From positions 80,454 through 140,783 of the forward strand of contig NZ_KN266212.1 in NCBI RefSeq assembly GCF_000766945.1: a DNA stretch of 60,330 bases, in the 5' to 3' direction. The DNA is from Cellvibrio mixtus subsp. mixtus J3-8. Lineage in GTDB: Bacteria > Pseudomonadota > Gammaproteobacteria > Pseudomonadales > Cellvibrionaceae. Positions 1-60,330 of this stretch are shown here, piece by piece. Numbering within the stretch: position 1 is the first letter of the stretch; every line of letters begins with the position of its first letter. The position numbers and the translations under genes are program-made. The notes under the pieces were generated by a model. That model saw only the letters and a program-made list of their open reading frames with translations. It ran no database searches and was not told the DNA's origin.

Positions 1-118
1 TTAGATTACAAGTGTAATCCGGCTTGTGCAAGCTTTTTGTTACGAAAGGGGAATTGATTTACAATTTGCCTCCGGCTTGCCAAAAGCCACCGATCCATTT
101 CTGCAAGGCGCTCTTGTC

Positions 119-697
119 ATGTCCAAGAATTCCGAATCCGATTTGTTTTTCCAGCAAATGAAGGATGTAAAACCTATCAAAGTGGAAGAAAAAGTGGTCC
201 TGGCATCACCACAATTGGATAAAACCAACTCATTGACCCGCCGCAAGGCTGCTACTGCCGAGCTGGCAAAAGACAAAAATTTCCTGTCCGGCGAATACAT
301 TGAGCCGGTTGATCCATTGGCGGTGATTGAATTCAAGCGCGATGGTGTGCAAAACGGGGTTTATCGCAACCTGCGATTGGGTAAATACCAAATCGATGCG
401 CGCCTGGATTTGCACCATATGACTATCGATCAGGCGCGCAACGCGGTATTCCAGTTCATCAAAGATTGCATGAATCATGATATCCGCTGCGCGCTGATCA
501 CCCACGGTAAAGGTGAGGGGCGCAATTTACCGGCACAGCTCAAAAGTTGTATCGCGCACTGGTTGCCCCAATTCCCTGAAATCCTCGCATTTCATTCCGC
601 CCAAAAGCAGCATGGCTGGGTTGGTGCGACCTATGTATTGTTGCGCAAAAGCGATAAGAAAAAACTGGAAACCTGGGAGATACACAACAAGCGTTAG
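119..697 (+). CDS. smrA: Smr-domain DNA endonuclease, SmrA-like
   Basis: Small MutS-related (Smr) domain protein of 192 residues. Stand-alone Smr proteins such as E. coli SmrA (YdaL) are DNA-nicking endonucleases. The Smr domain fills the C-terminal half. It opens with LDLHHMTIDQAR, has the THGKGEG loop, and ends with HGWVGATYVLLRK in the place of the usual HGGxGAT element. The open frame extends upstream to a GTG at 26, but the ATG at 119 gives the normal family length and the usual acidic start (MSKNSESDLF). Its TAG stop overlaps the TAA of the convergent peptidase gene, leaving no space for a terminator between them. Family assignment is firm; the exact substrate is not known from sequence. 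Confidence 0.85.
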   Translation: MSKNSESDLFFQQMKDVKPIKVEEKVVLASPQLDKTNSLTRRKAATAELAKDKNFLSGEYIEPVDPLAVIEFKRDGVQNGVYRNLRLGKYQIDARLDLHHMTIDQARNAVFQFIKDCMNHDIRCALITHGKGEGRNLPAQLKSCIAHWLPQFPEILAFHSAQKQHGWVGATYVLLRKSDKKKLETWEIHNKR

Positions 698-1980
698 CCC
701 TTGTTGCGTTTGCGAATATCTTCCAATACCCATTCGAGCTGGTTGTCCTTGCCTTGTCTGAACAATTCCCAATCGGGCGCAAGCAAAATATCCGGTTGCA
801 CACCGGGCGTTGATGTCTCCTGAAATTTATACAAGCGCTTGGAATACATCACGTTCCAGCCAGAGTTTGGTAATTTGAAATTGCCGGCATCTTGATAGCC
901 TACCGGGTTCGCACCGGTTGGTTCGCCCACTAACGTTGCATTTAATAATTGACGATACTGCACTGCGTTGCTCATCGCTGCCGAAAAAGTTTTTCGGCTT
1001 GTTAGTACATAAAGCCCGTCGCGCCAATTCAGATTGTCGACCATGATTAATGCCCAGGCGAGTTGTAATCCCACAAAAAAATCTCCGCCGCCGTTGTTGC
1101 GCAAATCGATAATCACTTCTTTGGTATTTTTCGCGCGCAACAACGCAATCAAATCTTCCGAAAAATCCTGCATTGCCGCAAAGTCTGAATAATGGTGGAA
1201 ATCCAGGTAGGCTATTTGGTTGTCATTGCCAAGATATAAATCCAGGCCTTCAATGGAGATTTTGCTGTGTGTAAACTGCGTTAGCGCTGGCTTCATAAGA
1301 AAATCCATATCCTGATTATTAAATTGCCGACTGGAAAAGCTCTTCAGTTTGATACTGAATTCGTCTCCATTTGATAATTTAAAGGTGAAGCTGGCCTGTT
1401 GCAGGTTTGGGCTGATTTTTAAACCATGCAAAATTTCCGCTACGATGATTGTCTCTGTAAAACGCTGTTGCGCCGAGTAAATATTTTCAACGCCTTGAAG
1501 GATTGGTGAGGTTAATTCATGCAGCCGCTCGATGGTCGCCCCCTCAATCGCAACGAGTTTTGCCCCCAGCAACTGTTTGTGTTGCCGGACAATACCAATC
1601 ACGCGTAACTCCTTGTCAAACAAGCGTAGCTCCAGGGGGTAGCGATGGTATTCAGTTCCCTGGTAAGCAAATTGGGTATGGCCGTCGCCCACTCGTTGTA
1701 TCAAGCGCATTAGCTCGATAGCCAGGCTTGTTTCGGTGAGCGAGGTTAATTGTTGTTTTATCCGCGTTAATTCGCGCTTGAAAAATCCCGCGTTAATCGT
1801 GTGATACAAATTGATATGGCGGCGCGCCAGCGCTTGCTGCAAAAAATCAATGTCAGCACGCCATTGCTCAACTTGCTTGTTGCTCAGCAGTCGGGTTTTA
1901 TCGGGTTGTGTTATGGAAAAAGTAAAACCGGTTATTGAGCTACAAATAATAACCAGTAGCGTGATCGGGATAAGTTTCAT
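694..1980 (-). CDS. S41-family peptidase, exported
   Basis: Protein of 428 residues from the C-terminal-processing/tricorn-core peptidase family (S41). An N-terminal hydrophobic signal segment (about residues 4-22) suggests export. The N-terminal S41 helical domain carries VGDGHTQF. The catalytic core shows VIIDLRNNGGGDF near residue 290 and LTSRKTFSAAMSNA near 325-335, where the serine after TF is the expected nucleophile. GEPTGANPVGY and the late STPGVQPDI are also typical. No clear PDZ domain was recognised. An AGGAGC ribosome site precedes the ATG. The gene converges on smrA with overlapping stop codons. Substrate unknown; probably a periplasmic or envelope protease. Confidence 0.8.
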   Translation of the reverse strand: MKLIPITLLVIICSSITGFTFSITQPDKTRLLSNKQVEQWRADIDFLQQALARRHINLYHTINAGFFKRELTRIKQQLTSLTETSLAIELMRLIQRVGDGHTQFAYQGTEYHRYPLELRLFDKELRVIGIVRQHKQLLGAKLVAIEGATIERLHELTSPILQGVENIYSAQQRFTETIIVAEILHGLKISPNLQQASFTFKLSNGDEFSIKLKSFSSRQFNNQDMDFLMKPALTQFTHSKISIEGLDLYLGNDNQIAYLDFHHYSDFAAMQDFSEDLIALLRAKNTKEVIIDLRNNGGGDFFVGLQLAWALIMVDNLNWRDGLYVLTSRKTFSAAMSNAVQYRQLLNATLVGEPTGANPVGYQDAGNFKLPNSGWNVMYSKRLYKFQETSTPGVQPDILLAPDWELFRQGKDNQLEWVLEDIRKRNKG

Positions 1981-2042
1981 GGTGCGCTCCTGATAATTGG
2001 ATGCACCATTGTTGGAATTCTAGTGCGGGTTTTCGTCCCGAA

Positions 2043-3125
2043 TCATGATTCTGCACTTTGAAGCGCGTTTTGCTCTGCAATTTTCTTGCAGAATTGACTT
2101 GGCGTCATACCGGTTTGCTTTTTAAATGCGGAATTAAATGTGGATTTTGAGCCGAACCCAACCGCATAGGCCACATCCAGTAAGTTGCCAGATTGATTGG
2201 TTGCAAACTCAATAGCTGCTGCATCAACCCTGAGCTGATTGATATATTCGGAAAAATTTTTCTGTGAGCCCTGGTTAATAATCCAGGATAGGGTTTTTTC
2301 CTGGATGCCGGTCTCGGTCGAAAGATCGCGCAAGCTAAGCCTGGATTGCCGATAAAGCTGGCGATCCCGGATAATCTTGTCCACTTCCTGAAATAATGAA
2401 TGCGCTTCTGTATCGGTAGTGGTTTTTTCCGGTTGTGGGGTTTTGTTCAGGTATTCAAATTCACTGAATTGATTAAATAGCTGTGGTTGCCGTACCACCA
2501 TAATAATCAGGTAACTGATAAGCCCGGTATAAATACTGATATTGATGAAGTACCAGCGCTGTAGCCACTCCGGTGCAAGAAATGGCTGCAGGTTCAGCCG
2601 CACCAGATCCTGCAGCATCATAACCAACAGCATGGCGATAATGCCGGTCATCCAGTGGATTGAAATATCCGGCGCGTTGGAACTCGTTTGTTTTACCACT
2701 CTGTGGTAACGCTGGATCAAATTGATAGCAAACGATAAATAAATGATCTGGCTGATACTGCCCAACGCAATAACAATTTGCAGCCACTGGGTAAATGGCA
2801 GGGTCAGGAGTATGGGCGATAAATGCAGGGCCAATTGGCGAACACTCGGTGCCTTGTTATAAACCAATTGATTGCAAAACCAATAGAACACCGGGCCAAA
2901 ACCCAGCAATAGTGCCGGCGTAACCATGTGCAAATTGCGTGAAATACCCGTTTCTTCCAGCAAATTGAAAGTCATCAATAGCGCTACCAGTGATAACAGG
3001 ATTCGCACACTGCTGATGCGCTCGTTACCACTGACAAGCAGCAATCCAAGCAGGCACACAGCAAGATAAACGATATGGACCAGGTTGACTGGCAGTAACG
3101 TAACCGGGGAAATCAGGGTATCCAT
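2043..3125 (-). CDS. AraC-family regulator with a membrane-spanning N-terminal half
   Basis: About 360 residues. The first 220 form some seven hydrophobic helices, followed by a linker rich in charged residues and a C-terminal AraC-type double helix-turn-helix (LSLRDLSTETGIQEKTLSW and LLDVAYAVGFGSKSTFNSAFKKQTGMTPSQF). Such proteins are thought to sense something in the membrane and bind DNA from there. An in-frame ATG at 3185 would add 20 residues. I prefer 3125 because the added stretch (RNNLRNNL) is made by a 12-bp tandem duplication and the membrane part begins directly after residue 1. The gene is divergent from the yjfI-pspA island, and the shared 220-bp region is full of inverted repeats, so it may regulate itself, the island, or both. 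Confidence 0.8.
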   Translation of the reverse strand: MDTLISPVTLLPVNLVHIVYLAVCLLGLLLVSGNERISSVRILLSLVALLMTFNLLEETGISRNLHMVTPALLLGFGPVFYWFCNQLVYNKAPSVRQLALHLSPILLTLPFTQWLQIVIALGSISQIIYLSFAINLIQRYHRVVKQTSSNAPDISIHWMTGIIAMLLVMMLQDLVRLNLQPFLAPEWLQRWYFINISIYTGLISYLIIMVVRQPQLFNQFSEFEYLNKTPQPEKTTTDTEAHSLFQEVDKIIRDRQLYRQSRLSLRDLSTETGIQEKTLSWIINQGSQKNFSEYINQLRVDAAAIEFATNQSGNLLDVAYAVGFGSKSTFNSAFKKQTGMTPSQFCKKIAEQNALQSAES

Positions 3126-3129
3126 CAAC

Positions 3130-3153
3130 AGGTTGTTCCTTAGGTTGTTCCTT
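3130..3153. repeat. Two tandem copies of a 12-bp unit at the AraC gene start
   Basis: AGGTTGTTCCTT occurs twice in a row. On the coding (minus) strand each unit reads AAGGAACAACCT, so the duplication doubles a Shine-Dalgarno-like AAGGA just before the ATG at 3125. It adds RNNL to the protein if the 3185 start is used. Confidence 0.75.
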
Positions 3154-3262
3154 GTTGTTTGCTTGTTTGCAGGGCGAGGAATCATAAATCATCTTTCCCC
3201 GGTTTTCTGAATATAGTGTGTCGCTTAGATTATTTTCTGATTGATATTGCCAAAGAGCCCAT

Positions 3263-3296
3263 CTTTTGATTATCAAAAGGTGGGTTTCATCTTTTG
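3263..3296. promoter_or_regulatory. Operator-like inverted and direct repeats between the AraC gene and yjfI
   Basis: CTTTTGAT-T-ATCAAAAG at 3263-3279 is a perfect inverted repeat around one base. The 9-mer CATCTTTTG occurs at 3260-3268 and again at 3288-3296, a 28-bp offset. The region lies in the divergent intergenic space and is a natural candidate for binding of the adjacent AraC-type regulator. The regulator assignment is inference. Confidence 0.4.
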
Positions 3297-3356
3297 GCGC
3301 TTTGATAAGTGGCTGTTTAGCGGACTTTTTTTTCCGGTTACCCGTATTGCCTTCTG

Positions 3357-3398
3357 TTACATGTAATATTTGATTTATTACATGTAATGTTTTAATGT
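3357..3398 (+). promoter_or_regulatory. Paired TTACATGTAA palindromes overlapping a possible yjfI promoter
   Basis: The 10-bp palindrome TTACATGTAA occurs at 3357-3366 and 3378-3387, exactly 21 bp apart, so both sites face the same side of the helix. A possible promoter, TTGATT (3370-3375), 17-bp spacer, TAATGT (3393-3398), would place the second palindrome inside the spacer, the usual position for a repressor site. Transcription would then begin within a few bases of the yjfI ATG at 3406. The palindromes are certain; the promoter elements are weak, and TAATAT at 3364-3369 is another possible -10. Confidence 0.45.
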
Positions 3399-3405
3399 TC
3401 CTTTC

Positions 3406-4035
3406 ATGCAGAAAAAATCATCAGCTCATTACCAGCGCGAATACCGCAACCGGCTGCGGGAACAAGGGTTCGTGAAAAAAGAGGTGTGGATTCTCCCGGA
3501 GAATGCGCGCCGCCTTTCTCTTTATGAGATGGAGTTGCGGGTGTCTGCCAAACAGGTTGTTTCCCGTGGGTTTATGCCAGTGAAAGGAGAAAGTCGAATG
3601 ACCGATGTTGTTAACCGTTGGACCACCCCAAGCCTCTACGATGCACTGGGCAAATCGGAATTGTTTGCCGGTGAGCGGGCGGAGATCGAATTAATTGATG
3701 GTGTGGCGCCGGCGCTACATATCACTATGTATGAATATGGCGATTTGCCGTTGTTCGTCACCGTATCGGGCGAGCAAATAGTGGTTGAAGCAACCTTGTG
3801 GTCATTGTCAGAAGTGACTGACCCGGCCTTGTTTAATGAAACGGTATTGCGCACCCATAAATATTTTCCATTGTCGACGATTAGCCTGGACAAAATCGAT
3901 GGCGATGATTGTTACCACATGTTCGGTGCGCTGAGTTCTGCGTCCAGTTTGCAAGATATTGTATTTGAAATTGAAATTCTGGCTTCTAACGTCATCCAGG
4001 CAACCGAGGCTTATGCGGATTTTCTCTTGAAATAA
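3406..4035 (+). CDS. yjfI: YjfI family (DUF2170) protein with an extra N-terminal domain
   Basis: 209 residues. Residues 65-209 (from MTDVVNRW) match the DUF2170/YjfI family, which in E. coli lies beside the PspA homologue yjfJ. Residues 1-64 form a short basic domain (HYQREYRNRLREQGFVKKEV) that resembles the DNA-binding N-terminus of MazE-like/DUF3018 antitoxins, a ribbon-helix-helix type; this resemblance is my reading and needs a profile search. No Shine-Dalgarno precedes the ATG at 3406. A clear one (AAAGGAG) lies eight bases before an internal in-frame ATG at 3598, which would give a 145-residue DUF2170-only product. The gene heads the PspA-flotillin-AAA island. Confidence 0.8.
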   Translation: MQKKSSAHYQREYRNRLREQGFVKKEVWILPENARRLSLYEMELRVSAKQVVSRGFMPVKGESRMTDVVNRWTTPSLYDALGKSELFAGERAEIELIDGVAPALHITMYEYGDLPLFVTVSGEQIVVEATLWSLSEVTDPALFNETVLRTHKYFPLSTISLDKIDGDDCYHMFGALSSASSLQDIVFEIEILASNVIQATEAYADFLLK

Positions 4036-4086
4036 AAAACTCTTGAAATAAAAAATTCCTGAAATAAAAAGCTATTGAAATAATGG
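4027..4086 (+). repeat. 16-bp tandem repeat, nearly four copies, at the yjfI stop codon
   Basis: Copies begin at 4027, 4043, 4059 and 4075. Each reads TTGAAATAAAAA or a one-base variant, followed by four variable bases; the last copy is cut to TTGAAATAATGG. The first copy holds the last codons and TAA stop of yjfI, so the repeat has duplicated the gene's end. The 16-bp unit is not a multiple of three, so it shifts frame with every copy and does not extend the protein. Confidence 0.8.
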
Positions 4087-4132
4087 ATTTTAATTAACAA
4101 GTTCCTAGCGGATATTATCGAGGTAAATACGT

Positions 4133-4831
4133 ATGAATATCTGGTCGAAAATGATTACTGCCTTGCGCGGTGGCGTGAATGAAGCAGGTGAGGCGATAGT
4201 AGATAGTCAGGCGTTGCGTATTCTGGATCAGGAAGTTCGCGATGCGGGTGAAGAATTAAAACGCTCCAAAGACAGCCTTGCGGAAATTATGGCGCGTCAA
4301 AAGCTGGCCGAAGAAAAATGCAAACAATTGCAAAAGAATATCGACGAGCATGAAGGCTACGCGGCAAAGGCATTGGAAAAAGGTGATGAAAAACTCGCGC
4401 TGGAAGTCGCAGAGCGCATTGCAGAATTTGAAAATAGCCTTACTTCGGAAAAAGAAGCTGCGGAAGGTTTTGCGCAAAGCGTCGCAAAATTGCGCGCGGC
4501 GATTGACCAGGCAGAAAAAAATATCAAGCGTCTGAAGCAGCAAGTGGATACGGTAAAGGCCACTGAAAATGTGCAGCGCGCACAAGCTGCCGTTGCTGAG
4601 CGCCACAGTGGCTCGGATTCAAAAATGCGCACGGCAATGGAATCGCTGGAGCGCATCAAGGAGCGCCAGGCGTTAAAAGATGCGCAATTTAAAGCTGCCG
4701 ATGAAATGGCAAAAACCAGTGGCGATGATTCACTCAAGGCAAAGTTGGAAGCTGCTGGAATAACGACCAGTGGAAAATCAGCGGAAGATGTGTTGGCGCG
4801 AATCAAAAATAAATCCACAAACCAAAATTAA
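4133..4831 (+). CDS. yjfJ: PspA/IM30 family membrane-associated protein (YjfJ-like)
   Basis: 232 residues, almost wholly alpha-helical coiled coil rich in Glu, Lys and Ala, as in PspA, Vipp1/IM30 and E. coli YjfJ. The N-terminus MNIWSKMITALRGGVNEAGE is the amphipathic membrane-binding helix typical of the family, and the long hairpin follows. Members form ESCRT-III-like polymers that bind and stabilise the cytoplasmic membrane. Start chosen from GAGGT eight bases before the ATG. It follows yjfI and precedes yqiJ/yqiK on the same strand, so a shared transcript is likely. No PspF, PspB or PspC is visible, so control differs from the classical phage-shock system. Confidence 0.9.
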   Translation: MNIWSKMITALRGGVNEAGEAIVDSQALRILDQEVRDAGEELKRSKDSLAEIMARQKLAEEKCKQLQKNIDEHEGYAAKALEKGDEKLALEVAERIAEFENSLTSEKEAAEGFAQSVAKLRAAIDQAEKNIKRLKQQVDTVKATENVQRAQAAVAERHSGSDSKMRTAMESLERIKERQALKDAQFKAADEMAKTSGDDSLKAKLEAAGITTSGKSAEDVLARIKNKSTNQN

Positions 4832-4870
4832 TCGCGTGCAGTAAAAATTTAATATTAAGGACGATGAAGA

Positions 4871-4975
4871 ATGGAATCACGAGAAGCGAGCTTGCCAGTA
4901 GTTTTATGCCATGGCAAATCTATTCGGAATGTGTTTAAAAACCATCTGTATAGTTTTCTGGAATATTCAGTATGA
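4871..4975 (+). CDS. Possible 34-residue leader ORF coupled to yqiJ
   Basis: Small open frame in the 140-bp space between pspA/yjfJ and yqiJ. It starts at an ATG ten bases after AAGG and encodes MESREASLPVVL..., 34 residues ending in LEYSV. Its TGA overlaps the yqiJ ATG as ATGA, the classic arrangement for translational coupling. No relatives recognised. It may be a real micro-protein, a translated leader, or chance. Confidence 0.35.
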   Translation: MESREASLPVVLCHGKSIRNVFKNHLYSFLEYSV

Positions 4976-5634
4976 ATGATTTTTTACTCACCATTGTCAG
5001 TTTTCCTACGGTGATCTTCACCTTTGTATTGGGTGTGGCCACGCTCTATTGGGTGTGCGCAGCTATCGGTTTATTCGACATCGAAATATTGGATGTAGAT
5101 TTACCGGATGGGCACCTGCATGCCCATGCCGAACACAGCTTTGCCGAAACCTTTGCCGGCATTCTGTTGCGCTTGGGGCTCAACGGGGTTCCGGTCACAA
5201 TCATTATTACCCTCATCGCATTGATCGGTTGGTTTATCAGTTACTACCTTAGTTATTTCGAATCGTGGTTGTTCGGTTATGGCTGGCTCAGGTTTGTTAT
5301 CGGTATTCCGGTGTTCATATTTTCGTTGTATGTAGCTGTGCTTATCACTGCGCAATTAATAAAACCATTGCGTAGGCTTTTTGCAAAAGCCGATCAATAT
5401 GTAGAAAAGAAAATTCTTGGTCAAACAGCAATAGTGCGTTCATCAAAAGTCGATGCGCATTCCGGTGAGGCTAGTTTTGATGATGGCGGTGCAGGTTTAA
5501 TTGTAAAGGTTCGCGCAATTGGCGAGCAGCAATTTGTACGTGGTGAGCGTGTGGTGTTGTTGGAGTATCGCGCGGGGCAGCATGTGTATAACGTAATTTC
5601 TGAAGCGGAATTTCTGGGTAAGCCCAGCGAATAA
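4972..5634 (+). CDS. yqiJ: YqiJ family inner-membrane protein with OB-fold domain
   Basis: 220 residues. Residues 1-130 hold three or four membrane segments (LLTIVSFPTVIFTFVLG near the start, then segments near 65-90 and 100-120) with the family's histidine-rich loop HLHAHAEHSF. Residues 140-220 form a soluble NfeD-like OB-fold (GQTAIVRSSKV ... GERVVLLEYRAGQHVYNV). YqiJ/NfeD proteins are encoded beside flotillins and act with them at the membrane, which fits the next gene. The ATG overlaps the stop of a possible upstream micro-ORF. Confidence 0.88.
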   Translation: MNDFLLTIVSFPTVIFTFVLGVATLYWVCAAIGLFDIEILDVDLPDGHLHAHAEHSFAETFAGILLRLGLNGVPVTIIITLIALIGWFISYYLSYFESWLFGYGWLRFVIGIPVFIFSLYVAVLITAQLIKPLRRLFAKADQYVEKKILGQTAIVRSSKVDAHSGEASFDDGGAGLIVKVRAIGEQQFVRGERVVLLEYRAGQHVYNVISEAEFLGKPSE

Positions 5635-5670
5635 TTGTTAACTATTAAAGGGTAAAAAGGAGTACTAAAA

Positions 5671-7662
5671 ATGTTTGATCCTGCTATGTTCGCACCAGTC
5701 GCAACCGGCGTGTTTTTTGTATTTTTAGCTTTGATGGGCTTGGCGGGTATTTTCAAAGCATTTTATAACAAGGTAGCGCAGGGAACTGCCTTGATCGTGA
5801 ATGATACGACATCTACACCTAAAGTACATTTTACCGGTGCCCTGGTGTGGCCCATCATCCACAAAAAAGAATTGATGAATATTTCGCTGATTACGCTGGA
5901 AGTGGACCGCCGTGGTCGCGATGGATTGATCTGTAAAGACAATTTGCGCGCAGATATTACTGTTGCATTCTATTTGCGTGTAAACGAAACACCGCAAGAC
6001 GTATTGCGTGTGGCCAAGGCCATTGGCGCGGAGCGCGCCTCCGATCGCGAAGCCGTGGAGTTGTTATTTGCGGCGAAATTCTCTGAAGCCTTGAAGACTG
6101 TTGGTAAACAAATTGAATTTATCCAATTGTTTGAAAACCGTTTGGAGTTCCGTGAAAAAATCATCCAGGTAATTGGTGATGACTTGAATGGTTATGTATT
6201 GGAAGATGTAGCAATCGATTACATTGAACAAACTCCAAAGGCATCGCTTGATCCGAATAATATCCTGGATGCAGAAGGGATCAAAAAAATTACCGAGTTA
6301 ACTGCTGCGCAAAATGTACGTACCAATATCCTTGAGCGCGATGAAGAATTGGCAATCAAGAAAAAGAATGTAGAAACCACAGAAGCCATGCTCGCCCTTG
6401 AGCGCCAGCAGGCGGATGCTGAAGCGCGCCAGAAACGCGAGATTGCCTCCATTCAAGCGCGCGAAGAAGCGGAAACCAAAAAAGTCCAGGAAGAAGAACG
6501 TCGCAAGTATGAGCAAACGGCGATTCAGGTTGCACAGGATCTGTCGGTACAAACTGAAAACCAGAAACGTGAAATTGAAGTGGCTGAGCAAAATCGTTTG
6601 CGTGCAGTAGCGATTGAACAGGAAAAAGTCACCCGGGCCCGTGATCTGGAAGTAGTTGCGCGTAAACGTGAAGTGGAATTGCAAACCATTGAAGCAGAAA
6701 AAGCGATTGAATTGCAGAAGAAAGAAATCGCTAACGTTATTCGCGAACGTGTAGTAGTGGATAAAACGGTTGCAATTGAAGAAGAACGTATTAAGGAAGT
6801 GCGCGAAGTTTCTGATGCGGACCGTAAGAAACAAGTACAAGTGCTGGCTGCAGAAGCAGCAGCGGAAGAAGAAAAAGTGAAGCAGGTGAAAGCAGCGGAA
6901 GCAGAAGAACTTTCCGCAAAGCACAAAGCCAGCGAAATTATGACAATGGCACAGGCCAAATTGGAAGCCTCTGCAAAAGAAGCGGAGGCGATGAAAAAAC
7001 TGGCCGAGGGGATTCAAGCCGAGCGTGCAGCTCCCGGCTTGGCCGATGCGAAAGTGCAGGAAGCCAAAGCAACGGCGTTGGAAAAAGAAGGTGTGGCTGA
7101 GGCCAGCGTTATTCGTGCGAAAGGCACTGCAAATGCAGAAGCCGGCAAAGCAGAAGCTGAAGTGATTAGTGCGAAAGGCCATGCAGAAGCCGATGTTATT
7201 GCTACCAAAGGCACTTCTGAGGCCACAGCGAAAAAAGAAGTGGGCCTGGCGGGCGCTGAAGTTACACGCGAACAATTTAAAGCAGAGGCGGACGGCTTGA
7301 CTGAGAAGTTCGAGGCGATGAATGCGATGAGCGAAAGCGCGCGTTCACATGAGGAGTTCCGTATGGGATTGGAAACTTCGCTGAAGGAAACCTTGGCAAG
7401 CATTGCAGCGGGCAAAGAAATTGCGAAAGAAAATGCAGAGATTCTTGCGATCGCGTTGCAGAAAGCGCATATCGATATTGTCGGAGGTGAGGCACAATTT
7501 TTTGATAATTTCGCCAAGTCCTTATCGATTGGTAAAGCGATTGACGGACTGGCTGGAAAGAGTGGTGTGATTCAGGCGGTGCTGGACCGTTTCGTTAATA
7601 AGGGTGCTGTTGCGGCTCCGGTAGCGAAAGAAAAGGCGGAAGACGTTGAGGTGGTGGGTTGA
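5671..7662 (+). CDS. yqiK: Flotillin-like SPFH protein (YqiK)
   Basis: 663 residues. One N-terminal membrane segment (about 6-28, TGVFFVFLALMGLAGIF), an SPFH/band-7 domain (about 30-225, with LEVDRRGRDGLICKDN and the FREKIIQVIGDDLNGY helix), then a very long coiled coil (about 220-590) rich in Glu, Ala and Lys, and a C-terminal tail with DIVGGEAQFFDNFAKSL typical of the YqiK branch. Flotillins scaffold membrane microdomains. AAGGAG precedes the ATG. The gene lies 36 bp after yqiJ, the same pairing as E. coli yqiJK. The Ala-Lys-Gly-rich stretch at about 455-530 contains repeated KGTANAEA/KGHAEAD-like units. Confidence 0.92.
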   Translation: MFDPAMFAPVATGVFFVFLALMGLAGIFKAFYNKVAQGTALIVNDTTSTPKVHFTGALVWPIIHKKELMNISLITLEVDRRGRDGLICKDNLRADITVAFYLRVNETPQDVLRVAKAIGAERASDREAVELLFAAKFSEALKTVGKQIEFIQLFENRLEFREKIIQVIGDDLNGYVLEDVAIDYIEQTPKASLDPNNILDAEGIKKITELTAAQNVRTNILERDEELAIKKKNVETTEAMLALERQQADAEARQKREIASIQAREEAETKKVQEEERRKYEQTAIQVAQDLSVQTENQKREIEVAEQNRLRAVAIEQEKVTRARDLEVVARKREVELQTIEAEKAIELQKKEIANVIRERVVVDKTVAIEEERIKEVREVSDADRKKQVQVLAAEAAAEEEKVKQVKAAEAEELSAKHKASEIMTMAQAKLEASAKEAEAMKKLAEGIQAERAAPGLADAKVQEAKATALEKEGVAEASVIRAKGTANAEAGKAEAEVISAKGHAEADVIATKGTSEATAKKEVGLAGAEVTREQFKAEADGLTEKFEAMNAMSESARSHEEFRMGLETSLKETLASIAAGKEIAKENAEILAIALQKAHIDIVGGEAQFFDNFAKSLSIGKAIDGLAGKSGVIQAVLDRFVNKGAVAAPVAKEKAEDVEVVG

Positions 7663-8015
7663 TTTTTTTCATTGTTGAAAAGATCGAATAAGGTTTTGTT
7701 GCTCGTAAGCATGTTTAACGTTGAGGTTTGGTTTCAATACTGTCAATTTGCAATTACAGGGATGTGCTTGCCTTATCTCTTTAGGGGCAACGCAATAATG
7801 AATGCAGTGATGCAATTGATCGTGCTCCATGAAGGCGCTGTGTAATGGTGAGTAGCAAGCAAAATATATTTTGCGCTAGTGAAATACCTGTATTCTTTCA
7901 GGCAAGCCTTATGTAGCGAATATTGATAAATATTTGAAACCAGATTTCCAGCGATAAACAGTTTGCAGTAAGAAACTTTATTTACGTTGACTGCTTAGTT
8001 TAAAAGGAATCCATC
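7663..8015. other. 353-bp intergenic region inside the island
   Basis: Separates yqiK from the AAA+ gene on the same strand. It holds a perfect 16-bp palindrome (GCAAAATATATTTTGC, 7859-7874). An open frame of 44 codons starts at 7710 but lacks a convincing ribosome site. The AAA+ ATG is preceded by AAAAGGAA. No clear terminator or sigma-70 promoter was found, but the length suggests that the downstream genes may have their own promoter. Confidence 0.4.
7859..7874. promoter_or_regulatory. 16-bp perfect palindrome upstream of the AAA+ gene
   Basis: GCAAAATATATTTTGC is fully self-complementary and lies 142 bp before the AAA+ start codon. It could be a dimeric regulator's site; it lacks the GC-rich stem and T-run of a terminator. 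Confidence 0.35.
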
Positions 8016-11000
8016 ATGGCGCAGCAAAACGATGCCGCCCAGGCTGCTGACAATATTGTAGATAAAGCCGTTGCCGAAGGCGGAGCTTATGAAATTATTC
8101 GCAAGCGTTTGCTGGATCAAGGTCAGCAGCTTACCCAAAAAGTACGTGAACTGAATAATGCACGCCTCGCCGAGTTTGGCAGTTCTGCCATGGTCGCAAC
8201 AGCGCGTGTGCGTGTGCGCACGGAAAATAATTGCATTTCTCGCGATATAGTGCAGGTTGGCGATTATCTGCTATTTGGATATAACGTCTTTATTGGTTTA
8301 AAAAAAGAAACCAAAGTTGAAGATGTATTTTCGCTCTTTATTAAAAAAGATACTGACGCCGGTGTTGAGCTGGAACAAGTCGGCTTTGCGGATACTTTTT
8401 TAGCGGAACAAAGCTTTGTTAACGACTTTGATGAATTGTATCGTTATTACAAAGATACGCGCATCGTTGAGTTGACGATCAATAACGGAAAGTTGCTTGC
8501 CGGTTTCCAGATTGGTGAGCGGCTGGATGATATTCGCGTATTCCGCTGGTCAATTTCTCCCGACGGCAAAACTGTAAAGTACATTGATAATCGTGGTGAA
8601 CGCGATATTCAATTGCCTCCGGCTTTTGATTTCGAATGGGTTCCCGCTACCCGCGAAAATGCTGTACATGGGCGCCACCCGCATTTAAATATCCTCGACA
8701 AGGTATTTGTTGAAACGGTTGGTGGTGACCTCACCATTAAAATCGAAAATAATACTGAAGACGGCTTGGGTATTTATCGCGAAACGGTTGAAGATAAAAC
8801 CCAGTCACTGGATGACGCCAGCGTATTTTATGCAGCAGTTGGTAATTTGGTATTGTTAAAAATCCGCCCTTATCGCGAGGAGCAATTTCGCTACCTGATT
8901 TTCAATTCACTGACACAAAGTGTATTGCGGATCGATAAAATCGGACAAAGCTGCGTACAGTTACCGGAAAGCCACGGTATTATTTTTCCCGGCGGCTATT
9001 ATCTAAATACTGGCGAATATAAAACCTTTGAGGAAGATAATAGTACGTTTCGCTTCAAGCGCATGATCCGTTCGCCCAACGGCGAAGATGTGCTCTACGT
9101 ATTTTATGAACCGGCGGTCGGCTTGGTTTCGCTACTGGCATACAACATTATTGAAAAGAAATTGCAAAATCCCATTTATGGCAGCGGTTATGCGCTTGCT
9201 GATAATGGCGAAATAGTTATTTTCTCTGCTGAAGCTGAACCTACCCGGGTACATCCCATGCAAATATGGGAAACACCTTACGTCAGTACAGAATTTGCGA
9301 GCAAAGTGCCGGCACGGCAAAATTTTTATGGCCGCGTTGGCAACAATGAATTAGTGCGCGGCATTTCAGATTTTTACAGTATTGGTCGCATTATTGGCAA
9401 CCAATCGGTTTCTGTGCGCCTCTATGAAGAATTAAGCCTTGCTGCTAAAAAGGTATTCGATAGTTATTATTGGCTCAGTGAAAACGAAACCAGTTCAATT
9501 GCGTCTGTGTTAAAAGAAATTTCCGCAACGGCGGAATTGGTTATCGACGAGTTTGAAAAGGTAGAATCTATCCGTCAGCAATCTGCCAAAGCCATGCAGG
9601 ATGCAGAGCGTGAGCAAGAAACTATTTTACAATCGCTACGTCCGGAAAATTGGAGCACGGCTGAGGATTATGTGGATGCATTAAGCCGTGTACGTAAACA
9701 GCGCGGCCACCTGGCAACAATTAAAGATTACCGTTATATCGACCAGGCGCGTATTGCGCAGCTGGATCAGCAGTTGCTTGATGCAAACACCACATTAAGT
9801 GAGCAAACAGTTGTTTATCTGTCGGATGAAAAATCCCTCACACCTTATCTCACCAAACTGGATGAGTTAAATCAGCAAGTGGAGAAGGCAGAAACAAACG
9901 CAGCGATTACCCCCATTATTGAAGTGATTGAAAAAACCGCTTCGGGTCTGGATTTGTTGTCGGAGTTGATGGGCACACTTAAGGTAGACGACGCTACAGT
10001 GCGTACGCGCATTGTAGACGCAATTTCCGAAGTCTATGCCAGGCTCAACCAAAGTAGGGCTAACGCAAAATACAAGCAAAGGAATTTTGGTTCTGCTGAA
10101 GCCGTTGCGCAATTTGGTGCGCAATTTAAATTATTCTCCCAAAGTATTGCCCATGCTTTGGGGTTGGCAACTACGCCGGAAAAATGCGACGAACAACTTT
10201 CAAAATCACTCGTGCGTCTGGAAGAATTGGAAGGACAGTTCAGTGAGTTTGATCAATTCCTTACGGATATTATGGCGAAACGTGAGGAAATTTATGAAAG
10301 TTTCCAGGAGCATAAGCAGCGCTTATTAGATGAGCGCCAGAAAAAAGCACAAAGCATTACCGATGCCGCCGCCCGTATCCTCGCCAGTATCGAAAAACGT
10401 TCGCTGGGGATCAGCAGCCAGGAAGATTTAAATACATATTTCGCATCGGATGCCCTGGTCCTGAAAATTAATGATTTGGTTGAGCAATTAAAAGCGCTTG
10501 ATAATGCGGTAAAGGCAGATGATCTCGACGCGCGCTTTAAAGCCATTAAGGGCCAGGCATTGCGTGCATTGCGCGATAAAAGCGATATTTTTGAAGAGGG
10601 TGGCAATGTCATCAAGCTGGGCAAGCATAAGTTCAGTGTAAATACCCAGGAACTGGACCTGACGATTATTCCGCGCGAGGGTGAATTAAATTTCCATCTT
10701 GCCGGTACGGATTATTATGCCGCTGTTAATAACACCGAGTTGTTGGAGTTAAAAGATTATTGGTCTGTCAGCCTTGAATCTGAAACAGCAAACGTCTATC
10801 GCGCAGAGTATCTCGCCGCGTTAATCCTGGATGCAGCCGAAAATAATACCGACGGTTTATCTCATAACCAATTGCATGAAGCGTTGATTGATCCTGAAAA
10901 ATTAATCCGTTTGGTGCGTGAATTCAGTGCGCCTCGTTATAAGGAAGGCTATCAAAAAGGTATCCATGATCAGGACGCCGCATTAATTCTTGCAGCGTTG

Positions 11001-13328
11001 GTACCGGCACTGGATGCCGCTGATTTATTAAAGTTTGATCCCCTTGCTCGCGGGCTTGCATTGGTATTTTGGTCAAACCTTAACGAGTTTTCGCTCGCAT
11101 CCAAAACATTGGATAGCGCACTTTCTTTTGAGACATGGAAAGACCGCGCTATTTCAGCCAAACATATGCAGCGCCTGTTTGGGAGCGGTGATGCCCTCAC
11201 AATTCTCGTTGCTGAAGTTGCAGAAACCCTTGCCGAATTTATTGAGCATCATCCAATTCCCGCAACTGCACTGGACGTGAAGCGTGCTGCTGAATATCTG
11301 ATAGAAGAGCTGGCCCGTGAGCGCACGGAATTTATTACCAGCAAATATGCGCTGGAATTAGTGGAGGCATTAAAGCAGTCATTGGATGAGGCGAGCTGGC
11401 GTCATTACCTGGATGTGGCCGATAAAATGCAGGGGTGGCCAGCAGAGCGCTGGAGCCTTGCAGTTGCCTGGTTACAGGCACTGATTAAAGATAAAGGTTT
11501 GGTACATTTAAGCCATTACATTCCTGAAGCTGTCGCGCTATTAAAAACCGATCAGCATGTAGACCGCCGATTTACCGAAGTTGAATTGCAAGTGACCGTC
11601 ACAGGTTTGATGGGAGAGCATCCGTTAATTCAGGATCGCAGCTTGTCGTTTTCAATCGACACATTTGTGCAACGGCTTGCGCAACATCGCTATGAAGTGG
11701 TGCCACAATATCAACGCTATTTGCAATTGCGCCAACAAATTGTTGAACAAGAGCGTTATAGCTTACGGCTCAATGAATTCAAAGCGAAACCGCTCAGCTC
11801 ATTTGTGCGCAACCGTTTAATTAATGAATCCTATTTACCAATTATCGGCGATAACCTTGCAAAACAAATGGGCGCATTGGGAAATAACAAGCGTACGGAT
11901 TTAATGGGTATGCTGATGATGATCTCGCCACCGGGTTACGGTAAAACCACATTGATGGAATATGTGGCGAATCGGTTGGGATTGATTTTTATGAAAATCA
12001 ATTGCCCATCATTAGGCCATGACGTGCTATCGCTTGATCCTGAGCAAGCACCTAACGCCACCGCACGCCAGGAATTGGTAAAGGTAAACCTTGCATTGGA
12101 AATGGGCAATAACGTCATGCTTTACCTTGACGATATCCAGCACACTAATCCGGAATTCTTGCAGAAATTTATTTCGCTCTGTGATGGTACCCGTCGCATT
12201 GACGGTGTATGGCAAGGAAAAACCAAAACCTACGATATGCGCGGAAAAAAATTCTGCGTATGTATGGCGGGTAACCCTTACACCGAATCCGGAGAAGCGT
12301 TTAAAGTGCCGGACATGCTCGCCAACCGTGCCGACATTTATAACCTCGGCGACATCCTCGGAGGCATGGAGGAACAGTTTGCGTTGAGCTATATCGAAAA
12401 CGCCTTGACCTCCAATGCAGTGCTATCACCGCTAGCACTGCGCGATATGCAGGATGTATATAAATTTATCGCCATGGCAAAAGGTGAGCAGGTTGCGACT
12501 ACCGATTTAAGTCATGCTTATTCGGGGGCAGAGGTCAATGAAATTGTTGGTGTGTTGAAAAAATTATTTGAGATCCAGAAAGTAATTTTGAAAATAAACC
12601 AGCAGTACATTGCCTCTGCCGCACAGGACGATAAATTCCGCGTTGAACCTCCATTCAAACTGCAGGGTAGTTATCGCAATATGAACAAGATGACCGAGAA
12701 AGTATCGGCGGTCATGAATGATGCCGAGCTGATGCAAATGATTGCTGACCATTATTTGGGTGAAGCGCAAATGCTTACTACAGGTGCGGAAAGCAATTTA
12801 CTCAAACTGGCAGAACTGCGCGGTAATATGACAGGCGAGCAAAAGGCGCGCTGGGAGCAGATCAAAAAAGATTTCCTGCGCAATAAAGCCATGGGCGGCG
12901 ATTCAGCCGATACCGGCCAGAAATTGATAGTGCAATTGGCGGATGTAGCTGAAGGCGTGCAAAAAATTGCAACGTTGGCGGAGCATAAACCTGAAACCGC
13001 GACACCGGTTGTATCGCAAGATACAGCTGTTGCAGAGTTGGTAAGCCAGTCATTACAGCGGTTAGAAAAATTAGTGAAACCGGCAGCACCAACAGTAGAA
13101 GTTATTAATCAGCCCCTGCCAGGTTTGGATAAAGTGTTGAGCGTGCTTGCGCAAACCCTGGAAGGTGCCATTTTGCCATTAGTACGCAATATGGATAAAA
13201 AACTGGATATCGATTTGCGCAATCATGAAAAGATTGAACAAGTATCCCTGCAAATCAGAAACCTGCAACAAGAGCTTGCGACGACCAAAAACCCAACACA
13301 ATCGCCACCGTTGCCCGAGGTGAAATAA
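8016..13328 (+). CDS. Giant AAA+ ATPase, DNA-repair-ATPase/DUF3686-like
   Basis: 1770 residues, the centre of the island. Residues 1-480 are mostly beta-rich and resemble the DUF3686 region found in proteins annotated as DNA repair ATPases. Residues 490-880 are predicted coiled coil and helical. An AAA+ module lies at about 1270-1520: Walker A SPPGYGKTT (K1310), Walker B VMLYLDD (D1372, D1373) and sensor-1 asparagine in AGNPYTESGEAF (N1420). The C-terminal 170 residues are helical and end in a coiled coil. No signal peptide or membrane segment is visible, so the protein is cytoplasmic or peripheral. Its place between flotillin and rhomboid suggests a membrane-linked remodelling motor more than DNA repair; that role is inference. 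Confidence 0.8.
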   Translation: MAQQNDAAQAADNIVDKAVAEGGAYEIIRKRLLDQGQQLTQKVRELNNARLAEFGSSAMVATARVRVRTENNCISRDIVQVGDYLLFGYNVFIGLKKETKVEDVFSLFIKKDTDAGVELEQVGFADTFLAEQSFVNDFDELYRYYKDTRIVELTINNGKLLAGFQIGERLDDIRVFRWSISPDGKTVKYIDNRGERDIQLPPAFDFEWVPATRENAVHGRHPHLNILDKVFVETVGGDLTIKIENNTEDGLGIYRETVEDKTQSLDDASVFYAAVGNLVLLKIRPYREEQFRYLIFNSLTQSVLRIDKIGQSCVQLPESHGIIFPGGYYLNTGEYKTFEEDNSTFRFKRMIRSPNGEDVLYVFYEPAVGLVSLLAYNIIEKKLQNPIYGSGYALADNGEIVIFSAEAEPTRVHPMQIWETPYVSTEFASKVPARQNFYGRVGNNELVRGISDFYSIGRIIGNQSVSVRLYEELSLAAKKVFDSYYWLSENETSSIASVLKEISATAELVIDEFEKVESIRQQSAKAMQDAEREQETILQSLRPENWSTAEDYVDALSRVRKQRGHLATIKDYRYIDQARIAQLDQQLLDANTTLSEQTVVYLSDEKSLTPYLTKLDELNQQVEKAETNAAITPIIEVIEKTASGLDLLSELMGTLKVDDATVRTRIVDAISEVYARLNQSRANAKYKQRNFGSAEAVAQFGAQFKLFSQSIAHALGLATTPEKCDEQLSKSLVRLEELEGQFSEFDQFLTDIMAKREEIYESFQEHKQRLLDERQKKAQSITDAAARILASIEKRSLGISSQEDLNTYFASDALVLKINDLVEQLKALDNAVKADDLDARFKAIKGQALRALRDKSDIFEEGGNVIKLGKHKFSVNTQELDLTIIPREGELNFHLAGTDYYAAVNNTELLELKDYWSVSLESETANVYRAEYLAALILDAAENNTDGLSHNQLHEALIDPEKLIRLVREFSAPRYKEGYQKGIHDQDAALILAALVPALDAADLLKFDPLARGLALVFWSNLNEFSLASKTLDSALSFETWKDRAISAKHMQRLFGSGDALTILVAEVAETLAEFIEHHPIPATALDVKRAAEYLIEELARERTEFITSKYALELVEALKQSLDEASWRHYLDVADKMQGWPAERWSLAVAWLQALIKDKGLVHLSHYIPEAVALLKTDQHVDRRFTEVELQVTVTGLMGEHPLIQDRSLSFSIDTFVQRLAQHRYEVVPQYQRYLQLRQQIVEQERYSLRLNEFKAKPLSSFVRNRLINESYLPIIGDNLAKQMGALGNNKRTDLMGMLMMISPPGYGKTTLMEYVANRLGLIFMKINCPSLGHDVLSLDPEQAPNATARQELVKVNLALEMGNNVMLYLDDIQHTNPEFLQKFISLCDGTRRIDGVWQGKTKTYDMRGKKFCVCMAGNPYTESGEAFKVPDMLANRADIYNLGDILGGMEEQFALSYIENALTSNAVLSPLALRDMQDVYKFIAMAKGEQVATTDLSHAYSGAEVNEIVGVLKKLFEIQKVILKINQQYIASAAQDDKFRVEPPFKLQGSYRNMNKMTEKVSAVMNDAELMQMIADHYLGEAQMLTTGAESNLLKLAELRGNMTGEQKARWEQIKKDFLRNKAMGGDSADTGQKLIVQLADVAEGVQKIATLAEHKPETATPVVSQDTAVAELVSQSLQRLEKLVKPAAPTVEVINQPLPGLDKVLSVLAQTLEGAILPLVRNMDKKLDIDLRNHEKIEQVSLQIRNLQQELATTKNPTQSPPLPEVK

Positions 13329-13331
13329 TCG

Positions 13332-13883
13332 ATGCGGCGCTTATCTGCAAAGTTTCGCTGGCTATTTTTCTTTGCGGGAATAATGGTTGTTGCACAGGTA
13401 TTTAATTGGGTATTCCAGGGATGGTTATTTCAGTTTGGTTTAATTCCGCGGCAGTTGGATTCATTACCGGGAATTTACATCGCACCGTTTTTACACAGCG
13501 ACCTTGGGCATCTAATCAATAACCTGGTTGGTTTGTTTATCTTTAGCAGTTTGCTTTTTGTGCATTCTTTAAAGCGTTATTTGTGGAGCAGTTTTTTTAT
13601 TATTACGTTAACCGGTGTGTTGGTGTGGTGTTTCGGGCGCAATGCGTTGCATATTGGTGCCAGTGGCTGGATCTTTGGCTTATGGAGCCTGACTATCGCG
13701 ATTGCATGGTTTGATCGGCGTTTCCTGAACATATTGATCGCGTTGGTGGTGGCGTTCTTTTACGGTGGAATGTTATGGGGCGTGCTGCCAACAGATCCCC
13801 GTGTATCATTTGAATCGCATTTATTCGGAGCGATTGCAGGCGTGGTTTGTGCATTCTTCCAGACTGGACGGAATCGCCCATGA
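13332..13883 (+). CDS. Rhomboid family intramembrane serine protease
   Basis: 183 residues with six hydrophobic segments. Rhomboid hallmarks: HSDLGHLINNLVGL in the second helix, GASGWIFG with catalytic S111, and SHLFGAIAG with catalytic H163. It starts three bases after the AAA+ stop, and GAGGTGA within the end of that gene serves as ribosome site, so the two are translationally linked. Rhomboids cleave membrane proteins within or next to the bilayer. In this island a flotillin- or YqiJ-linked substrate is conceivable but unproven. Its TGA overlaps the ATG of a possible 33-residue membrane micro-ORF. Confidence 0.9.
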   Translation: MRRLSAKFRWLFFFAGIMVVAQVFNWVFQGWLFQFGLIPRQLDSLPGIYIAPFLHSDLGHLINNLVGLFIFSSLLFVHSLKRYLWSSFFIITLTGVLVWCFGRNALHIGASGWIFGLWSLTIAIAWFDRRFLNILIALVVAFFYGGMLWGVLPTDPRVSFESHLFGAIAGVVCAFFQTGRNRP

Positions 13884-13981
13884 GGGAAAATGTGGTACCA
13901 GCGCGCCCCTTTTTGTTTTATATACTGTTGCAGCCATTCCGGTTGCTGTTATTGACTTATCTGGCAGTCAATTATTTTTAA
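13880..13981 (+). CDS. Possible 33-residue membrane micro-protein coupled to the rhomboid gene
   Basis: The ATG overlaps the rhomboid TGA as ATGA. The peptide begins MRENVVPARP and continues with about 20 mostly hydrophobic residues (FLFYILLQPFRLLLLTYLAV) before ending in NYF. A short polar head with one hydrophobic helix is typical of real small membrane proteins. It could be an accessory subunit or a rhomboid regulator. No relative recognised; coding status is judged from position and composition only. Confidence 0.45.
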   Translation: MRENVVPARPFLFYILLQPFRLLLLTYLAVNYF

Positions 13982-14024
13982 AATAAATATATCAAAACCC
14001 CTTCAATGAAATAACGGAATTTTC

Positions 14025-14711
14025 ATGCGACAACAAGAATTGGAAAACTGGTTGCAGGCCAGTTTGAGTGATTTTAAATTAAGTCAATCAGAAGCACTGG
14101 AGTTGCGCGATATCCTCCCGCGCCTGGCCAATGATGATATTGCTTACACGCGTAACAAAGCATTCGAGCTTGCGCGCGAGTTTGTTCACGTTGGCGGTGA
14201 TAATGCCGTTGCGACCTTGTTATGGTTGGAAAAACTTAGCAAGGTGATCGACAATTTCCGTCAATCTGAAACTTCCTCCATCGCGGAAGCCCATTTCAGC
14301 CCGGGTGAGGATTGCCGTCGTCAGCTGCTTGATCTACTTATCAGTGCCCGACAATCAATAGACATTAGTGTATTCACCATTTCAGATGATCGCCTTGCCA
14401 ATGCCATTTTAACGGCCTATCAACGTAAGGTTCATGTACGTTTGATTACTGACAACGATAAAGCACAAGATCAGGGTAGTGATATTTATTACCTGATTAA
14501 CCACGGTTTGCCGGTGCGTATGGATTCCACTGAAAATCATATGCATCACAAGTTCGCCGTGATCGACAAGAAAATCCTCGTCAATGGTAGTTTCAACTGG
14601 ACTCGTTCAGCCACGGATTACAACCAGGAAAATATCCTCGTTACTGACGAACCGAAACTGGTCAGTGCCTATCTGGAAGAATTTGAAAATTTATGGCAGG
14701 AATTTAAATAA
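14025..14711 (+). CDS. Phospholipase-D-like protein with a single HxK motif
   Basis: 228 residues. A helical N-terminal domain (about 1-90) is followed by one PLD-fold domain (about 95-225) with the HxKxxxxD catalytic motif at H174-H175-K176 to D181 (MHHKFAVIDKK) and then GSFNWT. One motif per chain implies a homodimer, as in Nuc-type nucleases and mitochondrial PLD. Activity could be on phospholipid or nucleic acid; no signal peptide is seen, so it is cytoplasmic. CGGAA precedes the ATG. It closes the run of island genes with the following zinc-ribbon gene. Confidence 0.85.
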   Translation: MRQQELENWLQASLSDFKLSQSEALELRDILPRLANDDIAYTRNKAFELAREFVHVGGDNAVATLLWLEKLSKVIDNFRQSETSSIAEAHFSPGEDCRRQLLDLLISARQSIDISVFTISDDRLANAILTAYQRKVHVRLITDNDKAQDQGSDIYYLINHGLPVRMDSTENHMHHKFAVIDKKILVNGSFNWTRSATDYNQENILVTDEPKLVSAYLEEFENLWQEFK

Positions 14712-14755
14712 CCACTATTTTATCGACGTTATTAATAATCAAAAAGGAGCGAGTC

Positions 14756-15295
14756 ATGCATTGCAGCACTTGTAAAAATATCCCATTGGAACCGCAAGAA
14801 TTAGAGCCGGGATTGATCGTGGCGAGTTGTCCTTCTTGTAACGGTGTTTTGGTATCGTTAATGAATTATCGCTTTTGGGCTGATCGTTATACTACTGCCG
14901 GTATTACTGTGGAATCGGCGAATGATGATGAAGCTAATGAATCCGAGTCGGTTCATTCGTGTCCCAAATGCAGCCGCTTGATGGTGAAATATCAAATTGG
15001 CTCGCAAACGCAGCATAAGCTCGATTTATGCAGGGCGTGTGATGAGGCCTGGCTGGATAAAGGTGAATGGCAATTGCTCAAACGCCTGGATTTACAAGGT
15101 AAATTACCCAAGGTGTTTACTGACGCATGGCAACGAAATATCCGTAAGCAGCGCCAGGAAGCTGCATTGAATGAACGTTATGAAAAATTATTGGGTGAAG
15201 AATCATTCTTTCGCGTAAAGGAATTCAGGAATTGGCTGTTACAACAACCGAATAAGGACGCTATCAAACAATATTTAATTTCTCATCAGGAATAA
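14756..15295 (+). CDS. Zinc-ribbon (TFIIB-type) domain protein
   Basis: 179 residues. Two zinc-binding clusters are visible: CSTC with CPSC in the first 30 residues, and CPKC with CRACDEAWLD near 65-95, as in the zf-TFIIB family of small bacterial proteins. The C-terminal 80 residues are helical and charged. AGGAG precedes the ATG. Co-directional with the PLD gene 44 bp upstream. Molecular role unknown; the family has been seen near protein-quality and membrane-stress genes, so it may belong to the island. Confidence 0.75.
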   Translation: MHCSTCKNIPLEPQELEPGLIVASCPSCNGVLVSLMNYRFWADRYTTAGITVESANDDEANESESVHSCPKCSRLMVKYQIGSQTQHKLDLCRACDEAWLDKGEWQLLKRLDLQGKLPKVFTDAWQRNIRKQRQEAALNERYEKLLGEESFFRVKEFRNWLLQQPNKDAIKQYLISHQE

Positions 15296-15355
15296 TTAAC
15301 ATTCACCAGGGGTTTTTATGACAGAGTCACGCGATTATCTGGAAATGAGGTTTCT

Positions 15356-16276
15356 ATGTTGAAAAATGTCGGATTAAAGATAATTGGGTTAGAGAAATAC
15401 GGATTTAATCAATATTGGTATTTTTGCGTTTTATTTTTGGGATTGGCTGCATCGGCATACGCGGAGCAGGGCACAAAGCAATTTGTGCTAGCGAATACAG
15501 AGATTGTCCCTATCCAATCCAAAATCACCGGGCGCAACCATGAATTGGTGATTGTGTTTCCTTCCAGTTATCAATCGCAACCGGAGAAGAAATATCCGGT
15601 TCTTTATTATCTGGATGCCTATTGGGATACGCCCTTGCTGGTTTCTACTTATGGAAACCTGATTTACGATAATGAAGTCCCCGAATTTATTATGGTGGGG
15701 TTGTCTTATCCGGCGACGGCGGATTACAGCAAGGAGCGGCGTTTGGATTATACCTTCACTGCGATTGATGAAGGCTCGGGAAAGGCGGAGCAATTTCTGT
15801 CTTTTATCCAAAAAGAAGTTGCGCCATTAGTGGAATCCAAATTCCGTGGAGCGACTTCTGATAGGGTTATAGCAGGAAATTCACTGGGTGGTTTATTCAC
15901 CCTGACCGCGGCCTATAACGCGCCTGGTTTCTTTTCCGGATTTGTTGCGCTAAGCCCTGCTGTTGAGTGGGATAAACAGGCAATTTTCAAACTTGATGAT
16001 GCCTATGCAAAGAAAAATAAAACATTAAATGGGCGGGTATTTATTTCTTACGGTACGCGTGAATATCCGGTGTTCCGCGATCCGATCATCAAATTTCAAA
16101 AAGTATTGGCAGAGCGCCGTTACCAGGGATTAGCCTTGCAAAATTATGTTATGCAGGACCTTGATCATGTGACAGTAAAAGGCGACGGTTTTGTGCGCGG
16201 TTTGATGTGGGTATGGAAGCCGAAAAAACCAGTGGGCCCCAGTGGATTGGAAAAAGCTTATACCGGAGAAAAATAG
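15356..16276 (+). CDS. Esterase of the alpha/beta-hydrolase (esterase D / BesA-like) family
   Basis: 306 residues. An internal hydrophobic segment (about 22-36, ending SAYAEQ) fits a signal peptide with a long n-region, so the enzyme is probably periplasmic. The nucleophile elbow is GNSLGGLF (serine near residue 178) and the late histidine is in DLDHVTV (near 269). Relatives include ferric-siderophore esterases and other carboxylesterases; the substrate cannot be told from sequence. GAGG lies five bases before the ATG. A perfect inverted repeat follows its stop. Confidence 0.8.
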   Translation: MLKNVGLKIIGLEKYGFNQYWYFCVLFLGLAASAYAEQGTKQFVLANTEIVPIQSKITGRNHELVIVFPSSYQSQPEKKYPVLYYLDAYWDTPLLVSTYGNLIYDNEVPEFIMVGLSYPATADYSKERRLDYTFTAIDEGSGKAEQFLSFIQKEVAPLVESKFRGATSDRVIAGNSLGGLFTLTAAYNAPGFFSGFVALSPAVEWDKQAIFKLDDAYAKKNKTLNGRVFISYGTREYPVFRDPIIKFQKVLAERRYQGLALQNYVMQDLDHVTVKGDGFVRGLMWVWKPKKPVGPSGLEKAYTGEK

Positions 16277-16286
16277 CGATGAAAAA

Positions 16287-16318
16287 ATAAAGAGTTAAGC
16301 TTAAGCTTAACTCTTTAT
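16287..16318. terminator. 32-bp perfect palindrome, bidirectional terminator
   Basis: Arms ATAAAGAGTTAAGCTT and AAGCTTAACTCTTTAT are fully complementary. It lies between two converging genes and overlaps the stop codon of the minus-strand gene. It has A-rich and T-rich flanks but no long T-run, so termination efficiency is uncertain. Confidence 0.6.
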
Positions 16319-16629
16319 GAATTTGAATCTTCCGGGCTGTCAGAGAGTTTGCGCGGTTCCTGGTCTCCGTTGAGGTGGATTTGTAATTCCAGTGCAGCAA
16401 CCCCTACATTAATTGAAGAGGTTAATGATAATAGTTGATCCGCAAGTGGCCGGCCTTTTAATTCTTCCAATGCAATTTCCAGGATCCTATACATTTGTGC
16501 CGTCGATGCCCTGACCGCTTTTTCGTTCAGGGAATCAACACTACTGGTAACCGAAGTCGTTACTGCACCTATAGCATCGTTGGTGATAATCAACGCTTGC
16601 GAGCCAAGGTCTTTCATTTTGTCCAGCAT
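16315..16629 (-). CDS. Small hypothetical protein, 104 residues
   Basis: Helical, soluble-looking protein starting MLDKMKDLGSQALIITNDAI, with a polar acidic tail (SDSPEDSNS). A GGAGG ribosome site is ideally placed before the ATG, which supports it as a real gene. It follows the DUF6524-like membrane protein gene by 22 bp on the same strand and so probably shares its transcript. No family recognised. Confidence 0.6.
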   Translation of the reverse strand: MLDKMKDLGSQALIITNDAIGAVTTSVTSSVDSLNEKAVRASTAQMYRILEIALEELKGRPLADQLLSLTSSINVGVAALELQIHLNGDQEPRKLSDSPEDSNS

Positions 16630-16651
16630 TATAAACCTCCGGTTACACTAA

Positions 16652-17065
16652 TTACTTTTCTTCAATTTCATCCACATCTACTTGCCCGCTCATGCGGCGC
16701 GTGATGTGCGACCAACACATACCTACGGCGAGCAGTGCGGCCAGTAAAACTTCAATGACCCAGGCCATCGCAGAAATGTTGGAAACGCTTAAAAATCCCC
16801 AATACACAAATAACCAAACGAGGCTGGCAAATAACGCGGCCAATATAATAATGCCAATTACACCCAATGAATTCAGCGTGGCTTTAATATAAACACCCCA
16901 GCCAATCAATAAAATTAATCCGGCAATTACAACGTACGGCGTGATATGGTCAAATGTGTTATGGACCCAATGAAAATAAGAATAACCACTGGGGTTGTAG
17001 CTGAGCAGCACTAATAAGAGTGCAAACAAAAAACGCAGTGCGATACCTGATGCGGTAAGGTTCAT
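16652..17065 (-). CDS. Four-helix membrane protein, DUF6524-like
   Basis: 137 residues with four hydrophobic segments (about 9-23, 42-60, 66-88 and 100-118). The N-terminal pattern RFLFALLLVLLSYNPSGYSY is characteristic of the DUF6524 family as I remember it. The tail is short and acidic (VDVDEIEEK). AAGGAA precedes the ATG. Function unknown; it is the upstream partner of the 104-residue gene. Confidence 0.7.
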   Translation of the reverse strand: MNLTASGIALRFLFALLLVLLSYNPSGYSYFHWVHNTFDHITPYVVIAGLILLIGWGVYIKATLNSLGVIGIIILAALFASLVWLFVYWGFLSVSNISAMAWVIEVLLAALLAVGMCWSHITRRMSGQVDVDEIEEK

Positions 17066-17106
17066 CGTAAATTCCTTTGTTAATACTGAATATAAACTAT
17101 AAAAAA

Positions 17107-17553
17107 TTATTGGCCGAAATAGCGACGGTATTTGATAAAACCTATTTTTGCGTCCGGGTCGTAACCCATAGCGCTATAAAAATCACGTGCGTTGCGGTTT
17201 TCGCTGCTGGTTTGCAACATGATCTTGCTGCAGTTTTGTTGCACGCAAAGTTCTTCAATATAATCCATCATGCTTTTACCAATACCTTCACGATGGTATT
17301 CCGCACCGACAACGACGTTTTCTACGATTGCAAATGGTTGATTCTCAAACATAACATCCTGGCATAAGCAAACCAGGGCAGTCGCAATGACTTCGCCATC
17401 GTCATCGCATACCAGCAAATGTGTATGATCACTTGCTGCTACCGATGCAATGCGCTCCGGTAAAATGGAGGGTTTCGATAACGTATCCAGTCCGCTATAC
17501 AAATTACTAAGCGCCTCAGCATCAGACGCCCGGGCGCGACGAATAGTTCGCAT
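17107..17553 (-). CDS. GNAT-family N-acetyltransferase
   Basis: 148 residues from the ATG at 17553 (MRTIRRARASDAEALSNLY). Acetyl-CoA-binding motif A is ENVVVGAEYHREGIGKSMMD, followed by the typical ENRNARDFYSAMGY C-terminal motif. The start lies just after the stop of the DUF2288 gene, so the two are coupled. A longer frame to 17616 exists but overlaps the previous gene. Substrate unknown. Confidence 0.85.
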   Translation of the reverse strand: MRTIRRARASDAEALSNLYSGLDTLSKPSILPERIASVAASDHTHLLVCDDDGEVIATALVCLCQDVMFENQPFAIVENVVVGAEYHREGIGKSMMDYIEELCVQQNCSKIMLQTSSENRNARDFYSAMGYDPDAKIGFIKYRRYFGQ

Positions 17554-17555
17554 AA

Positions 17556-17858
17556 TTAATTCACCTTTCCAGTAATCGGTTGTACCAATACCCACGGTTT
17601 GATGACCACTGCCCATACCAATGCATTGGCTTCATACCATTGCAATGCTTGTGAGTCTTTTACAGCATCTACCAAGCCTGCATCCATCCATTGCTTTAAT
17701 TGGGTTGCATTGTCGGCGGCGATTTGTGCTGCTACATGGGTTAGGTCAAGGCTTGTATCTATCGCAATTGCATTGCCGCTGGCAAAAAAGCGTTGGAGTT
17801 CACGCCAGTGAATTTGCGCTGTCTCCTGGTTGAGTTGTTGTTCGAGTTCGTTGTTCAA
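17556..17858 (-). CDS. DUF2288 family protein
   Basis: 100 residues matching the small soluble DUF2288 family (IHWRELQRFFASGNAIAI ... EANALVWAVVIKPWVLVQP). The start is a TTG at 17858 preceded by GAGAG; the nearby ATG at 17872 is out of frame and stops at once. It lies between HMG-CoA lyase and the GNAT gene on the same strand, probably one operon. Function unknown. Confidence 0.8.
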   Translation of the reverse strand: MNNELEQQLNQETAQIHWRELQRFFASGNAIAIDTSLDLTHVAAQIAADNATQLKQWMDAGLVDAVKDSQALQWYEANALVWAVVIKPWVLVQPITGKVN

Positions 17859-17909
17859 TTGGCTTCTCTCATGTTAAATCCTGCCACTTCCTTTATCACA
17901 GGGAGGAAA

Positions 17910-18803
17910 TTAGCTCATTGCCCTTGCTACCCTGGAATTGGTAGGTTTGCCTAAAATAGTGCTGATGGTATTGCCAGCATAAATTAATTTTTCCAAATCC
18001 ACGCCGTGTTCAATTCCCAAGCCATTTAATAAATACACCACATCTTCAGTGGCGACATTGCCCGTTGCGCCAACGGCATAAGGGCAGCCGCCCAGGCCTG
18101 CAACGGAAGAATCTACAACACTTATACCCAATTCGAGGGCTGCATAAATATTAGCGAGTGCTTGTCCATATGTGTCATGCATATGGACCGCGAATTTTTC
18201 GATAGGAATAGTGCGCGCGAGAATTTCAATTAATTGTTTGATTTGCCCGGCAGTGCCAACGCCTATGGTATCGCCGAGCGAAACTTCATAGCAGCCGAGT
18301 GCGAGCAAATCATTGGCGATACCGGCGACGGTTGCCGCATCGACATTGCCTTCATAGGGGCAACCGGCGATGCAGGAAATGTAACCGCGCACCGGAATGT
18401 TCTGTTGTTTTGCCGAAGTAATTAACGTCTCAAAGCGGGCAATACTTTCTTTAATCGAGCAATTAATATTTTTCTGGCTAAATGCTTCTGACGCAGCCGC
18501 AAAAATAGCAACTTCATTTGCCCCCGCCGCAATAGCGCGTTCATAGCCTTGCAGGTTGGGCGTGAGTGCTGCATAGGTCACACCGGGTTTACGCTGGATA
18601 CCAGAAAATACCTCGCTGCTGTCGGCCATTTGCGGAACCCATTTTGGATTTACAAAACTGCCTGCCTCAATGTAATTCAAGCCAGCGTCGACCAGGTTTT
18701 CTATCAATGCGATTTTAGCGTAAGTGGGAATGGCTTGTTTTTCATTTTGTAAACCATCGCGCGGGCCGACTTCAACAATGCGGACTTGTCTGGGGAGGCT
18801 CAT
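17910..18803 (-). CDS. mvaB: Hydroxymethylglutaryl-CoA lyase
   Basis: 297 residues. Cleaves HMG-CoA to acetyl-CoA and acetoacetate in leucine breakdown. TIM-barrel DRE-type lyase features: VEVGPRDGLQNEK at the N-terminus, MHDTYGQALAN with metal-binding histidine, and the family signature VAGLGGCPYAVGATGNVATED with its catalytic cysteine. Length is normal. I chose the MSLPRQ start over the Met two codons earlier. No other leucine-degradation gene lies in the window. Confidence 0.93.
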   Translation of the reverse strand: MSLPRQVRIVEVGPRDGLQNEKQAIPTYAKIALIENLVDAGLNYIEAGSFVNPKWVPQMADSSEVFSGIQRKPGVTYAALTPNLQGYERAIAAGANEVAIFAAASEAFSQKNINCSIKESIARFETLITSAKQQNIPVRGYISCIAGCPYEGNVDAATVAGIANDLLALGCYEVSLGDTIGVGTAGQIKQLIEILARTIPIEKFAVHMHDTYGQALANIYAALELGISVVDSSVAGLGGCPYAVGATGNVATEDVVYLLNGLGIEHGVDLEKLIYAGNTISTILGKPTNSRVARAMS

Positions 18804-18871
18804 AATCAACTATTTAATGTGGTGAATGTGGAATGCGAGTGTAGCAGAAGGGGGACAGTGCTTGAACCGTT

Positions 18872-21217
18872 TCAGGCGGATGCGTGTTGGCTTTGCCGCG
18901 CTGCCTCGCCGTCGTTTAACACCTGTAACAATTGCTCAAGCTGGATAGGTTTGGTGGCAAATGCATTCATACCGCTGGCAAATGCGCGGTCAGTTTCGAC
19001 CTGCTGTACACCGGCGGTGAGCGCAATAATCCAGGGTTGTGGGCCTGCGTTTTGTTGTGCGCGAATTTTTTCTGTCGCAGTGTAGCCGTCCATAATGCGC
19101 ATTTGAATATCCATCAATATGATATCGACCGGTATGCGCTGGCAGATTTCTACAGCTTCCTTGCCATCGGCTACGGCGGTGACATTCGTGTAACCAAGTT
19201 TGGATAACATTTTTATAATAACCATCTGGTTTACGCTGTTATCTTCTACCACCAGGATACGTGTTTTTTTGCTGGTAGTTTGTAGTTGTTTTGGTGATGC
19301 ATCCGGGTGATGGCTGCCCAGTTTCAATGCGCGCAATAGCGCACGAATTAAGTCATTGTTGCGCGTTGGTTTTTGCAAGCTGATGTGCGGTGTGATGCGA
19401 TTACTATTGCGCTCGGAAGCGCTGCTTAAAATAATTACCGGAATCGGGTTTATGGTATACAAATCGCCGAGCCGCTTGGCCAGTTCACTGCCGTACATAT
19501 TGGGCATGCATTGATCGAGTATGGCGACATCAAAATGGTGGCCGAGCCCGACATTTTCCAGCGCGTTTTCCGGCGATGCATAAGCGGTTGCCCGCATTCC
19601 CCATTGCATTAATGTGGCCGCGAGAATTTTACGATTGGTGGCGTTGTCATCCACAATCAGTGCATGCAAGTTGCGAAACAAGCTGGTGTCCAATGCTTGT
19701 TTTTCGTGTTGTTTTTCTTCGTAAATAACCTGGGTGGTAAAATAAAAATGGGTTCCTGTTTGTGGTTTGCTGGTAAGCCATATTTCGCCGCCCATTTGCT
19801 GCACGATTTTTTTTGAGATCGCCAGTCCTAATCCAGTGCCGCCGTATTTGCGTGTGATGGATGTATCCGCCTGGGTAAATACCTGGAATAAATTGCCCTG
19901 GTGTTCTTCGGGAATGCCAATGCCGGTATCGCGCACACAAAATAAAATTTTACAGCTGCTTTCATCAGGGTTTTTATTTTTTAATGAAATTTCCAGGGTA
20001 ACGTCACCGCGCTCAGTAAACTTGATCGCGTTGCCAATTAAATTGATGAGGACCTGGCGTATGCGTGACGAGTCACCTTCCAAATGCAAGGGGACTTCCG
20101 GTTCGATATAGGAATTAAGTTCTATTCCTTTGTCGGATGCGCTTTTGGCAAAAAGTTCAAGCGTATCTTCAATCAGTTCGCGCAAATGAAATGCATGGAC
20201 ATCCAGGATAATTTGCCCGGCTTCAATTTTTGAATAATCGAGGATATCGTTAATGATAACCAGCAGGCCTTCTCCGCAACTTTGAATTGTGCGCACCAGT
20301 TGTTGTTGTTCATCATTCAATTCGGTTTCGCCGAGCAATGATGCACACCCGATCACACCATTCATGGGGGTACGAATTTCATGGCTCATGACGGCGAGGA
20401 ATGAACTCTTGGCCAGCGCTGCTTGTTCCGCCGCAGTTTTGGCATAATCCAATGCATTTTCAATAAGCACTTGTTCGGTGATATCGCGTGATAATCCCAC
20501 CAGGCCGAGTAATTTTTGGTGATCATCAAAAATAGGAACTTTAATCGAATCGATATAGCGATCACTACCATCTGCATCGTTAATATGCTCGCGCCATCGC
20601 TGCATTCGCCCCGAGCGCAACATGGCTTGTTCTTCGTTAAAAATTTGCTCGCCTTTTTCCTGTGTGAACCTTGGGGAATCTTTATCCGTTTTTCCTAGCC
20701 ATTGTTCGGTGGTTGCGAATCCGTGGAAATTTCGCCAGGCTTTATTGCCGCCCAGAAAATGGGATTGGGTATCTTTGTAATAAAATAAATCGGGTAATTG
20801 ATCTTGCAAAAACAAAAAGTAATTAGCCGATTTAATGGCAGCTTCCTGTTTTCGATAGCTGGCATCAATAGAGAAAATTGCACCTGACCACACACATACA
20901 GCATCTTCATCGGCCCGGCTTGCTTGTAACAAATAGCGGTTTTTTTCTCCGGTGGCATGCTTGTAGCTAAATTCTATGTTGATTTGTTCGTGCTGGGGTG
21001 ATGTTTGTAAATCGGTAGCATCACTAAGGCGCTGCTGTAAGAGTGATCGTTCCGGCTCGGGAAGCAAATCAAAAAATGCACCAGGGTTATTGCGAATGTT
21101 CTCGGGGGAAATTTGAAAATACTTGGTGATGGTGGGGCTGCAATACTCAAACGAGCCACGGCCTTGAGTGACTTTATAAACAAATAGCACAAACGGGAAA
21201 TTATTATCTGGCTCCAT
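18872..21217 (-). CDS. Hybrid histidine kinase, PAS-PAS-HisKA-HATPase-REC-REC
   Basis: 781 residues without membrane segments, so probably cytoplasmic. Two PAS-type sensor domains (about 1-120 and 125-255) precede the H-box [15 protein letters not shown] near 276, the ATP-binding domain (about 385-500, with [15 protein letters not shown]), and two receiver domains. REC1 (about 515-635) has AILDQCMP and REC2 (about 650-775) has ILMDIQMRIMDG, so both keep the phosphate-accepting aspartate. There is no HPt domain, so a separate phosphotransfer protein is expected. No partner regulator lies next to it. Signal unknown. Confidence 0.9.
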   Translation of the reverse strand: MEPDNNFPFVLFVYKVTQGRGSFEYCSPTITKYFQISPENIRNNPGAFFDLLPEPERSLLQQRLSDATDLQTSPQHEQINIEFSYKHATGEKNRYLLQASRADEDAVCVWSGAIFSIDASYRKQEAAIKSANYFLFLQDQLPDLFYYKDTQSHFLGGNKAWRNFHGFATTEQWLGKTDKDSPRFTQEKGEQIFNEEQAMLRSGRMQRWREHINDADGSDRYIDSIKVPIFDDHQKLLGLVGLSRDITEQVLIENALDYAKTAAEQAALAKSSFLAVMSHEIRTPMNGVIGCASLLGETELNDEQQQLVRTIQSCGEGLLVIINDILDYSKIEAGQIILDVHAFHLRELIEDTLELFAKSASDKGIELNSYIEPEVPLHLEGDSSRIRQVLINLIGNAIKFTERGDVTLEISLKNKNPDESSCKILFCVRDTGIGIPEEHQGNLFQVFTQADTSITRKYGGTGLGLAISKKIVQQMGGEIWLTSKPQTGTHFYFTTQVIYEEKQHEKQALDTSLFRNLHALIVDDNATNRKILAATLMQWGMRATAYASPENALENVGLGHHFDVAILDQCMPNMYGSELAKRLGDLYTINPIPVIILSSASERNSNRITPHISLQKPTRNNDLIRALLRALKLGSHHPDASPKQLQTTSKKTRILVVEDNSVNQMVIIKMLSKLGYTNVTAVADGKEAVEICQRIPVDIILMDIQMRIMDGYTATEKIRAQQNAGPQPWIIALTAGVQQVETDRAFASGMNAFATKPIQLEQLLQVLNDGEAARQSQHASA

Positions 21218-21383
21218 TATAAGGAGTCCCCATTGTTAACCGGTATGTTTCCTCGTGGCACAAAATGATGCATTTTGGCGGGTCTGACTGGTTTTACAGT
21301 TAATGGCAATCTTATTATGCTAGCCGACAGAAGCCGTTTTGTCACAAGTTGGTCTTGCTATCTTTTTAATCTGGCCTGGTATG

Positions 21384-21992
21384 TTAATCTTCGCCCCAAC
21401 GCGGCATTAAATCCTGGGCCACACCCAGTTGATCAAGGATGCGTGCAACGATGAAATCAATTAATTCCTCCACTGTTTGCGGCTGCATATAAAAACCGGG
21501 GCTTGCCGGCAAAACGACTACACCCATTTGCGTGAGCTTGAGCATATTTTCCAGATGGATTTCCGAATAAGGCGTTTCCCGCGGTACAACAATTAATTTG
21601 CGCCGCTCTTTCAGTGCAACATCGGCCGCGCGCTCAATCAAATTATTGCTGGCACCGTGGGCGATTGCTGAAAGCGTACCACCGCTCGCAGGGCAAATTA
21701 CCATTGAACTGGGTGAACTGGAGCCGGATGCTACTGCGGCAAACCAATCGTCTTTCGCCAATACTTGTACCTGATCTTCATCGGCGTCGAATAGCGCACT
21801 AAAAAATGCCTGTTGTTCATCGATATCGCGCGGTAAATCCAAATCGGTTTCAGTGCGAATGACCACTTCGGCTGCGCTGGAAATCATCAAATAGACTTTG
21901 CAATCCGCTGCCAACAAACATTGCAGTAAACGCAAACCATATTGGGCACCGGATGCTCCGGTAATGGCGAGAGTGATCGTGCGTTGTTTCAT
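21384..21992 (-). CDS. ubiX: Flavin prenyltransferase UbiX
   Basis: 202 residues. Makes the prenylated FMN cofactor used by the decarboxylase UbiD in ubiquinone synthesis. Family motifs: [16 protein letters not shown] at the FMN site, [20 protein letters not shown], and [23 protein letters not shown] precedes the ATG. It lies downstream of mpl, the same pairing as in Pseudomonas. The usual length supports an intact enzyme. Confidence 0.95.
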
Positions 21993-22131
21993 GGTTTTGC
22001 CTCCATCGTGGATAGCCGATTAATTCGTTGCCGGGTGCGCAAGCTGCCCGGTGATAGCATTTTTGGAATGACCGGATTTTTATATGCTGTACGCGTTCGA
22101 ACCATTTTCGATTTTATTTCTTTAAATTAAG

Positions 22132-23544
22132 TTAAAGCGCATGCTTCGTTAAATGATCCACTAATTTCTGGTGCACTCCACCAAACCCGCCATTGCTCAT
22201 GATTACAATGTGTGTGTTGGGTTCGCTGATAGAAATGGCACAGTGGATTAATTCATCCAGATCCCTTAACAGTTTTGCCGGCACCGGGCTTTTGTTGACA
22301 ATTTCATCCATCGCCCAATCCACATTCGGAGGTTGATACCACAATACATCGTCGGCATCGGTGATGCTTTTGTTGAGTTCACTTTTGTGGACGCCCATAC
22401 GCATGGTGTTGGAGCGCGGTTCGATGATGGCGATAATTTTTTGCTCGCCCACTTTTGCACGCAAACCGGCGAGGGTGGTTTTAATGGCGGTGGGGTGGTG
22501 TGCGAAGTCATCATAGACTTTTATGCTGTGGATATCCGCGAGCACTTCCATGCGGCGTTTTACACCGGCAAATTGTTCGAGTGCTTTGGCTGAGTGCTCC
22601 GGTGTTACGCCGACATGGCGCGCGGCAATAATTGCAGCTAACCCGTTATTCACATTGTGGATACCGGTTTGTGCCCAGCGTATGTTGGCCACTTCTTCGC
22701 CGTTGTGAATGACTGCGAAAGCCGAACCATCAGTAGCTAATAGCTTTGCTTGCCATTCTGGTGTAAGCCCTTCGGTGGATTGATTTTCTTCGTCACTGAT
22801 TACGGCAAACTGTTGTTGCGGCGTCCAACAACCTTGTTGGATAACTTCAGCGAGTGCTTTGTCATTTACAGGCGAAATTAATAAACCATTATTGGGAACT
22901 GTGCGCACCAGGTGATGGAATTGCTTTTGGATCGCGGCGAGGTCGGGGAAAATATCGGCGTGATCAAATTCGAGGTTATTTAAAATTACTGTGCGCGCAT
23001 TGTAGTGAACAAACTTGGAGCGCTTATCAAAAAAGGCACTGTCGTATTCATCGGCCTCTACGACAAAAAAAGGTGTGTTGCCGATGCGCGCTGAAGTTGG
23101 AAAATTTTTTGTCACCCCACCGATTAAATAACCGGGCTCCATGCCCGCGTATTCCAGAATCCAGGCAAGCATGGATGACGTAGTGGTTTTACCGTGAGTA
23201 CCCGCAACCGCCAGGACCCATTTACCTTGCAGTACGTGATCGCGCAGCCACTGTGGGCCAGATGTGTAGGGAATGCCCTGGTTGAGTACATATTCCACGC
23301 TGGGATTGCCGCGGCTCATCGCGTTGCCAACCACCACCAGATCCGGCGCAGCGGACATATACGGCGGTTGCAAATGAATCGGGTCATAGCCCTGGATCAG
23401 TTCAATGCCGGCTTGTTCAAGTTGTGTGCTCATGGGGGGGTAAACATTGGCATCGCTGCCGGTAACACGGTGGCCGAGTTGCTTGGCAAGTTGGGCGAGG
23501 CTACCCATGAATGTGCCACAAATACCGAGTATATGAATGTGCAT
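22132..23544 (-). CDS. mpl: UDP-MurNAc:L-Ala-gamma-D-Glu-mDAP ligase (Mpl)
   Basis: 470 residues. Recycles murein tripeptide by joining it to UDP-N-acetylmuramate. Mur-ligase layout: N-terminal nucleotide fold HIHILGICGTFMGSLAQL, P-loop AVAGTHGKTTTSSM near 115, central VVEADEYDSAFFDKRSKFVHY, and C-terminal VYDDFAHHPTAIKTTL. The open frame runs to 23733, but the ATG at 23544 gives the family N-terminus; the extra 63 residues look non-coding. Upstream of ubiX on the same strand and divergent from a binding-protein gene. Confidence 0.95.
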   Translation of the reverse strand: MHIHILGICGTFMGSLAQLAKQLGHRVTGSDANVYPPMSTQLEQAGIELIQGYDPIHLQPPYMSAAPDLVVVGNAMSRGNPSVEYVLNQGIPYTSGPQWLRDHVLQGKWVLAVAGTHGKTTTSSMLAWILEYAGMEPGYLIGGVTKNFPTSARIGNTPFFVVEADEYDSAFFDKRSKFVHYNARTVILNNLEFDHADIFPDLAAIQKQFHHLVRTVPNNGLLISPVNDKALAEVIQQGCWTPQQQFAVISDEENQSTEGLTPEWQAKLLATDGSAFAVIHNGEEVANIRWAQTGIHNVNNGLAAIIAARHVGVTPEHSAKALEQFAGVKRRMEVLADIHSIKVYDDFAHHPTAIKTTLAGLRAKVGEQKIIAIIEPRSNTMRMGVHKSELNKSITDADDVLWYQPPNVDWAMDEIVNKSPVPAKLLRDLDELIHCAISISEPNTHIVIMSNGGFGGVHQKLVDHLTKHAL

Positions 23545-23649
23545 ACTTAACTCATTATTGAATAGGGTTTGGTGCGGAAGTGATAAAGGGATTAACCTAT
23601 ACTTTTCGGTGGATTGCAACCGGATTGATTTTGGCAGGAGTGTCAACCC

Positions 23650-24576
23650 ATGTTTTTCGGGGTATTTATTGTGCGCGCGATTTTTATTATGAGCTTGTTG
23701 GTTGCAATAATCGCTGTCCATGCGTATGCACAAGCTCCTGCCGGCACCAGTGCACGAATTGTAAAAGTTGCTGCTGCCAAGCCGGAGTTCGCGATCGCCC
23801 AGGATTATTTTGTTCAGCTATTGCACAAAGCCCTGGAGCGGGGTGCTAATGGTCGCCCGGTGCCGGTGATTCAGGAAGCCCAATTGATGGAGCAGTATGT
23901 GGGCGTGCAGGAAATGATTCGCGGAAAAAAAGTAGATGTCTATTGGATGGGCACTGATCAGGAGCGCGAGCGTAAATTGCGTGCGATTCGTATTCCATTG
24001 GATCGCGGTTTGATCGGCCATCGCCGCTTTATTATCCAGCAACGAATGCAGGGTGCGTTTGATGGTGTTGCCGATTTAACAGCACTGCGCGCTTATTCTG
24101 CCTGCCAGGGCATTGATTGGCCGGATACCAAAGTTTTGCGCAACGCTGGACTGCAAGTGCGCGAGATCACCAGTTTCGAGCGAATTTTTCAGGAACTGGC
24201 AACTTTGCGTTGCGAGTATTTTCCGCGCGGTTATTTCGAGGGGTATTCTGAAATTGAACAACGCAAAGCGATTTATCCGGAATTAATATTTTACGAAAAC
24301 CTGGTTTTGAATTATCCGTTTGCGCTCTATTTTTTTGTCAATACAAAAGATGAAGAGTTGGCGCGCTGGATTGAAGCAGGATTGGAAAAAATGATCGATA
24401 GCGGTGAATTTGTAAAACATATGCAAAGCCATCCGTTAACGCGCGTAGCTTTTCCTTTGCATAAAGTGAAAAAACTACGCTGGATTAATATCGATAACCC
24501 GGAAATGCCTGTGGGGACGGATTACAAAAATTCCCGCTACTGGTTCCAGCCGGAAGATTTTCAAGCACCCAGGTAA
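23650..24576 (+). CDS. Periplasmic solute-binding-like protein
   Basis: 308 residues with a signal peptide (hydrophobic 3-24, cleavage likely after AYA-Q). The rest resembles the type 2 periplasmic binding fold (SBP_bac_3-like), with VKVAAAKPEFAIAQDYFVQLL near the start and a late EELARWIEAGLEKMIDSGEF helix. No permease or ATPase gene is adjacent, so it may be an orphan sensor or binding protein. AGGAG lies nine bases before the ATG. Its 3' end overlaps the convergent acyltransferase gene by 16 bp. Ligand unknown. Confidence 0.7.
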   Translation: MFFGVFIVRAIFIMSLLVAIIAVHAYAQAPAGTSARIVKVAAAKPEFAIAQDYFVQLLHKALERGANGRPVPVIQEAQLMEQYVGVQEMIRGKKVDVYWMGTDQERERKLRAIRIPLDRGLIGHRRFIIQQRMQGAFDGVADLTALRAYSACQGIDWPDTKVLRNAGLQVREITSFERIFQELATLRCEYFPRGYFEGYSEIEQRKAIYPELIFYENLVLNYPFALYFFVNTKDEELARWIEAGLEKMIDSGEFVKHMQSHPLTRVAFPLHKVKKLRWINIDNPEMPVGTDYKNSRYWFQPEDFQAPR

Positions 24577-26300
24577 CGTGCGCGTTTGGCGGCTTTCATT
24601 TGCGTGAGGTCGCCCATAAACAAACCATCCACACAATTACCAAATTCCGAATCCACACTAAATGCCAGCAACTCGTATCCACCTTCTTCGTAGAGCGCGG
24701 CGTATTGTTTAAATAATACGGGGATTTTTTGGTTGGCTGCGGTGAATTCCGTTTGCAAGATTTCAAAACCCTGGTCGCGGTCAAGCTTGCTGAATTTGTG
24801 CTGCAAATCAATTAAGACATCTTCATCAATTTCATGCAGGTGTTTACCTTCCGCAAGGCTTTCGCTGTCTTTGTAATAGCGCTCGTAATAAAACACCAAT
24901 AAATCGCGCAACGCTTTTGGATAATGCGCACTCATACTAACGGGGCCGAATACATACCGAATTTCCGGGTGGTGCTGGATGTAAGCGCCCAGGCCTTGCC
25001 ACAAATAATCCAGGCTGGCTTTACCCCAGTAATCCGGGTGCACAAAGCTGCGTCCTAATTCCAGGCCTTGTTCAAGGTAAGGTTTAATCGACGGATGGAA
25101 GTCAAATAAATCGGCGGTATAGAGCGCATCCATTCCTCTTTTCTGCAAAATGTTATGCGCTTCACCTAAACGATAAGCGCCGGCAATGCAGAGTTTTTCT
25201 TCATCCCACAACACCAGGTGCCGGTAATAGTGATCGTATTTATCCAGATCGCGACGGCTACCGGTACCTTCACCAACCAGGCGAAATGTTTGTTCACGCA
25301 AGCGACCAATTTCGCGCAGTACGGTGGGGTGATGATTGTAATCGCACAAATAAATCCCGTGGTTGTCACGGGTTTGACCAATTAATTCAGCACTCTTGAG
25401 CTCCTTTTTTAAGGTGGCGCGGTCTTCCGGATGTGCAATGGTTTTTTCGGTGATAAAAATCGCCGGCCTATTCCCTTTTATACTTCGCTTTTTACCGATT
25501 TTATACAGGTGTTTCTTCAGGCGTTTGATCAGCGCTTTATCGGATAGTTTGTCAGTTTCCAGCGCGTGATGAGGAATGACTTCACCAATACGGAATTTAA
25601 TTTCGGCAGAATGTTTGTTAAACATTTCGTGTGCGAGCAGGGCGGTCGCCAAGGGTTTGAAAATCATTGATGCGCTGTAAAACAGCAGGGAGTTCTTGGC
25701 AGAGACAAATATTGGCAGAATCGGTGCCTTGGTTTTGCGGGCGAAATGCAGGAATCCTGCTTGCCATTTTCCATCGCGAATTCCTTTGGGGCTCGCACGC
25801 GACACTTCGCCGGCTGGGAATATGATAATGGCTTCGTCGTTATTCAATGCGTGCAGAATATTTTTGTAGCTTTGTTTGTAAGCGCCGCGTGTCATATTAT
25901 CCAGCGGCAGCAGTAATTCATGTAACGGCTCAAATGCCATCAGCATATCGTTGGCGATAATTTTTACGTCCTTGCGCACTTCACTGACCAGCCTCACCAG
26001 TGCCAGGCCATCCAGCGAACCAATCGGGTGATTGGCGATAATGATGACTCGCCCTTGCGCGGGAATATTATTGCGCTCGCGCTGGGAAACGCTGTAACTG
26101 AAATTGAAGTATTCGAAAATGCGATCAATAAAGTCGATGCCCAAATTGCCCTGGTGTTCGCGCAGAAATGCATTGATTTCCTTTTCATGGGTGAGCTTGC
26201 GCAAAATACTCAGCGTGGAGTTGCGCACTATAGGTGCTTGTTGGTTAAAACCGGGAAATTTATTGGCGAGGGATTGTTCGATGTTGAGCATGGCAGTCAT
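24561..26300 (-). CDS. olsF: Bifunctional acyltransferase, OlsF-like (ornithine lipid synthesis)
   Basis: 579 residues with two domains. Residues 60-270 are a PlsC-type lysophospholipid acyltransferase with ANHPIGSLDG and FPAGEVSR; residues 320-540 are a GNAT-type N-acyltransferase of the OlsB/hemolysin group (LGRSFVHPDYWGKASLDYLW). This order and length match OlsF, whose C-terminal half acylates ornithine and whose N-terminal half adds the second acyl chain. Ornithine lipids are phosphorus-free membrane lipids often made under phosphate limitation. The catalytic motif has five residues between His and Asp instead of the canonical four. Other lysophospholipid/GNAT fusions remain possible. Confidence 0.75.
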   Translation of the reverse strand: MTAMLNIEQSLANKFPGFNQQAPIVRNSTLSILRKLTHEKEINAFLREHQGNLGIDFIDRIFEYFNFSYSVSQRERNNIPAQGRVIIIANHPIGSLDGLALVRLVSEVRKDVKIIANDMLMAFEPLHELLLPLDNMTRGAYKQSYKNILHALNNDEAIIIFPAGEVSRASPKGIRDGKWQAGFLHFARKTKAPILPIFVSAKNSLLFYSASMIFKPLATALLAHEMFNKHSAEIKFRIGEVIPHHALETDKLSDKALIKRLKKHLYKIGKKRSIKGNRPAIFITEKTIAHPEDRATLKKELKSAELIGQTRDNHGIYLCDYNHHPTVLREIGRLREQTFRLVGEGTGSRRDLDKYDHYYRHLVLWDEEKLCIAGAYRLGEAHNILQKRGMDALYTADLFDFHPSIKPYLEQGLELGRSFVHPDYWGKASLDYLWQGLGAYIQHHPEIRYVFGPVSMSAHYPKALRDLLVFYYERYYKDSESLAEGKHLHEIDEDVLIDLQHKFSKLDRDQGFEILQTEFTAANQKIPVLFKQYAALYEEGGYELLAFSVDSEFGNCVDGLFMGDLTQMKAAKRARYLGA

Positions 26301-26430
26301 TACCTGACAGGGTGTGTCCCTTGAGGTTATGACTGTGGTGTGACGGTTGTGTGATAAATGGATTGCAATTGTGTGACATTGTGGGGCACCGGTTCCGGCG
26401 ATAATTCCGGAGCCGGTGTTGAGCGGTGTG

Positions 26431-27573
26431 CTAAACGGTAGTTGTGCCTGTTAATTGCTCTTCCTGTTTGGCAAGCAGTGCGGCATACGGTGCTTTGAGT
26501 GCGATAAATTTACCGCTGTCACTAACAATGTCCAGGTGCTCTTGCAAATCGGCATCAATCAAGCGCTGGCTAATTAAAATCTCACCTTTATCCGGTTTCA
26601 AATAATTGTTGTGCTGCACCACAAAATCTTTCAGCAATGATTTATTGGAACTCACCGGTGCAGATAGTTCATGGACGGCGGCGGCGAGGTGCAAACGCGG
26701 GCTGGGGTTTTTGGCGGCGAGGTTATTGAGTAATTGCGCGGCGCACACCGCGCGGAAACTGCATTCGTAAAATGATTCGCCAGTGAAATCGATAATCAGG
26801 GTTTCACCAGATAACATCTGGCGTTCGCCGGAATATAAATTCAACACTCCTTGCAATTGCTTTTCAAAGCGGCGCAATACTGTCGCAAAGCTTTCGCTGT
26901 TTAATTGCTGGTAAAGCTTGCTCATGTTGGTAATCTGCAAGCTCAAACGCACAGAAACTTGTTTGGGCGCTTCCGGCTCGGGTTCGGGGATATCTTCAAT
27001 GGTGGGCATTTTTTCCACCACGGCAGTAACGATCTCGCTGGTGCTGGGCAATTTATCTTTCAGTTGTGCCCACCACTGGCGCTGGATGGTCCACCAGATC
27101 GCGAGTAACGATGCGAAAATTGCCCCCATCCACATTAGAAAGAAACGGTAATCGCGTTCATTGTGCAACGGCACATCGAGCGAAACTTCCAAATAACCGG
27201 CAACGTTGTTGTGCAGCGCAATTGGTGCGGAAAATGTGTAGCGCTTGCCGATAATTTCCTGGTTCGGTTTAAAGCCGCTTTGTACCAGTAATTTATTTTC
27301 CACGGAGTGAATGGTGGAGCCAATTACATTCGGGTATTGCCCCACTTCCAGCAATATTGCCTGCAAGCTGACAAGATCCTGTTGCAAGGTAGCATTCACC
27401 GCCTGGCGCGCTGCGCTATTGGCCAGAACCTGGCCGTAATGGTTGATCTGTTCGCGTTGGTTGAGTTCGCTGTTGTAGCTGTAAGCCCAGCCGCCAAAAA
27501 TGCCCAGGGCGATCAGCAGCAGGCTGCAAAGAGTAAGTTGTGGGTAACTGCGATAGGTGTTGATAATTGCCAT
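26431..27573 (-). CDS. Membrane protein of the Smp/YtjB (AhpA) family
   Basis: 380 residues. Two membrane segments (about 15-32 and 145-162) enclose a periplasmic region of about 110 residues. The rest is a cytoplasmic domain with a proline- and glutamate-rich linker (EDIPEPEPEAPK) and a cyclase-like or SMP_2-like fold (VSVRLSLQITNMSKLYQQLN). Identification rests on topology and on its position divergent to serB, exactly as E. coli smp (ytjB) stands to serB. Function of the family is poorly defined. Confidence 0.7.
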   Translation of the reverse strand: MAIINTYRSYPQLTLCSLLLIALGIFGGWAYSYNSELNQREQINHYGQVLANSAARQAVNATLQQDLVSLQAILLEVGQYPNVIGSTIHSVENKLLVQSGFKPNQEIIGKRYTFSAPIALHNNVAGYLEVSLDVPLHNERDYRFFLMWMGAIFASLLAIWWTIQRQWWAQLKDKLPSTSEIVTAVVEKMPTIEDIPEPEPEAPKQVSVRLSLQITNMSKLYQQLNSESFATVLRRFEKQLQGVLNLYSGERQMLSGETLIIDFTGESFYECSFRAVCAAQLLNNLAAKNPSPRLHLAAAVHELSAPVSSNKSLLKDFVVQHNNYLKPDKGEILISQRLIDADLQEHLDIVSDSGKFIALKAPYAALLAKQEEQLTGTTTV

Positions 27574-27886
27574 TTTTAATTAAGTCCGTGCGCAACTGCA
27601 TGCGTTCATCGATTAACTCCGGTTCCTGCCAGAGTCGTGGAAGACGGTCGCCAGAAGCGATGTCGTCTGGAATTGCATTCTAGCCTAAGTTTGACCTGCC
27701 TGCTAAGCCATAGTTCTCCTGTGAAAGATCTCATGCCGGGCTACTGTCGCGCCGGACTAATTCCGCTAGAATGCGCGCTTTCGCCCATCCTGGGCCATGC
27801 TATAGCCAGCCGATACCGGAATTCGCCCGGTGTTCGTGGGGTTGGCCTGAATAAGTAGCTAAAAGTAGCTCAACAAGTGAGGCTCT
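27574..27886. other. 313-bp divergent promoter region between the smp-like gene and serB
   Basis: Holds the promoters of two divergent genes. On the plus strand a TAGAAT at 27767-27772 (within CCGCTAGAATGCGCGC) is a likely -10 for serB; no good -35 stands 16-18 bp before it. No terminator, repeat or small gene was recognised. Confidence 0.35.
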
Positions 27887-29113
27887 GTGAACGAAATTCT
27901 ATTGATTAACGCCTCGGGTGTGGATAAACCCGGTGTCACCCGCGCGATTACGCAGGTGCTGGCCGATGTGAGTGCGCGCATCCTGGATATCGGCCAAGCG
28001 GTGATCCACGACACCCTGGCATTGGGAATCCTGGTGGAATTGCGTATTGCACCGGAAATCCGCGCGCAGTTACTGGAGAAAATCCAGCGGGCGACCGAAC
28101 CATTGGGGATTCAGGTCCGCTTCCAAACTGTCACCCCGGAAAGCTACGACCATTGGGCTGTGCAACAGGGAAAAACCCGTCATATCGTGACGCTGTTGGC
28201 GCGACAAGTGGATGCGACCATGATCGCCGAATTGACGACGGTGACCTCCAGGCACGGGTTGAATATCGATACCATTAACCGCTTGTCTGGGCGTGTGCCC
28301 CTTGCGGAATTAACCGCAGAAGAAGCCAGTCGATCCAATGCCTGTGTAGAGTTTTCCGTACGCGGTACGCCAGCTGATATGGCCGCGTTGCGCGCAGATT
28401 TTATGGAGTTGTCGGCGCAGCTGAATATCGATGTCGCGTTCCAGCGCGATACTGTGTATCGCCGCAATCGCCGTCTTGTATGTTTCGATATGGATTCCAC
28501 GTTGATCGATGCCGAGGTTATCGATGAATTGGCAAAAGCTGCTGGTGTAGGCGAACTGGTTGCAGAAATTACCGAAGCTGCCATGCGCGGTGAACTGGAT
28601 TTCAAACAAAGTTTTGCACGGCGTATGGCGTTGTTGAAAGGGTTGGATGAATCTGTGCTCGCCGGAATTGCTGCGCAACTGCGCTTGAATGAAGGTGCAG
28701 AAAAATTAATTTCTACGTTGAAAAAGCTCGGTTATAAAACAGCAATTTTATCGGGCGGTTTTAATTATTTTGGTCGCTACCTGCAAAACAAGCTCGGTAT
28801 CGATTATGTATATGCCAACGAGCTGGATATTGTCGATGGCAAGGTCACTGGCGAAGTCAAGGGCATCGTTGTTGATGGCAAGCGCAAAGCGGAATTGTTG
28901 GAAATGTTGGCGAAGCAGGAAGGCATTGCCTTGGAGCAAGTCATTGCCGTTGGCGATGGCGCTAATGATTTGCCCATGCTGAGTGTTGCCGGCCTCGGCG
29001 TTGCGTTCCGTGCGAAGCCGCTGGTGAAAGCATCGGCTGAGCACAATATCTCCAATCTTGGCCTGGATGCGATTTTGTATCTGTTGGGTTTTCGCGAACG
29101 CGATAAATTGTAA
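27887..29113 (+). CDS. serB: Phosphoserine phosphatase with N-terminal ACT region
   Basis: 408 residues. Last step of serine synthesis, hydrolysing L-phosphoserine. An ACT-like regulatory region (about 1-180) precedes the HAD phosphatase core: CFDMDSTLIDAEVIDELA with nucleophile D201 and D203, the LSGGFNYF serine motif near 290, and VIAVGDGANDLPMLS near 350. Longer than E. coli SerB, as in Pseudomonas. The start is a GTG at 27887 with GAGG four bases upstream. A strong hairpin terminator follows. Confidence 0.95.
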   Translation: MNEILLINASGVDKPGVTRAITQVLADVSARILDIGQAVIHDTLALGILVELRIAPEIRAQLLEKIQRATEPLGIQVRFQTVTPESYDHWAVQQGKTRHIVTLLARQVDATMIAELTTVTSRHGLNIDTINRLSGRVPLAELTAEEASRSNACVEFSVRGTPADMAALRADFMELSAQLNIDVAFQRDTVYRRNRRLVCFDMDSTLIDAEVIDELAKAAGVGELVAEITEAAMRGELDFKQSFARRMALLKGLDESVLAGIAAQLRLNEGAEKLISTLKKLGYKTAILSGGFNYFGRYLQNKLGIDYVYANELDIVDGKVTGEVKGIVVDGKRKAELLEMLAKQEGIALEQVIAVGDGANDLPMLSVAGLGVAFRAKPLVKASAEHNISNLGLDAILYLLGFRERDKL

Positions 29114-29137
29114 TCGCCACGTTAAAAAAGCAAATAT

Positions 29138-29176
29138 AAAAAAAACCGGTTCACATATGTGTTCCGGTTTTTTTTA
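29138..29176. terminator. Bidirectional rho-independent terminator between serB and fimX
   Basis: An A-run, then ACCGG, a loop containing CACATATGTG, then CCGGT and a T-run (29166-29174). A-run and T-run flank both sides, so it can serve both converging genes. Confidence 0.85.
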
Positions 29177-29199
29177 TCTGTTTCATTTGGGAAACGGAA

Positions 29200-31302
29200 T
29201 TACGACTCCATATTAAAATCGTAATTCATCCCCGTGCTCGGCTCTTGCAAATAATGCCCCTGAATATAATGCGCACCCGCTTGCCACAACGTAGAAAGTA
29301 CGCTGGCGTTTTCTACGAATGGCACCAGCGTAATTTTATTTTCGCCATTTAATTGTTCAATTAAATGAATCAGCGTTTCAGGGCTTTCGTTATTATTTTG
29401 GATGTCCGTTGTAAATGAGCCATCAACTTTAATCATAGTGGCGGGAACATGGTTCAAGGTGTTAAACGGATTAAGCGAGCAACCGAAATTACTAATTGCA
29501 AAATGCGTTTTGAGTTTTTCCAATCCGCTGGAAAAATGTTTTGCCGCGTTCAGGTGATTGGTGACATCAATTTCCTGTGCCTGGAACACAATGGAGTCAG
29601 GTGATAATTTTGCCGCTTTAAAAGCAACGCCCAGCCACGGCAGTAAAGATTCATCGCACAGTGATTGCCGGCCAATGTTCACAATCAATTTGGTTTTATT
29701 GCCTTTGGCGCGGTGTTGCGACAACATTTTAATTGATTCAAGAATTACCCAGCGATCAATTTTGGTGGCCGCGCTGATATTGGCTGCTGCCTCCAGGAAA
29801 TGATTGGGCGAAATTTCCTCGCCTTTTTCATCCAGCATGCGTAAATACACTTCGTAATATTCTTCATCGGAACCGCGCAAGCTAATAATTGGCTGGAACA
29901 ATAAGCGGAATCGATCAGATGCCAACGCTTGTTGAATTGCAGCGGCGATATCAATTTTAATTTCGTCTTTCGGTGTATCCGGTTCAAATAATGCTGCACA
30001 GTTGCCATTATTCGCATGCACCTTTTCCATTGCTGTGCGCGCTTGTTCAATAACAGTGTTGGTATTGGTGGTGGTTTCGTTAATTAACGAGATCCCAATA
30101 CTGCAAGTTATTTGCAGCGTTTTATGATCGATCTCGATGATATGCCCTTCAATGTCTTTACACAGCTGCAAGCCGCGATTGACTGCCGCATCTGCTTTAA
30201 CATTGGGTGCAATAATCGCGAAGGTCGAGTCGCTCAGGCGTGCGATGGTATCGCTGGTATTGGCTTTTGCGCGCAACAGGGTGGCGATATCAATAAGTGC
30301 CAGATCGGCACCGGCAACACCAAAGGTGTTTTTAATGCGATCGCTAAAATTATCCAGCTCAATATAAAACAAACAGAAAATTTGTTTTTCATCGACAGTG
30401 TCGATGATGTGGTCAAGCTGGTTGAGCAGGTATTGGCGATTGTAAACACCGGTCACCAAATCCTGCCATTTGATTTGTTTGAGTTGTGCTTCCAGTTGTT
30501 CGTTATTCGTGTGCACAACCGATGTTGCCGTGCGCGCAAGGAACTGGATGCAAGGCTCTTCGTCGTAAGTAACCAGTGATACTTCGAGGTCAATGTGTTT
30601 GGTTTCGCCGGATTGGGTGATGCCGGTAAAGGCAAGGGAGCTGGATTCTGCTTCTTCACCTTTGAACGTGAAATCCTTCAAAAAATTTTTCAGGCGGCTT
30701 TGGTCTGCGTCGCTCACCATATCCATAATCGGCATGGCTTCGATATCATCTTTATTTTCGTAGGCAAATAATTCAGCAAAGGATTCATTTGCATAGAGAT
30801 ACAAACCGTCTTGCACAAACGCGATGGCGTCGCGCGAGCTGTCCAATAATTGCTGGCTGCGGCGCTCCGCTTCGCGGAAACGGCGATCGGCATTGCGGCG
30901 TGCCTGGCGTTGCTCGCGATTGCGTAACTCGCGGTCAATGACCAGCAACAAATGTTGATCATCATCCAGGTTTACGACATCGGCGGCGCCCAGGCGCAGG
31001 CCTTCAATAACCGCGAACGGGTTTTCATCCTCATCCAGTTCACTGAGTAAAATAACCGGTACATCTTTGGTGAGGCGGCGAATTTGTTTGATAGCCGTTT
31101 GCGGGCTTGGGTTAGCGGTTTTGTCGTTACCTATTAACAGATCCCAGCTTTGTTCTTGCAGTAATTTGACCAGGGCTTCTTCACTTTCCACATGCTGGGC
31201 ACGGCATGGGTGGCCGGATGCATGCAGCATGCTGATGAGCCGCTCGGCTTCAGAGCGGGAGTTATTCAGGATGAGTAAGCGGATAGTATCTGTTGTTGTC
31301 AT
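29200..31302 (-). CDS. fimX: FimX-like degenerate GGDEF/EAL c-di-GMP effector
   Basis: 700 residues arranged REC-PAS-GGDEF-EAL, the layout and length of FimX, which binds c-di-GMP through its EAL domain and controls type IV pili and twitching. All catalytic sites are broken: the receiver has LLIGND in place of the phospho-aspartate region, GGDEF reads LSDSTF near 355, and EAL reads EVYLRM near 482. The protein therefore acts as receptor, not enzyme. I chose the Met at 31302 (MTTTDTIRLL) over an upstream start at 31350. It follows a PilZ-like gene on the same strand. No pilus gene is in the window. Confidence 0.85.
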   Translation of the reverse strand: MTTTDTIRLLILNNSRSEAERLISMLHASGHPCRAQHVESEEALVKLLQEQSWDLLIGNDKTANPSPQTAIKQIRRLTKDVPVILLSELDEDENPFAVIEGLRLGAADVVNLDDDQHLLLVIDRELRNREQRQARRNADRRFREAERRSQQLLDSSRDAIAFVQDGLYLYANESFAELFAYENKDDIEAMPIMDMVSDADQSRLKNFLKDFTFKGEEAESSSLAFTGITQSGETKHIDLEVSLVTYDEEPCIQFLARTATSVVHTNNEQLEAQLKQIKWQDLVTGVYNRQYLLNQLDHIIDTVDEKQIFCLFYIELDNFSDRIKNTFGVAGADLALIDIATLLRAKANTSDTIARLSDSTFAIIAPNVKADAAVNRGLQLCKDIEGHIIEIDHKTLQITCSIGISLINETTTNTNTVIEQARTAMEKVHANNGNCAALFEPDTPKDEIKIDIAAAIQQALASDRFRLLFQPIISLRGSDEEYYEVYLRMLDEKGEEISPNHFLEAAANISAATKIDRWVILESIKMLSQHRAKGNKTKLIVNIGRQSLCDESLLPWLGVAFKAAKLSPDSIVFQAQEIDVTNHLNAAKHFSSGLEKLKTHFAISNFGCSLNPFNTLNHVPATMIKVDGSFTTDIQNNNESPETLIHLIEQLNGENKITLVPFVENASVLSTLWQAGAHYIQGHYLQEPSTGMNYDFNMES

Positions 31303-31639
31303 AAGTCTTCTGTTGTCAGGGATACCTACGCGGCCTGTGCCAATCGCCATTTATGTGCTGCCGGGGCGATGATCGCTGTTGACTATAGCGCGTTTTTACG
31401 CATTCGAGTCTGTTGCGTCCGCATTTCCTGTTTTTGTTGGATTATGTAGGTGGATGGCATTCTGCCGATAAGCCGGAAAACTCTACCATGTGTCGCCGTT
31501 TGCTTGCCTTGGTATGCAAGCTATTGATCGGGCTATATTACTGAAATCGTTTAGCGTCTCAACCTCACGTGTGATTTATGCGATCTGATCGTTGCTTTTG
31601 TGGTTTGGTTCGCACTTTGGTGCACAAAGCCTGATCGAT
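31303..31639. other. 337-bp space upstream of fimX
   Basis: Separates the PilZ-like gene from fimX, both on the minus strand, so fimX probably has its own promoter here. CGCTATAGT on the minus strand near 31384-31392 could be a -10 without a good -35. No hairpin with a T-run and no credible small gene were seen. Confidence 0.3.
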
Positions 31640-33493
31640 TTACTGCCACACCGAATCAAAATCATCCTTTTTCTCTTCTGCTGGTTTGGCCGTAACCAGT
31701 TCTCGATAGCCAAATTGGCTAAATGCGCCAGTGGCAAATAGCCGGTTGGTCAATTGCACGGAGAGATCGTCGGTGCTGACACCAGCCTGGGGTTGCAGAT
31801 ATAACCTGGCCTTGCTGTATTCGTGGAAACTGATGGCATTGGCAATCAGGCTGGGTGGTTGGTTAATAGCCTTCAGCTCCGGGATTTGCAACGCACGCAA
31901 ATACTCCGCAAAGCCACCGGTTTTATGTACCGCTGCCAAACCGACGGGGAGCGCGTGCGGGGCGAGAATTTGTATCCCCAATTGGGTCGCCCCTTTGGTT
32001 TGATGAGCCCAGCGAACTACGCCAATCGCCCATTTAGTGCGGCCATATTCGCGCAGCCCCAGCAATTCGCCGGCGCGAACCTGGGCAGGGATTTCATCGC
32101 GCCATTCCAGGCCATAACCGCCGAGGCTGCGATCAATCAAGGGCACGGTATAAACCGGGTGATTGCCTTGGTAGTTCTCCCGTTCCTGGGATTTCAACTG
32201 CTTTTCAATATTCAGTGTGGGCAGGGCTTTGCCGTCGAGGATTGTGCCTTTGATATCAAACGTATCGCCCCAGGGATCATCAGCTTTTTTGCCGTCATCG
32301 ATTTTTAATTGCACTCCGCGTTTTTGGTAAATCGCTCCTTTTTCCGGGGCGCTACTGAGGGCGCTGGATTGGTTGAGGAACAGGTTAAATGGCTGTTCAC
32401 CCGCAATGTGAAAGTGAATATTAGTAAGGCCCACAGTTACTTCTATATCGGTATTAACATCTTGCCGCTCAAAACTGCGCATCGCCAAATGGCTCCAGGC
32501 TTGTTCCAGATGCCGGGTCAGTGCGGCGGTCAGGTTAAACCCGGTGGGAGAATGGCTGTGTCCAGTATCTGTAGATGCTTTGGTGACATCCTGTAACTGT
32601 TGTACCAATTGTGTGGTGCGCAACTCCATTAAGTGCAGCGTGGTGCCGGATTCATGGGGTGTGCGCCAGTTGGATTTATAAAATGGCGGGCGGTTGCTAT
32701 CCAGCAATACCACAAACAGGTTTTCCTTGCCGGCTGGAGTGTAGGTTTCCAGTTCGGCATAAGGGGCAAGCAAGTCCAGCAGCTTATACGTGTTTTCAAT
32801 TTCATCCTGGCGCAGCTGGTTAGGGCGCGCCGTCGCCAGTAATAAAATCCGTAAATAAAGCTGCTGGATATTCTTCAGTCCACGATGGTGCGGAAGGTTT
32901 TCTTCTACCGGCAGATGCTCCACACCCAATGCACACGTCAGGCGATAAAGTGCATGGATCTCGGACCAGATCTGGCTGGAAATCGGTAAATACAATTGAT
33001 ACGAGCGCAATAACAGGAGCCCAAGTGCAGTAAGGGCGCGTTGGATGGCCAACGGTAGTTCAATCGGGTATTCGGTGTTTTCCGGTGTCTTGCGCGCCTT
33101 TATGCACAAGTCGCGCACTACCGTTAAATAACCATTTAAAAAATGTTTCTGGATGGCCTGGGCAACAGTGGCGGTTTTTAGTGCGGCCTCGGGCAATATC
33201 AGCGGTTGATTAAGGTATTTCAGGGCCAGTCCATTCAAGGTTTGATGTACGGGAATTCGCAGCAACTCCAATAGCAGCAGGCGATTTTCCCAGGAAGTTT
33301 GCAGGCGGCTTAATTCATGAACCGCTGTATATAGCGGCGCACTAACTTGCTGGGCCTGGGTAAGTGGCAGTTGTTGCAGCCATTGTTTGACCTGGGGTTC
33401 TTTATTACCCCCGCAAAAACTGAGCTGTGCCAGGTTTTGCGCCGGCACAACCAGCTTGCTCAGTAAAGGTTGAAGGTCAAGTTCCCGGGTCAT
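31640..33493 (-). CDS. Large protein with a C-terminal PilZ-like domain
   Basis: 617 residues, no signal peptide or membrane segment. Residues 1-420 are largely helical and not recognised. Residues 430-540 resemble a PilZ c-di-GMP-binding domain: IDRSLGGYGLEW has the DxSxxG motif and is followed by GELLGLRE and WAIGVVRWAHQ strands. The paired arginine motif RxxxR that normally precedes it is not clear, so binding may be lost or altered. Its position upstream of fimX links it to c-di-GMP signalling or pilus control by context. Family name uncertain. Confidence 0.6.
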   Translation of the reverse strand: MTRELDLQPLLSKLVVPAQNLAQLSFCGGNKEPQVKQWLQQLPLTQAQQVSAPLYTAVHELSRLQTSWENRLLLLELLRIPVHQTLNGLALKYLNQPLILPEAALKTATVAQAIQKHFLNGYLTVVRDLCIKARKTPENTEYPIELPLAIQRALTALGLLLLRSYQLYLPISSQIWSEIHALYRLTCALGVEHLPVEENLPHHRGLKNIQQLYLRILLLATARPNQLRQDEIENTYKLLDLLAPYAELETYTPAGKENLFVVLLDSNRPPFYKSNWRTPHESGTTLHLMELRTTQLVQQLQDVTKASTDTGHSHSPTGFNLTAALTRHLEQAWSHLAMRSFERQDVNTDIEVTVGLTNIHFHIAGEQPFNLFLNQSSALSSAPEKGAIYQKRGVQLKIDDGKKADDPWGDTFDIKGTILDGKALPTLNIEKQLKSQERENYQGNHPVYTVPLIDRSLGGYGLEWRDEIPAQVRAGELLGLREYGRTKWAIGVVRWAHQTKGATQLGIQILAPHALPVGLAAVHKTGGFAEYLRALQIPELKAINQPPSLIANAISFHEYSKARLYLQPQAGVSTDDLSVQLTNRLFATGAFSQFGYRELVTAKPAEEKKDDFDSVWQ

Positions 33494-33727
33494 TGAGCGG
33501 CCATCACTAAAGTTGCAGTTATAACTATCTGGTTGAATATAGACAATTTTAGACGATATTTTCAGAAGTCCCTGTTTTTACTGGTGATTGGAGTGGAATA
33601 GGGCTGGTAATGGCCCTGGCGGTAATGTTGTCTTCCGGTGACTTTGTACTACCTTTAAGTCCACTTAACCATCACTGCAAACTATTACTAAAGCTGACGC
33701 TTATAACAATAATTGGAGTTTTACCTG

Positions 33728-35413
33728 ATGCGCTCCTTATCCATGAAATACAAACTGATTTTGCTGGGGTTGGTTCCCGGCATCGTCATTTTGTTAGTGC
33801 TGCTCGCACTGGTCAGTTCGCGGATGAACAAAATTCTCGACAAGGATATGGAAGTTGTCCGCGCGACATTGCTGGAGGCAAACAAGACAGAGCTTAGTCA
33901 TTCCCTCGAAGTGGCGAGTTCATTAATCAAGCCGTTGTATGATGCTGCCAGCGGGAATGACTCCCCGGAAAAAGCCCAGGCCATTGAGCTGCTCAAACGC
34001 CTGAAATATGGAAAAGACGGTTATTTTTTTGGTTATGACGGCAATTCCGTGCGCGTATTTTCCGGCAGCGACACTGCCAAAATTGGCGATAGCTTCCAGG
34101 GCTATAAAGATGTAAACGGCGTTTACCTGATTAACGATCTGGTCAAGCAAGGCAAGGCCGGTGGCGGTTTTGTGACTTACCATTTTCCCCGCCAGGGGCA
34201 GGGCGATACGGCGTATCCCAAACTCAGCTACGCCATTTGGTTGGAAAAATGGAATTTGATGATCGGTACCGGCTTTTATATCGATAATATTGATGCGGCT
34301 GTTGGCGCTGCGCGTGAACAGAGTGAGGCCTATATTGACTCCACATTAATGATGGTTTTTGGTGTGGCGTTAACCCTGCTGGCGGTGATCGCTCTCGTCG
34401 CCGTCTTTATCGCTAATAAAACCCTGCAGCCGTTAAATGGTCTGGTGCGCAGCCTGGAGGATATTGCCCGTGGTGGCGGTGATTTAACCCGGCGTCTTAC
34501 TCGCACCAGCGATGATGAAATCGGTGCGGTGATCACCGCGTTTAATACTTTTGTGGATTCCATCCACGGCATGATCCAGCGCATCCAGCAATTGACTCGC
34601 CAGGTGGCTGATATCAGCCAGCAAGTCTCGCAAAACACTACGGCTACATTCCAAACGCTGGATCTCCAACGCGAACAAACCCTGCAAGTTGCCAGCGCTA
34701 TGAACGAAATGGCTGCCTCGGCAGTCGAGGTTGCGCGCAGCACGCAAGGCGCTGCCCAGGCGGCGAGCGTGACGGAAGTGGCCACTAAAGATGCACAAAA
34801 GACCGCGACACGATCTATCGACAACATCCACCAGCTCTCGGAAGAAGTGCGTTTGAATACCGATGGTTTGCAACAACTACAGCAAGACGTAAATGGCATC
34901 GGCGCTGTGTCCGATGTGATTCGCGGCATCGCCGAACAAACCAATCTGCTCGCGCTCAATGCTTCCATCGAAGCCGCGCGTGCCGGAGAACAGGGCCGCG
35001 GTTTTGCGGTGGTGGCCGATGAAGTGCGTGCGCTTGCTGCGCGCACACAAGCCTCAACCCGGGAAATCCAGGGCATGATCCAGCGCTTGCAAGCGAGCAC
35101 AACCGCTGCGAGCGATTCGATTAACCGCAGCCTGGTGAAAGGCGATGTCTCGGTGCAAATGGTGACAGAAACCTCAAGCGCACTTAAATCGATTGATGAT
35201 CAGGTCAGCACGATTAACCAGCGCGGTTTGCAAATCGCCACGGCAGCGGAGGAGCAAACCCGGGTGATCGAATCCATCAACAAAAATATGCATGCGATTG
35301 CTGATGCAACGGAATCGGCAAGCCAATACGCGGCGCGCTCCAATGAGTCCGGCGAGACCCTTGCCAGGGTAGGTTCAGAGTTGCAGCAACTGGTAGGGCA
35401 ATTCCGCACGTGA
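33728..35413 (+). CDS. Methyl-accepting chemotaxis protein with single Cache domain
   Basis: 561 residues. Membrane segment (about 8-28), periplasmic sCache domain (about 30-190, with [10 protein letters not shown] and [12 protein letters not shown]), second membrane segment (about 195-218), HAMP linker, and a signalling domain whose hairpin tip reads [20 protein letters not shown]. The longer frame starts at a TTG (33713), but GGAG at 33715-33718 is nine bases before the ATG at 33728. sCache receptors often bind small organic acids; the ligand cannot be told here. There is no C-terminal CheR-docking pentapeptide (ends VGQFRT). Confidence 0.93.
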
Positions 35414-35427
35414 TGTTTATTTTTTTT

Positions 35428-35444
35428 TGCGCACGTTTGGTGCA
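35428..35444. promoter_or_regulatory. Possible NtrC-binding site
   Basis: TGCGCACGTTTGGTGCA has the same length as the NtrC consensus (TGCACC-N5-GGTGCA) and keeps the right half-site fully; the left half is partly degenerate. It lies about 270 bp before a sigma-54 promoter, a usual enhancer distance. NtrC binding is inference. Confidence 0.4.
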
Positions 35445-35700
35445 ATTTTAATGGGCGGCTCATCAACTCTGTTTGCTGCACTTTTTAAATTTGCACCACT
35501 AAAAAACAAACCGGTGCCCGCATCGCTGAAAACTGCTTTTATCTGGGGCGAAAAATTTTAATTTTCTGCAAGTGAACTCTTGGCCGGCTTTATATCCGAT
35601 CCAGATAAAAAATAAAAAAATATTGAAAATCAAATTGTTAACTTTGGTTTTCGATCTCAAATGAGTGTTACTGGCGAAAACAACTCCCGCTGCCAGCCAC

Positions 35701-35716
35701 TGGCATAGCGCTTGCT
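35701..35716 (+). promoter_or_regulatory. Sigma-54 (RpoN) promoter for nitrate reductase
   Basis: TGGCATAGCGCTTGCT matches the -24/-12 consensus TGGCAC-N5-TTGCW with correct GG-GC spacing and one mismatch in the well-conserved part. Transcription would start near 35727, leaving about 20 nt before the ATG, with GAGGAG (35731-35736) as ribosome site. Confidence 0.75.
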
Positions 35717-35746
35717 AAACCCCTCCCAACGAGGAGTTGCAGCCCT

Positions 35747-38700
35747 ATGTCGAGTTCAGTTGTTAAATCTGTACGTTCTGTGTGCCCTTATTGTGGTGTG
35801 GGCTGCGGTATGGTTCTTGAAACCGATGGTAAAAAAGTTACCAGGGTATCGGGCGATAAAAATCATCCCTCCAATTTCGGCCGCCTGTGCACCAAGGGGC
35901 AAACCAGCGCCCAGGCATTGGTTAATTCCGGGCGCATGGAGTCAGCGTTTGTGCGCACCGAGCGCAATCGCGATCCCGTGAAAACGCCAATGGCGCAAGC
36001 AATCAGCACCACTGCAAAACGCCTGCGCGAAATTCTTGATCAACACGGCCCTGACTCGCTCAGCTTTTATGTCTCCGGGCAAATGTCTATCGAATCCCAA
36101 TATCTGGTGAACAAACTCTGCAAAGGTTTTGTGCGCACCAACAATATTGAATCCAATTCGCGCTTGTGTATGGCGAGCGCAGGGATGGGTTACAAACTTT
36201 CATTGGGCGCCGATGCGCCACCCGGTTCTTACCAGGATTTTGATCACACCGATTTATTTTTTGTAATCGGTGCAAACATGGCCGATTGCCATCCAATTTT
36301 ATATTTACGCATGATGGATCGTGTAAAAGCCGGTGCAAAATTAATTGTCGCCGATCCGCGTCGTACCACCACCGCTGAAAAAGCCAATTTGTTTCTGCCG
36401 ATCAAACCCGGTACTGATCTCGCGTTGTTAAATGGTTTGTTATTTTTGTTGCACAAAAATGGTAAAACCGATTCAGAATTTATCGCGCAATACACGCAAG
36501 GTTGGGAAAATTTTCCGGAGTTTCTCGCTGATTACACGCCGGAAAATGTCAGTGAAATTACCGGCCTTCCTGTCGATGCAATTATTAAAGCAGCGGATTT
36601 AATCGGCGCTGCGCCCGAATTTATGACTTGTTGGACCATGGGTCTGAATCAAAGCACCCACGGCACCTGGAATACCAATGCAATCTGTAATTTGCATTTG
36701 GCGACTGGAAAAATTTGCCGCCTTGGCAGCGGACCTTTTTCGCTCACTGGCCAACCTAATGCGATGGGCGGCCGTGAGATGGGTTATATGGGCCCAGGGT
36801 TGCCGGGGCAACGTGCGTTGTTGGTAGAAAAGGATCGCGATTTTATCGAAAAACTGTGGGGTATTCCGCACGGCTCCATCAGTACCACATTAGGCAAAGG
36901 TACGGTGGATATGTTTGAGCGCATGGCCGCCGGAGAAATAAAAGCCTGCTGGATTATTTGCACTAATCCTGTGGCTTCTGTGCCCAATCGCAAAATTGTG
37001 ATTGAAGGTTTACGAAAAGCCGGGCTGGTTATCGCGCAAGATGCATTTCTTGATACCGAAACCAATCGCTATGCCGATATCTTATTGCCCGGCGCATTAT
37101 GGGCAGAAGCGGAGGGCGTAATGATTAACTCCGAACGCAATATCACGTTGATGCAGGAAGCCGTTCAACCTCCAGGTGATGCTATGGCTGATTGGGAAAT
37201 TGTTGCGCGTGTTGCGCGCGAAATGGGATTTAGTGAAGGATTCAATTTTAATTCTGCCGCTGAGGTGTTTGACGAAATCAAGCAAAGCTACAACCCCAAA
37301 ACCGGTTACGATTTGCGTGGTGTCAGCTATGAACGCTTGCGTAAAGATCCATTGCAATGGCCCTGTGCCGATGAAAATTCCAATCGTAATCCGATTCGTT
37401 ATTTAAATACCGGTGTCAATCAACCTTTAAAAACTGCTGATGATGGTTCGGTTCCCGCATTCCAATTTGCTACCGAGTCCGGCAAAGCAATTTTTTTGCC
37501 GCGGCCCCATGTGAACCCGGCAGAAATGCCCGATGCGGAATTTCCCATGGTGCTCAATACCGGTCGCGTACAGCACCAATGGCACACGCTCACTAAAACT
37601 GGAAAAATCCCGACACTCAATAAGTTAAACCCCGGTACCTTTGTTGAAATAAATCCGCACGATGCTATTGAGTTGGGCATAAAAAACAAGGACAAAGTAG
37701 AAGTGCGTTCCCGCCGCGGTTACGTAATTCTGCCCGCTGTAATAACGGATCGTGTACTTCCCGGAAATTGTTTCGCGCCCATCCATTGGAACGATATATA
37801 TGGCGATAATCTCTGCATCAATGCTGTGACCAATGACAAAGTGGATGCAATTTCCCTACAACCGGAATTAAAAGTAGCCGCTGTTGTATTAAAACGTATT
37901 GAGGTTTTTGCGGAAGAATCCCCCGGCTTCAATAACTATACCGCCGCACCTGCCCGCACACAGGACGTGTTAAATAGTCAATGGCTATTGGCGCCTGCGG
38001 ACGAGGAAACCAGTATGACTTTAATTAAAACCTTCGCCGAAAAAGTCGGTGTAGCTGAAACAATCGCACCGACTTTTTCGACGGACGAAAAAACTTACCT
38101 CGCGGGTTTTATCGGCGGCTTGCATGCCAGTGCTAAATTTATCCAGGCCGTGCCTGTATTGCCGGGTGATGCACCGGTCAACGCGGAGTATCGCCATTGG
38201 ATAAACGGTTTGCTTGCCGGTATGTTTAGCCGTGTTTTGCCCTTGGGGGTAAACACCGCATCCGCAGAAAATAAACCGGTATTGACATTGCTGTGGGCTT
38301 CACAAACCGGCAACGCAGAAACGCTTGCACAAAAATTCATGCAGGAATTATCGGCGCAAGGTTGGGCTGTGAATTTGCAACCCATGAATGGCTACTCAAT
38401 AGCAAGGCTTGCTGTGGATAAATTTGCCGTTTTTGTTACCAGCACTTTTGGCGATGGTGATGCCCCGGATAATGGCGGCGATTTCTGGAGTCAATTAAAT
38501 GATGGTGCCGTGACAGCACTCAATGAATTGCAATTCGGTTTGTTGGCATTGGGCGATTCCAATTACGATCAATTCTGTGGCCATGGCAAAAAATTATTCG
38601 CACGCTTGCAAGCCCTTGGAGCCAAAGCGTTAGTAGAGCGTGTGGATTGCGACACGGATTTTGAAGTGCCAGCAGCAGAATGGTTTGCTAAGCTCAAGGA

Positions 38701-39913
38701 ACAATTAGCGCCGCATGTGCTTGCACAAGCGGCCACTACGGCTTCTGCGAGTTCAATATCACCTATGTCTGTTAGTGCAAGTGCAACAGGTTTCACCAAA
38801 GCCAATCCCTACGCATCGCGTTTGGTGGTGAATAATCGTTTGAGTGGCGAAGGTTCCGGTAAGGACGTTCGCCAATTTGGTTTTGATCTGGGCGATTCCG
38901 GTATCGCGTATGAAGCGGGTGATGCGCTTGGCATTTGGCCAAAGAACTGCCCTGACTACGTTTATGAATTGGAGCAGGCACTTGGCCTGAATGCAGATGC
39001 TCCGGTAGTTATCGATACCCACGAAAAACCATTGCACAGCGCATTAATAGAAAACTACGAAATTTGCCGCCCCAGCCTGGAATCGTTGCAATTTATTGCA
39101 GCGCGTTGCAACAGTAATGATCTAAAAAAATTAATGGATGCCGAACGCAGGCAGGAATTGCAGGAGTGGCTTTATGGTCGCCAGTTGGTGGATATCCTGC
39201 AGGAATTTCCAATTCGCACAAACGTGGAAGAATTTATCGCTGTATTAAAACGCATCCAACCGCGTTTATATTCCATCGCCTCCAGTTCAAAAGCGCAGCC
39301 AACACGAATTGATTTAACCGTATCGGCGGTGCGTTACACGCGTTTTCGCGAAAGTAAAAAAATTCGCAAAGGCGTTGCGTCTACATTCCTTGCTGACCGC
39401 GCGAGCAATGTGGATGTGCCAATCTTCGTTCAACCAAGTAAACATTTCCACGTACCGGAAAATGGCGATACACCGCTAATCATGGTCGGCCCTGGCACCG
39501 GCATCGCTCCGTTCCGTGGTTTTCTGCAAGAGCGGCAAGCGCGCGGTGATGCTGGAAAAAACTGGCTGTTCTTCGGTGAGCAGCACGCGACAACGGATTT
39601 TTATTACCGGGATGAATTGCAACAATTCCAGAAAGACGGCGTACTCAATGAATTAAGTTTGGCATTCTCGCGCGATCAAACAACAAAAATTTATGTGCAG
39701 GATTGCATGCGTGAACGCGGCGCCGATATCTGGGAATGGCTGGAGCAGGGCGCTTACTTTTGCGTGTGCGGCGACGCCAGCCGGATGGCGAAAGATGTAG
39801 ACCTGGCATTGCGCAATATTATCCAGCAATACGGAAAATTCGATGAAGCTGAAACCGTTAACTACATCCGTAAATTGAATATGGACAAGCGTTATTTGCG
39901 CGATGTTTATTAA
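35747..39913 (+). CDS. Assimilatory nitrate reductase fused to CysJ-like flavoreductase
   Basis: 1388 residues in one frame. Residues 1-740 are a molybdopterin oxidoreductase of the NasA/NapA type: [4Fe-4S] ligands C13, C16, C20 and C48, and GRVQHQWHTLTKTGKIPTLN near the C-terminal cofactor-binding region. Residues 840-990 are a flavodoxin-like FMN domain (WASQTGNAETLA); 1015-1388 are FAD and NADPH domains (RLYSIASSS, GPGTGIAPFRGFLQE) ending YLRDVY as in CysJ. The fusion supplies its own NAD(P)H-to-nitrate electron path in the cytoplasm. No nitrite reductase or transporter lies beside it. A sigma-54 promoter precedes it, consistent with nitrogen control. The RefSeq-style name for this architecture is bifunctional nitrate reductase/sulfite reductase flavoprotein alpha. 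Confidence 0.92.
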   Translation: MSSSVVKSVRSVCPYCGVGCGMVLETDGKKVTRVSGDKNHPSNFGRLCTKGQTSAQALVNSGRMESAFVRTERNRDPVKTPMAQAISTTAKRLREILDQHGPDSLSFYVSGQMSIESQYLVNKLCKGFVRTNNIESNSRLCMASAGMGYKLSLGADAPPGSYQDFDHTDLFFVIGANMADCHPILYLRMMDRVKAGAKLIVADPRRTTTAEKANLFLPIKPGTDLALLNGLLFLLHKNGKTDSEFIAQYTQGWENFPEFLADYTPENVSEITGLPVDAIIKAADLIGAAPEFMTCWTMGLNQSTHGTWNTNAICNLHLATGKICRLGSGPFSLTGQPNAMGGREMGYMGPGLPGQRALLVEKDRDFIEKLWGIPHGSISTTLGKGTVDMFERMAAGEIKACWIICTNPVASVPNRKIVIEGLRKAGLVIAQDAFLDTETNRYADILLPGALWAEAEGVMINSERNITLMQEAVQPPGDAMADWEIVARVAREMGFSEGFNFNSAAEVFDEIKQSYNPKTGYDLRGVSYERLRKDPLQWPCADENSNRNPIRYLNTGVNQPLKTADDGSVPAFQFATESGKAIFLPRPHVNPAEMPDAEFPMVLNTGRVQHQWHTLTKTGKIPTLNKLNPGTFVEINPHDAIELGIKNKDKVEVRSRRGYVILPAVITDRVLPGNCFAPIHWNDIYGDNLCINAVTNDKVDAISLQPELKVAAVVLKRIEVFAEESPGFNNYTAAPARTQDVLNSQWLLAPADEETSMTLIKTFAEKVGVAETIAPTFSTDEKTYLAGFIGGLHASAKFIQAVPVLPGDAPVNAEYRHWINGLLAGMFSRVLPLGVNTASAENKPVLTLLWASQTGNAETLAQKFMQELSAQGWAVNLQPMNGYSIARLAVDKFAVFVTSTFGDGDAPDNGGDFWSQLNDGAVTALNELQFGLLALGDSNYDQFCGHGKKLFARLQALGAKALVERVDCDTDFEVPAAEWFAKLKEQLAPHVLAQAATTASASSISPMSVSASATGFTKANPYASRLVVNNRLSGEGSGKDVRQFGFDLGDSGIAYEAGDALGIWPKNCPDYVYELEQALGLNADAPVVIDTHEKPLHSALIENYEICRPSLESLQFIAARCNSNDLKKLMDAERRQELQEWLYGRQLVDILQEFPIRTNVEEFIAVLKRIQPRLYSIASSSKAQPTRIDLTVSAVRYTRFRESKKIRKGVASTFLADRASNVDVPIFVQPSKHFHVPENGDTPLIMVGPGTGIAPFRGFLQERQARGDAGKNWLFFGEQHATTDFYYRDELQQFQKDGVLNELSLAFSRDQTTKIYVQDCMRERGADIWEWLEQGAYFCVCGDASRMAKDVDLALRNIIQQYGKFDEAETVNYIRKLNMDKRYLRDVY

Positions 39914-40173
39914 TATATCGCTATGCTTAACGACCAGTTTCCAGGCCTTTTTTCTTCTTGTTTACAAATGTAACTTCGCCGCTAATACTTGCACTACTGA
40001 CCCGTTTTGCTTAACGTTTACAATATTATTGAACCCAACTTTTTTGTATCCGGCCCCAGGCCATTTTTATGGGGGGATATGTAGCGGAGGAAGGTAATTT
40101 CTTCTCTGGTATTTGTGAATTTTAACAATTGAACCTTGGTGCAATCATCGCCAGATTTTCTGGCGGTTTTGAT

Positions 40174-40662
40174 ATGGTATTAAAGATGGAAAAATCAATA
40201 AAACAAAAAGCTGAAGCACTTTTCGATGACGGTGATTTGGACGTTTTGTATGAATTGCTAGCGCCTTATTTGGAGCAGGGAGATCCTGATGCGGAGTTTT
40301 TGTATTCAAGCTTCAGTCTGGAAAGTAAAAATGAGACTGAAGAAGAGTTTGAAGAGCGGAGTATGAGATTGCTAATCAGCGCTTCCGAGGGCGGTGTTGC
40401 GGAAGCGTCCTATCGCCTGGGGGTGATTTATCTTTATGGTGATTTTGTCGATACCAACTCCAAAAGCTCAAGTGAGTATTTTGAGCGCGCAATCGCCCAG
40501 GGGCATTCCCATTCAAAATTTACGTATGGTTTTAGTCTTTACTACGGCTCCAGTGGCGTTAGCCAGGATAAAGCGCGCGGCTTACAATTTTTGGAAGAGG
40601 CAGCAAAAGAAGGGGTTGGACTGGCGACGGAAGAATTAAAATTGATACATGCAAGGGAATGA
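40174..40662 (+). CDS. Sel1-repeat protein
   Basis: 162 residues from the ATG at 40174 (an in-frame ATG at 40186 and a TTG at 40129 are alternatives; none has a strong ribosome site). Two or three Sel1-like helical repeats are visible (ASEGGVAEASYRLGVIYLYG and AKEGVGLATEELK). Sel1 repeats mediate protein contacts. No signal peptide. It stands alone between the nitrate reductase and ecsC-like genes. Confidence 0.7.
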   Translation: MVLKMEKSIKQKAEALFDDGDLDVLYELLAPYLEQGDPDAEFLYSSFSLESKNETEEEFEERSMRLLISASEGGVAEASYRLGVIYLYGDFVDTNSKSSSEYFERAIAQGHSHSKFTYGFSLYYGSSGVSQDKARGLQFLEEAAKEGVGLATEELKLIHARE

Positions 40663-40868
40663 AAATTACCCGGTAACGTTGGTCGCAATAATAACGTTCC
40701 TAATAAACGGTGAATAAAAAAACGAAAACATTCCTTATCAAATCCCGACAAAATTTCCTACTCATACGAACTTAAGTATTCGTGGCAAGGTCGGAGATAA
40801 ATACGCGCTATATCGTGCTTTAACCAATACGTTATGGACCCGCTTGAAATCTACGATGGGGGATACCT

Positions 40869-41684
40869 ATGGAACTTAATTTTCCTGAACAGGATAGAAA
40901 GGAGCTACAGGTTGCCAAAAATTTATTGGAAAACCCCGGTGTTGCAGCAAAGGTAACCAGTTTTATAGGAACTCCTATCGAAAAGGGGCTCGCGTTATTA
41001 CCGGATAGCTGGAATAAAAATATTGGCGAAGTCACTCAGGCTGCATTGCTTAAGGCGTCAGAGGCCGCCATTTTTACGATGAAAGATATTCCCGGTGAAG
41101 AGTCCTCAAACATTTGGCACAAGCTTGGTGTTGCTGTTAGTGGCGGCGTCGGCGGTTTTTTTGGTATCGCTGCGTTATCGATTGAATTACCGGTTTCAAC
41201 GTCCATCATGTTGCGTTCGATTGCCGACGTTGCAAGAAGCGAAGGTGAATCCATCTCTGCAATAGAAACAAAACTGGCTTGCCTGGAGGTGTTTGCACTG
41301 GGTGGAAATAGCAGGGCGGATGATGGTTCAGACAGTGGCTATTATGCAGTGCGCGCCACATTGGCGCGATCTGTTGCCGCGGCTTCGGAATTTATTGCAA
41401 ACAATACTTTAACCAGCGAAGGTGCCCCGCTATTAATCAGGTTCATCGCGCTTGTTGCACAGCGGTTTGGAATTCAGGTAACAGAGAAAGCAGCCGCCCA
41501 GGCCATTCCTGCGATTGGTGCTGCGGGTGGGGCAATAATTAACACAATATTTATCGATCATTTTCAAGACATGGCACGCGGGCATTTCATTATACGAAAA
41601 CTCGAACGAAAGCATGGAAAGCAAATGATCGAGCGTATGTATCTCGCACTTCCCAAGCGCGGCGAATCCCCGCCTTCCGGCTAA
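40869..41684 (+). CDS. EcsC family protein
   Basis: 271 residues. The EcsC domain is recognisable from GGVGGFFGIAALSIELPVST, the following IADVARSEGES helix and the LEVFALGG motif. Several weakly hydrophobic helices suggest membrane association. The family takes its name from Bacillus EcsC, encoded with an ABC transporter; none is present here, and the role is unclear. GGGGGAT precedes the ATG. Confidence 0.8.
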   Translation: MELNFPEQDRKELQVAKNLLENPGVAAKVTSFIGTPIEKGLALLPDSWNKNIGEVTQAALLKASEAAIFTMKDIPGEESSNIWHKLGVAVSGGVGGFFGIAALSIELPVSTSIMLRSIADVARSEGESISAIETKLACLEVFALGGNSRADDGSDSGYYAVRATLARSVAAASEFIANNTLTSEGAPLLIRFIALVAQRFGIQVTEKAAAQAIPAIGAAGGAIINTIFIDHFQDMARGHFIIRKLERKHGKQMIERMYLALPKRGESPPSG

Positions 41685-41818
41685 ATTAAAAGATCAGGCT
41701 CCGGACGGTGGGGTTATAATCATTCAATAAATGTGCTTCTCTTTTATTGCGGTTTTATGCGTCATGCATGGATATCAATATAGGGCGCTCTGTTGTGAGC
41801 GTGAGAGACCAACATTCA

Positions 41819-44800
41819 ATGAAAAAAGTGATTCTAAACGCTGTTCAAGCGGGCTTTTTATTCGGGCTGATAATAATTGCAGTTAGTGCCCTTTTGCCCT
41901 ACCGCAATGTTCAATTGCTTTTGCGTAGTGAACAGTGGGTCGACCATACCATGGCTGTTTTGCAAGCAGCGGATGGATTAAGGATTGCCGTTACTGATGC
42001 AGAATCAGGGCAACGCGGATTTCTTCTGACCCAGGATGCAGCTTACCTCGAACCCTACAATAACGCCCGTCAAAGCATCGCACACCAACTTGATTTGCTC
42101 GGTTCGCTCACGGCAGATAATCCGGTGCAAATACAAAATCTGAAAAAAATTAAAGAACTTATTGCGTTAAAATTTAGTGAGCTGCAAACCACAGTAGATT
42201 TACAACATGAGTCAAAGCACTTTGAGGCATTGGAGCTTGTTGCAACGGGGCGCGGCAATAATCTCATGCGGGAGCTGCGCGAAAAATTATCTTCCTTTGA
42301 AAAAACCGAGCGATCACTATTACGTGAGCGTGCAAGCGTTGCGCGCGATCATTTTCAAAATACCTTTTATAGTTTTTTGCTGCTCACAACTTTAAACCTG
42401 TTGCTATTCGCAAGCCTTTATTTTTTTATTTTGCGCTATTTCCGAATGAAGCAGGCGTCAGAGCTTTCATTAAGGCATCAATCAAATTTATTGACATCCG
42501 TTATCAGTAGTATGAGTGAAGGGTTGTCTGTCATTGACGCACATGGAAAAACACTATTCCACAATCCGGTGCTATTGGAAATATACGGAAAAGATGTTGC
42601 CATTGTTACGTTGGAAGATTGGCACGCACAATATAATATCTCTACCATGGATGGATCTGCTTTTCATTACGATGATCTTCCCGCTGTTAAAGTACTCAAA
42701 GGTGCGCGTGAAGCTACTGCGGATATGATCATCCGCCAGGCAGATTCATCAAAGCCAAAAATAATCAGGGTTACTGCAAGGCCAATGATCGTTGAAGCTG
42801 GAAACCCACGCACGGTGGTTTGTATTTCCAGCGATATTACCCAACACAAACAAGCGGAATTGCGGCTGCGCTTCGCCACTCAACAAGCAGAGTTTGCAAA
42901 CAAAGCGAAAAGCGAATTTGTGGCCAATATGAGCCATGAAATTCGCACACCTCTCAACGCTATCCTGGGGATGGCCCAGCTTTTACACAAAACGGAATTA
43001 TCGAAAGAACAGCAAAAATATCTGGATATGATTACTCTTTCTGGAAAATCCCTTTTGAATATTTTGAATGACATTCTGGATTTCTCCAAAATCGAAGCCG
43101 GAAAAATGGATATCACGCCTGTGCAATTCCGGCTGCACGATGTCATGCAGTCCATCGGTATAGTGATGAGCATGGCGGCAATGAAAAAAAACATTGAACT
43201 TATCATTGATATTGATCCTGAAATTCCATCCATTGTTGTTGGTGATGCCCATCGCTTGCACCAGATCCTGGTTAACCTTGCCGGGAATGCAATCAAATTT
43301 ACTGATGAAGGTGAGGTCAGTGTGCGGGCCGGTTGCCAGCATATGGATGCGGATCGGATTACTATTCGCTTCAGTATTAATGATACCGGCATTGGTATGA
43401 CGCAAGCACAGCAGGACCGTTTATTCACTCCTTTTACCCAGGCAGATACGTCGATAACACGCCAATACGGAGGCACTGGATTAGGATTAATTATTTCACG
43501 CCGTATTGCGCAAATGATGGGAGGTGAAATTGAAGTAGAAAGTTATTCAGGTAAAGGCAGTGAGTTTTCGTTAACCATCCCCTTTTCTCGCTGCGATGAT
43601 ATTGAGCGTCGCGATTTCCCGCGGCATTCACTGACAAACCTTCGGCTCCTTGTTATTGATAAAAATGAATCATCACGGCGGGCATTGGAAAACTGTATTT
43701 CAATGTGGCAATGGAAAGCCGATTTTATAACCGTTGCAGAAAATGACGTGGAGTCAGTCGATGAAAAAAAATGGAACGATAAAAAATATGACGTGGCTAT
43801 TGTTAATTGGCGAGCCCAGGCGCCTGATGGCAATGATGAACTTAAAAAAATCAGCTCTTTTACGGGAAATTTTCCCATCATTTTCATCGTAAATATGTAT
43901 ATGCGTGACCATATTTCACAACAGGAAATATTGGATCAGGGTAATGCAGTTTATTTACTGCTTAAACCTGTCCTTGCCAATAATTTGTTCGACATTGTTA
44001 GCGAAGCCATGGGCTATCCATCAAATAGTGAAAAGCCTGGTCAAAAGAGCGATAAACCTTATCAGCCACTGGAAGGTATTCGCTTGTTACTTGTTGAAGA
44101 TAATGAGTTTAATCAAATCGTTGCACGCGATTTGCTTCAACAGGCTGGTGCAGTTATTGATGTTGTTGAGAATGGCCAGTTGGCGATTGATGTTCTTCGT
44201 AGCAACGCAGCATCTTACAACGCAATTTTAATGGATGTCCAAATGCCGGTTATGGATGGTTTTACCGCAACCAGGATAATTAGGCAGGATTTGAAAATAA
44301 ATATTCCTGTTATTGCCATGACTGCCGGTGTTACCGCTTTTGAACGGGAATCCTGTATTGCGTCCGGTATGAATGATTTAATCGCAAAGCCGATTGAATC
44401 TGAAAGAATGCTGGCGACAATACTGCAATATACATCTGCAATGCCGCTCACACTTGATGCGGACGAGGAGGGTAATTCGGTATCGCAAGAGAAAGACGGT
44501 GTTTTTGATGTAACTAACCTGTTGAAAATGGGTGCCAATGTACCGGGCTACTTATCAAAAGTTGTGGTGCTTGTGGATAATTTAATCCGCAACAGCAATG
44601 CTTCCTTGCAAAAAGCAAAACATCTTTTTGATGAAAGGAAATACGAAGATGTCGCTAAAATTTTCCATACATTGCGTGGAACCCTTGGGGTTGTCGGTGC
44701 GATAAAATTTTCAGAGCACGCACTAATTCTTGAAGAACTGATAGGTAATGGTGCATCACCTGACAATTTAATACGCAGTTTTAATGATGCGGAGAATGAA

Positions 44801-44851
44801 TTGCAAAAAACATTAATGGCAGGCCGGAGCTGGTTAGCTAAAAGCGTATAA
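41819..44851 (+). CDS. CHASE3 hybrid histidine kinase with REC-REC-HPt
   Basis: About 1010 residues from the ATG at 41819; the frame is open to a TTG at 41747, and an ATG at 41768 is another option. Two membrane segments (about 8-28 and 185-205) flank a CHASE3 sensor ([17 protein letters not shown]). Then a PAS-like domain (about 225-340), H-box [18 protein letters not shown] near 370, ATP-binding domain, two receivers and an HPt (HTLRGTLG, histidine near 949). REC1 reads AIVNWRAQ where the aspartate should be, so it cannot be phosphorylated there. REC2 ([12 protein letters not shown]) is intact. It resembles BarA/ArcB-like phosphorelay kinases; partner unknown. Confidence 0.9.
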
Positions 44852-44869
44852 AACGCTATTTCACATTGA

Positions 44870-45121
44870 ATGAGCAATGTTATGTTGGATTTTAGCAGCA
44901 ATGATAAAAATTTTTCTAAAATAGATAATACAAGAAAATTTATAGAAAAGAGTAAACTTCTCTACCCTGATCAATTCGATTATTCGGAAACTATTTATAT
45001 AAAAGCCAAATCAAGGGTTAAATCGTATCCCCATTTTTATATGTCGAATGAAAATGTTCGCCCTTTTAGAGTCCCCAGGTTAATTTTACAAAAACACTTC
45101 TTTCAATTTCCCCTGCGTTAA
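44870..45121 (+). pseudogene. Relic of a DUF723-like (zinc-ribbon endonuclease-associated) gene
   Basis: The 83-codon frame contains FIEKSKLLYPDQFDYSETIY followed by IKAKSRVK. This matches the repeated unit of DUF723-type domains in putative endonucleases, where the pattern is F..KA...H.DKYDYS...Y....KV.I.C..HG. After the valine-lysine the pattern breaks: the Cys and HG expected next are missing. The last 18 codons run over the 3' end of the TonB receptor on the other strand. There is no ribosome site. I read it as a truncated remnant; a divergent small gene is less likely. Confidence 0.5.
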
Positions 45122-47045
45122 TATCTGCTGCACTACCAAATTCCGGGTGCGCATTATCACCCAGGTTTTCGCCTGTTAGATTAATCCGCAGGTTTTTTCC
45201 TAACTGTTTTCCCATATTTACACTCCAGCGGATATAGGACTGTGTTGTGGCCAACTGATCAACATAGGTTGCAGTTGTGTCCAGTGTCCATTGCTTGCCG
45301 AGATTGTAAAAGAGTGCGAGACCTGCTTGGTGGCGTGGGTAAAGTAGTTGGGCCGTTTTTTGTGTTACATCCTGTGCATCCAGCGCTAAATGCAAGTACG
45401 AGTAATTCATGGACAATTTCATATTTTCTGTCGCCGACCAATGCGTGGCGATTTCGATTCCACGTGTGGTGCCTTCCATATTGTTGGTAAATTTAACCGG
45501 AATAAAAATATAGGGTGGATCAATCTTGTTGATAACCAATCGCGGGGTTTGAATACTGGTCGTCATCAGGTGTTGGTAATCATTATAGAAAGTGGCGATA
45601 TCCAATGAAAGATTGGGCTTTAGTTGCTGCCGGTAACCCAGCTCATAGGCAATTAATTCTTCAGATTGAAAATTGTCGTTGGGTTCAATTGCGAGCCGTA
45701 CATTGGCGGCAGTACCCAAGGTGCTGGTCACGTCTTCCTCGATTGCCGTAGGTGTGCGCACCGCGCGTGAAATAGCAGACCAGAATGTTTGTTGTGTATT
45801 GGGTTGCCATTGCAAACGAATATTAGGCTGGGTTTCATAACCGGAGAAATTATTGTGTTCGAATTTGGCGCCGAGTGTTAGAAATAAGCTTTCTGGTTGC
45901 AGTGCGATTTTATCCTGCACGAAAAAACTGTATAGTTCATCGCGCCGTTTGCGGGGCGTAAATTCTACATTGCGATTACCTTGCTTATCATCGGCGAGAA
46001 AGCGCAAACCGCCACCGACAATAAATTCGTGCATGCCCTGTGGCGCAAAATTGTATTGCGCATCCAGGTCGTAGGTCATCCGATCATCAATGAAGTTAAA
46101 AGGTTCATCGCGCTTTGCCCAATCGATATAAGCTTGCACGGAAAATTGTGAATCGTCCGCGCGTATTTCAGTCCAGCGACCTAATAAGTGTGCACCTTCA
46201 TAATGAATGCGTTGTTCTTTCACGGGCATATAGGGAGGAGTGAGCGAATAATCGATGCGTAATTGATCTGCATTCGTGCGGTAGGCATCGCCCTGCAATG
46301 TAAATCGGTCGCTCCAGTCAGCCCGGAAACCGGTACGAAATCCATTCCACGCATCGAAGGTATCCGCACCTGACAATTTGCGTGACGCATCGCGCTGGAA
46401 ACCTTTGGCGTAAACACGGTAACTGCCATCTTTGCCCATTGTTCCCCCGTGGCGGGCGCTAAATGTACCTTGTTCTTCGTTGCCGTAAAGCACGCTGGCC
46501 AATGTGCCCCGGGTATCGCGCGTATGTTTGGTGATGATATTGATCACACCGTTTACTGCATTCGCTCCCCAAAGTGCACCGCCAGGGCCGCGAATAACTT
46601 CGATGCGCTCTATATCTTCCAGCATCAGGTCATGGGCTTCCCACAAGGTGCCGCCAAAAACCGGGTTATAGATGCTGCGCCCGTCAATAAGTACCAGTAA
46701 TTTATTGGCGAGGGTGCTATTAAAGCCGCGGATGCTAATCGCCCAGCTATTGGAGTCTGCACGTGCGACCTGGACACCTGGCACCATGCGCAATGCGTCG
46801 GCGATTGTGGTAACCCCCGAGCGTTGGATTTCGTCACCGTTTAAGACATAAGCCGCTGCAGTGGTGTGGGCGATGGGCTCCGGCTTTTTGGAAGCGCTGA
46901 TGATTTTAAGTTCTACTAATTGCTCAAGGCTGAGATCAAAAATGTCGTTGGCAGCGCTGTATGGGGCTGCAAATAATCCGGCCAATAGTGCAATGCTGGT
47001 TGTTCGGGGCGCACGGTTTTTGTTCCGCACTGTTTGAATAGGCAT
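45066..47045 (-). CDS. TonB-dependent outer-membrane receptor
   Basis: 659 residues. Signal peptide (about 1-32, ending PYSAAND), N-terminal DLSLEQLVELKIISASKKPE leading into the plug (ISIRGFNSTLANKLLVLIDG, IEVIRGPGGALWGANAVNGV), then a 22-strand barrel. The C-terminus ends KLTWGL, not the usual aromatic residue. Imports a scarce ligand, such as an iron complex or other nutrient; the ligand is not identifiable. The Met at 47045 is preceded by AAGGAG at the right distance, so it is preferred to the one at 47063. No transporter genes adjoin it. Confidence 0.9.
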   Translation of the reverse strand: MPIQTVRNKNRAPRTTSIALLAGLFAAPYSAANDIFDLSLEQLVELKIISASKKPEPIAHTTAAAYVLNGDEIQRSGVTTIADALRMVPGVQVARADSNSWAISIRGFNSTLANKLLVLIDGRSIYNPVFGGTLWEAHDLMLEDIERIEVIRGPGGALWGANAVNGVINIITKHTRDTRGTLASVLYGNEEQGTFSARHGGTMGKDGSYRVYAKGFQRDASRKLSGADTFDAWNGFRTGFRADWSDRFTLQGDAYRTNADQLRIDYSLTPPYMPVKEQRIHYEGAHLLGRWTEIRADDSQFSVQAYIDWAKRDEPFNFIDDRMTYDLDAQYNFAPQGMHEFIVGGGLRFLADDKQGNRNVEFTPRKRRDELYSFFVQDKIALQPESLFLTLGAKFEHNNFSGYETQPNIRLQWQPNTQQTFWSAISRAVRTPTAIEEDVTSTLGTAANVRLAIEPNDNFQSEELIAYELGYRQQLKPNLSLDIATFYNDYQHLMTTSIQTPRLVINKIDPPYIFIPVKFTNNMEGTTRGIEIATHWSATENMKLSMNYSYLHLALDAQDVTQKTAQLLYPRHQAGLALFYNLGKQWTLDTTATYVDQLATTQSYIRWSVNMGKQLGKNLRINLTGENLGDNAHPEFGSAADINAGEIERSVFVKLTWGL

Positions 47046-47204
47046 TAACAATCTCCTTCTCATGCAAGCGGTGCATTCGTGCTATTACAATCAGTTGCTT
47101 GTAAATGTATTGCTCATAATAGACCAGATTTTCATTTCTGCTTTTATATTAATCAAACTGCGCAGCCTTGGTGTTTACTGGCTTCATCCCATTTACCAAA
47201 GGGC

Positions 47205-47238
47205 GATCCACAATTTTATCCACAGCTTTTGTGGATAG
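47205..47238. promoter_or_regulatory. Clustered DnaA-box-like sites forming a hairpin
   Basis: TTATCCACA (47216-47224) is an exact DnaA-box consensus. TGTGGATAG (47230-47238) is its near inverse, and CGATCCACA (47204-47212) is a looser third copy. The first two form an 8-bp stem TATCCACA/TGTGGATA with a 5-base loop. It lies just after the end of the cre cluster on the minus strand but has no T-run. Confidence 0.45.
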
Positions 47239-47243
47239 CTACA

Positions 47244-47462
47244 TCAATTCGTTGACGGTGTTTTCAACATAATGTTTGCGTAGCGATCTTTCAGTGGCTG
47301 TGCTGGAAAATAATACGCCTGCGTATGCAAACTAACCAATGCTGTGCAAATGAGTAGCGCAAACCTGGCACTCCAGCCTTGCCTCCAGCACCGTACGGTG
47401 ATGAAACATGCACTCAATATTGGAACCAGCAGAATAATGATTGAACCTATAAGGTTAATCAT
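47244..47462 (-). CDS. Small two-helix membrane protein coupled to creD
   Basis: 72 residues, MINLIGSIIILLVPILSACF then a basic loop (RCWRQGW) and a second hydrophobic segment (FALLICTALVSL). Its ATG overlaps the creD TGA as ATGA, so it is translated by coupling at the end of the creBCD cluster. No named family recognised. Topology and coupling make it a good candidate for a real gene, perhaps a CreD partner. Confidence 0.6.
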   Translation of the reverse strand: MINLIGSIIILLVPILSACFITVRCWRQGWSARFALLICTALVSLHTQAYYFPAQPLKDRYANIMLKTPSTN

Positions 47463-48790
47463 TGGCTGGCCCCCGCATTCAGGTTGTACCAATCCACTTT
47501 GCGTGTGAGCATCATAAAGGCACCGAGCATTGCAAATAATAAAATCGATCCCATCAATAATGCGTAATCTTCTGCGCTGAGTAAGCCGTATAACAAACCG
47601 TAGAGCAATGCGAGTGCAGAGGTAAAGCCCAGTGCACGAGTGAGGCTTTGTAGTACAAAGCTGGCATAAAATCCGATCAGGCTTACACACGCTGCCGCTG
47701 AAATTACATAGGCGAGCGTAAACCCGATATGCTCCGATAATGAAATGAGTAGCAGATAGAAAAATGCTAATGCTAAACCTACCAACGCATATTGGATTGG
47801 ATGGACTTGCAAGCGCTTGAGGATTTCAAACAGGAAAAATCCGGCAAAGGTTAATGCAATAAATAACAAGGCATATTTAATGGCGCGGTCACTTTTTACA
47901 TAGTGGTTGATGGGATCGATTAAATTTACCCCCAGTTTACTTTGCTCGAAGTTGCCGCACTCTCGCTGGCGAATACAACGTTGGAAATGTTCTTCCATAT
48001 TGGTGGAGAAATAGCTGGTCTGCCAGCGTGCAGAAAAGCCAGCGTCACTGATAGTGTGTTCAACAGGTAAATAGTCACCCAGGAAATTGGGATGGGGCCA
48101 ATCGGAAGCGAGTGCCACATGGGTTTCTTTTCCCAGTGGTGTCAGGTTAAGTTGTCCGGTTCCTTGCAGCTGTAAATTGAGTGAGAAATCGTAAACTTTT
48201 CCTGCATCGGGGACATCCAGTTTTATATGGACACCATTACCCAGTAGCGATAATTGTGCGCCGGGTTCAGCGGTAAACTTTTTTGCATTCCAGGTCAGGT
48301 CGAGTGCATTTTCGATGCCGCGGATATCACTGATTCCAATAGCAATATAAGCCGTTTTAAATTCGTAATTTGCAATATCATCACCCAAGCCAAATGCGGG
48401 CGGTAGAATAAATTTCCCATCGATTTTATTGCGTGTGTGATAAAGGTGCGCACGATAGATGCCGAGTTTACGCAATTCGGTATTCATATCGGAATCGACG
48501 CGCAGCAGTTCCGGTAAAAAGTATAATTGCCCGGTAACTTCGCGTTCTTCGGTAATCTTTTCCTTTTTATCGTTCAGCGTAGTGATATGTTCCATCTTGC
48601 GGTAGGGGATTACCAGCACCGGGCCGGTCAATGTCTGGTTTTGGGTGGAGCTTTTTGCGATGTCGCGCACTACCGATTCGCTGTAGCGCTGGCGTTCGTC
48701 AATAGAGTTACCGATCATCCCGACGGGAACCAGCAATAACAATATCAGTGCTCCAATCGTGAGTAATTTTAAAAGTAGCGATTTTTTCAT
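47459..48790 (-). CDS. creD: Inner-membrane protein CreD
   Basis: 443 residues. N-terminal membrane segment (about 9-26), a large periplasmic domain (about 30-300) and five or six C-terminal membrane segments, the layout of CreD. Typical stretches are GPVLVIPYRK and LKRLQVHPIQYALVGLALAFFYLLL. CreD is the most strongly induced member of the CreBC regulon in E. coli and is linked to envelope stability and beta-lactam response in several gammaproteobacteria. GGGAGA precedes the ATG. A TCCAC-N6-TCCAC repeat about 70 bp upstream may be its CreB site. Confidence 0.92.
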   Translation of the reverse strand: MKKSLLLKLLTIGALILLLLVPVGMIGNSIDERQRYSESVVRDIAKSSTQNQTLTGPVLVIPYRKMEHITTLNDKKEKITEEREVTGQLYFLPELLRVDSDMNTELRKLGIYRAHLYHTRNKIDGKFILPPAFGLGDDIANYEFKTAYIAIGISDIRGIENALDLTWNAKKFTAEPGAQLSLLGNGVHIKLDVPDAGKVYDFSLNLQLQGTGQLNLTPLGKETHVALASDWPHPNFLGDYLPVEHTISDAGFSARWQTSYFSTNMEEHFQRCIRQRECGNFEQSKLGVNLIDPINHYVKSDRAIKYALLFIALTFAGFFLFEILKRLQVHPIQYALVGLALAFFYLLLISLSEHIGFTLAYVISAAACVSLIGFYASFVLQSLTRALGFTSALALLYGLLYGLLSAEDYALLMGSILLFAMLGAFMMLTRKVDWYNLNAGASQ

Positions 48791-48857
48791 AAGGTTCTCC
48801 CTGTCAATTAAGTGAACCTATGATCGCCAGTGCTTGTGGGGTTTATATGGAAGAAAT

Positions 48858-48873
48858 GTGGAGTTTGTGTGGA
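48858..48873 (-). promoter_or_regulatory. CreB-tag-like direct repeat upstream of creD
   Basis: On the minus strand TCCAC-N6-TCCAC, 11-bp period. The E. coli CreB tag is TTCAC-N6-TTCAC, the same spacing with one base different in each half. It lies in the creC-creD gap, 68 bp before the creD ATG, a suitable promoter position. Confidence 0.5.
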
Positions 48874-48891
48874 GTTCTGCTGCCGGGCTAC

Positions 48892-50319
48892 TTATTGTGG
48901 AAAACGTAACGTTGCACAGACGCCATCCTGTGTGTTCTCCAGTTGGAATTCGCCCCGGTGTAGTGTCATGACTTCCTGTACAAAACTTAAGCCGAGACCG
49001 GTGCTTTTGCGGCCAGTAGCAGGGCGTGGCAGGGAGAAGAATCGTTCGGTCAGGCGCGGCATTGCAAATTCGGGAATAGGTTCACCTTGATTGGTGATGG
49101 AAACCATCCAGCCATTATTTGTTAGCTGTGTGCGTAACTGAACCTTGCCGGCGACCGGAGTGAAATCCAGCGCATTATCCAGCAGATTTAATAACGCTTG
49201 TTCGATTAAAAATTTCTCGCCATAAACTTCTGCATTTTCATCCAGTTGCAATTGCAGCTGGATAGTCTGGCGAGATATTCGCGCAGAACGTGTATCCAGC
49301 AATGATTCAATGAGCGGCTTTAATAAAATATTTTGTGGAGCTTGCAAGCTTTGTTGTTGTTCAACTAACGCGAGGTTTAGTAATCGTTCAATCAATTGTT
49401 GCAAGCGCAGGCTTTCGGATTCGATATTGGCGAGGAATTTTTTCTGTTGTGCTTCGCTCATCGGAGTTTGCAATAATTCGCTTGCGGCGCGGATACCTGC
49501 AAGGGGACTTTTCAATTCGTGTGTCAATGTTTGCACATATTGTTCGATATAGGCTTTGCCATCCAATTGATTGCGCATGGATTCCAATGCTTTTGCCAGT
49601 TGCGCCAATTCACCGCTGTAAATTAAGCCCGGGGTTAATATTGCGCGTTGGCCCTGGCTCACATTCAGTGCATATTCACGTAAACGGCGCAACTCGCGAC
49701 TAAACCACCAGGAAAAAATACCGCCAGAAATTAATCCCAATAAAATCAAACCGGCCCCCAATAAACCCAGGCGACGTTGGGTACGATCAATATAGGGCTG
49801 TAAACTGCGGTTGGGTTTGGCGACTGACACAACACCGATAATTTTCCCGGCATGGGTAATCGGTGCGGCTACGTACATGATGCTGGAGCTTTCATCGCCT
49901 TGTGTTTCCAATGTGGAGCGCGCGCCATACTTTCCTTGCAAAGTAAGGTGAACATCATTCCAGCGTGAGTAATCTTGCCCTACCGCAATATCGCTGGAAT
50001 CCAGCAATACAATACCTTTGTTATCGGTCACATAAATGCGGTGATTCACGTGCAACTTGCTAACTCCCCAAATATTTGCATTGGGTTGACGCTGGCCATA
50101 AGCCTTGAGAATTTCACGAATTCGTGGTGATTGCAGTTGATTTTCCAGGAGCGGTTCGCGCAAAAACTCTGCCAGTAAATTGGCGGTGTCGACCAGGGTT
50201 TCTTCGGTGGATTGGCGTACACCGGGCCGGATTTCATCCATCACCGTGCGCAATACAAAATAACTGCAGAATGCGACAAACAATAGATAGACAATAAAAA
50301 TCCGTGCGCTTAGGCTCAT
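48892..50319 (-). CDS. creC: Sensor histidine kinase CreC
   Basis: 475 residues. Membrane segments at about 6-24 and 184-204 enclose a periplasmic sensor with VTDNKGIVLLDSS. A HAMP-like linker, H-box QTLTHELKSPLAGIRAASEL and ATP-binding domain (TGLGLSFVQEVM) follow. It is encoded directly after creB and before creD, which settles the identity. In E. coli CreC responds to carbon and growth state; in Pseudomonas and Aeromonas relatives to beta-lactam stress. Ribosome site AGGGA. Confidence 0.9.
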   Translation of the reverse strand: MSLSARIFIVYLLFVAFCSYFVLRTVMDEIRPGVRQSTEETLVDTANLLAEFLREPLLENQLQSPRIREILKAYGQRQPNANIWGVSKLHVNHRIYVTDNKGIVLLDSSDIAVGQDYSRWNDVHLTLQGKYGARSTLETQGDESSSIMYVAAPITHAGKIIGVVSVAKPNRSLQPYIDRTQRRLGLLGAGLILLGLISGGIFSWWFSRELRRLREYALNVSQGQRAILTPGLIYSGELAQLAKALESMRNQLDGKAYIEQYVQTLTHELKSPLAGIRAASELLQTPMSEAQQKKFLANIESESLRLQQLIERLLNLALVEQQQSLQAPQNILLKPLIESLLDTRSARISRQTIQLQLQLDENAEVYGEKFLIEQALLNLLDNALDFTPVAGKVQLRTQLTNNGWMVSITNQGEPIPEFAMPRLTERFFSLPRPATGRKSTGLGLSFVQEVMTLHRGEFQLENTQDGVCATLRFPQ

Positions 50320-50366
50320 GTTGGTTCCCTGAAATTGCCGATGGAATACATTCTGTTTTTTGCTGG

Positions 50367-51119
50367 TCAGAGTGAGTTGTTTTTTTCGGGATGATAGGCA
50401 TAGCCGAAACCGCGTTGGGTTTTAATGGGCTCTGCATCCGGTGCGATGGTGCGTAATTTCGCGCGCAAGGTTTTAATATGGCCATCAATATTACGGTCGT
50501 AACCCGCATCCGGGTTAATGCCGATGGCATCCAGTAATTGATCGCGGCTAAATACCCGTGTGGGTTGTGCGATCAATGTTTGCAACAGCGAAAATTCAAG
50601 GCGGGTGAGATTCAGTATTTGTTGGTGATAAAGAATTATTTTTCGTTCATCGTCAATAAAAAATTCATAATTAGTGGCAAGTTGTGATTCTGTATCGCTG
50701 TTATTGGTTGCCGTGGAAACGTTATACCCGGCGACTTCCTGTGCAACCGCCAGCAACGGGCGCGTACGTTTTAAAATTGCTTTGACGCGCGCCGCTAATT
50801 CTCGCGGGCTAAATGGTTTTACTACGTAATCATCAGCACCTATTTCCAACCCGACAACACGATCCAGCTCGGCACCGCGCGCAGTTAAAAAAATAACCGG
50901 CACCTCGGAAAACTTACGCAATTGTTTACAGGCTTCAAATCCAGTGGTATCCGGTAAACCTACATCCATTACCACCAGATCCACCGCGTTGTTTTTTAAA
51001 TACTCCAGCGCTTTATGGGCCAGCGTTTCCCAATGTGTAGAAAAGCTTTCGGTTTGAAGCACGAAAACCAGGCTTTCGGCAATAGAGGGTTCGTCTTCCA
51101 GAATTAATATATGGGGCAT
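50367..51119 (-). CDS. creB: Response regulator CreB
   Basis: 250 residues, OmpR family. Receiver domain (about 1-120) with ILEDEPSI, phospho-aspartate in LVVMDVGLPDTTGF, and VIFLTARG. Winged helix (about 155-245) with LTRLEFSLLQTLI and the recognition region YDRNIDGHIKTLRAKLR, then TQRGFGYAY. First gene of the creB-creC-creD cluster; 47 bp separate it from creC. An unusual 30-residue linker between the domains is rich in Thr, Asn and Ser (STATNNSDTESQ). Confidence 0.92.
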   Translation of the reverse strand: MPHILILEDEPSIAESLVFVLQTESFSTHWETLAHKALEYLKNNAVDLVVMDVGLPDTTGFEACKQLRKFSEVPVIFLTARGAELDRVVGLEIGADDYVVKPFSPRELAARVKAILKRTRPLLAVAQEVAGYNVSTATNNSDTESQLATNYEFFIDDERKIILYHQQILNLTRLEFSLLQTLIAQPTRVFSRDQLLDAIGINPDAGYDRNIDGHIKTLRAKLRTIAPDAEPIKTQRGFGYAYHPEKNNSL

Positions 51120-51233
51120 GTATTAAGTGTTCCTGCATATTTTCCCCGCATGGTAAAGCCTGGATCTGACAGTAAGCAAGCGCCGGTACTGTATGGCGAC
51201 AAACATTATGCTGCCTCTTTATAGATACCCTGG

Positions 51234-51638
51234 CTACCTCATCAGGAGGCCGGCGATAACTACAAAAAATAAATAAAAACAGGGAACGATACCGATCAAA
51301 AATGCGAGGGTGCGCAGTTTATCCAGGTTGGCAAGATAGAAGAATCCATGTAGAACACGTGCGATAAGGACGATTACTGCGGCGAGTGCAAGGTGAGGTG
51401 GATCTGCCCGGGTTGCAACCACGGCCAGTAATGCGGCGCTGTAAATTATTAATGCTTCCCAGGCATTATGTTGTGCTGCGACAGCGCGTGCGCCCGGACC
51501 TTTCAATTGTGTGTATTGTTCACGTGGTTGTTGGTTATTCACGGCTCCCAATTGTTGCTTCCGATAATAAGCCGAGATCAGCGTCATCACATAAGGCAAA
51601 AGGCATAAACAGAACAAAACAATAATTGCAGTTCTCAT
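51234..51638 (-). CDS. MAPEG family membrane protein
   Basis: 134 residues, four hydrophobic segments. The family signature appears as GPGARAVAAQHNAWEAL in the first loop and RVLHGFFYLANLDKLRTLAF later. MAPEG proteins are related to microsomal glutathione transferases, but many bacterial members have no known substrate. AGGGAGC precedes the ATG. Separate from creB by 115 bp on the same strand. Confidence 0.88.
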   Translation of the reverse strand: MRTAIIVLFCLCLLPYVMTLISAYYRKQQLGAVNNQQPREQYTQLKGPGARAVAAQHNAWEALIIYSAALLAVVATRADPPHLALAAVIVLIARVLHGFFYLANLDKLRTLAFLIGIVPCFYLFFVVIAGLLMR

Positions 51639-51865
51639 CGGGCAGGCTCCCTGTTTGGGTATGGCGCGAATAATGGAAATGAAGCAGATAAAAAATGGAC
51701 TGCAAAGCCAGCAGAAGGTTGCATTGTCGTGTTTGTCTGCGTTAAAAAATTATATTTTTTGATGGCAGCTCGATAATTAAAAAAGCACCAGTAAAAAACG
51801 TAATGAACAAAACCGGTTTAATTGTCGTCCAATTGTCATCAGGAACTGGTGGGGTAGGTATTCCG

Positions 51866-53854
51866 ATGAATGTTGAGCGAATTCGTAGTCATAAAACAGG
51901 ATCTTTTATCGGCGCTGTAATGCTGACGCTGCTAATCGCAATAATTGGCATTATTATATTTTCAGAGCCTTTGGTCCGCTGGTTTGTTGAGGAGCGCGGC
52001 AGTAAAACAACGGGGCGGGAACTCGCTATAGATGGTCCGCTCGCTATTGATTGGCATTGGAGCTATGCCGCAGTCCATGCCAGGAATATTCGGTTAAGTA
52101 ACGCGCAAGGGTATCGCGAGCCGGATATGGTTTCTATTGAGGCTATCAACTTTACTATCAAACCCTGGAAATTATTAATAGGCCGATTTGAGTTGGGTAG
52201 TGTTTCGTTAGATAAGCCTGTCATTGTTCTTGAGCGAAAATCCGTTGATGACACTAATTGGACTTTTCCGTTCATGGCTGAAAATAGTGATGGTGGAGGA
52301 TCGGGACTCAGCAATTTTGAATTGGAAGACAGGATTGAAATAAATAATGGTCGACTTATCTTCCGCAATGCTGTGCGTGAATTGAATCTGGATTTAAAAC
52401 TGGATTCAGTAAAGGCGGAAAACGATGGAAAATCGGATAAAGAAACCGGCAAAAAGTATGAGTTTACTTTATCGGGGAATGGAAAATTACAAAACCGCCC
52501 GCTCACTGTGAGTGCATCTGGTGGTTCCCTTGACGCACTGCGCGACCCTGAAGCCGATTTTCCCTTGCTATTTAAACTTACAATGGGGCAAACCCATGTA
52601 GAGCTAAATGGTGTATTTAACAACGCATTTAATTTCAGTGGCATCAACGCGACATTAAAAATTGTTGGCGACAATCTCGCGGATCTTTTTTACCTGACGG
52701 CAATTCCATTACCTCCAACACCGCCTTATACCCTCGAAGGCCAACTTACTAAAAACGGCGGCGTGTGGGGCTATGATAAATTTACCGGTAAAGTGGGTGA
52801 AAGCGATTTGTCCGGAACACTTTCATACGATGTAACAGGCCCACGCGGTTTTCTCAAAGCGAATTTACTTTCCAATGTGCTGGATAGTGCTGATTTGGGC
52901 GGTTTTATCGGGCTTCCTCCATCCCCGGAACAGGAAGCGGTTACTGCAGAGCAAAAACAAGCGGCAGCGGAGAAAAAAGCAAGTTCGAGGCTAATTCCTG
53001 ATGTGCCGTTGAATGTGGAGCGCCTGCGAGCAACGGATTTGGATGTAATGCTGGAAGCGAAAAAAATTAATGCACCCAATGTACCGTTCAAAGGAATGGA
53101 AGTTCGGTTCCTGTTAAAGGATGGGCAACTCAGGCTCGACCCTTTTAAGGCGGTATTGGCAGACGGTACTGTCGATGGCGCCATTACGATTGATGCCCGT
53201 CCCGATATCCCTCCTATGAGTATGAAATTGAATTTGCGCAATCTGAGTTTGAATAAATTTTTTGAAAATACGCGCTTTGCATCAACCACAAAAGGATTCT
53301 TCGGCGGGAATTTTTCTATAAATGGTACGGGCGCATCCTTAGCTGATGTACTGGGAACCAGTAATGGTGAGATGGCGATTATTATGTCAGGTGGTCAAAT
53401 CAGCTTGCTATTAATTGAAGCGTCCGATGTGGATGTTGGCGAAGCGCTGCCGTTGTTTCTAGGCAAAGATAAGTCCACCAAAATCCGCTGTGGCGTCGCT
53501 GACTTCAATATAAAAGATGGGCAGCTGAATTCCAAAACGTTTGTGCTGGATACTAATGATTCAACCTTGCTGGGAAAAGTTGGTGTCGATTTGAAAGAAG
53601 AAAAAATCGATGCGCGCCTGGATGCCAAACCAAAGGATAACAGTCTGCTTTCTGCGCGCATTCCTATTACCCTATCGGGTAACCTGAAGTCGCCTGAAAT
53701 TGGCCTGGATAGCAAAAAAGCGGGAGCTCGTAGTGCCGCTGCAATTGCTCTGGGAACTTTGCTTACTCCATTCGCAGCCTTGCTTGCATTTGTTGAAAGT
53801 GGTAATGCCGATGACGCCGACTGCCGGGCGTTGATTATCGCAGCAAAAAAATAA
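51866..53854 (+). CDS. AsmA family envelope protein
   Basis: 662 residues from the ATG at 51866; an upstream in-frame ATG at 51803 adds 21 residues. One N-terminal membrane segment (VMLTLLIAIIGIIIF) anchors a long beta-rich periplasmic domain. AsmA motifs: TTGRELAIDGPLAIDWHW near the start, IEAINFTIKPWKLLIGRFEL and the C-terminal DLKEEKIDARLDAKPKD region. AsmA-like proteins are thought to carry lipids between inner and outer membranes. Divergent from the MAPEG gene. Confidence 0.88.
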   Translation: MNVERIRSHKTGSFIGAVMLTLLIAIIGIIIFSEPLVRWFVEERGSKTTGRELAIDGPLAIDWHWSYAAVHARNIRLSNAQGYREPDMVSIEAINFTIKPWKLLIGRFELGSVSLDKPVIVLERKSVDDTNWTFPFMAENSDGGGSGLSNFELEDRIEINNGRLIFRNAVRELNLDLKLDSVKAENDGKSDKETGKKYEFTLSGNGKLQNRPLTVSASGGSLDALRDPEADFPLLFKLTMGQTHVELNGVFNNAFNFSGINATLKIVGDNLADLFYLTAIPLPPTPPYTLEGQLTKNGGVWGYDKFTGKVGESDLSGTLSYDVTGPRGFLKANLLSNVLDSADLGGFIGLPPSPEQEAVTAEQKQAAAEKKASSRLIPDVPLNVERLRATDLDVMLEAKKINAPNVPFKGMEVRFLLKDGQLRLDPFKAVLADGTVDGAITIDARPDIPPMSMKLNLRNLSLNKFFENTRFASTTKGFFGGNFSINGTGASLADVLGTSNGEMAIIMSGGQISLLLIEASDVDVGEALPLFLGKDKSTKIRCGVADFNIKDGQLNSKTFVLDTNDSTLLGKVGVDLKEEKIDARLDAKPKDNSLLSARIPITLSGNLKSPEIGLDSKKAGARSAAAIALGTLLTPFAALLAFVESGNADDADCRALIIAAKK

Positions 53855-53995
53855 CGCGTTATATTTATATTGACGCTGTTTATACATAATTATTTGATCT
53901 TGGCACAAAAGGAAACAACACAGGCAATGATGGTCAAGGATGTAATCCGGTGTAAATTCACATAGCAAGATATCTGGTTAGAGCGGGAGAATGGC

Positions 53996-54169
53996 ATGTC
54001 CTTACACACCCCTGGCAAACGAATTATTGTTTCTTGTGCCGTTTTAATATTGACATTCCTTATTGGTTTTGTGGCAGGAGGAATCCAGAAAACTTATGAT
54101 CCTGAAGATTGCAACAACACTATTAAAGAAGGAAGCGGTGCGCCTCAGACAGAGGAGAATATCCAATAG
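53996..54169 (+). CDS. Small single-helix membrane protein, 57 residues
   Basis: ATG at 53996 with GGGAG six bases upstream. The peptide starts MSLHTPGKRI, has one strong hydrophobic helix (about 10-28, IIVSCAVLILTFLIGFVAGG) and an acidic tail (YDPEDCNNTIKEG...). Composition, membrane topology and ribosome site support it as a gene. It follows the asmA-like gene by 142 bp. No family recognised. Confidence 0.55.
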   Translation: MSLHTPGKRIIVSCAVLILTFLIGFVAGGIQKTYDPEDCNNTIKEGSGAPQTEENIQ

Positions 54170-54401
54170 ATAATTTCTGTGTTACTGCTTGTTATGAGCT
54201 ATAAATTTCATCAATCCCTTAAGCGATTTTAATGAAATTACTTCATTTGTCGCCGGCTCAATATCTTCTAAAATTTCCCCTGCGATAGGAAAATGCTGCT
54301 CCTGTTTGCTGGAGCAAAATGCTTTTTGTTTCGCCAAAAATTACCTATTGGAATTTAATCCAATTTCACTCACCGGGAACTGCCACTAAAGGATAAGTAT
54401 C

Positions 54402-54977
54402 ATGAAGTATCAACGCTGGTTGCTCGCAACAATCCTGTGTCTTTTATCATTACAGAGCTCCGCACTTATTATCGTCGATGTGGTGAGGGATGTGCCGCTT
54501 GAAACAGGATATACCGGTTTTTCTACCAACATGCGCGAGCATGGTTATAACCCCAACACTGATATTGCCCACAGCATCACTTTATTCTTGAGCTTCCGTG
54601 AAATTGTGGATGACGGTGATGATTGGGATGCTGGCACTATGGAGTTTTTAATATTCCATGCAATGCCATGGGGGTATCGCGAATTGGTTTATGCAGATAT
54701 TGATACGGAAACTATTGCGTTTGGTTTGAGTTGGGCACCCGGGGAAGATACCTGCGCAATTTGGGATATGGATGACAACTGCACTTATGATCCTGTTAAA
54801 AGCGGCAACTTTGGAATTGCGATGACAAATTACTCCACTAATCTGGCAATGAATGAGGTGCGCTGGGAGCTTGAAGTTACACGGACGGCAGTCAGTGAAC
54901 CTTCAATGATTATTTTGTTGTTGTTGAGTATGCTTGGTTTGGGAAATTTTTGCCGCAAAGCATGTGCTGATAAGTAA
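54402..54977 (+). CDS. PEP-CTERM-type exported protein
   Basis: 191 residues. Signal peptide (about 1-21, ending QSSA-L). The mature part is acidic, with CAIWDMDDNCTYDP. The C-terminus SEPSMIILLLLSMLGLGNFC-RK has the PEP-CTERM design: a Pro motif, hydrophobic helix and basic end. Such proteins are cut and re-attached by exosortase and are linked to exopolysaccharide and biofilm. The motif reads SEP, slightly off the usual VPEP. AAGGAT precedes the ATG. A terminator follows. Confidence 0.7.
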   Translation: MKYQRWLLATILCLLSLQSSALIIVDVVRDVPLETGYTGFSTNMREHGYNPNTDIAHSITLFLSFREIVDDGDDWDAGTMEFLIFHAMPWGYRELVYADIDTETIAFGLSWAPGEDTCAIWDMDDNCTYDPVKSGNFGIAMTNYSTNLAMNEVRWELEVTRTAVSEPSMIILLLLSMLGLGNFCRKACADK

Positions 54978-54993
54978 CACCTGTACCCCTGTC

Positions 54994-55022
54994 AAAGCGG
55001 CATTGGCCGCTTTATTTTTTTG
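54994..55022 (+). terminator. Rho-independent terminator after the PEP-CTERM gene
   Basis: Stem AAAGCGGC / GCCGCTTT with an ATTG loop (54994-55013), followed by ATTTTTTT. Confidence 0.9.
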
Positions 55023-55126
55023 TTGCGCAGGCAATGCGTCCTTAATTGTGGCATGAACTTAGCTATTGAAGTTTTGTCCTTAGAAGAGGATAGGATGTTT
55101 AGTTGCCTGGCAATTAAGGATGGATT

Positions 55127-56740
55127 ATGAAGAATCCACTCATCTGCAGCGTGTGCCTTACAATGCAAATACTCTGCGTCAGTTGTACTCATACAGAGGT
55201 GGCGAATACGGAAGGGCCAGTGGTCAATACGATTGACACCACATCAGTCAGTTTGGCCGGCCCCGATGATCGCTTTGGTGAACTATTTATTGCAGTTCAA
55301 ACATCGGGATTGTTCAGTGACTCCAAAACATTTGTCGACGCGATTCCGTTAAATTCTGACAAGCAGATTTTGGCAAGTTATCAGCTTGGCAAAAACCAGC
55401 CGGGTTTCCGGTTAAGCGATTTTGTAGCAGAAAATTTTGCGGTTCCATTGGATAGCCCGACGCATTTTATAACCGACCCTTCCAAAACAGCTGCAGAACA
55501 TATAACCATTCTCTGGGATGTATTAACTCGCCAACCCGGCACGGTGACTGATACCGGAACCTTGATTCCGATCCCCAAACCCTATGTTGTTCCCGGTGGC
55601 CGCTTCCGCGAAATTTATTATTGGGACAGCTACTTTACTATGTTGGGATTGGCAGCATCGGATCGTTGGGATTTGATTGAAAATATGGTGGATAACTTTT
55701 CCTATCTTATCGATACCCTCGGTTTTATTCCCAATGGTAATCGCACCTATTATCTATCGCGGTCACAACCACCATTTTATTCGTTAATGGTGAAATTACT
55801 TGCACAAAAACAGGGTGAGGCCGTGTTGGAAAAATACATGGCACAACTGCAGAAAGAATATGATTTCTGGATGGATGGTGCAGCGGAATTAACTCACGAA
55901 AAACCAGCATACAGGCGCGTGGTGTTATTGCCTGACGGCGTTATTATGAATCGCTATTGGGATGACCGTGCTACACCGCGCCCGGAATCCTATATCGAAG
56001 ATATTGAGTTGGTAAAGGCACATCACCTTCCTGTTGAGCGGTATCGCGATATCCGCGCTGCGGCAGAATCCGGGTGGGACTTTAGCGGCCGCTGGTTTAA
56101 AGACCACGGCAATATGTCGAGCATTCATACTACCGAGATCATTCCGATTGATTTGAATGCATTACTTTATCACCATGAAATGGTATTGGCAGAGGCTTAT
56201 TTACGTGCTGGAAATACCGCGCTGCATAAAAAATACCTGGTGCTTGCACAACAACGGCAGCAGGCAATGCAACGTTATATGTGGGATGATCGCGATGGTT
56301 TTTTTCATGATTATGATTTTATTTCGAAGCGGCCAACGCATAATAAATCGCTCGCTGCCATGTTCCCTTTATATTTTATGATGGCCGAATCACATCAGGC
56401 AGAGCGCGTAGCGCATACCATTGAACATGAATTTTTAAAACCCGGTGGGGTGAGCACTACATTAAATAATACCCACCAACAATGGGATGCCCCCAATGGA
56501 TGGGCGCCATTGCATTGGATTACGATTAAAGGTTTACAAAATTACCAACAGCATAAATTGGCTGCGACAATCCAGGAGCGGTGGGTTAACGTAAATCTTC
56601 GCGTGTATAAGAACACCGGCAAGATGGTAGAAAAATACAATGTCTATGACCTTGAGTTAACAGCCGGTGGTGGAGAATATCCGGTCCAGGATGGTTTTGG
56701 CTGGACTAACGGTGTGTTATTGACGCTGCTGGATAAATAA
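55127..56740 (+). CDS. treA: Alpha,alpha-trehalase, GH37
   Basis: 537 residues. Hydrolyses trehalose to two glucoses. GH37 signatures: PGGRFREIYYWDSYFTM near 155-171 and QWDAPNGWAPLHWI near 450, plus SGWDFSGRWF near 325 with the catalytic aspartate. The N-terminus MKNPLICSVCLTMQILCVSC resembles a signal ending in a possible lipoprotein cysteine (C20), though the residue at -3 is unusual; otherwise a periplasmic enzyme. AAGGA precedes the ATG. Flanked by terminators on both sides, so a one-gene unit. Confidence 0.93.
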   Translation: MKNPLICSVCLTMQILCVSCTHTEVANTEGPVVNTIDTTSVSLAGPDDRFGELFIAVQTSGLFSDSKTFVDAIPLNSDKQILASYQLGKNQPGFRLSDFVAENFAVPLDSPTHFITDPSKTAAEHITILWDVLTRQPGTVTDTGTLIPIPKPYVVPGGRFREIYYWDSYFTMLGLAASDRWDLIENMVDNFSYLIDTLGFIPNGNRTYYLSRSQPPFYSLMVKLLAQKQGEAVLEKYMAQLQKEYDFWMDGAAELTHEKPAYRRVVLLPDGVIMNRYWDDRATPRPESYIEDIELVKAHHLPVERYRDIRAAAESGWDFSGRWFKDHGNMSSIHTTEIIPIDLNALLYHHEMVLAEAYLRAGNTALHKKYLVLAQQRQQAMQRYMWDDRDGFFHDYDFISKRPTHNKSLAAMFPLYFMMAESHQAERVAHTIEHEFLKPGGVSTTLNNTHQQWDAPNGWAPLHWITIKGLQNYQQHKLAATIQERWVNVNLRVYKNTGKMVEKYNVYDLELTAGGGEYPVQDGFGWTNGVLLTLLDK

Positions 56741-56778
56741 TTTGAAGGCGATTTATTAAAAATCGCCTTCAAATTATT
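56736..56778. terminator. Long hairpin terminator after the trehalase gene
   Basis: A 19-bp perfect stem: arm 56736-56754 (AATAATTTGAAGGCGATTT) pairs with 56760-56778 across a 5-base loop, starting inside the trehalase stop. A TTCTTTC tract follows. It lies between converging genes and may serve both. Confidence 0.8.
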
Positions 56779-56818
56779 CTTTCTTGACACTAACAGTTAA
56801 CGCATTATTTTCGAAGCA

Positions 56819-57196
56819 CTATTTTCTTCGGCTTATCGGGTCTACTTTGGCCAGTTCTGCTTCATCCAAACCACCACCGGCACCAATCTCATTATCATTT
56901 ACAACTGACAGGCTTTTATCTGCTGGCTCAAGGCTGCCTTGTTCCTGTTCATATTGGGAGCGTGCGCCGTCTTCTAAAATTAATGTTTCTGGTGTCAGGT
57001 CGTCATTTGTTGGCCCCTGTCCTGGTTGGGATGCTTCAGTGAGTCCCGCATTTTTACTATGAGGGTCATCTCCCGGAGGAGCTACAGGCTCATCAAAGCC
57101 GGGTGTTGGTTGGTCATTTTCAAAGTTAAGTTCGTCTTCCTCGGCCGGGCGGTTATTATTTATGGGTTCAATTTTTTTTCGATTGCGTGAATTCAT
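56819..57196 (-). CDS. Acidic low-complexity hypothetical protein
   Basis: 125 residues, rich in Asp, Glu, Pro and Asn, with a basic N-terminus (MNSRNRKKIEP) and no hydrophobic segments, so probably unstructured and soluble. The C-terminal NEIGAGGGLDEAELAKVDP recalls a motif I have seen at the end of small Pseudomonas proteins annotated as HPr-related, but I cannot name the family with confidence. Convergent with the trehalase gene. Confidence 0.6.
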   Translation of the reverse strand: MNSRNRKKIEPINNNRPAEEDELNFENDQPTPGFDEPVAPPGDDPHSKNAGLTEASQPGQGPTNDDLTPETLILEDGARSQYEQEQGSLEPADKSLSVVNDNEIGAGGGLDEAELAKVDPISRRK

Positions 57197-57405
57197 AATA
57201 CATGCTCCTGAATGACCCTTTATAGGTTGACGGTTGATCTTGGTAAAAATTCATTTTTATTGACAATAATTTTTATTGGCAATAACAAGGAGGGATGTAT
57301 TAAAAACCTGACATTGGATGCAATTCGCCGGGAATTGGGATATTGGAAGGCGACAAATTGCCGCCTTTTCTATCGCGTATTTATGGACGCCCTGAAATAA
57401 TAAAA

Positions 57406-57600
57406 TCAGTCCGCATATCCACTTAAAAAATCTTCAGTGTAATTCTGATTGTGCCTGCGATTACTTCTAAGGAAGTGAGCGCCTTTGCGGCCGCTATCAC
57501 TTGCCTCATCCAGGTTGCGTTTAAAGTGCCTTCCATTCCTACCAAACAATTTTGCTGTGCCTGTTTTTCCTTGCGATTTTTCTCTTTGCGTTCTGGACAT
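57406..57600 (-). CDS. Small basic hypothetical protein, 64 residues
   Basis: Starts MSRTQREKSQGKTGTAKLFG and is rich in Arg, Lys, Asn and Gly, with an acidic end (TEDFLSGYAD). The composition suits a nucleic-acid- or ribosome-binding small protein, or a stress peptide. The ribosome site (AGAG) is weak. It could be spurious; no relative recognised. Confidence 0.4.
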   Translation of the reverse strand: MSRTQREKSQGKTGTAKLFGRNGRHFKRNLDEASDSGRKGAHFLRSNRRHNQNYTEDFLSGYAD

Positions 57601-57954
57601 AATAATTATCTCTGTTGTGCGGGATGTCCCGAATATTGCAATATCAAGGCCAGCTTTTGCTAAGAATCTAGGCGTATGATTTTATTGAAAAAATATTATT
57701 TGCCTTTGTATTCACTTGGGAATTTTGAATTATTTGCACACCGGGGCACCGGTACAGGGAATAATTTACATGCAACTGAAATGTGATCAATACCAATTCT
57801 AATTGTTAACGTATTTACTCTTTTAATAGAATCCGGGCCATTAGTTCTTCACTATCAGCGTCTAACCATTTAGTCCCGTCTATTAAACTTTAAGCGTTCT
57901 TCTGCTGTCGGATTTTGTGCGCCTGTAAATTCACATTGTTGAGGAATATTTACA
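57601..57954. other. 354-bp intergenic region before the sugar dehydrogenase
   Basis: AT-rich. It holds a likely sigma-70 promoter (57803-57832) and no credible gene. CACCGGGGCACCGGTAC-like GC-rich palindromic pieces lie near 57740-57757. Confidence 0.4.
57803..57832 (+). promoter_or_regulatory. Possible sigma-70 promoter for the sugar dehydrogenase
   Basis: TTGTTA (57803-57808), 18-bp spacer, TAGAAT (57827-57832). Four to five of six positions match in each box. The start codon is about 115 nt downstream of the expected transcription start. Confidence 0.45.
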
Positions 57955-59292
57955 ATGAATTTTATAAACAAAATCCCGGCTAAAAAAATAGTAGTGGGTA
58001 TTGCATTGTCGCTGGGTGCGATAAGTGTATTTGCGCAAAGTAGCGGATCTTCGTCATCGTTTGCCGGTTACGGCATTAATCCCGTATTAACGGCACCGGA
58101 GAAAAAATTGTTACCCGTAGTAAATGTTGCGCCAGCTAAAGGATGGCCGGAAAAAACGTTGCCAACGCCGACGCACGGCACGAAAGTCGGTATCTTTGCC
58201 AAGGATTTACAACATCCACGCTGGTTGTATTTGCTGCCGAATGGCGATGTGCTGGTTGCAGAAACCAATGCTCCGCCACGAGAAAATAAAGGTTTTCGCG
58301 CATGGGTGACTAGCTTGTTTATGAAGAAAGCAGGGTCAACCGGTGAAAGCGCCAATCGAATTACACTTTTGCGCGATACTGATAACGATGGTGTTGCTGA
58401 TTTCCGTTCGCCGCTCCTGGAAGGATTACATTCACCTTTTGGCATGGCATTAGTAGGAAGCAATTTGTATATCGCCAATACCGATGCGATTGTGCATTTT
58501 GATTACCGCCTTGGCGATACCAAAATTACCTCGCCGGGAACCAGGCTGGTGGATTTACCCGGTGGCCCGATTAATCATCATTGGACTAAAAATATTATCG
58601 CTAGTGCAGATGGTTCTATGTTGTATGCGACGGTGGGTTCCAATAGCAACGTTGGCGAAGCGGGCATGGCGGCAGAGGAAGACCGCGCCGCAATTCTGGC
58701 AATTGAAATCCGTACCGGCAAGCGCGAAGTTTTTGCGTCGGGCTTGCGTAATCCCAATGGCCTCGCATGGCATCCGGTTACCGGTGAATTATGGACCGTC
58801 GTCAATGAACGCGATGAATTGGGTAATGATCTGGTGCCGGATTATTTAACGTCGGTAAAAAAGGGTGGGTTTTACGGTTGGCCTTACAGTTATTTTGGCC
58901 AGCATATTGACGAGCGTGTTAAGCCGCAACAACCTGAATTGGTACGCCGTGCTATTGTCCCGGATTACGCGTTAGGTGCGCATACAGCATCGCTGGGATT
59001 GGCGTGGTCCGAAGGCAATAGTCTCCCCGCGCAGTTTGCAAATGGAATGTTCATAGGCCAGCACGGTTCATGGAACCGTAAACCGCACAGTGGATATAAA
59101 GTAGTGTTTATTCCTTTTGCAAATGGCAAACCTTCCGGCGCTCCTCCGGTTGATGTCCTCACTGATTTCCTCAGTAAAGACGGTGATGCATTAGGTCGGC
59201 CTGTTGGTGTCATTCTGGATAACAAAGGTGCGTTGTTAGTTGCTGATGATGTAGGGAATATTATTTGGCGTGTGAGTTCTGCTTCTCCTTAA
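57955..59292 (+). CDS. PQQ-dependent sugar dehydrogenase / sorbosone dehydrogenase family
   Basis: 445 residues. Signal peptide (about 10-27, ending VFA-Q), so periplasmic. Beta-propeller of the glucose/sorbosone dehydrogenase group: LPNGDVLVAETNAPP, LPGGPINHHWTKNI, GLRNPNGLAWHPVTGELWTV, and GGFYGWPYSYFGQHID. Such enzymes oxidise aldoses with PQQ as cofactor; sugar specificity cannot be told. No PQQ-synthesis gene is in the window. The ATG has only a weak upstream AGGAA. Confidence 0.88.
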   Translation: MNFINKIPAKKIVVGIALSLGAISVFAQSSGSSSSFAGYGINPVLTAPEKKLLPVVNVAPAKGWPEKTLPTPTHGTKVGIFAKDLQHPRWLYLLPNGDVLVAETNAPPRENKGFRAWVTSLFMKKAGSTGESANRITLLRDTDNDGVADFRSPLLEGLHSPFGMALVGSNLYIANTDAIVHFDYRLGDTKITSPGTRLVDLPGGPINHHWTKNIIASADGSMLYATVGSNSNVGEAGMAAEEDRAAILAIEIRTGKREVFASGLRNPNGLAWHPVTGELWTVVNERDELGNDLVPDYLTSVKKGGFYGWPYSYFGQHIDERVKPQQPELVRRAIVPDYALGAHTASLGLAWSEGNSLPAQFANGMFIGQHGSWNRKPHSGYKVVFIPFANGKPSGAPPVDVLTDFLSKDGDALGRPVGVILDNKGALLVADDVGNIIWRVSSASP

Positions 59293-59514
59293 TTAATTGG
59301 ATTCTCGCTGGTTAGGTTATTAGTTCGTTGCAGTTCATTGTTTAATTTAAATCAATCCTTGAAGCTCTTTTTCCTATGAACTAATGCATTTTCATCAGGT
59401 CATGAATTATGTGACTTAAAAAATCGCGAAGTAGCCAGTTATACGGTTTATTAATTTTTTATTTAAACATTATGAGCTGGCCCAACTTAACCTTGATAAG
59501 GAAAAGGTGTTTTT

Positions 59515-59946
59515 ATGAACTATGAAACTCGTGACACTTATGGCATGTATAAAACCAATTTACTGCGTGATGATGGTACAGGTCCAGGCCCGCGCTTGAT
59601 GGGCGCTGATACGTTGATTGGCAACGATGTCTATAATCGCGCTGAGGAAGATCTTGGCGATATTAAAGAGATCATGCTGGATGTGGCCAGCGGAAAAATT
59701 GCCTATGCGGTACTATCATTTGGTTCATTCCTGGGCTTCGGTGAAAAATTATTTGCTGTGCCCTGGAGCGCGTTAACCCTGGATACGATCAATAAGCGCT
59801 TTATTTTGGATATTGATAAAAAGCGCCTGGAAAATGCACCTGGTTTTGATAAAGATGATTGGCCGGATATGGCGGATGAAACCTGGGCGCGAAACGTACA
59901 CACTTACTACGGTCGCGAATACCGTGATCTGAATATCAATAACTAA
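59515..59946 (+). CDS. PRC-barrel domain protein
   Basis: 143 residues with a PRC-barrel domain: MGADTLIGNDVYNRAEEDLG, DIKEIMLDVASGKIAYAVLS, KLFAVPWSALTLDT. PRC barrels are small beta-barrels that bind partner proteins or RNA; free-standing ones in gammaproteobacteria are often stress-induced. AAGG lies before the ATG. A strong bidirectional terminator follows. Role unknown. Confidence 0.85.
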   Translation: MNYETRDTYGMYKTNLLRDDGTGPGPRLMGADTLIGNDVYNRAEEDLGDIKEIMLDVASGKIAYAVLSFGSFLGFGEKLFAVPWSALTLDTINKRFILDIDKKRLENAPGFDKDDWPDMADETWARNVHTYYGREYRDLNINN

Positions 59947-59973
59947 TTTGCACCATTCGCAAATTTAATGAGC

Positions 59974-60009
59974 AAAAAATAAAGGTGGATTTTTCCACCT
60001 TTATTTTTT
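59974..60009. terminator. Bidirectional terminator between the PRC-barrel gene and the last gene
   Basis: A 16-bp perfect stem: AAAAAATAAAGGTGGA pairs with TCCACCTTTATTTTTT across a TTTT loop. A- and T-tracts on the two ends suit both converging transcripts. Confidence 0.92.
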
Positions 60010-60026
60010 CCATCCTGGATAAAAAT

Positions 60027-60269
60027 TTACAGCATGACTCCGTCTGCATAGACAACCCGGCCAAAGCAGGTAATCTCGCTGATTTGGTCAAGCATTTTTT
60101 CGGCAGAATTTTCAGCATCTTGCTCGCAGATCAGGTTGGGACCAAGCACCCATAATATATGCGCCAGATCGCCACTGAATTTTCGTTGGTAGCCAATTAA
60201 TCCCGCATAGCCCGGGCCGTATTTCATTGCATCGGTCCATGCAATGTGATGTTCAAATTCTTTAACCAT
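60027..60269 (-). CDS. Hypothetical protein, 80 residues
   Basis: Soluble-looking protein starting MVKEFEHHIAWTDAMKYGPG, with one Cys-containing stretch (LICEQDAENSAEKMLDQISE). AGGAG at a good distance before the ATG and the terminator after it support a real gene. No family recognised. A 24-bp palindrome lies just upstream. Confidence 0.65.
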   Translation of the reverse strand: MVKEFEHHIAWTDAMKYGPGYAGLIGYQRKFSGDLAHILWVLGPNLICEQDAENSAEKMLDQISEITCFGRVVYADGVML

Positions 60270-60283
60270 GGTGCCGCTCCTAT

Positions 60284-60307
60284 ATAATTAAAAATATTTT
60301 TAATTAT
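60284..60307. promoter_or_regulatory. 24-bp AT-only palindrome upstream of the last gene
   Basis: ATAATTAAAAAT followed by its exact complement ATTTTTAATTAT. It overlaps the probable promoter and leader of the 80-residue gene; it may be an operator or an AT-rich promoter element. Confidence 0.45.
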
Positions 60308-60330
60308 TAGAGAGTGCTCATTGCGGCAGG

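What the first reader, a model, noticed from the sequence alone, without database searches (positions are those of the whole stretch)
3406..15295. Merged PspA-flotillin-AAA+-rhomboid-PLD island: a candidate membrane-surveillance system
Eight recognised genes on one strand combine YjfI, PspA/IM30 (YjfJ), YqiJ, flotillin YqiK, a 1770-residue AAA+ ATPase, a rhomboid protease, a single-HxK PLD-like protein and a zinc-ribbon protein. In E. coli the yjfIJ and yqiJK pairs lie apart. PspA polymers, flotillin scaffolds and intramembrane proteolysis all act on the cytoplasmic membrane, so the AAA+ protein could be the motor that remodels PspA or flotillin assemblies. Parts of such neighbourhoods have been noted in comparative studies of PspA partners; the rhomboid and PLD components and the coupled micro-ORFs are the less expected elements.
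Basis: partly seen in the sequence, partly recalled or inferred. Interest (0 to 1): 0.8.

Follow-up and report, generated by a model that had tools for sequence, protein, structure and literature searches.

The report
Self-regulating PspA-flotillin-AAA+ membrane-stress operon
A known type of bacterial membrane-care operon that here includes a rhomboid protease, and whose first gene appears to make two proteins from two start sites, a repressor of its own promoter and a chaperone, which offers a simple way to switch the machinery on.

Summary
The eight genes are real and correctly placed. The core (DUF2170, PspA, YqiJ-like, flotillin-like, DUF3686 AAA+) is already in print as the P. aeruginosa bac operon and as a PspA operon class of Ravi 2024, PLD included, so the headline is not new. 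Two things seem new. (1) A rhomboid with its catalytic residues follows the AAA+ gene in 23 of 84 well-covered loci, spacing -4 to 41 nt. (2) The first gene looks like a self-contained regulator. Loci whose DUF2170 protein has a 65-residue N-terminal extension carry two ACATGT palindromes over the promoter (45 of 46; control 8 of 567); loci without it have a separate ribbon-helix-helix-like gene (14 of 14, against 0 of 47) and mostly another palindrome. The long start lacks a Shine-Dalgarno (0 of 46) and sits 6-9 nt after the -10 box in 34 of 46, as in leaderless mRNA; an internal Shine-Dalgarno before an in-frame ATG (39 of 46) should yield the chaperone domain alone. Inferred: a leaderless autorepressor plus an internally started chaperone, tuned by PspA. 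DNA binding, both products and the rhomboid's substrate are untested.

The parts
3357..3366 (.). operator 1, TTACATGTAA
   Evidence: exact palindrome; the twin site occurs once in the 5.18-Mb genome
3370..3375 (+). -35 box TTGATT
   Evidence: 17 nt before the -10 box; position read by hand, letters checked
3378..3387 (.). operator 2, TTACATGTAA, lying between -35 and -10
3393..3398 (+). -10 box TAATGT, ending 7 nt before the ATG (leaderless geometry)
   Evidence: letters; the scorer preferred the overlapping TTTAAT, ending 9 nt before the ATG
3406..4035 (+). bacA-like gene, long form (209 aa): N-terminal basic domain (about residues 1-45), linker, DUF2170 chaperone-fold domain (72-207)
3585..3589 (+). 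internal Shine-Dalgarno AGGAG
3598..3600 (+). internal in-frame ATG (Met65), predicted start of the chaperone-only product 3598-4035
4133..4831 (+). PspA/IM30 (YjfJ/BacB type)
   Evidence: PF04012 169.8 bits
4972..5634 (+). YqiJ/NfeD-like membrane protein
   Evidence: PF21001 18.4 bits, below cut-off; same-strand neighbour in 83 of 84 loci
5671..7662 (+). flotillin-like SPFH protein
   Evidence: one of nine homologues hits Band_7
8016..13328 (+). DUF3686 AAA+ ATPase (1770 aa); Walker A GYGKTT and Walker B DD invariant in the 14 aligned (motif names recalled)
13332..13883 (+). rhomboid-family intramembrane protease; Ser111 and His163 invariant in the 10 aligned
14025..14711 (+). PLD-superfamily protein with one HKD motif
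14756..15295 (+). zinc-ribbon protein; accessory, its place varies between loci

Best explanation
This is a bac-type PspA operon: a conserved membrane-stress unit of PspA, a YqiJ-like membrane protein, a flotillin-like scaffold and a very large AAA+ ATPase, here with a rhomboid protease, a PLD-like enzyme and a zinc-ribbon protein as accessories. Shown by sequence: the core linkage; the rhomboid directly behind the AAA+ gene; two palindromes over the promoter; a long-form start without SD just behind the -10 box; an internal SD and ATG before the DUF2170 domain. Inferred: the long DUF2170 protein is an autorepressor that binds the palindromes through its N-terminal domain; the same gene also yields a chaperone-only short form; the chaperone domain binds PspA, so that when PspA is drawn to damaged membrane repression is lost and more of the machinery is made. 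The rhomboid probably clips a membrane client of the AAA+/flotillin platform (least certain step).
For: Core linkage: of 84 deduplicated loci with enough flank, YqiJ-like and flotillin-like genes on the AAA+ strand in 83 each, DUF2170 and PspA in 52 each, PLD 29, rhomboid 23, zinc ribbon 18. Operators: 45 of 46 long-form loci have at least two ACATGT within 200 bp of the start, against 8 of 567 mechanical ORFs of 250 aa or more in the same loci; a core lies within or overlaps the best-scoring promoter in 44 of 46. Dissociation: RHH-like ORF in 0 of 47 long-form and 14 of 14 short-form loci; GACAT-N3-ATGTC in 12 of 13 evaluable short-form loci and 0 of the 45 loci called long. Internal start: SD-ATG in 39 of 46, against 0 of 140 windows later in the same gene, 5 of 287 (pspA), 2 of 277 (yqiJ-like), 17 of 2278 (AAA+) and 56 of 856 (flotillin-like); GGAG sits in two codon phases, 23 and 16. 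The N-terminal domain is translated: differences at codon positions 1/2/3 are 12256/6615/24687, near-equal thirds upstream. Replication: 22 of 22 Pseudomonas long-form loci fetched later show both operators and the internal SD, 19 of them not identical to any of the 46. Outside data: a bacA mutant accumulates Bac proteins (PMC10948618, abstract and discussion). Rhomboid; in the genus 8 of 9 AAA+ carriers have it, 0 of 11 others; its divergence tracks the AAA+ (r 0.93; PspA 0.929).
Against: No DNA-binding, transcription or protein data. The N-terminal domain has only weak family matches (MazE-like in 18 of 39 members, best E 0.0037; UrfF repressor in 29 of 39, best 0.0016) and a low-confidence model. 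Published work proposes a sigma-54 promoter for the P. aeruginosa operon, and P. aeruginosa itself was not met in the genomes searched (best identity 78%). The internal SD fails the rule in 7 of 46 loci. In 12 of 46 the best promoter match is not leaderless, and palindrome letters themselves resemble a -10 box. SD-ATG background in the flotillin-like gene is notable. A 2026 study calls P. aeruginosa SPFH proteins largely dispensable in the laboratory (PMC13086221, passages). PspA as inducer rests on a BacA-BacB interaction that PMC10948618 cites as unpublished. The loci are related, so the counts are not independent.
Confidence: 0.7

Rival explanations
1. Another regulator, encoded elsewhere, binds the ACATGT palindromes, and the N-terminal domain of DUF2170 has a different role.
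For: The domain has no confident DNA-binding family match.
Against: The palindrome type changes with the presence of the fused domain, and where the domain is absent a separate RHH-like gene appears; the twin site occurs once in the own genome, as expected of a dedicated autoregulator.
Confidence: 0.15
2. Only one protein is made: only the long form (the internal SD being a by-product of a conserved linker) or only the short form.
For: Seven of 46 loci lack the internal SD by the rule used; the crystallised BacA is 139 residues and PA3732 is given as 16 kDa.
Against: SD conserved in two codon phases with different residues; third-position bias shows that the N-terminal part is translated; two Pseudomonas loci (L236, L237) have lost or eroded the N-terminal part but keep the internal SD and ATG.
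Confidence: 0.2
3. The AAA+ protein is the motor that remodels PspA polymers or flotillin assemblies, an analogue of Vps4 on ESCRT-III (first reader; Ravi 2024 propose ESCRT-like roles). Compatible with the best explanation.
For: Flotillin-like gene and AAA+ are the most constant pair; catalytic motifs invariant in 14 sequences.
Against: 32 of 84 loci have the AAA+ without PspA on the same strand, so PspA is not an obligatory neighbour; no structural or biochemical test here.
Confidence: 0.45
4. Rhomboid, PLD and zinc-ribbon genes are passengers at the end of the operon.
For: 61 of 84 loci lack a same-strand rhomboid; related rhomboids also lie away from the locus, e.g. L189 and L190.
Against: When present it is immediately behind the AAA+ gene, 12 of 23 with a 4-nt overlap, and co-diverges with it; relatives lie in same-strand runs with another PspA operon type in L196, L198 and L192.
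Confidence: 0.2
5. An anti-phage defence island.
For: The PLD protein matches PADLOC models MkoC (5.6e-10), MkoB and DrmC (1.8e-09) over its PLD domain; the operon is patchy in the genus (9 of 20).
Against: The DrmC score is far below the curated NCBIfam cut-off (41.4 vs 133 bits); the core proteins match no PADLOC model beyond what coiled coil can explain (my judgement).
Confidence: 0.03

Closest known systems
P. aeruginosa bac operon (PMC10948618, PMC2587700; abstract, passages and part of the discussion seen)
   Same: DUF2170 and PspA first, six co-transcribed genes, negative effect of bacA on its partners; BacA domain fold as here (8q8o_B, TM 0.96 normalised by the target)
   Different: 'rhomboid', 'operator', 'palindrom', 'start codon' and 'leaderless' do not occur in PMC10948618; published BacA is the C-terminal part only; sigma-54 promoter proposed there, no sigma-54 enrichment here (5 of 61 loci vs 89 of 768 control)
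Ravi 2024 CesT/Tir-PspA + band-7/flotillin + AAA+ + YqiJ/YuaF operon (PMC11237479; passages seen)
   Same: same core, with PLD in some Proteobacteria
   Different: 'rhomboid', 'operator', 'palindrom', 'leaderless' do not occur in its main text; an RHH regulator is mentioned as final gene of the spermidine-synthase class, not as a domain of DUF2170 in the passages seen
Classical Psp system (PspF-PspABC; recalled)
   Same: PspA plus a dedicated transcription regulator; possible PspA-dependent switching
   Different: here a candidate repressor fused to a chaperone domain at a sigma-70-like promoter, instead of the sigma-54 activator PspF

Membership tests
bac / CesT-Tir-PspA-flotillin-AAA+ operon | DUF2170, PspA, YqiJ-like, flotillin-like and DUF3686 AAA+ genes in this order on one strand | tested here: met
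   flotillin label via one homologue, YqiJ below cut-off
bac / CesT-Tir-PspA-flotillin-AAA+ operon | single transcript | not testable with these tools
   RT-PCR shown in P. aeruginosa only; no terminator-like hit in the 353-bp gap
PSP response | PspA/IM30 protein | tested here: met
   one PF04012 match in the genome
PSP response | induction by membrane stress | not tested
   no expression data
Rhomboid protease | Rhomboid domain with catalytic Ser and His | tested here: met
   PF01694 65.7 bits vs 22.6; S111 and H163 invariant in 10 sequences
Rhombosortase | score above the curated TIGR03902 cut-off | tested here: not met
   33 bits vs 84; all 10 aligned members match it at E up to 0.001, best 6.8e-14
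PLD superfamily | HxK(x)4D motif | tested here: met
   PF13091 111.8 bits; motif residues invariant in 7; a single motif implies a dimer (established knowledge)
CesT/Tir-type chaperone fold | fold of the C-terminal domain | tested here: met
   model against 8q8o, SigE, SicP, ExsC
Ribbon-helix-helix repressor (N-terminal domain of long DUF2170) | beta-alpha-alpha fold and family match | tested here: inconclusive
   weak MazE-like/UrfF matches; helix-coil-helix at low confidence
Ribbon-helix-helix repressor (separate ORF of short-form loci) | RHH fold | tested here: inconclusive
   many of the best Foldseek hits are RHH proteins (Arc, CopG, VapB, FitA; prob up to 0.99) but the best E is 0.32; no RHH Pfam match in 6 scanned
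DISARM (DrmC) | curated DrmC score | tested here: not met
   41.4 vs 133 bits

The most novel reading that the evidence does not exclude
A repressor-type phage-shock circuit without PspF: one gene makes a leaderless-translated autorepressor and, from an internal Shine-Dalgarno, its own chaperone-only partner; mixed dimers or capture by PspA set the threshold, and evolution has alternately fused the DNA-binding part to the chaperone or supplied it as a separate gene with its own operator. The rhomboid is a proteolytic arm of the same flotillin/AAA+ platform.
Probability: 0.5. Interest if true: 0.75.

Novelty: new variant of a known kind. Interest (0 to 1): 0.6.

Why it matters
How PspA operons outside the PspF type are switched on is open, and the bac operon is linked in print to biofilm formation with its regulator called only 'possible'. 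A defined operator, a DNA-binding candidate and a predicted second product turn that into simple experiments, and suggest that the published BacA structure lacks the regulatory domain. The rhomboid adds a protease to a machinery so far described as scaffold plus ATPase.

Tried and rejected
Sigma-54 promoter upstream of the DUF2170 gene: not enriched. AraC gene at 2043-3185 as regulator: among the 34 gene maps only L046 shows a like flanking pair, judged by size. Micro-ORFs: no support. Viral contigs with the AAA+ domain: 6 stretches matched a pattern, none a relative. Large PLD ORFs of 427 aa (L080) and 662 aa (L098): judged by eye to be overlapping-frame read-throughs, not fusions; L080 also holds a rhomboid ORF. 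PDB sequence searches with the AAA+, rhomboid and flotillin-like alignments: nothing. Classical RHH fold for the long form's N-terminus: not claimed.

Corrections on the way: the strict-motif split of DUF2170 (45 long, 16 short) was mended: L111 (Arg for Lys) is long; L098 has a divergent N-terminus without the standard operator and is counted long but left out of the 46; L135 is short with a later start; L085 is too near a contig end to judge its promoter. So 46 analysed + L098 long, 14 short. Six of the 16 had one ACATGT core (GACATGTTATGTC contains it in some); none had the full palindrome. L238-L256 were scored 'short' by the script; read they are long form with a variant motif, with one or two ACATGT or ACGCGT palindromes. 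'Three phases' printed mixes patterns; GGAG alone gives two. p-values ignore relatedness. The correlations include the split AAA+ of L041 and a spurious L085 rhomboid hit.
Full report
What is there. The eight ORFs are real and at the stated places, with Pfam support for DUF2170, PspA, DUF3686/DUF7902/AAA, rhomboid, PLD and zinc ribbon. The YqiJ-like protein is below its cut-off, and the flotillin-like protein hits nothing by itself; one of nine homologues hits Band_7. The window's genus is probably Cellvibrio: relative G019's contig has the length of a named Cellvibrio sp. OA-2007 contig. The genome has one PspA match.

What is already known. Passages of Ravi 2024 (PMC11237479) describe the DUF2170-type CesT/Tir protein with PspA, a band-7/flotillin protein, an AAA+ ATPase with beta-propeller and coiled coil, and a YqiJ/YuaF protein, with a PLD hydrolase in some Proteobacteria. 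The P. aeruginosa bac operon (abstract, passages and part of the discussion of PMC10948618; passages of PMC2587700) has six co-transcribed genes by RT-PCR, starting with DUF2170 and PspA genes; a bacA mutant accumulates its partners. The core is therefore not a new island. I did not see what bacF encodes.

Survey. Own genome included, DUF3686 occurs in 18 of 57 relatives (9 of 20 other genomes of the genus), 11 of 370 genomes of the class and 10 of 397 of the phylum. I fetched 33 of these loci and the best 80 of at least 583 in named genomes. With the window that is 114, 108 after removing near-identical AAA+ proteins, 84 with at least 5.5 kb upstream and 3 kb downstream. The set favours close relatives, since the 80 were the best matches. 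On the AAA+ strand nearby: flotillin-like and YqiJ-like genes in 83 of 84 each, DUF2170 and PspA in 52, PLD in 29, rhomboid in 23, zinc ribbon in 18. Several actinobacterial and myxobacterial loci keep flotillin-AAA+ without PspA.

The rhomboid. In all 23 same-strand cases it follows the AAA+ gene at -4 to 41 nt, 12 with a 4-nt overlap. In the genus a strong match is found in 8 of 9 AAA+ carriers (the ninth contig ends inside the AAA+ gene) and in 0 of 11 others, three of which show only weak matches to other rhomboids. Its distances follow those of the AAA+ (r 0.93), as PspA's do (0.929) and PLD's (0.953). Catalytic Ser and His are invariant in 10. More distant members lie in same-strand runs with DUF2170-PspA of another operon type: L196 (ion channel, DUF4178), L198 (ion channel, spermine synthase) and L192 (ion channel, DUF350, spermine synthase). 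Others lie in unrelated places, beside gyrB (L190) or a DcaP porin gene (L189). A search for PspA, rhomboid and gene neighborhood found no paper; PMC11237479 and PMC10948618 do not hold the word; of 139 papers I saw the 15 listed, none pairing rhomboid with bacterial PspA by title.

The operators. Two TTACATGTAA palindromes stand at 3357 and 3378, over the promoter of the DUF2170 gene. At least two ACATGT cores occur within 200 bp upstream in 45 of 46 long-form loci, most often 21-24 bp apart, against 8 of 567 other ORFs. In 44 of 46 a core lies within or overlaps the best-scoring promoter. The twin site occurs once in the own genome. A text search for the palindromes gave 38 papers; the 15 listed show no bacterial PspA regulator by title.

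Fused or separate DNA-binding part. The 39 aligned long-form proteins share an N-terminal block with invariant S6, A7, Y9, Q10, R14, R16, L17, R18, G21, K24, K25, E26, W28 and P31, weakly like MazE-type antitoxins and the UrfF plasmid repressor. It is translated: differences between loci concentrate at third codon positions. Fourteen loci have a short DUF2170; all 14 have a 106-176-residue ORF downstream of it on the same strand (directly after pspA where a PspA was detected; none was in L061), whose model resembles Arc/CopG-type RHH proteins. None of 47 long-form loci has it. Twelve of 13 evaluable short-form loci carry GACAT-N3-ATGTC upstream. Nineteen more distant Pseudomonas DUF2170-PspA loci, whose operon type I did not examine, are long form with a variant N-terminus and one or two TCACATGTGA- or TCACGCGTGA-like palindromes, and show GGAG shortly before the internal ATG (read by eye).

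Two starts. The long start has no SD in any of 46 loci, and the -10 box ends 6-9 nt before it in 34 of 46 (control 70 of 569 in the wider range 4-10): leaderless geometry. In the linker an SD precedes an in-frame ATG in 39 of 46; backgrounds are 0 of 140 to 56 of 856 windows. GGAG appears in two codon phases, which argues against a mere amino-acid motif. Both features recur in 22 of 22 Pseudomonas long-form loci fetched later, 19 of them new. In L236 and L237 the N-terminal part is lost or eroded while the internal SD and ATG remain.

Mechanism. Shown: linkage, operators, two-start anatomy. Inferred: the long DUF2170 protein represses its own promoter; the chaperone domain, made also alone, binds PspA; loss of free repressor when PspA is engaged at the membrane induces the operon. 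The direction fits the bacA mutant data. The AAA+ as a remodelling motor and the rhomboid's client remain guesses.

Verdict. An already known operon type with a new accessory protease and a new, sequence-supported regulatory anatomy.

Noticed in passing
window 3255-3287: Strong terminator-like hairpin (15 pairs) between the divergent AraC gene and the promoter; a similar inverted repeat is visible by eye upstream in L070, L046, L045 and L050.
   Followed up: no
window 16652-17065 (-): DUF6524 membrane protein (165 bits); an ORF of the same size on the same strand lies downstream in several same-genus loci.
   Followed up: no
window 15356-16276: Putative esterase next to the operon; a homologue is near the AAA+ locus in four of 34 loci, window included, on either side.
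   Followed up: partly
L040:5642-6802, L073:15695-16858: Mechanosensitive-channel-like gene directly after the AAA+ gene, with the zinc ribbon further down and no rhomboid there.
   Followed up: partly
L037:13257-14096: M90 peptidase with SEC-C motif directly after the rhomboid.
   Followed up: partly
L252, L253, L254: Operators with CACGCGTGA cores go with a distinct N-terminal variant (AGYVKHExW), hinting at co-variation of protein and site.
   Followed up: no
L059, L126, L139: Loci without DUF2170/PspA still show GACATATTATGTC upstream of the YqiJ-like gene, as if controlled by a regulator elsewhere.
   Followed up: no
window 13930-13946: Weak terminator-like stem in the rhomboid-PLD gap; the gap is longer in the window (141 bp) than in its close relatives.
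   Followed up: no
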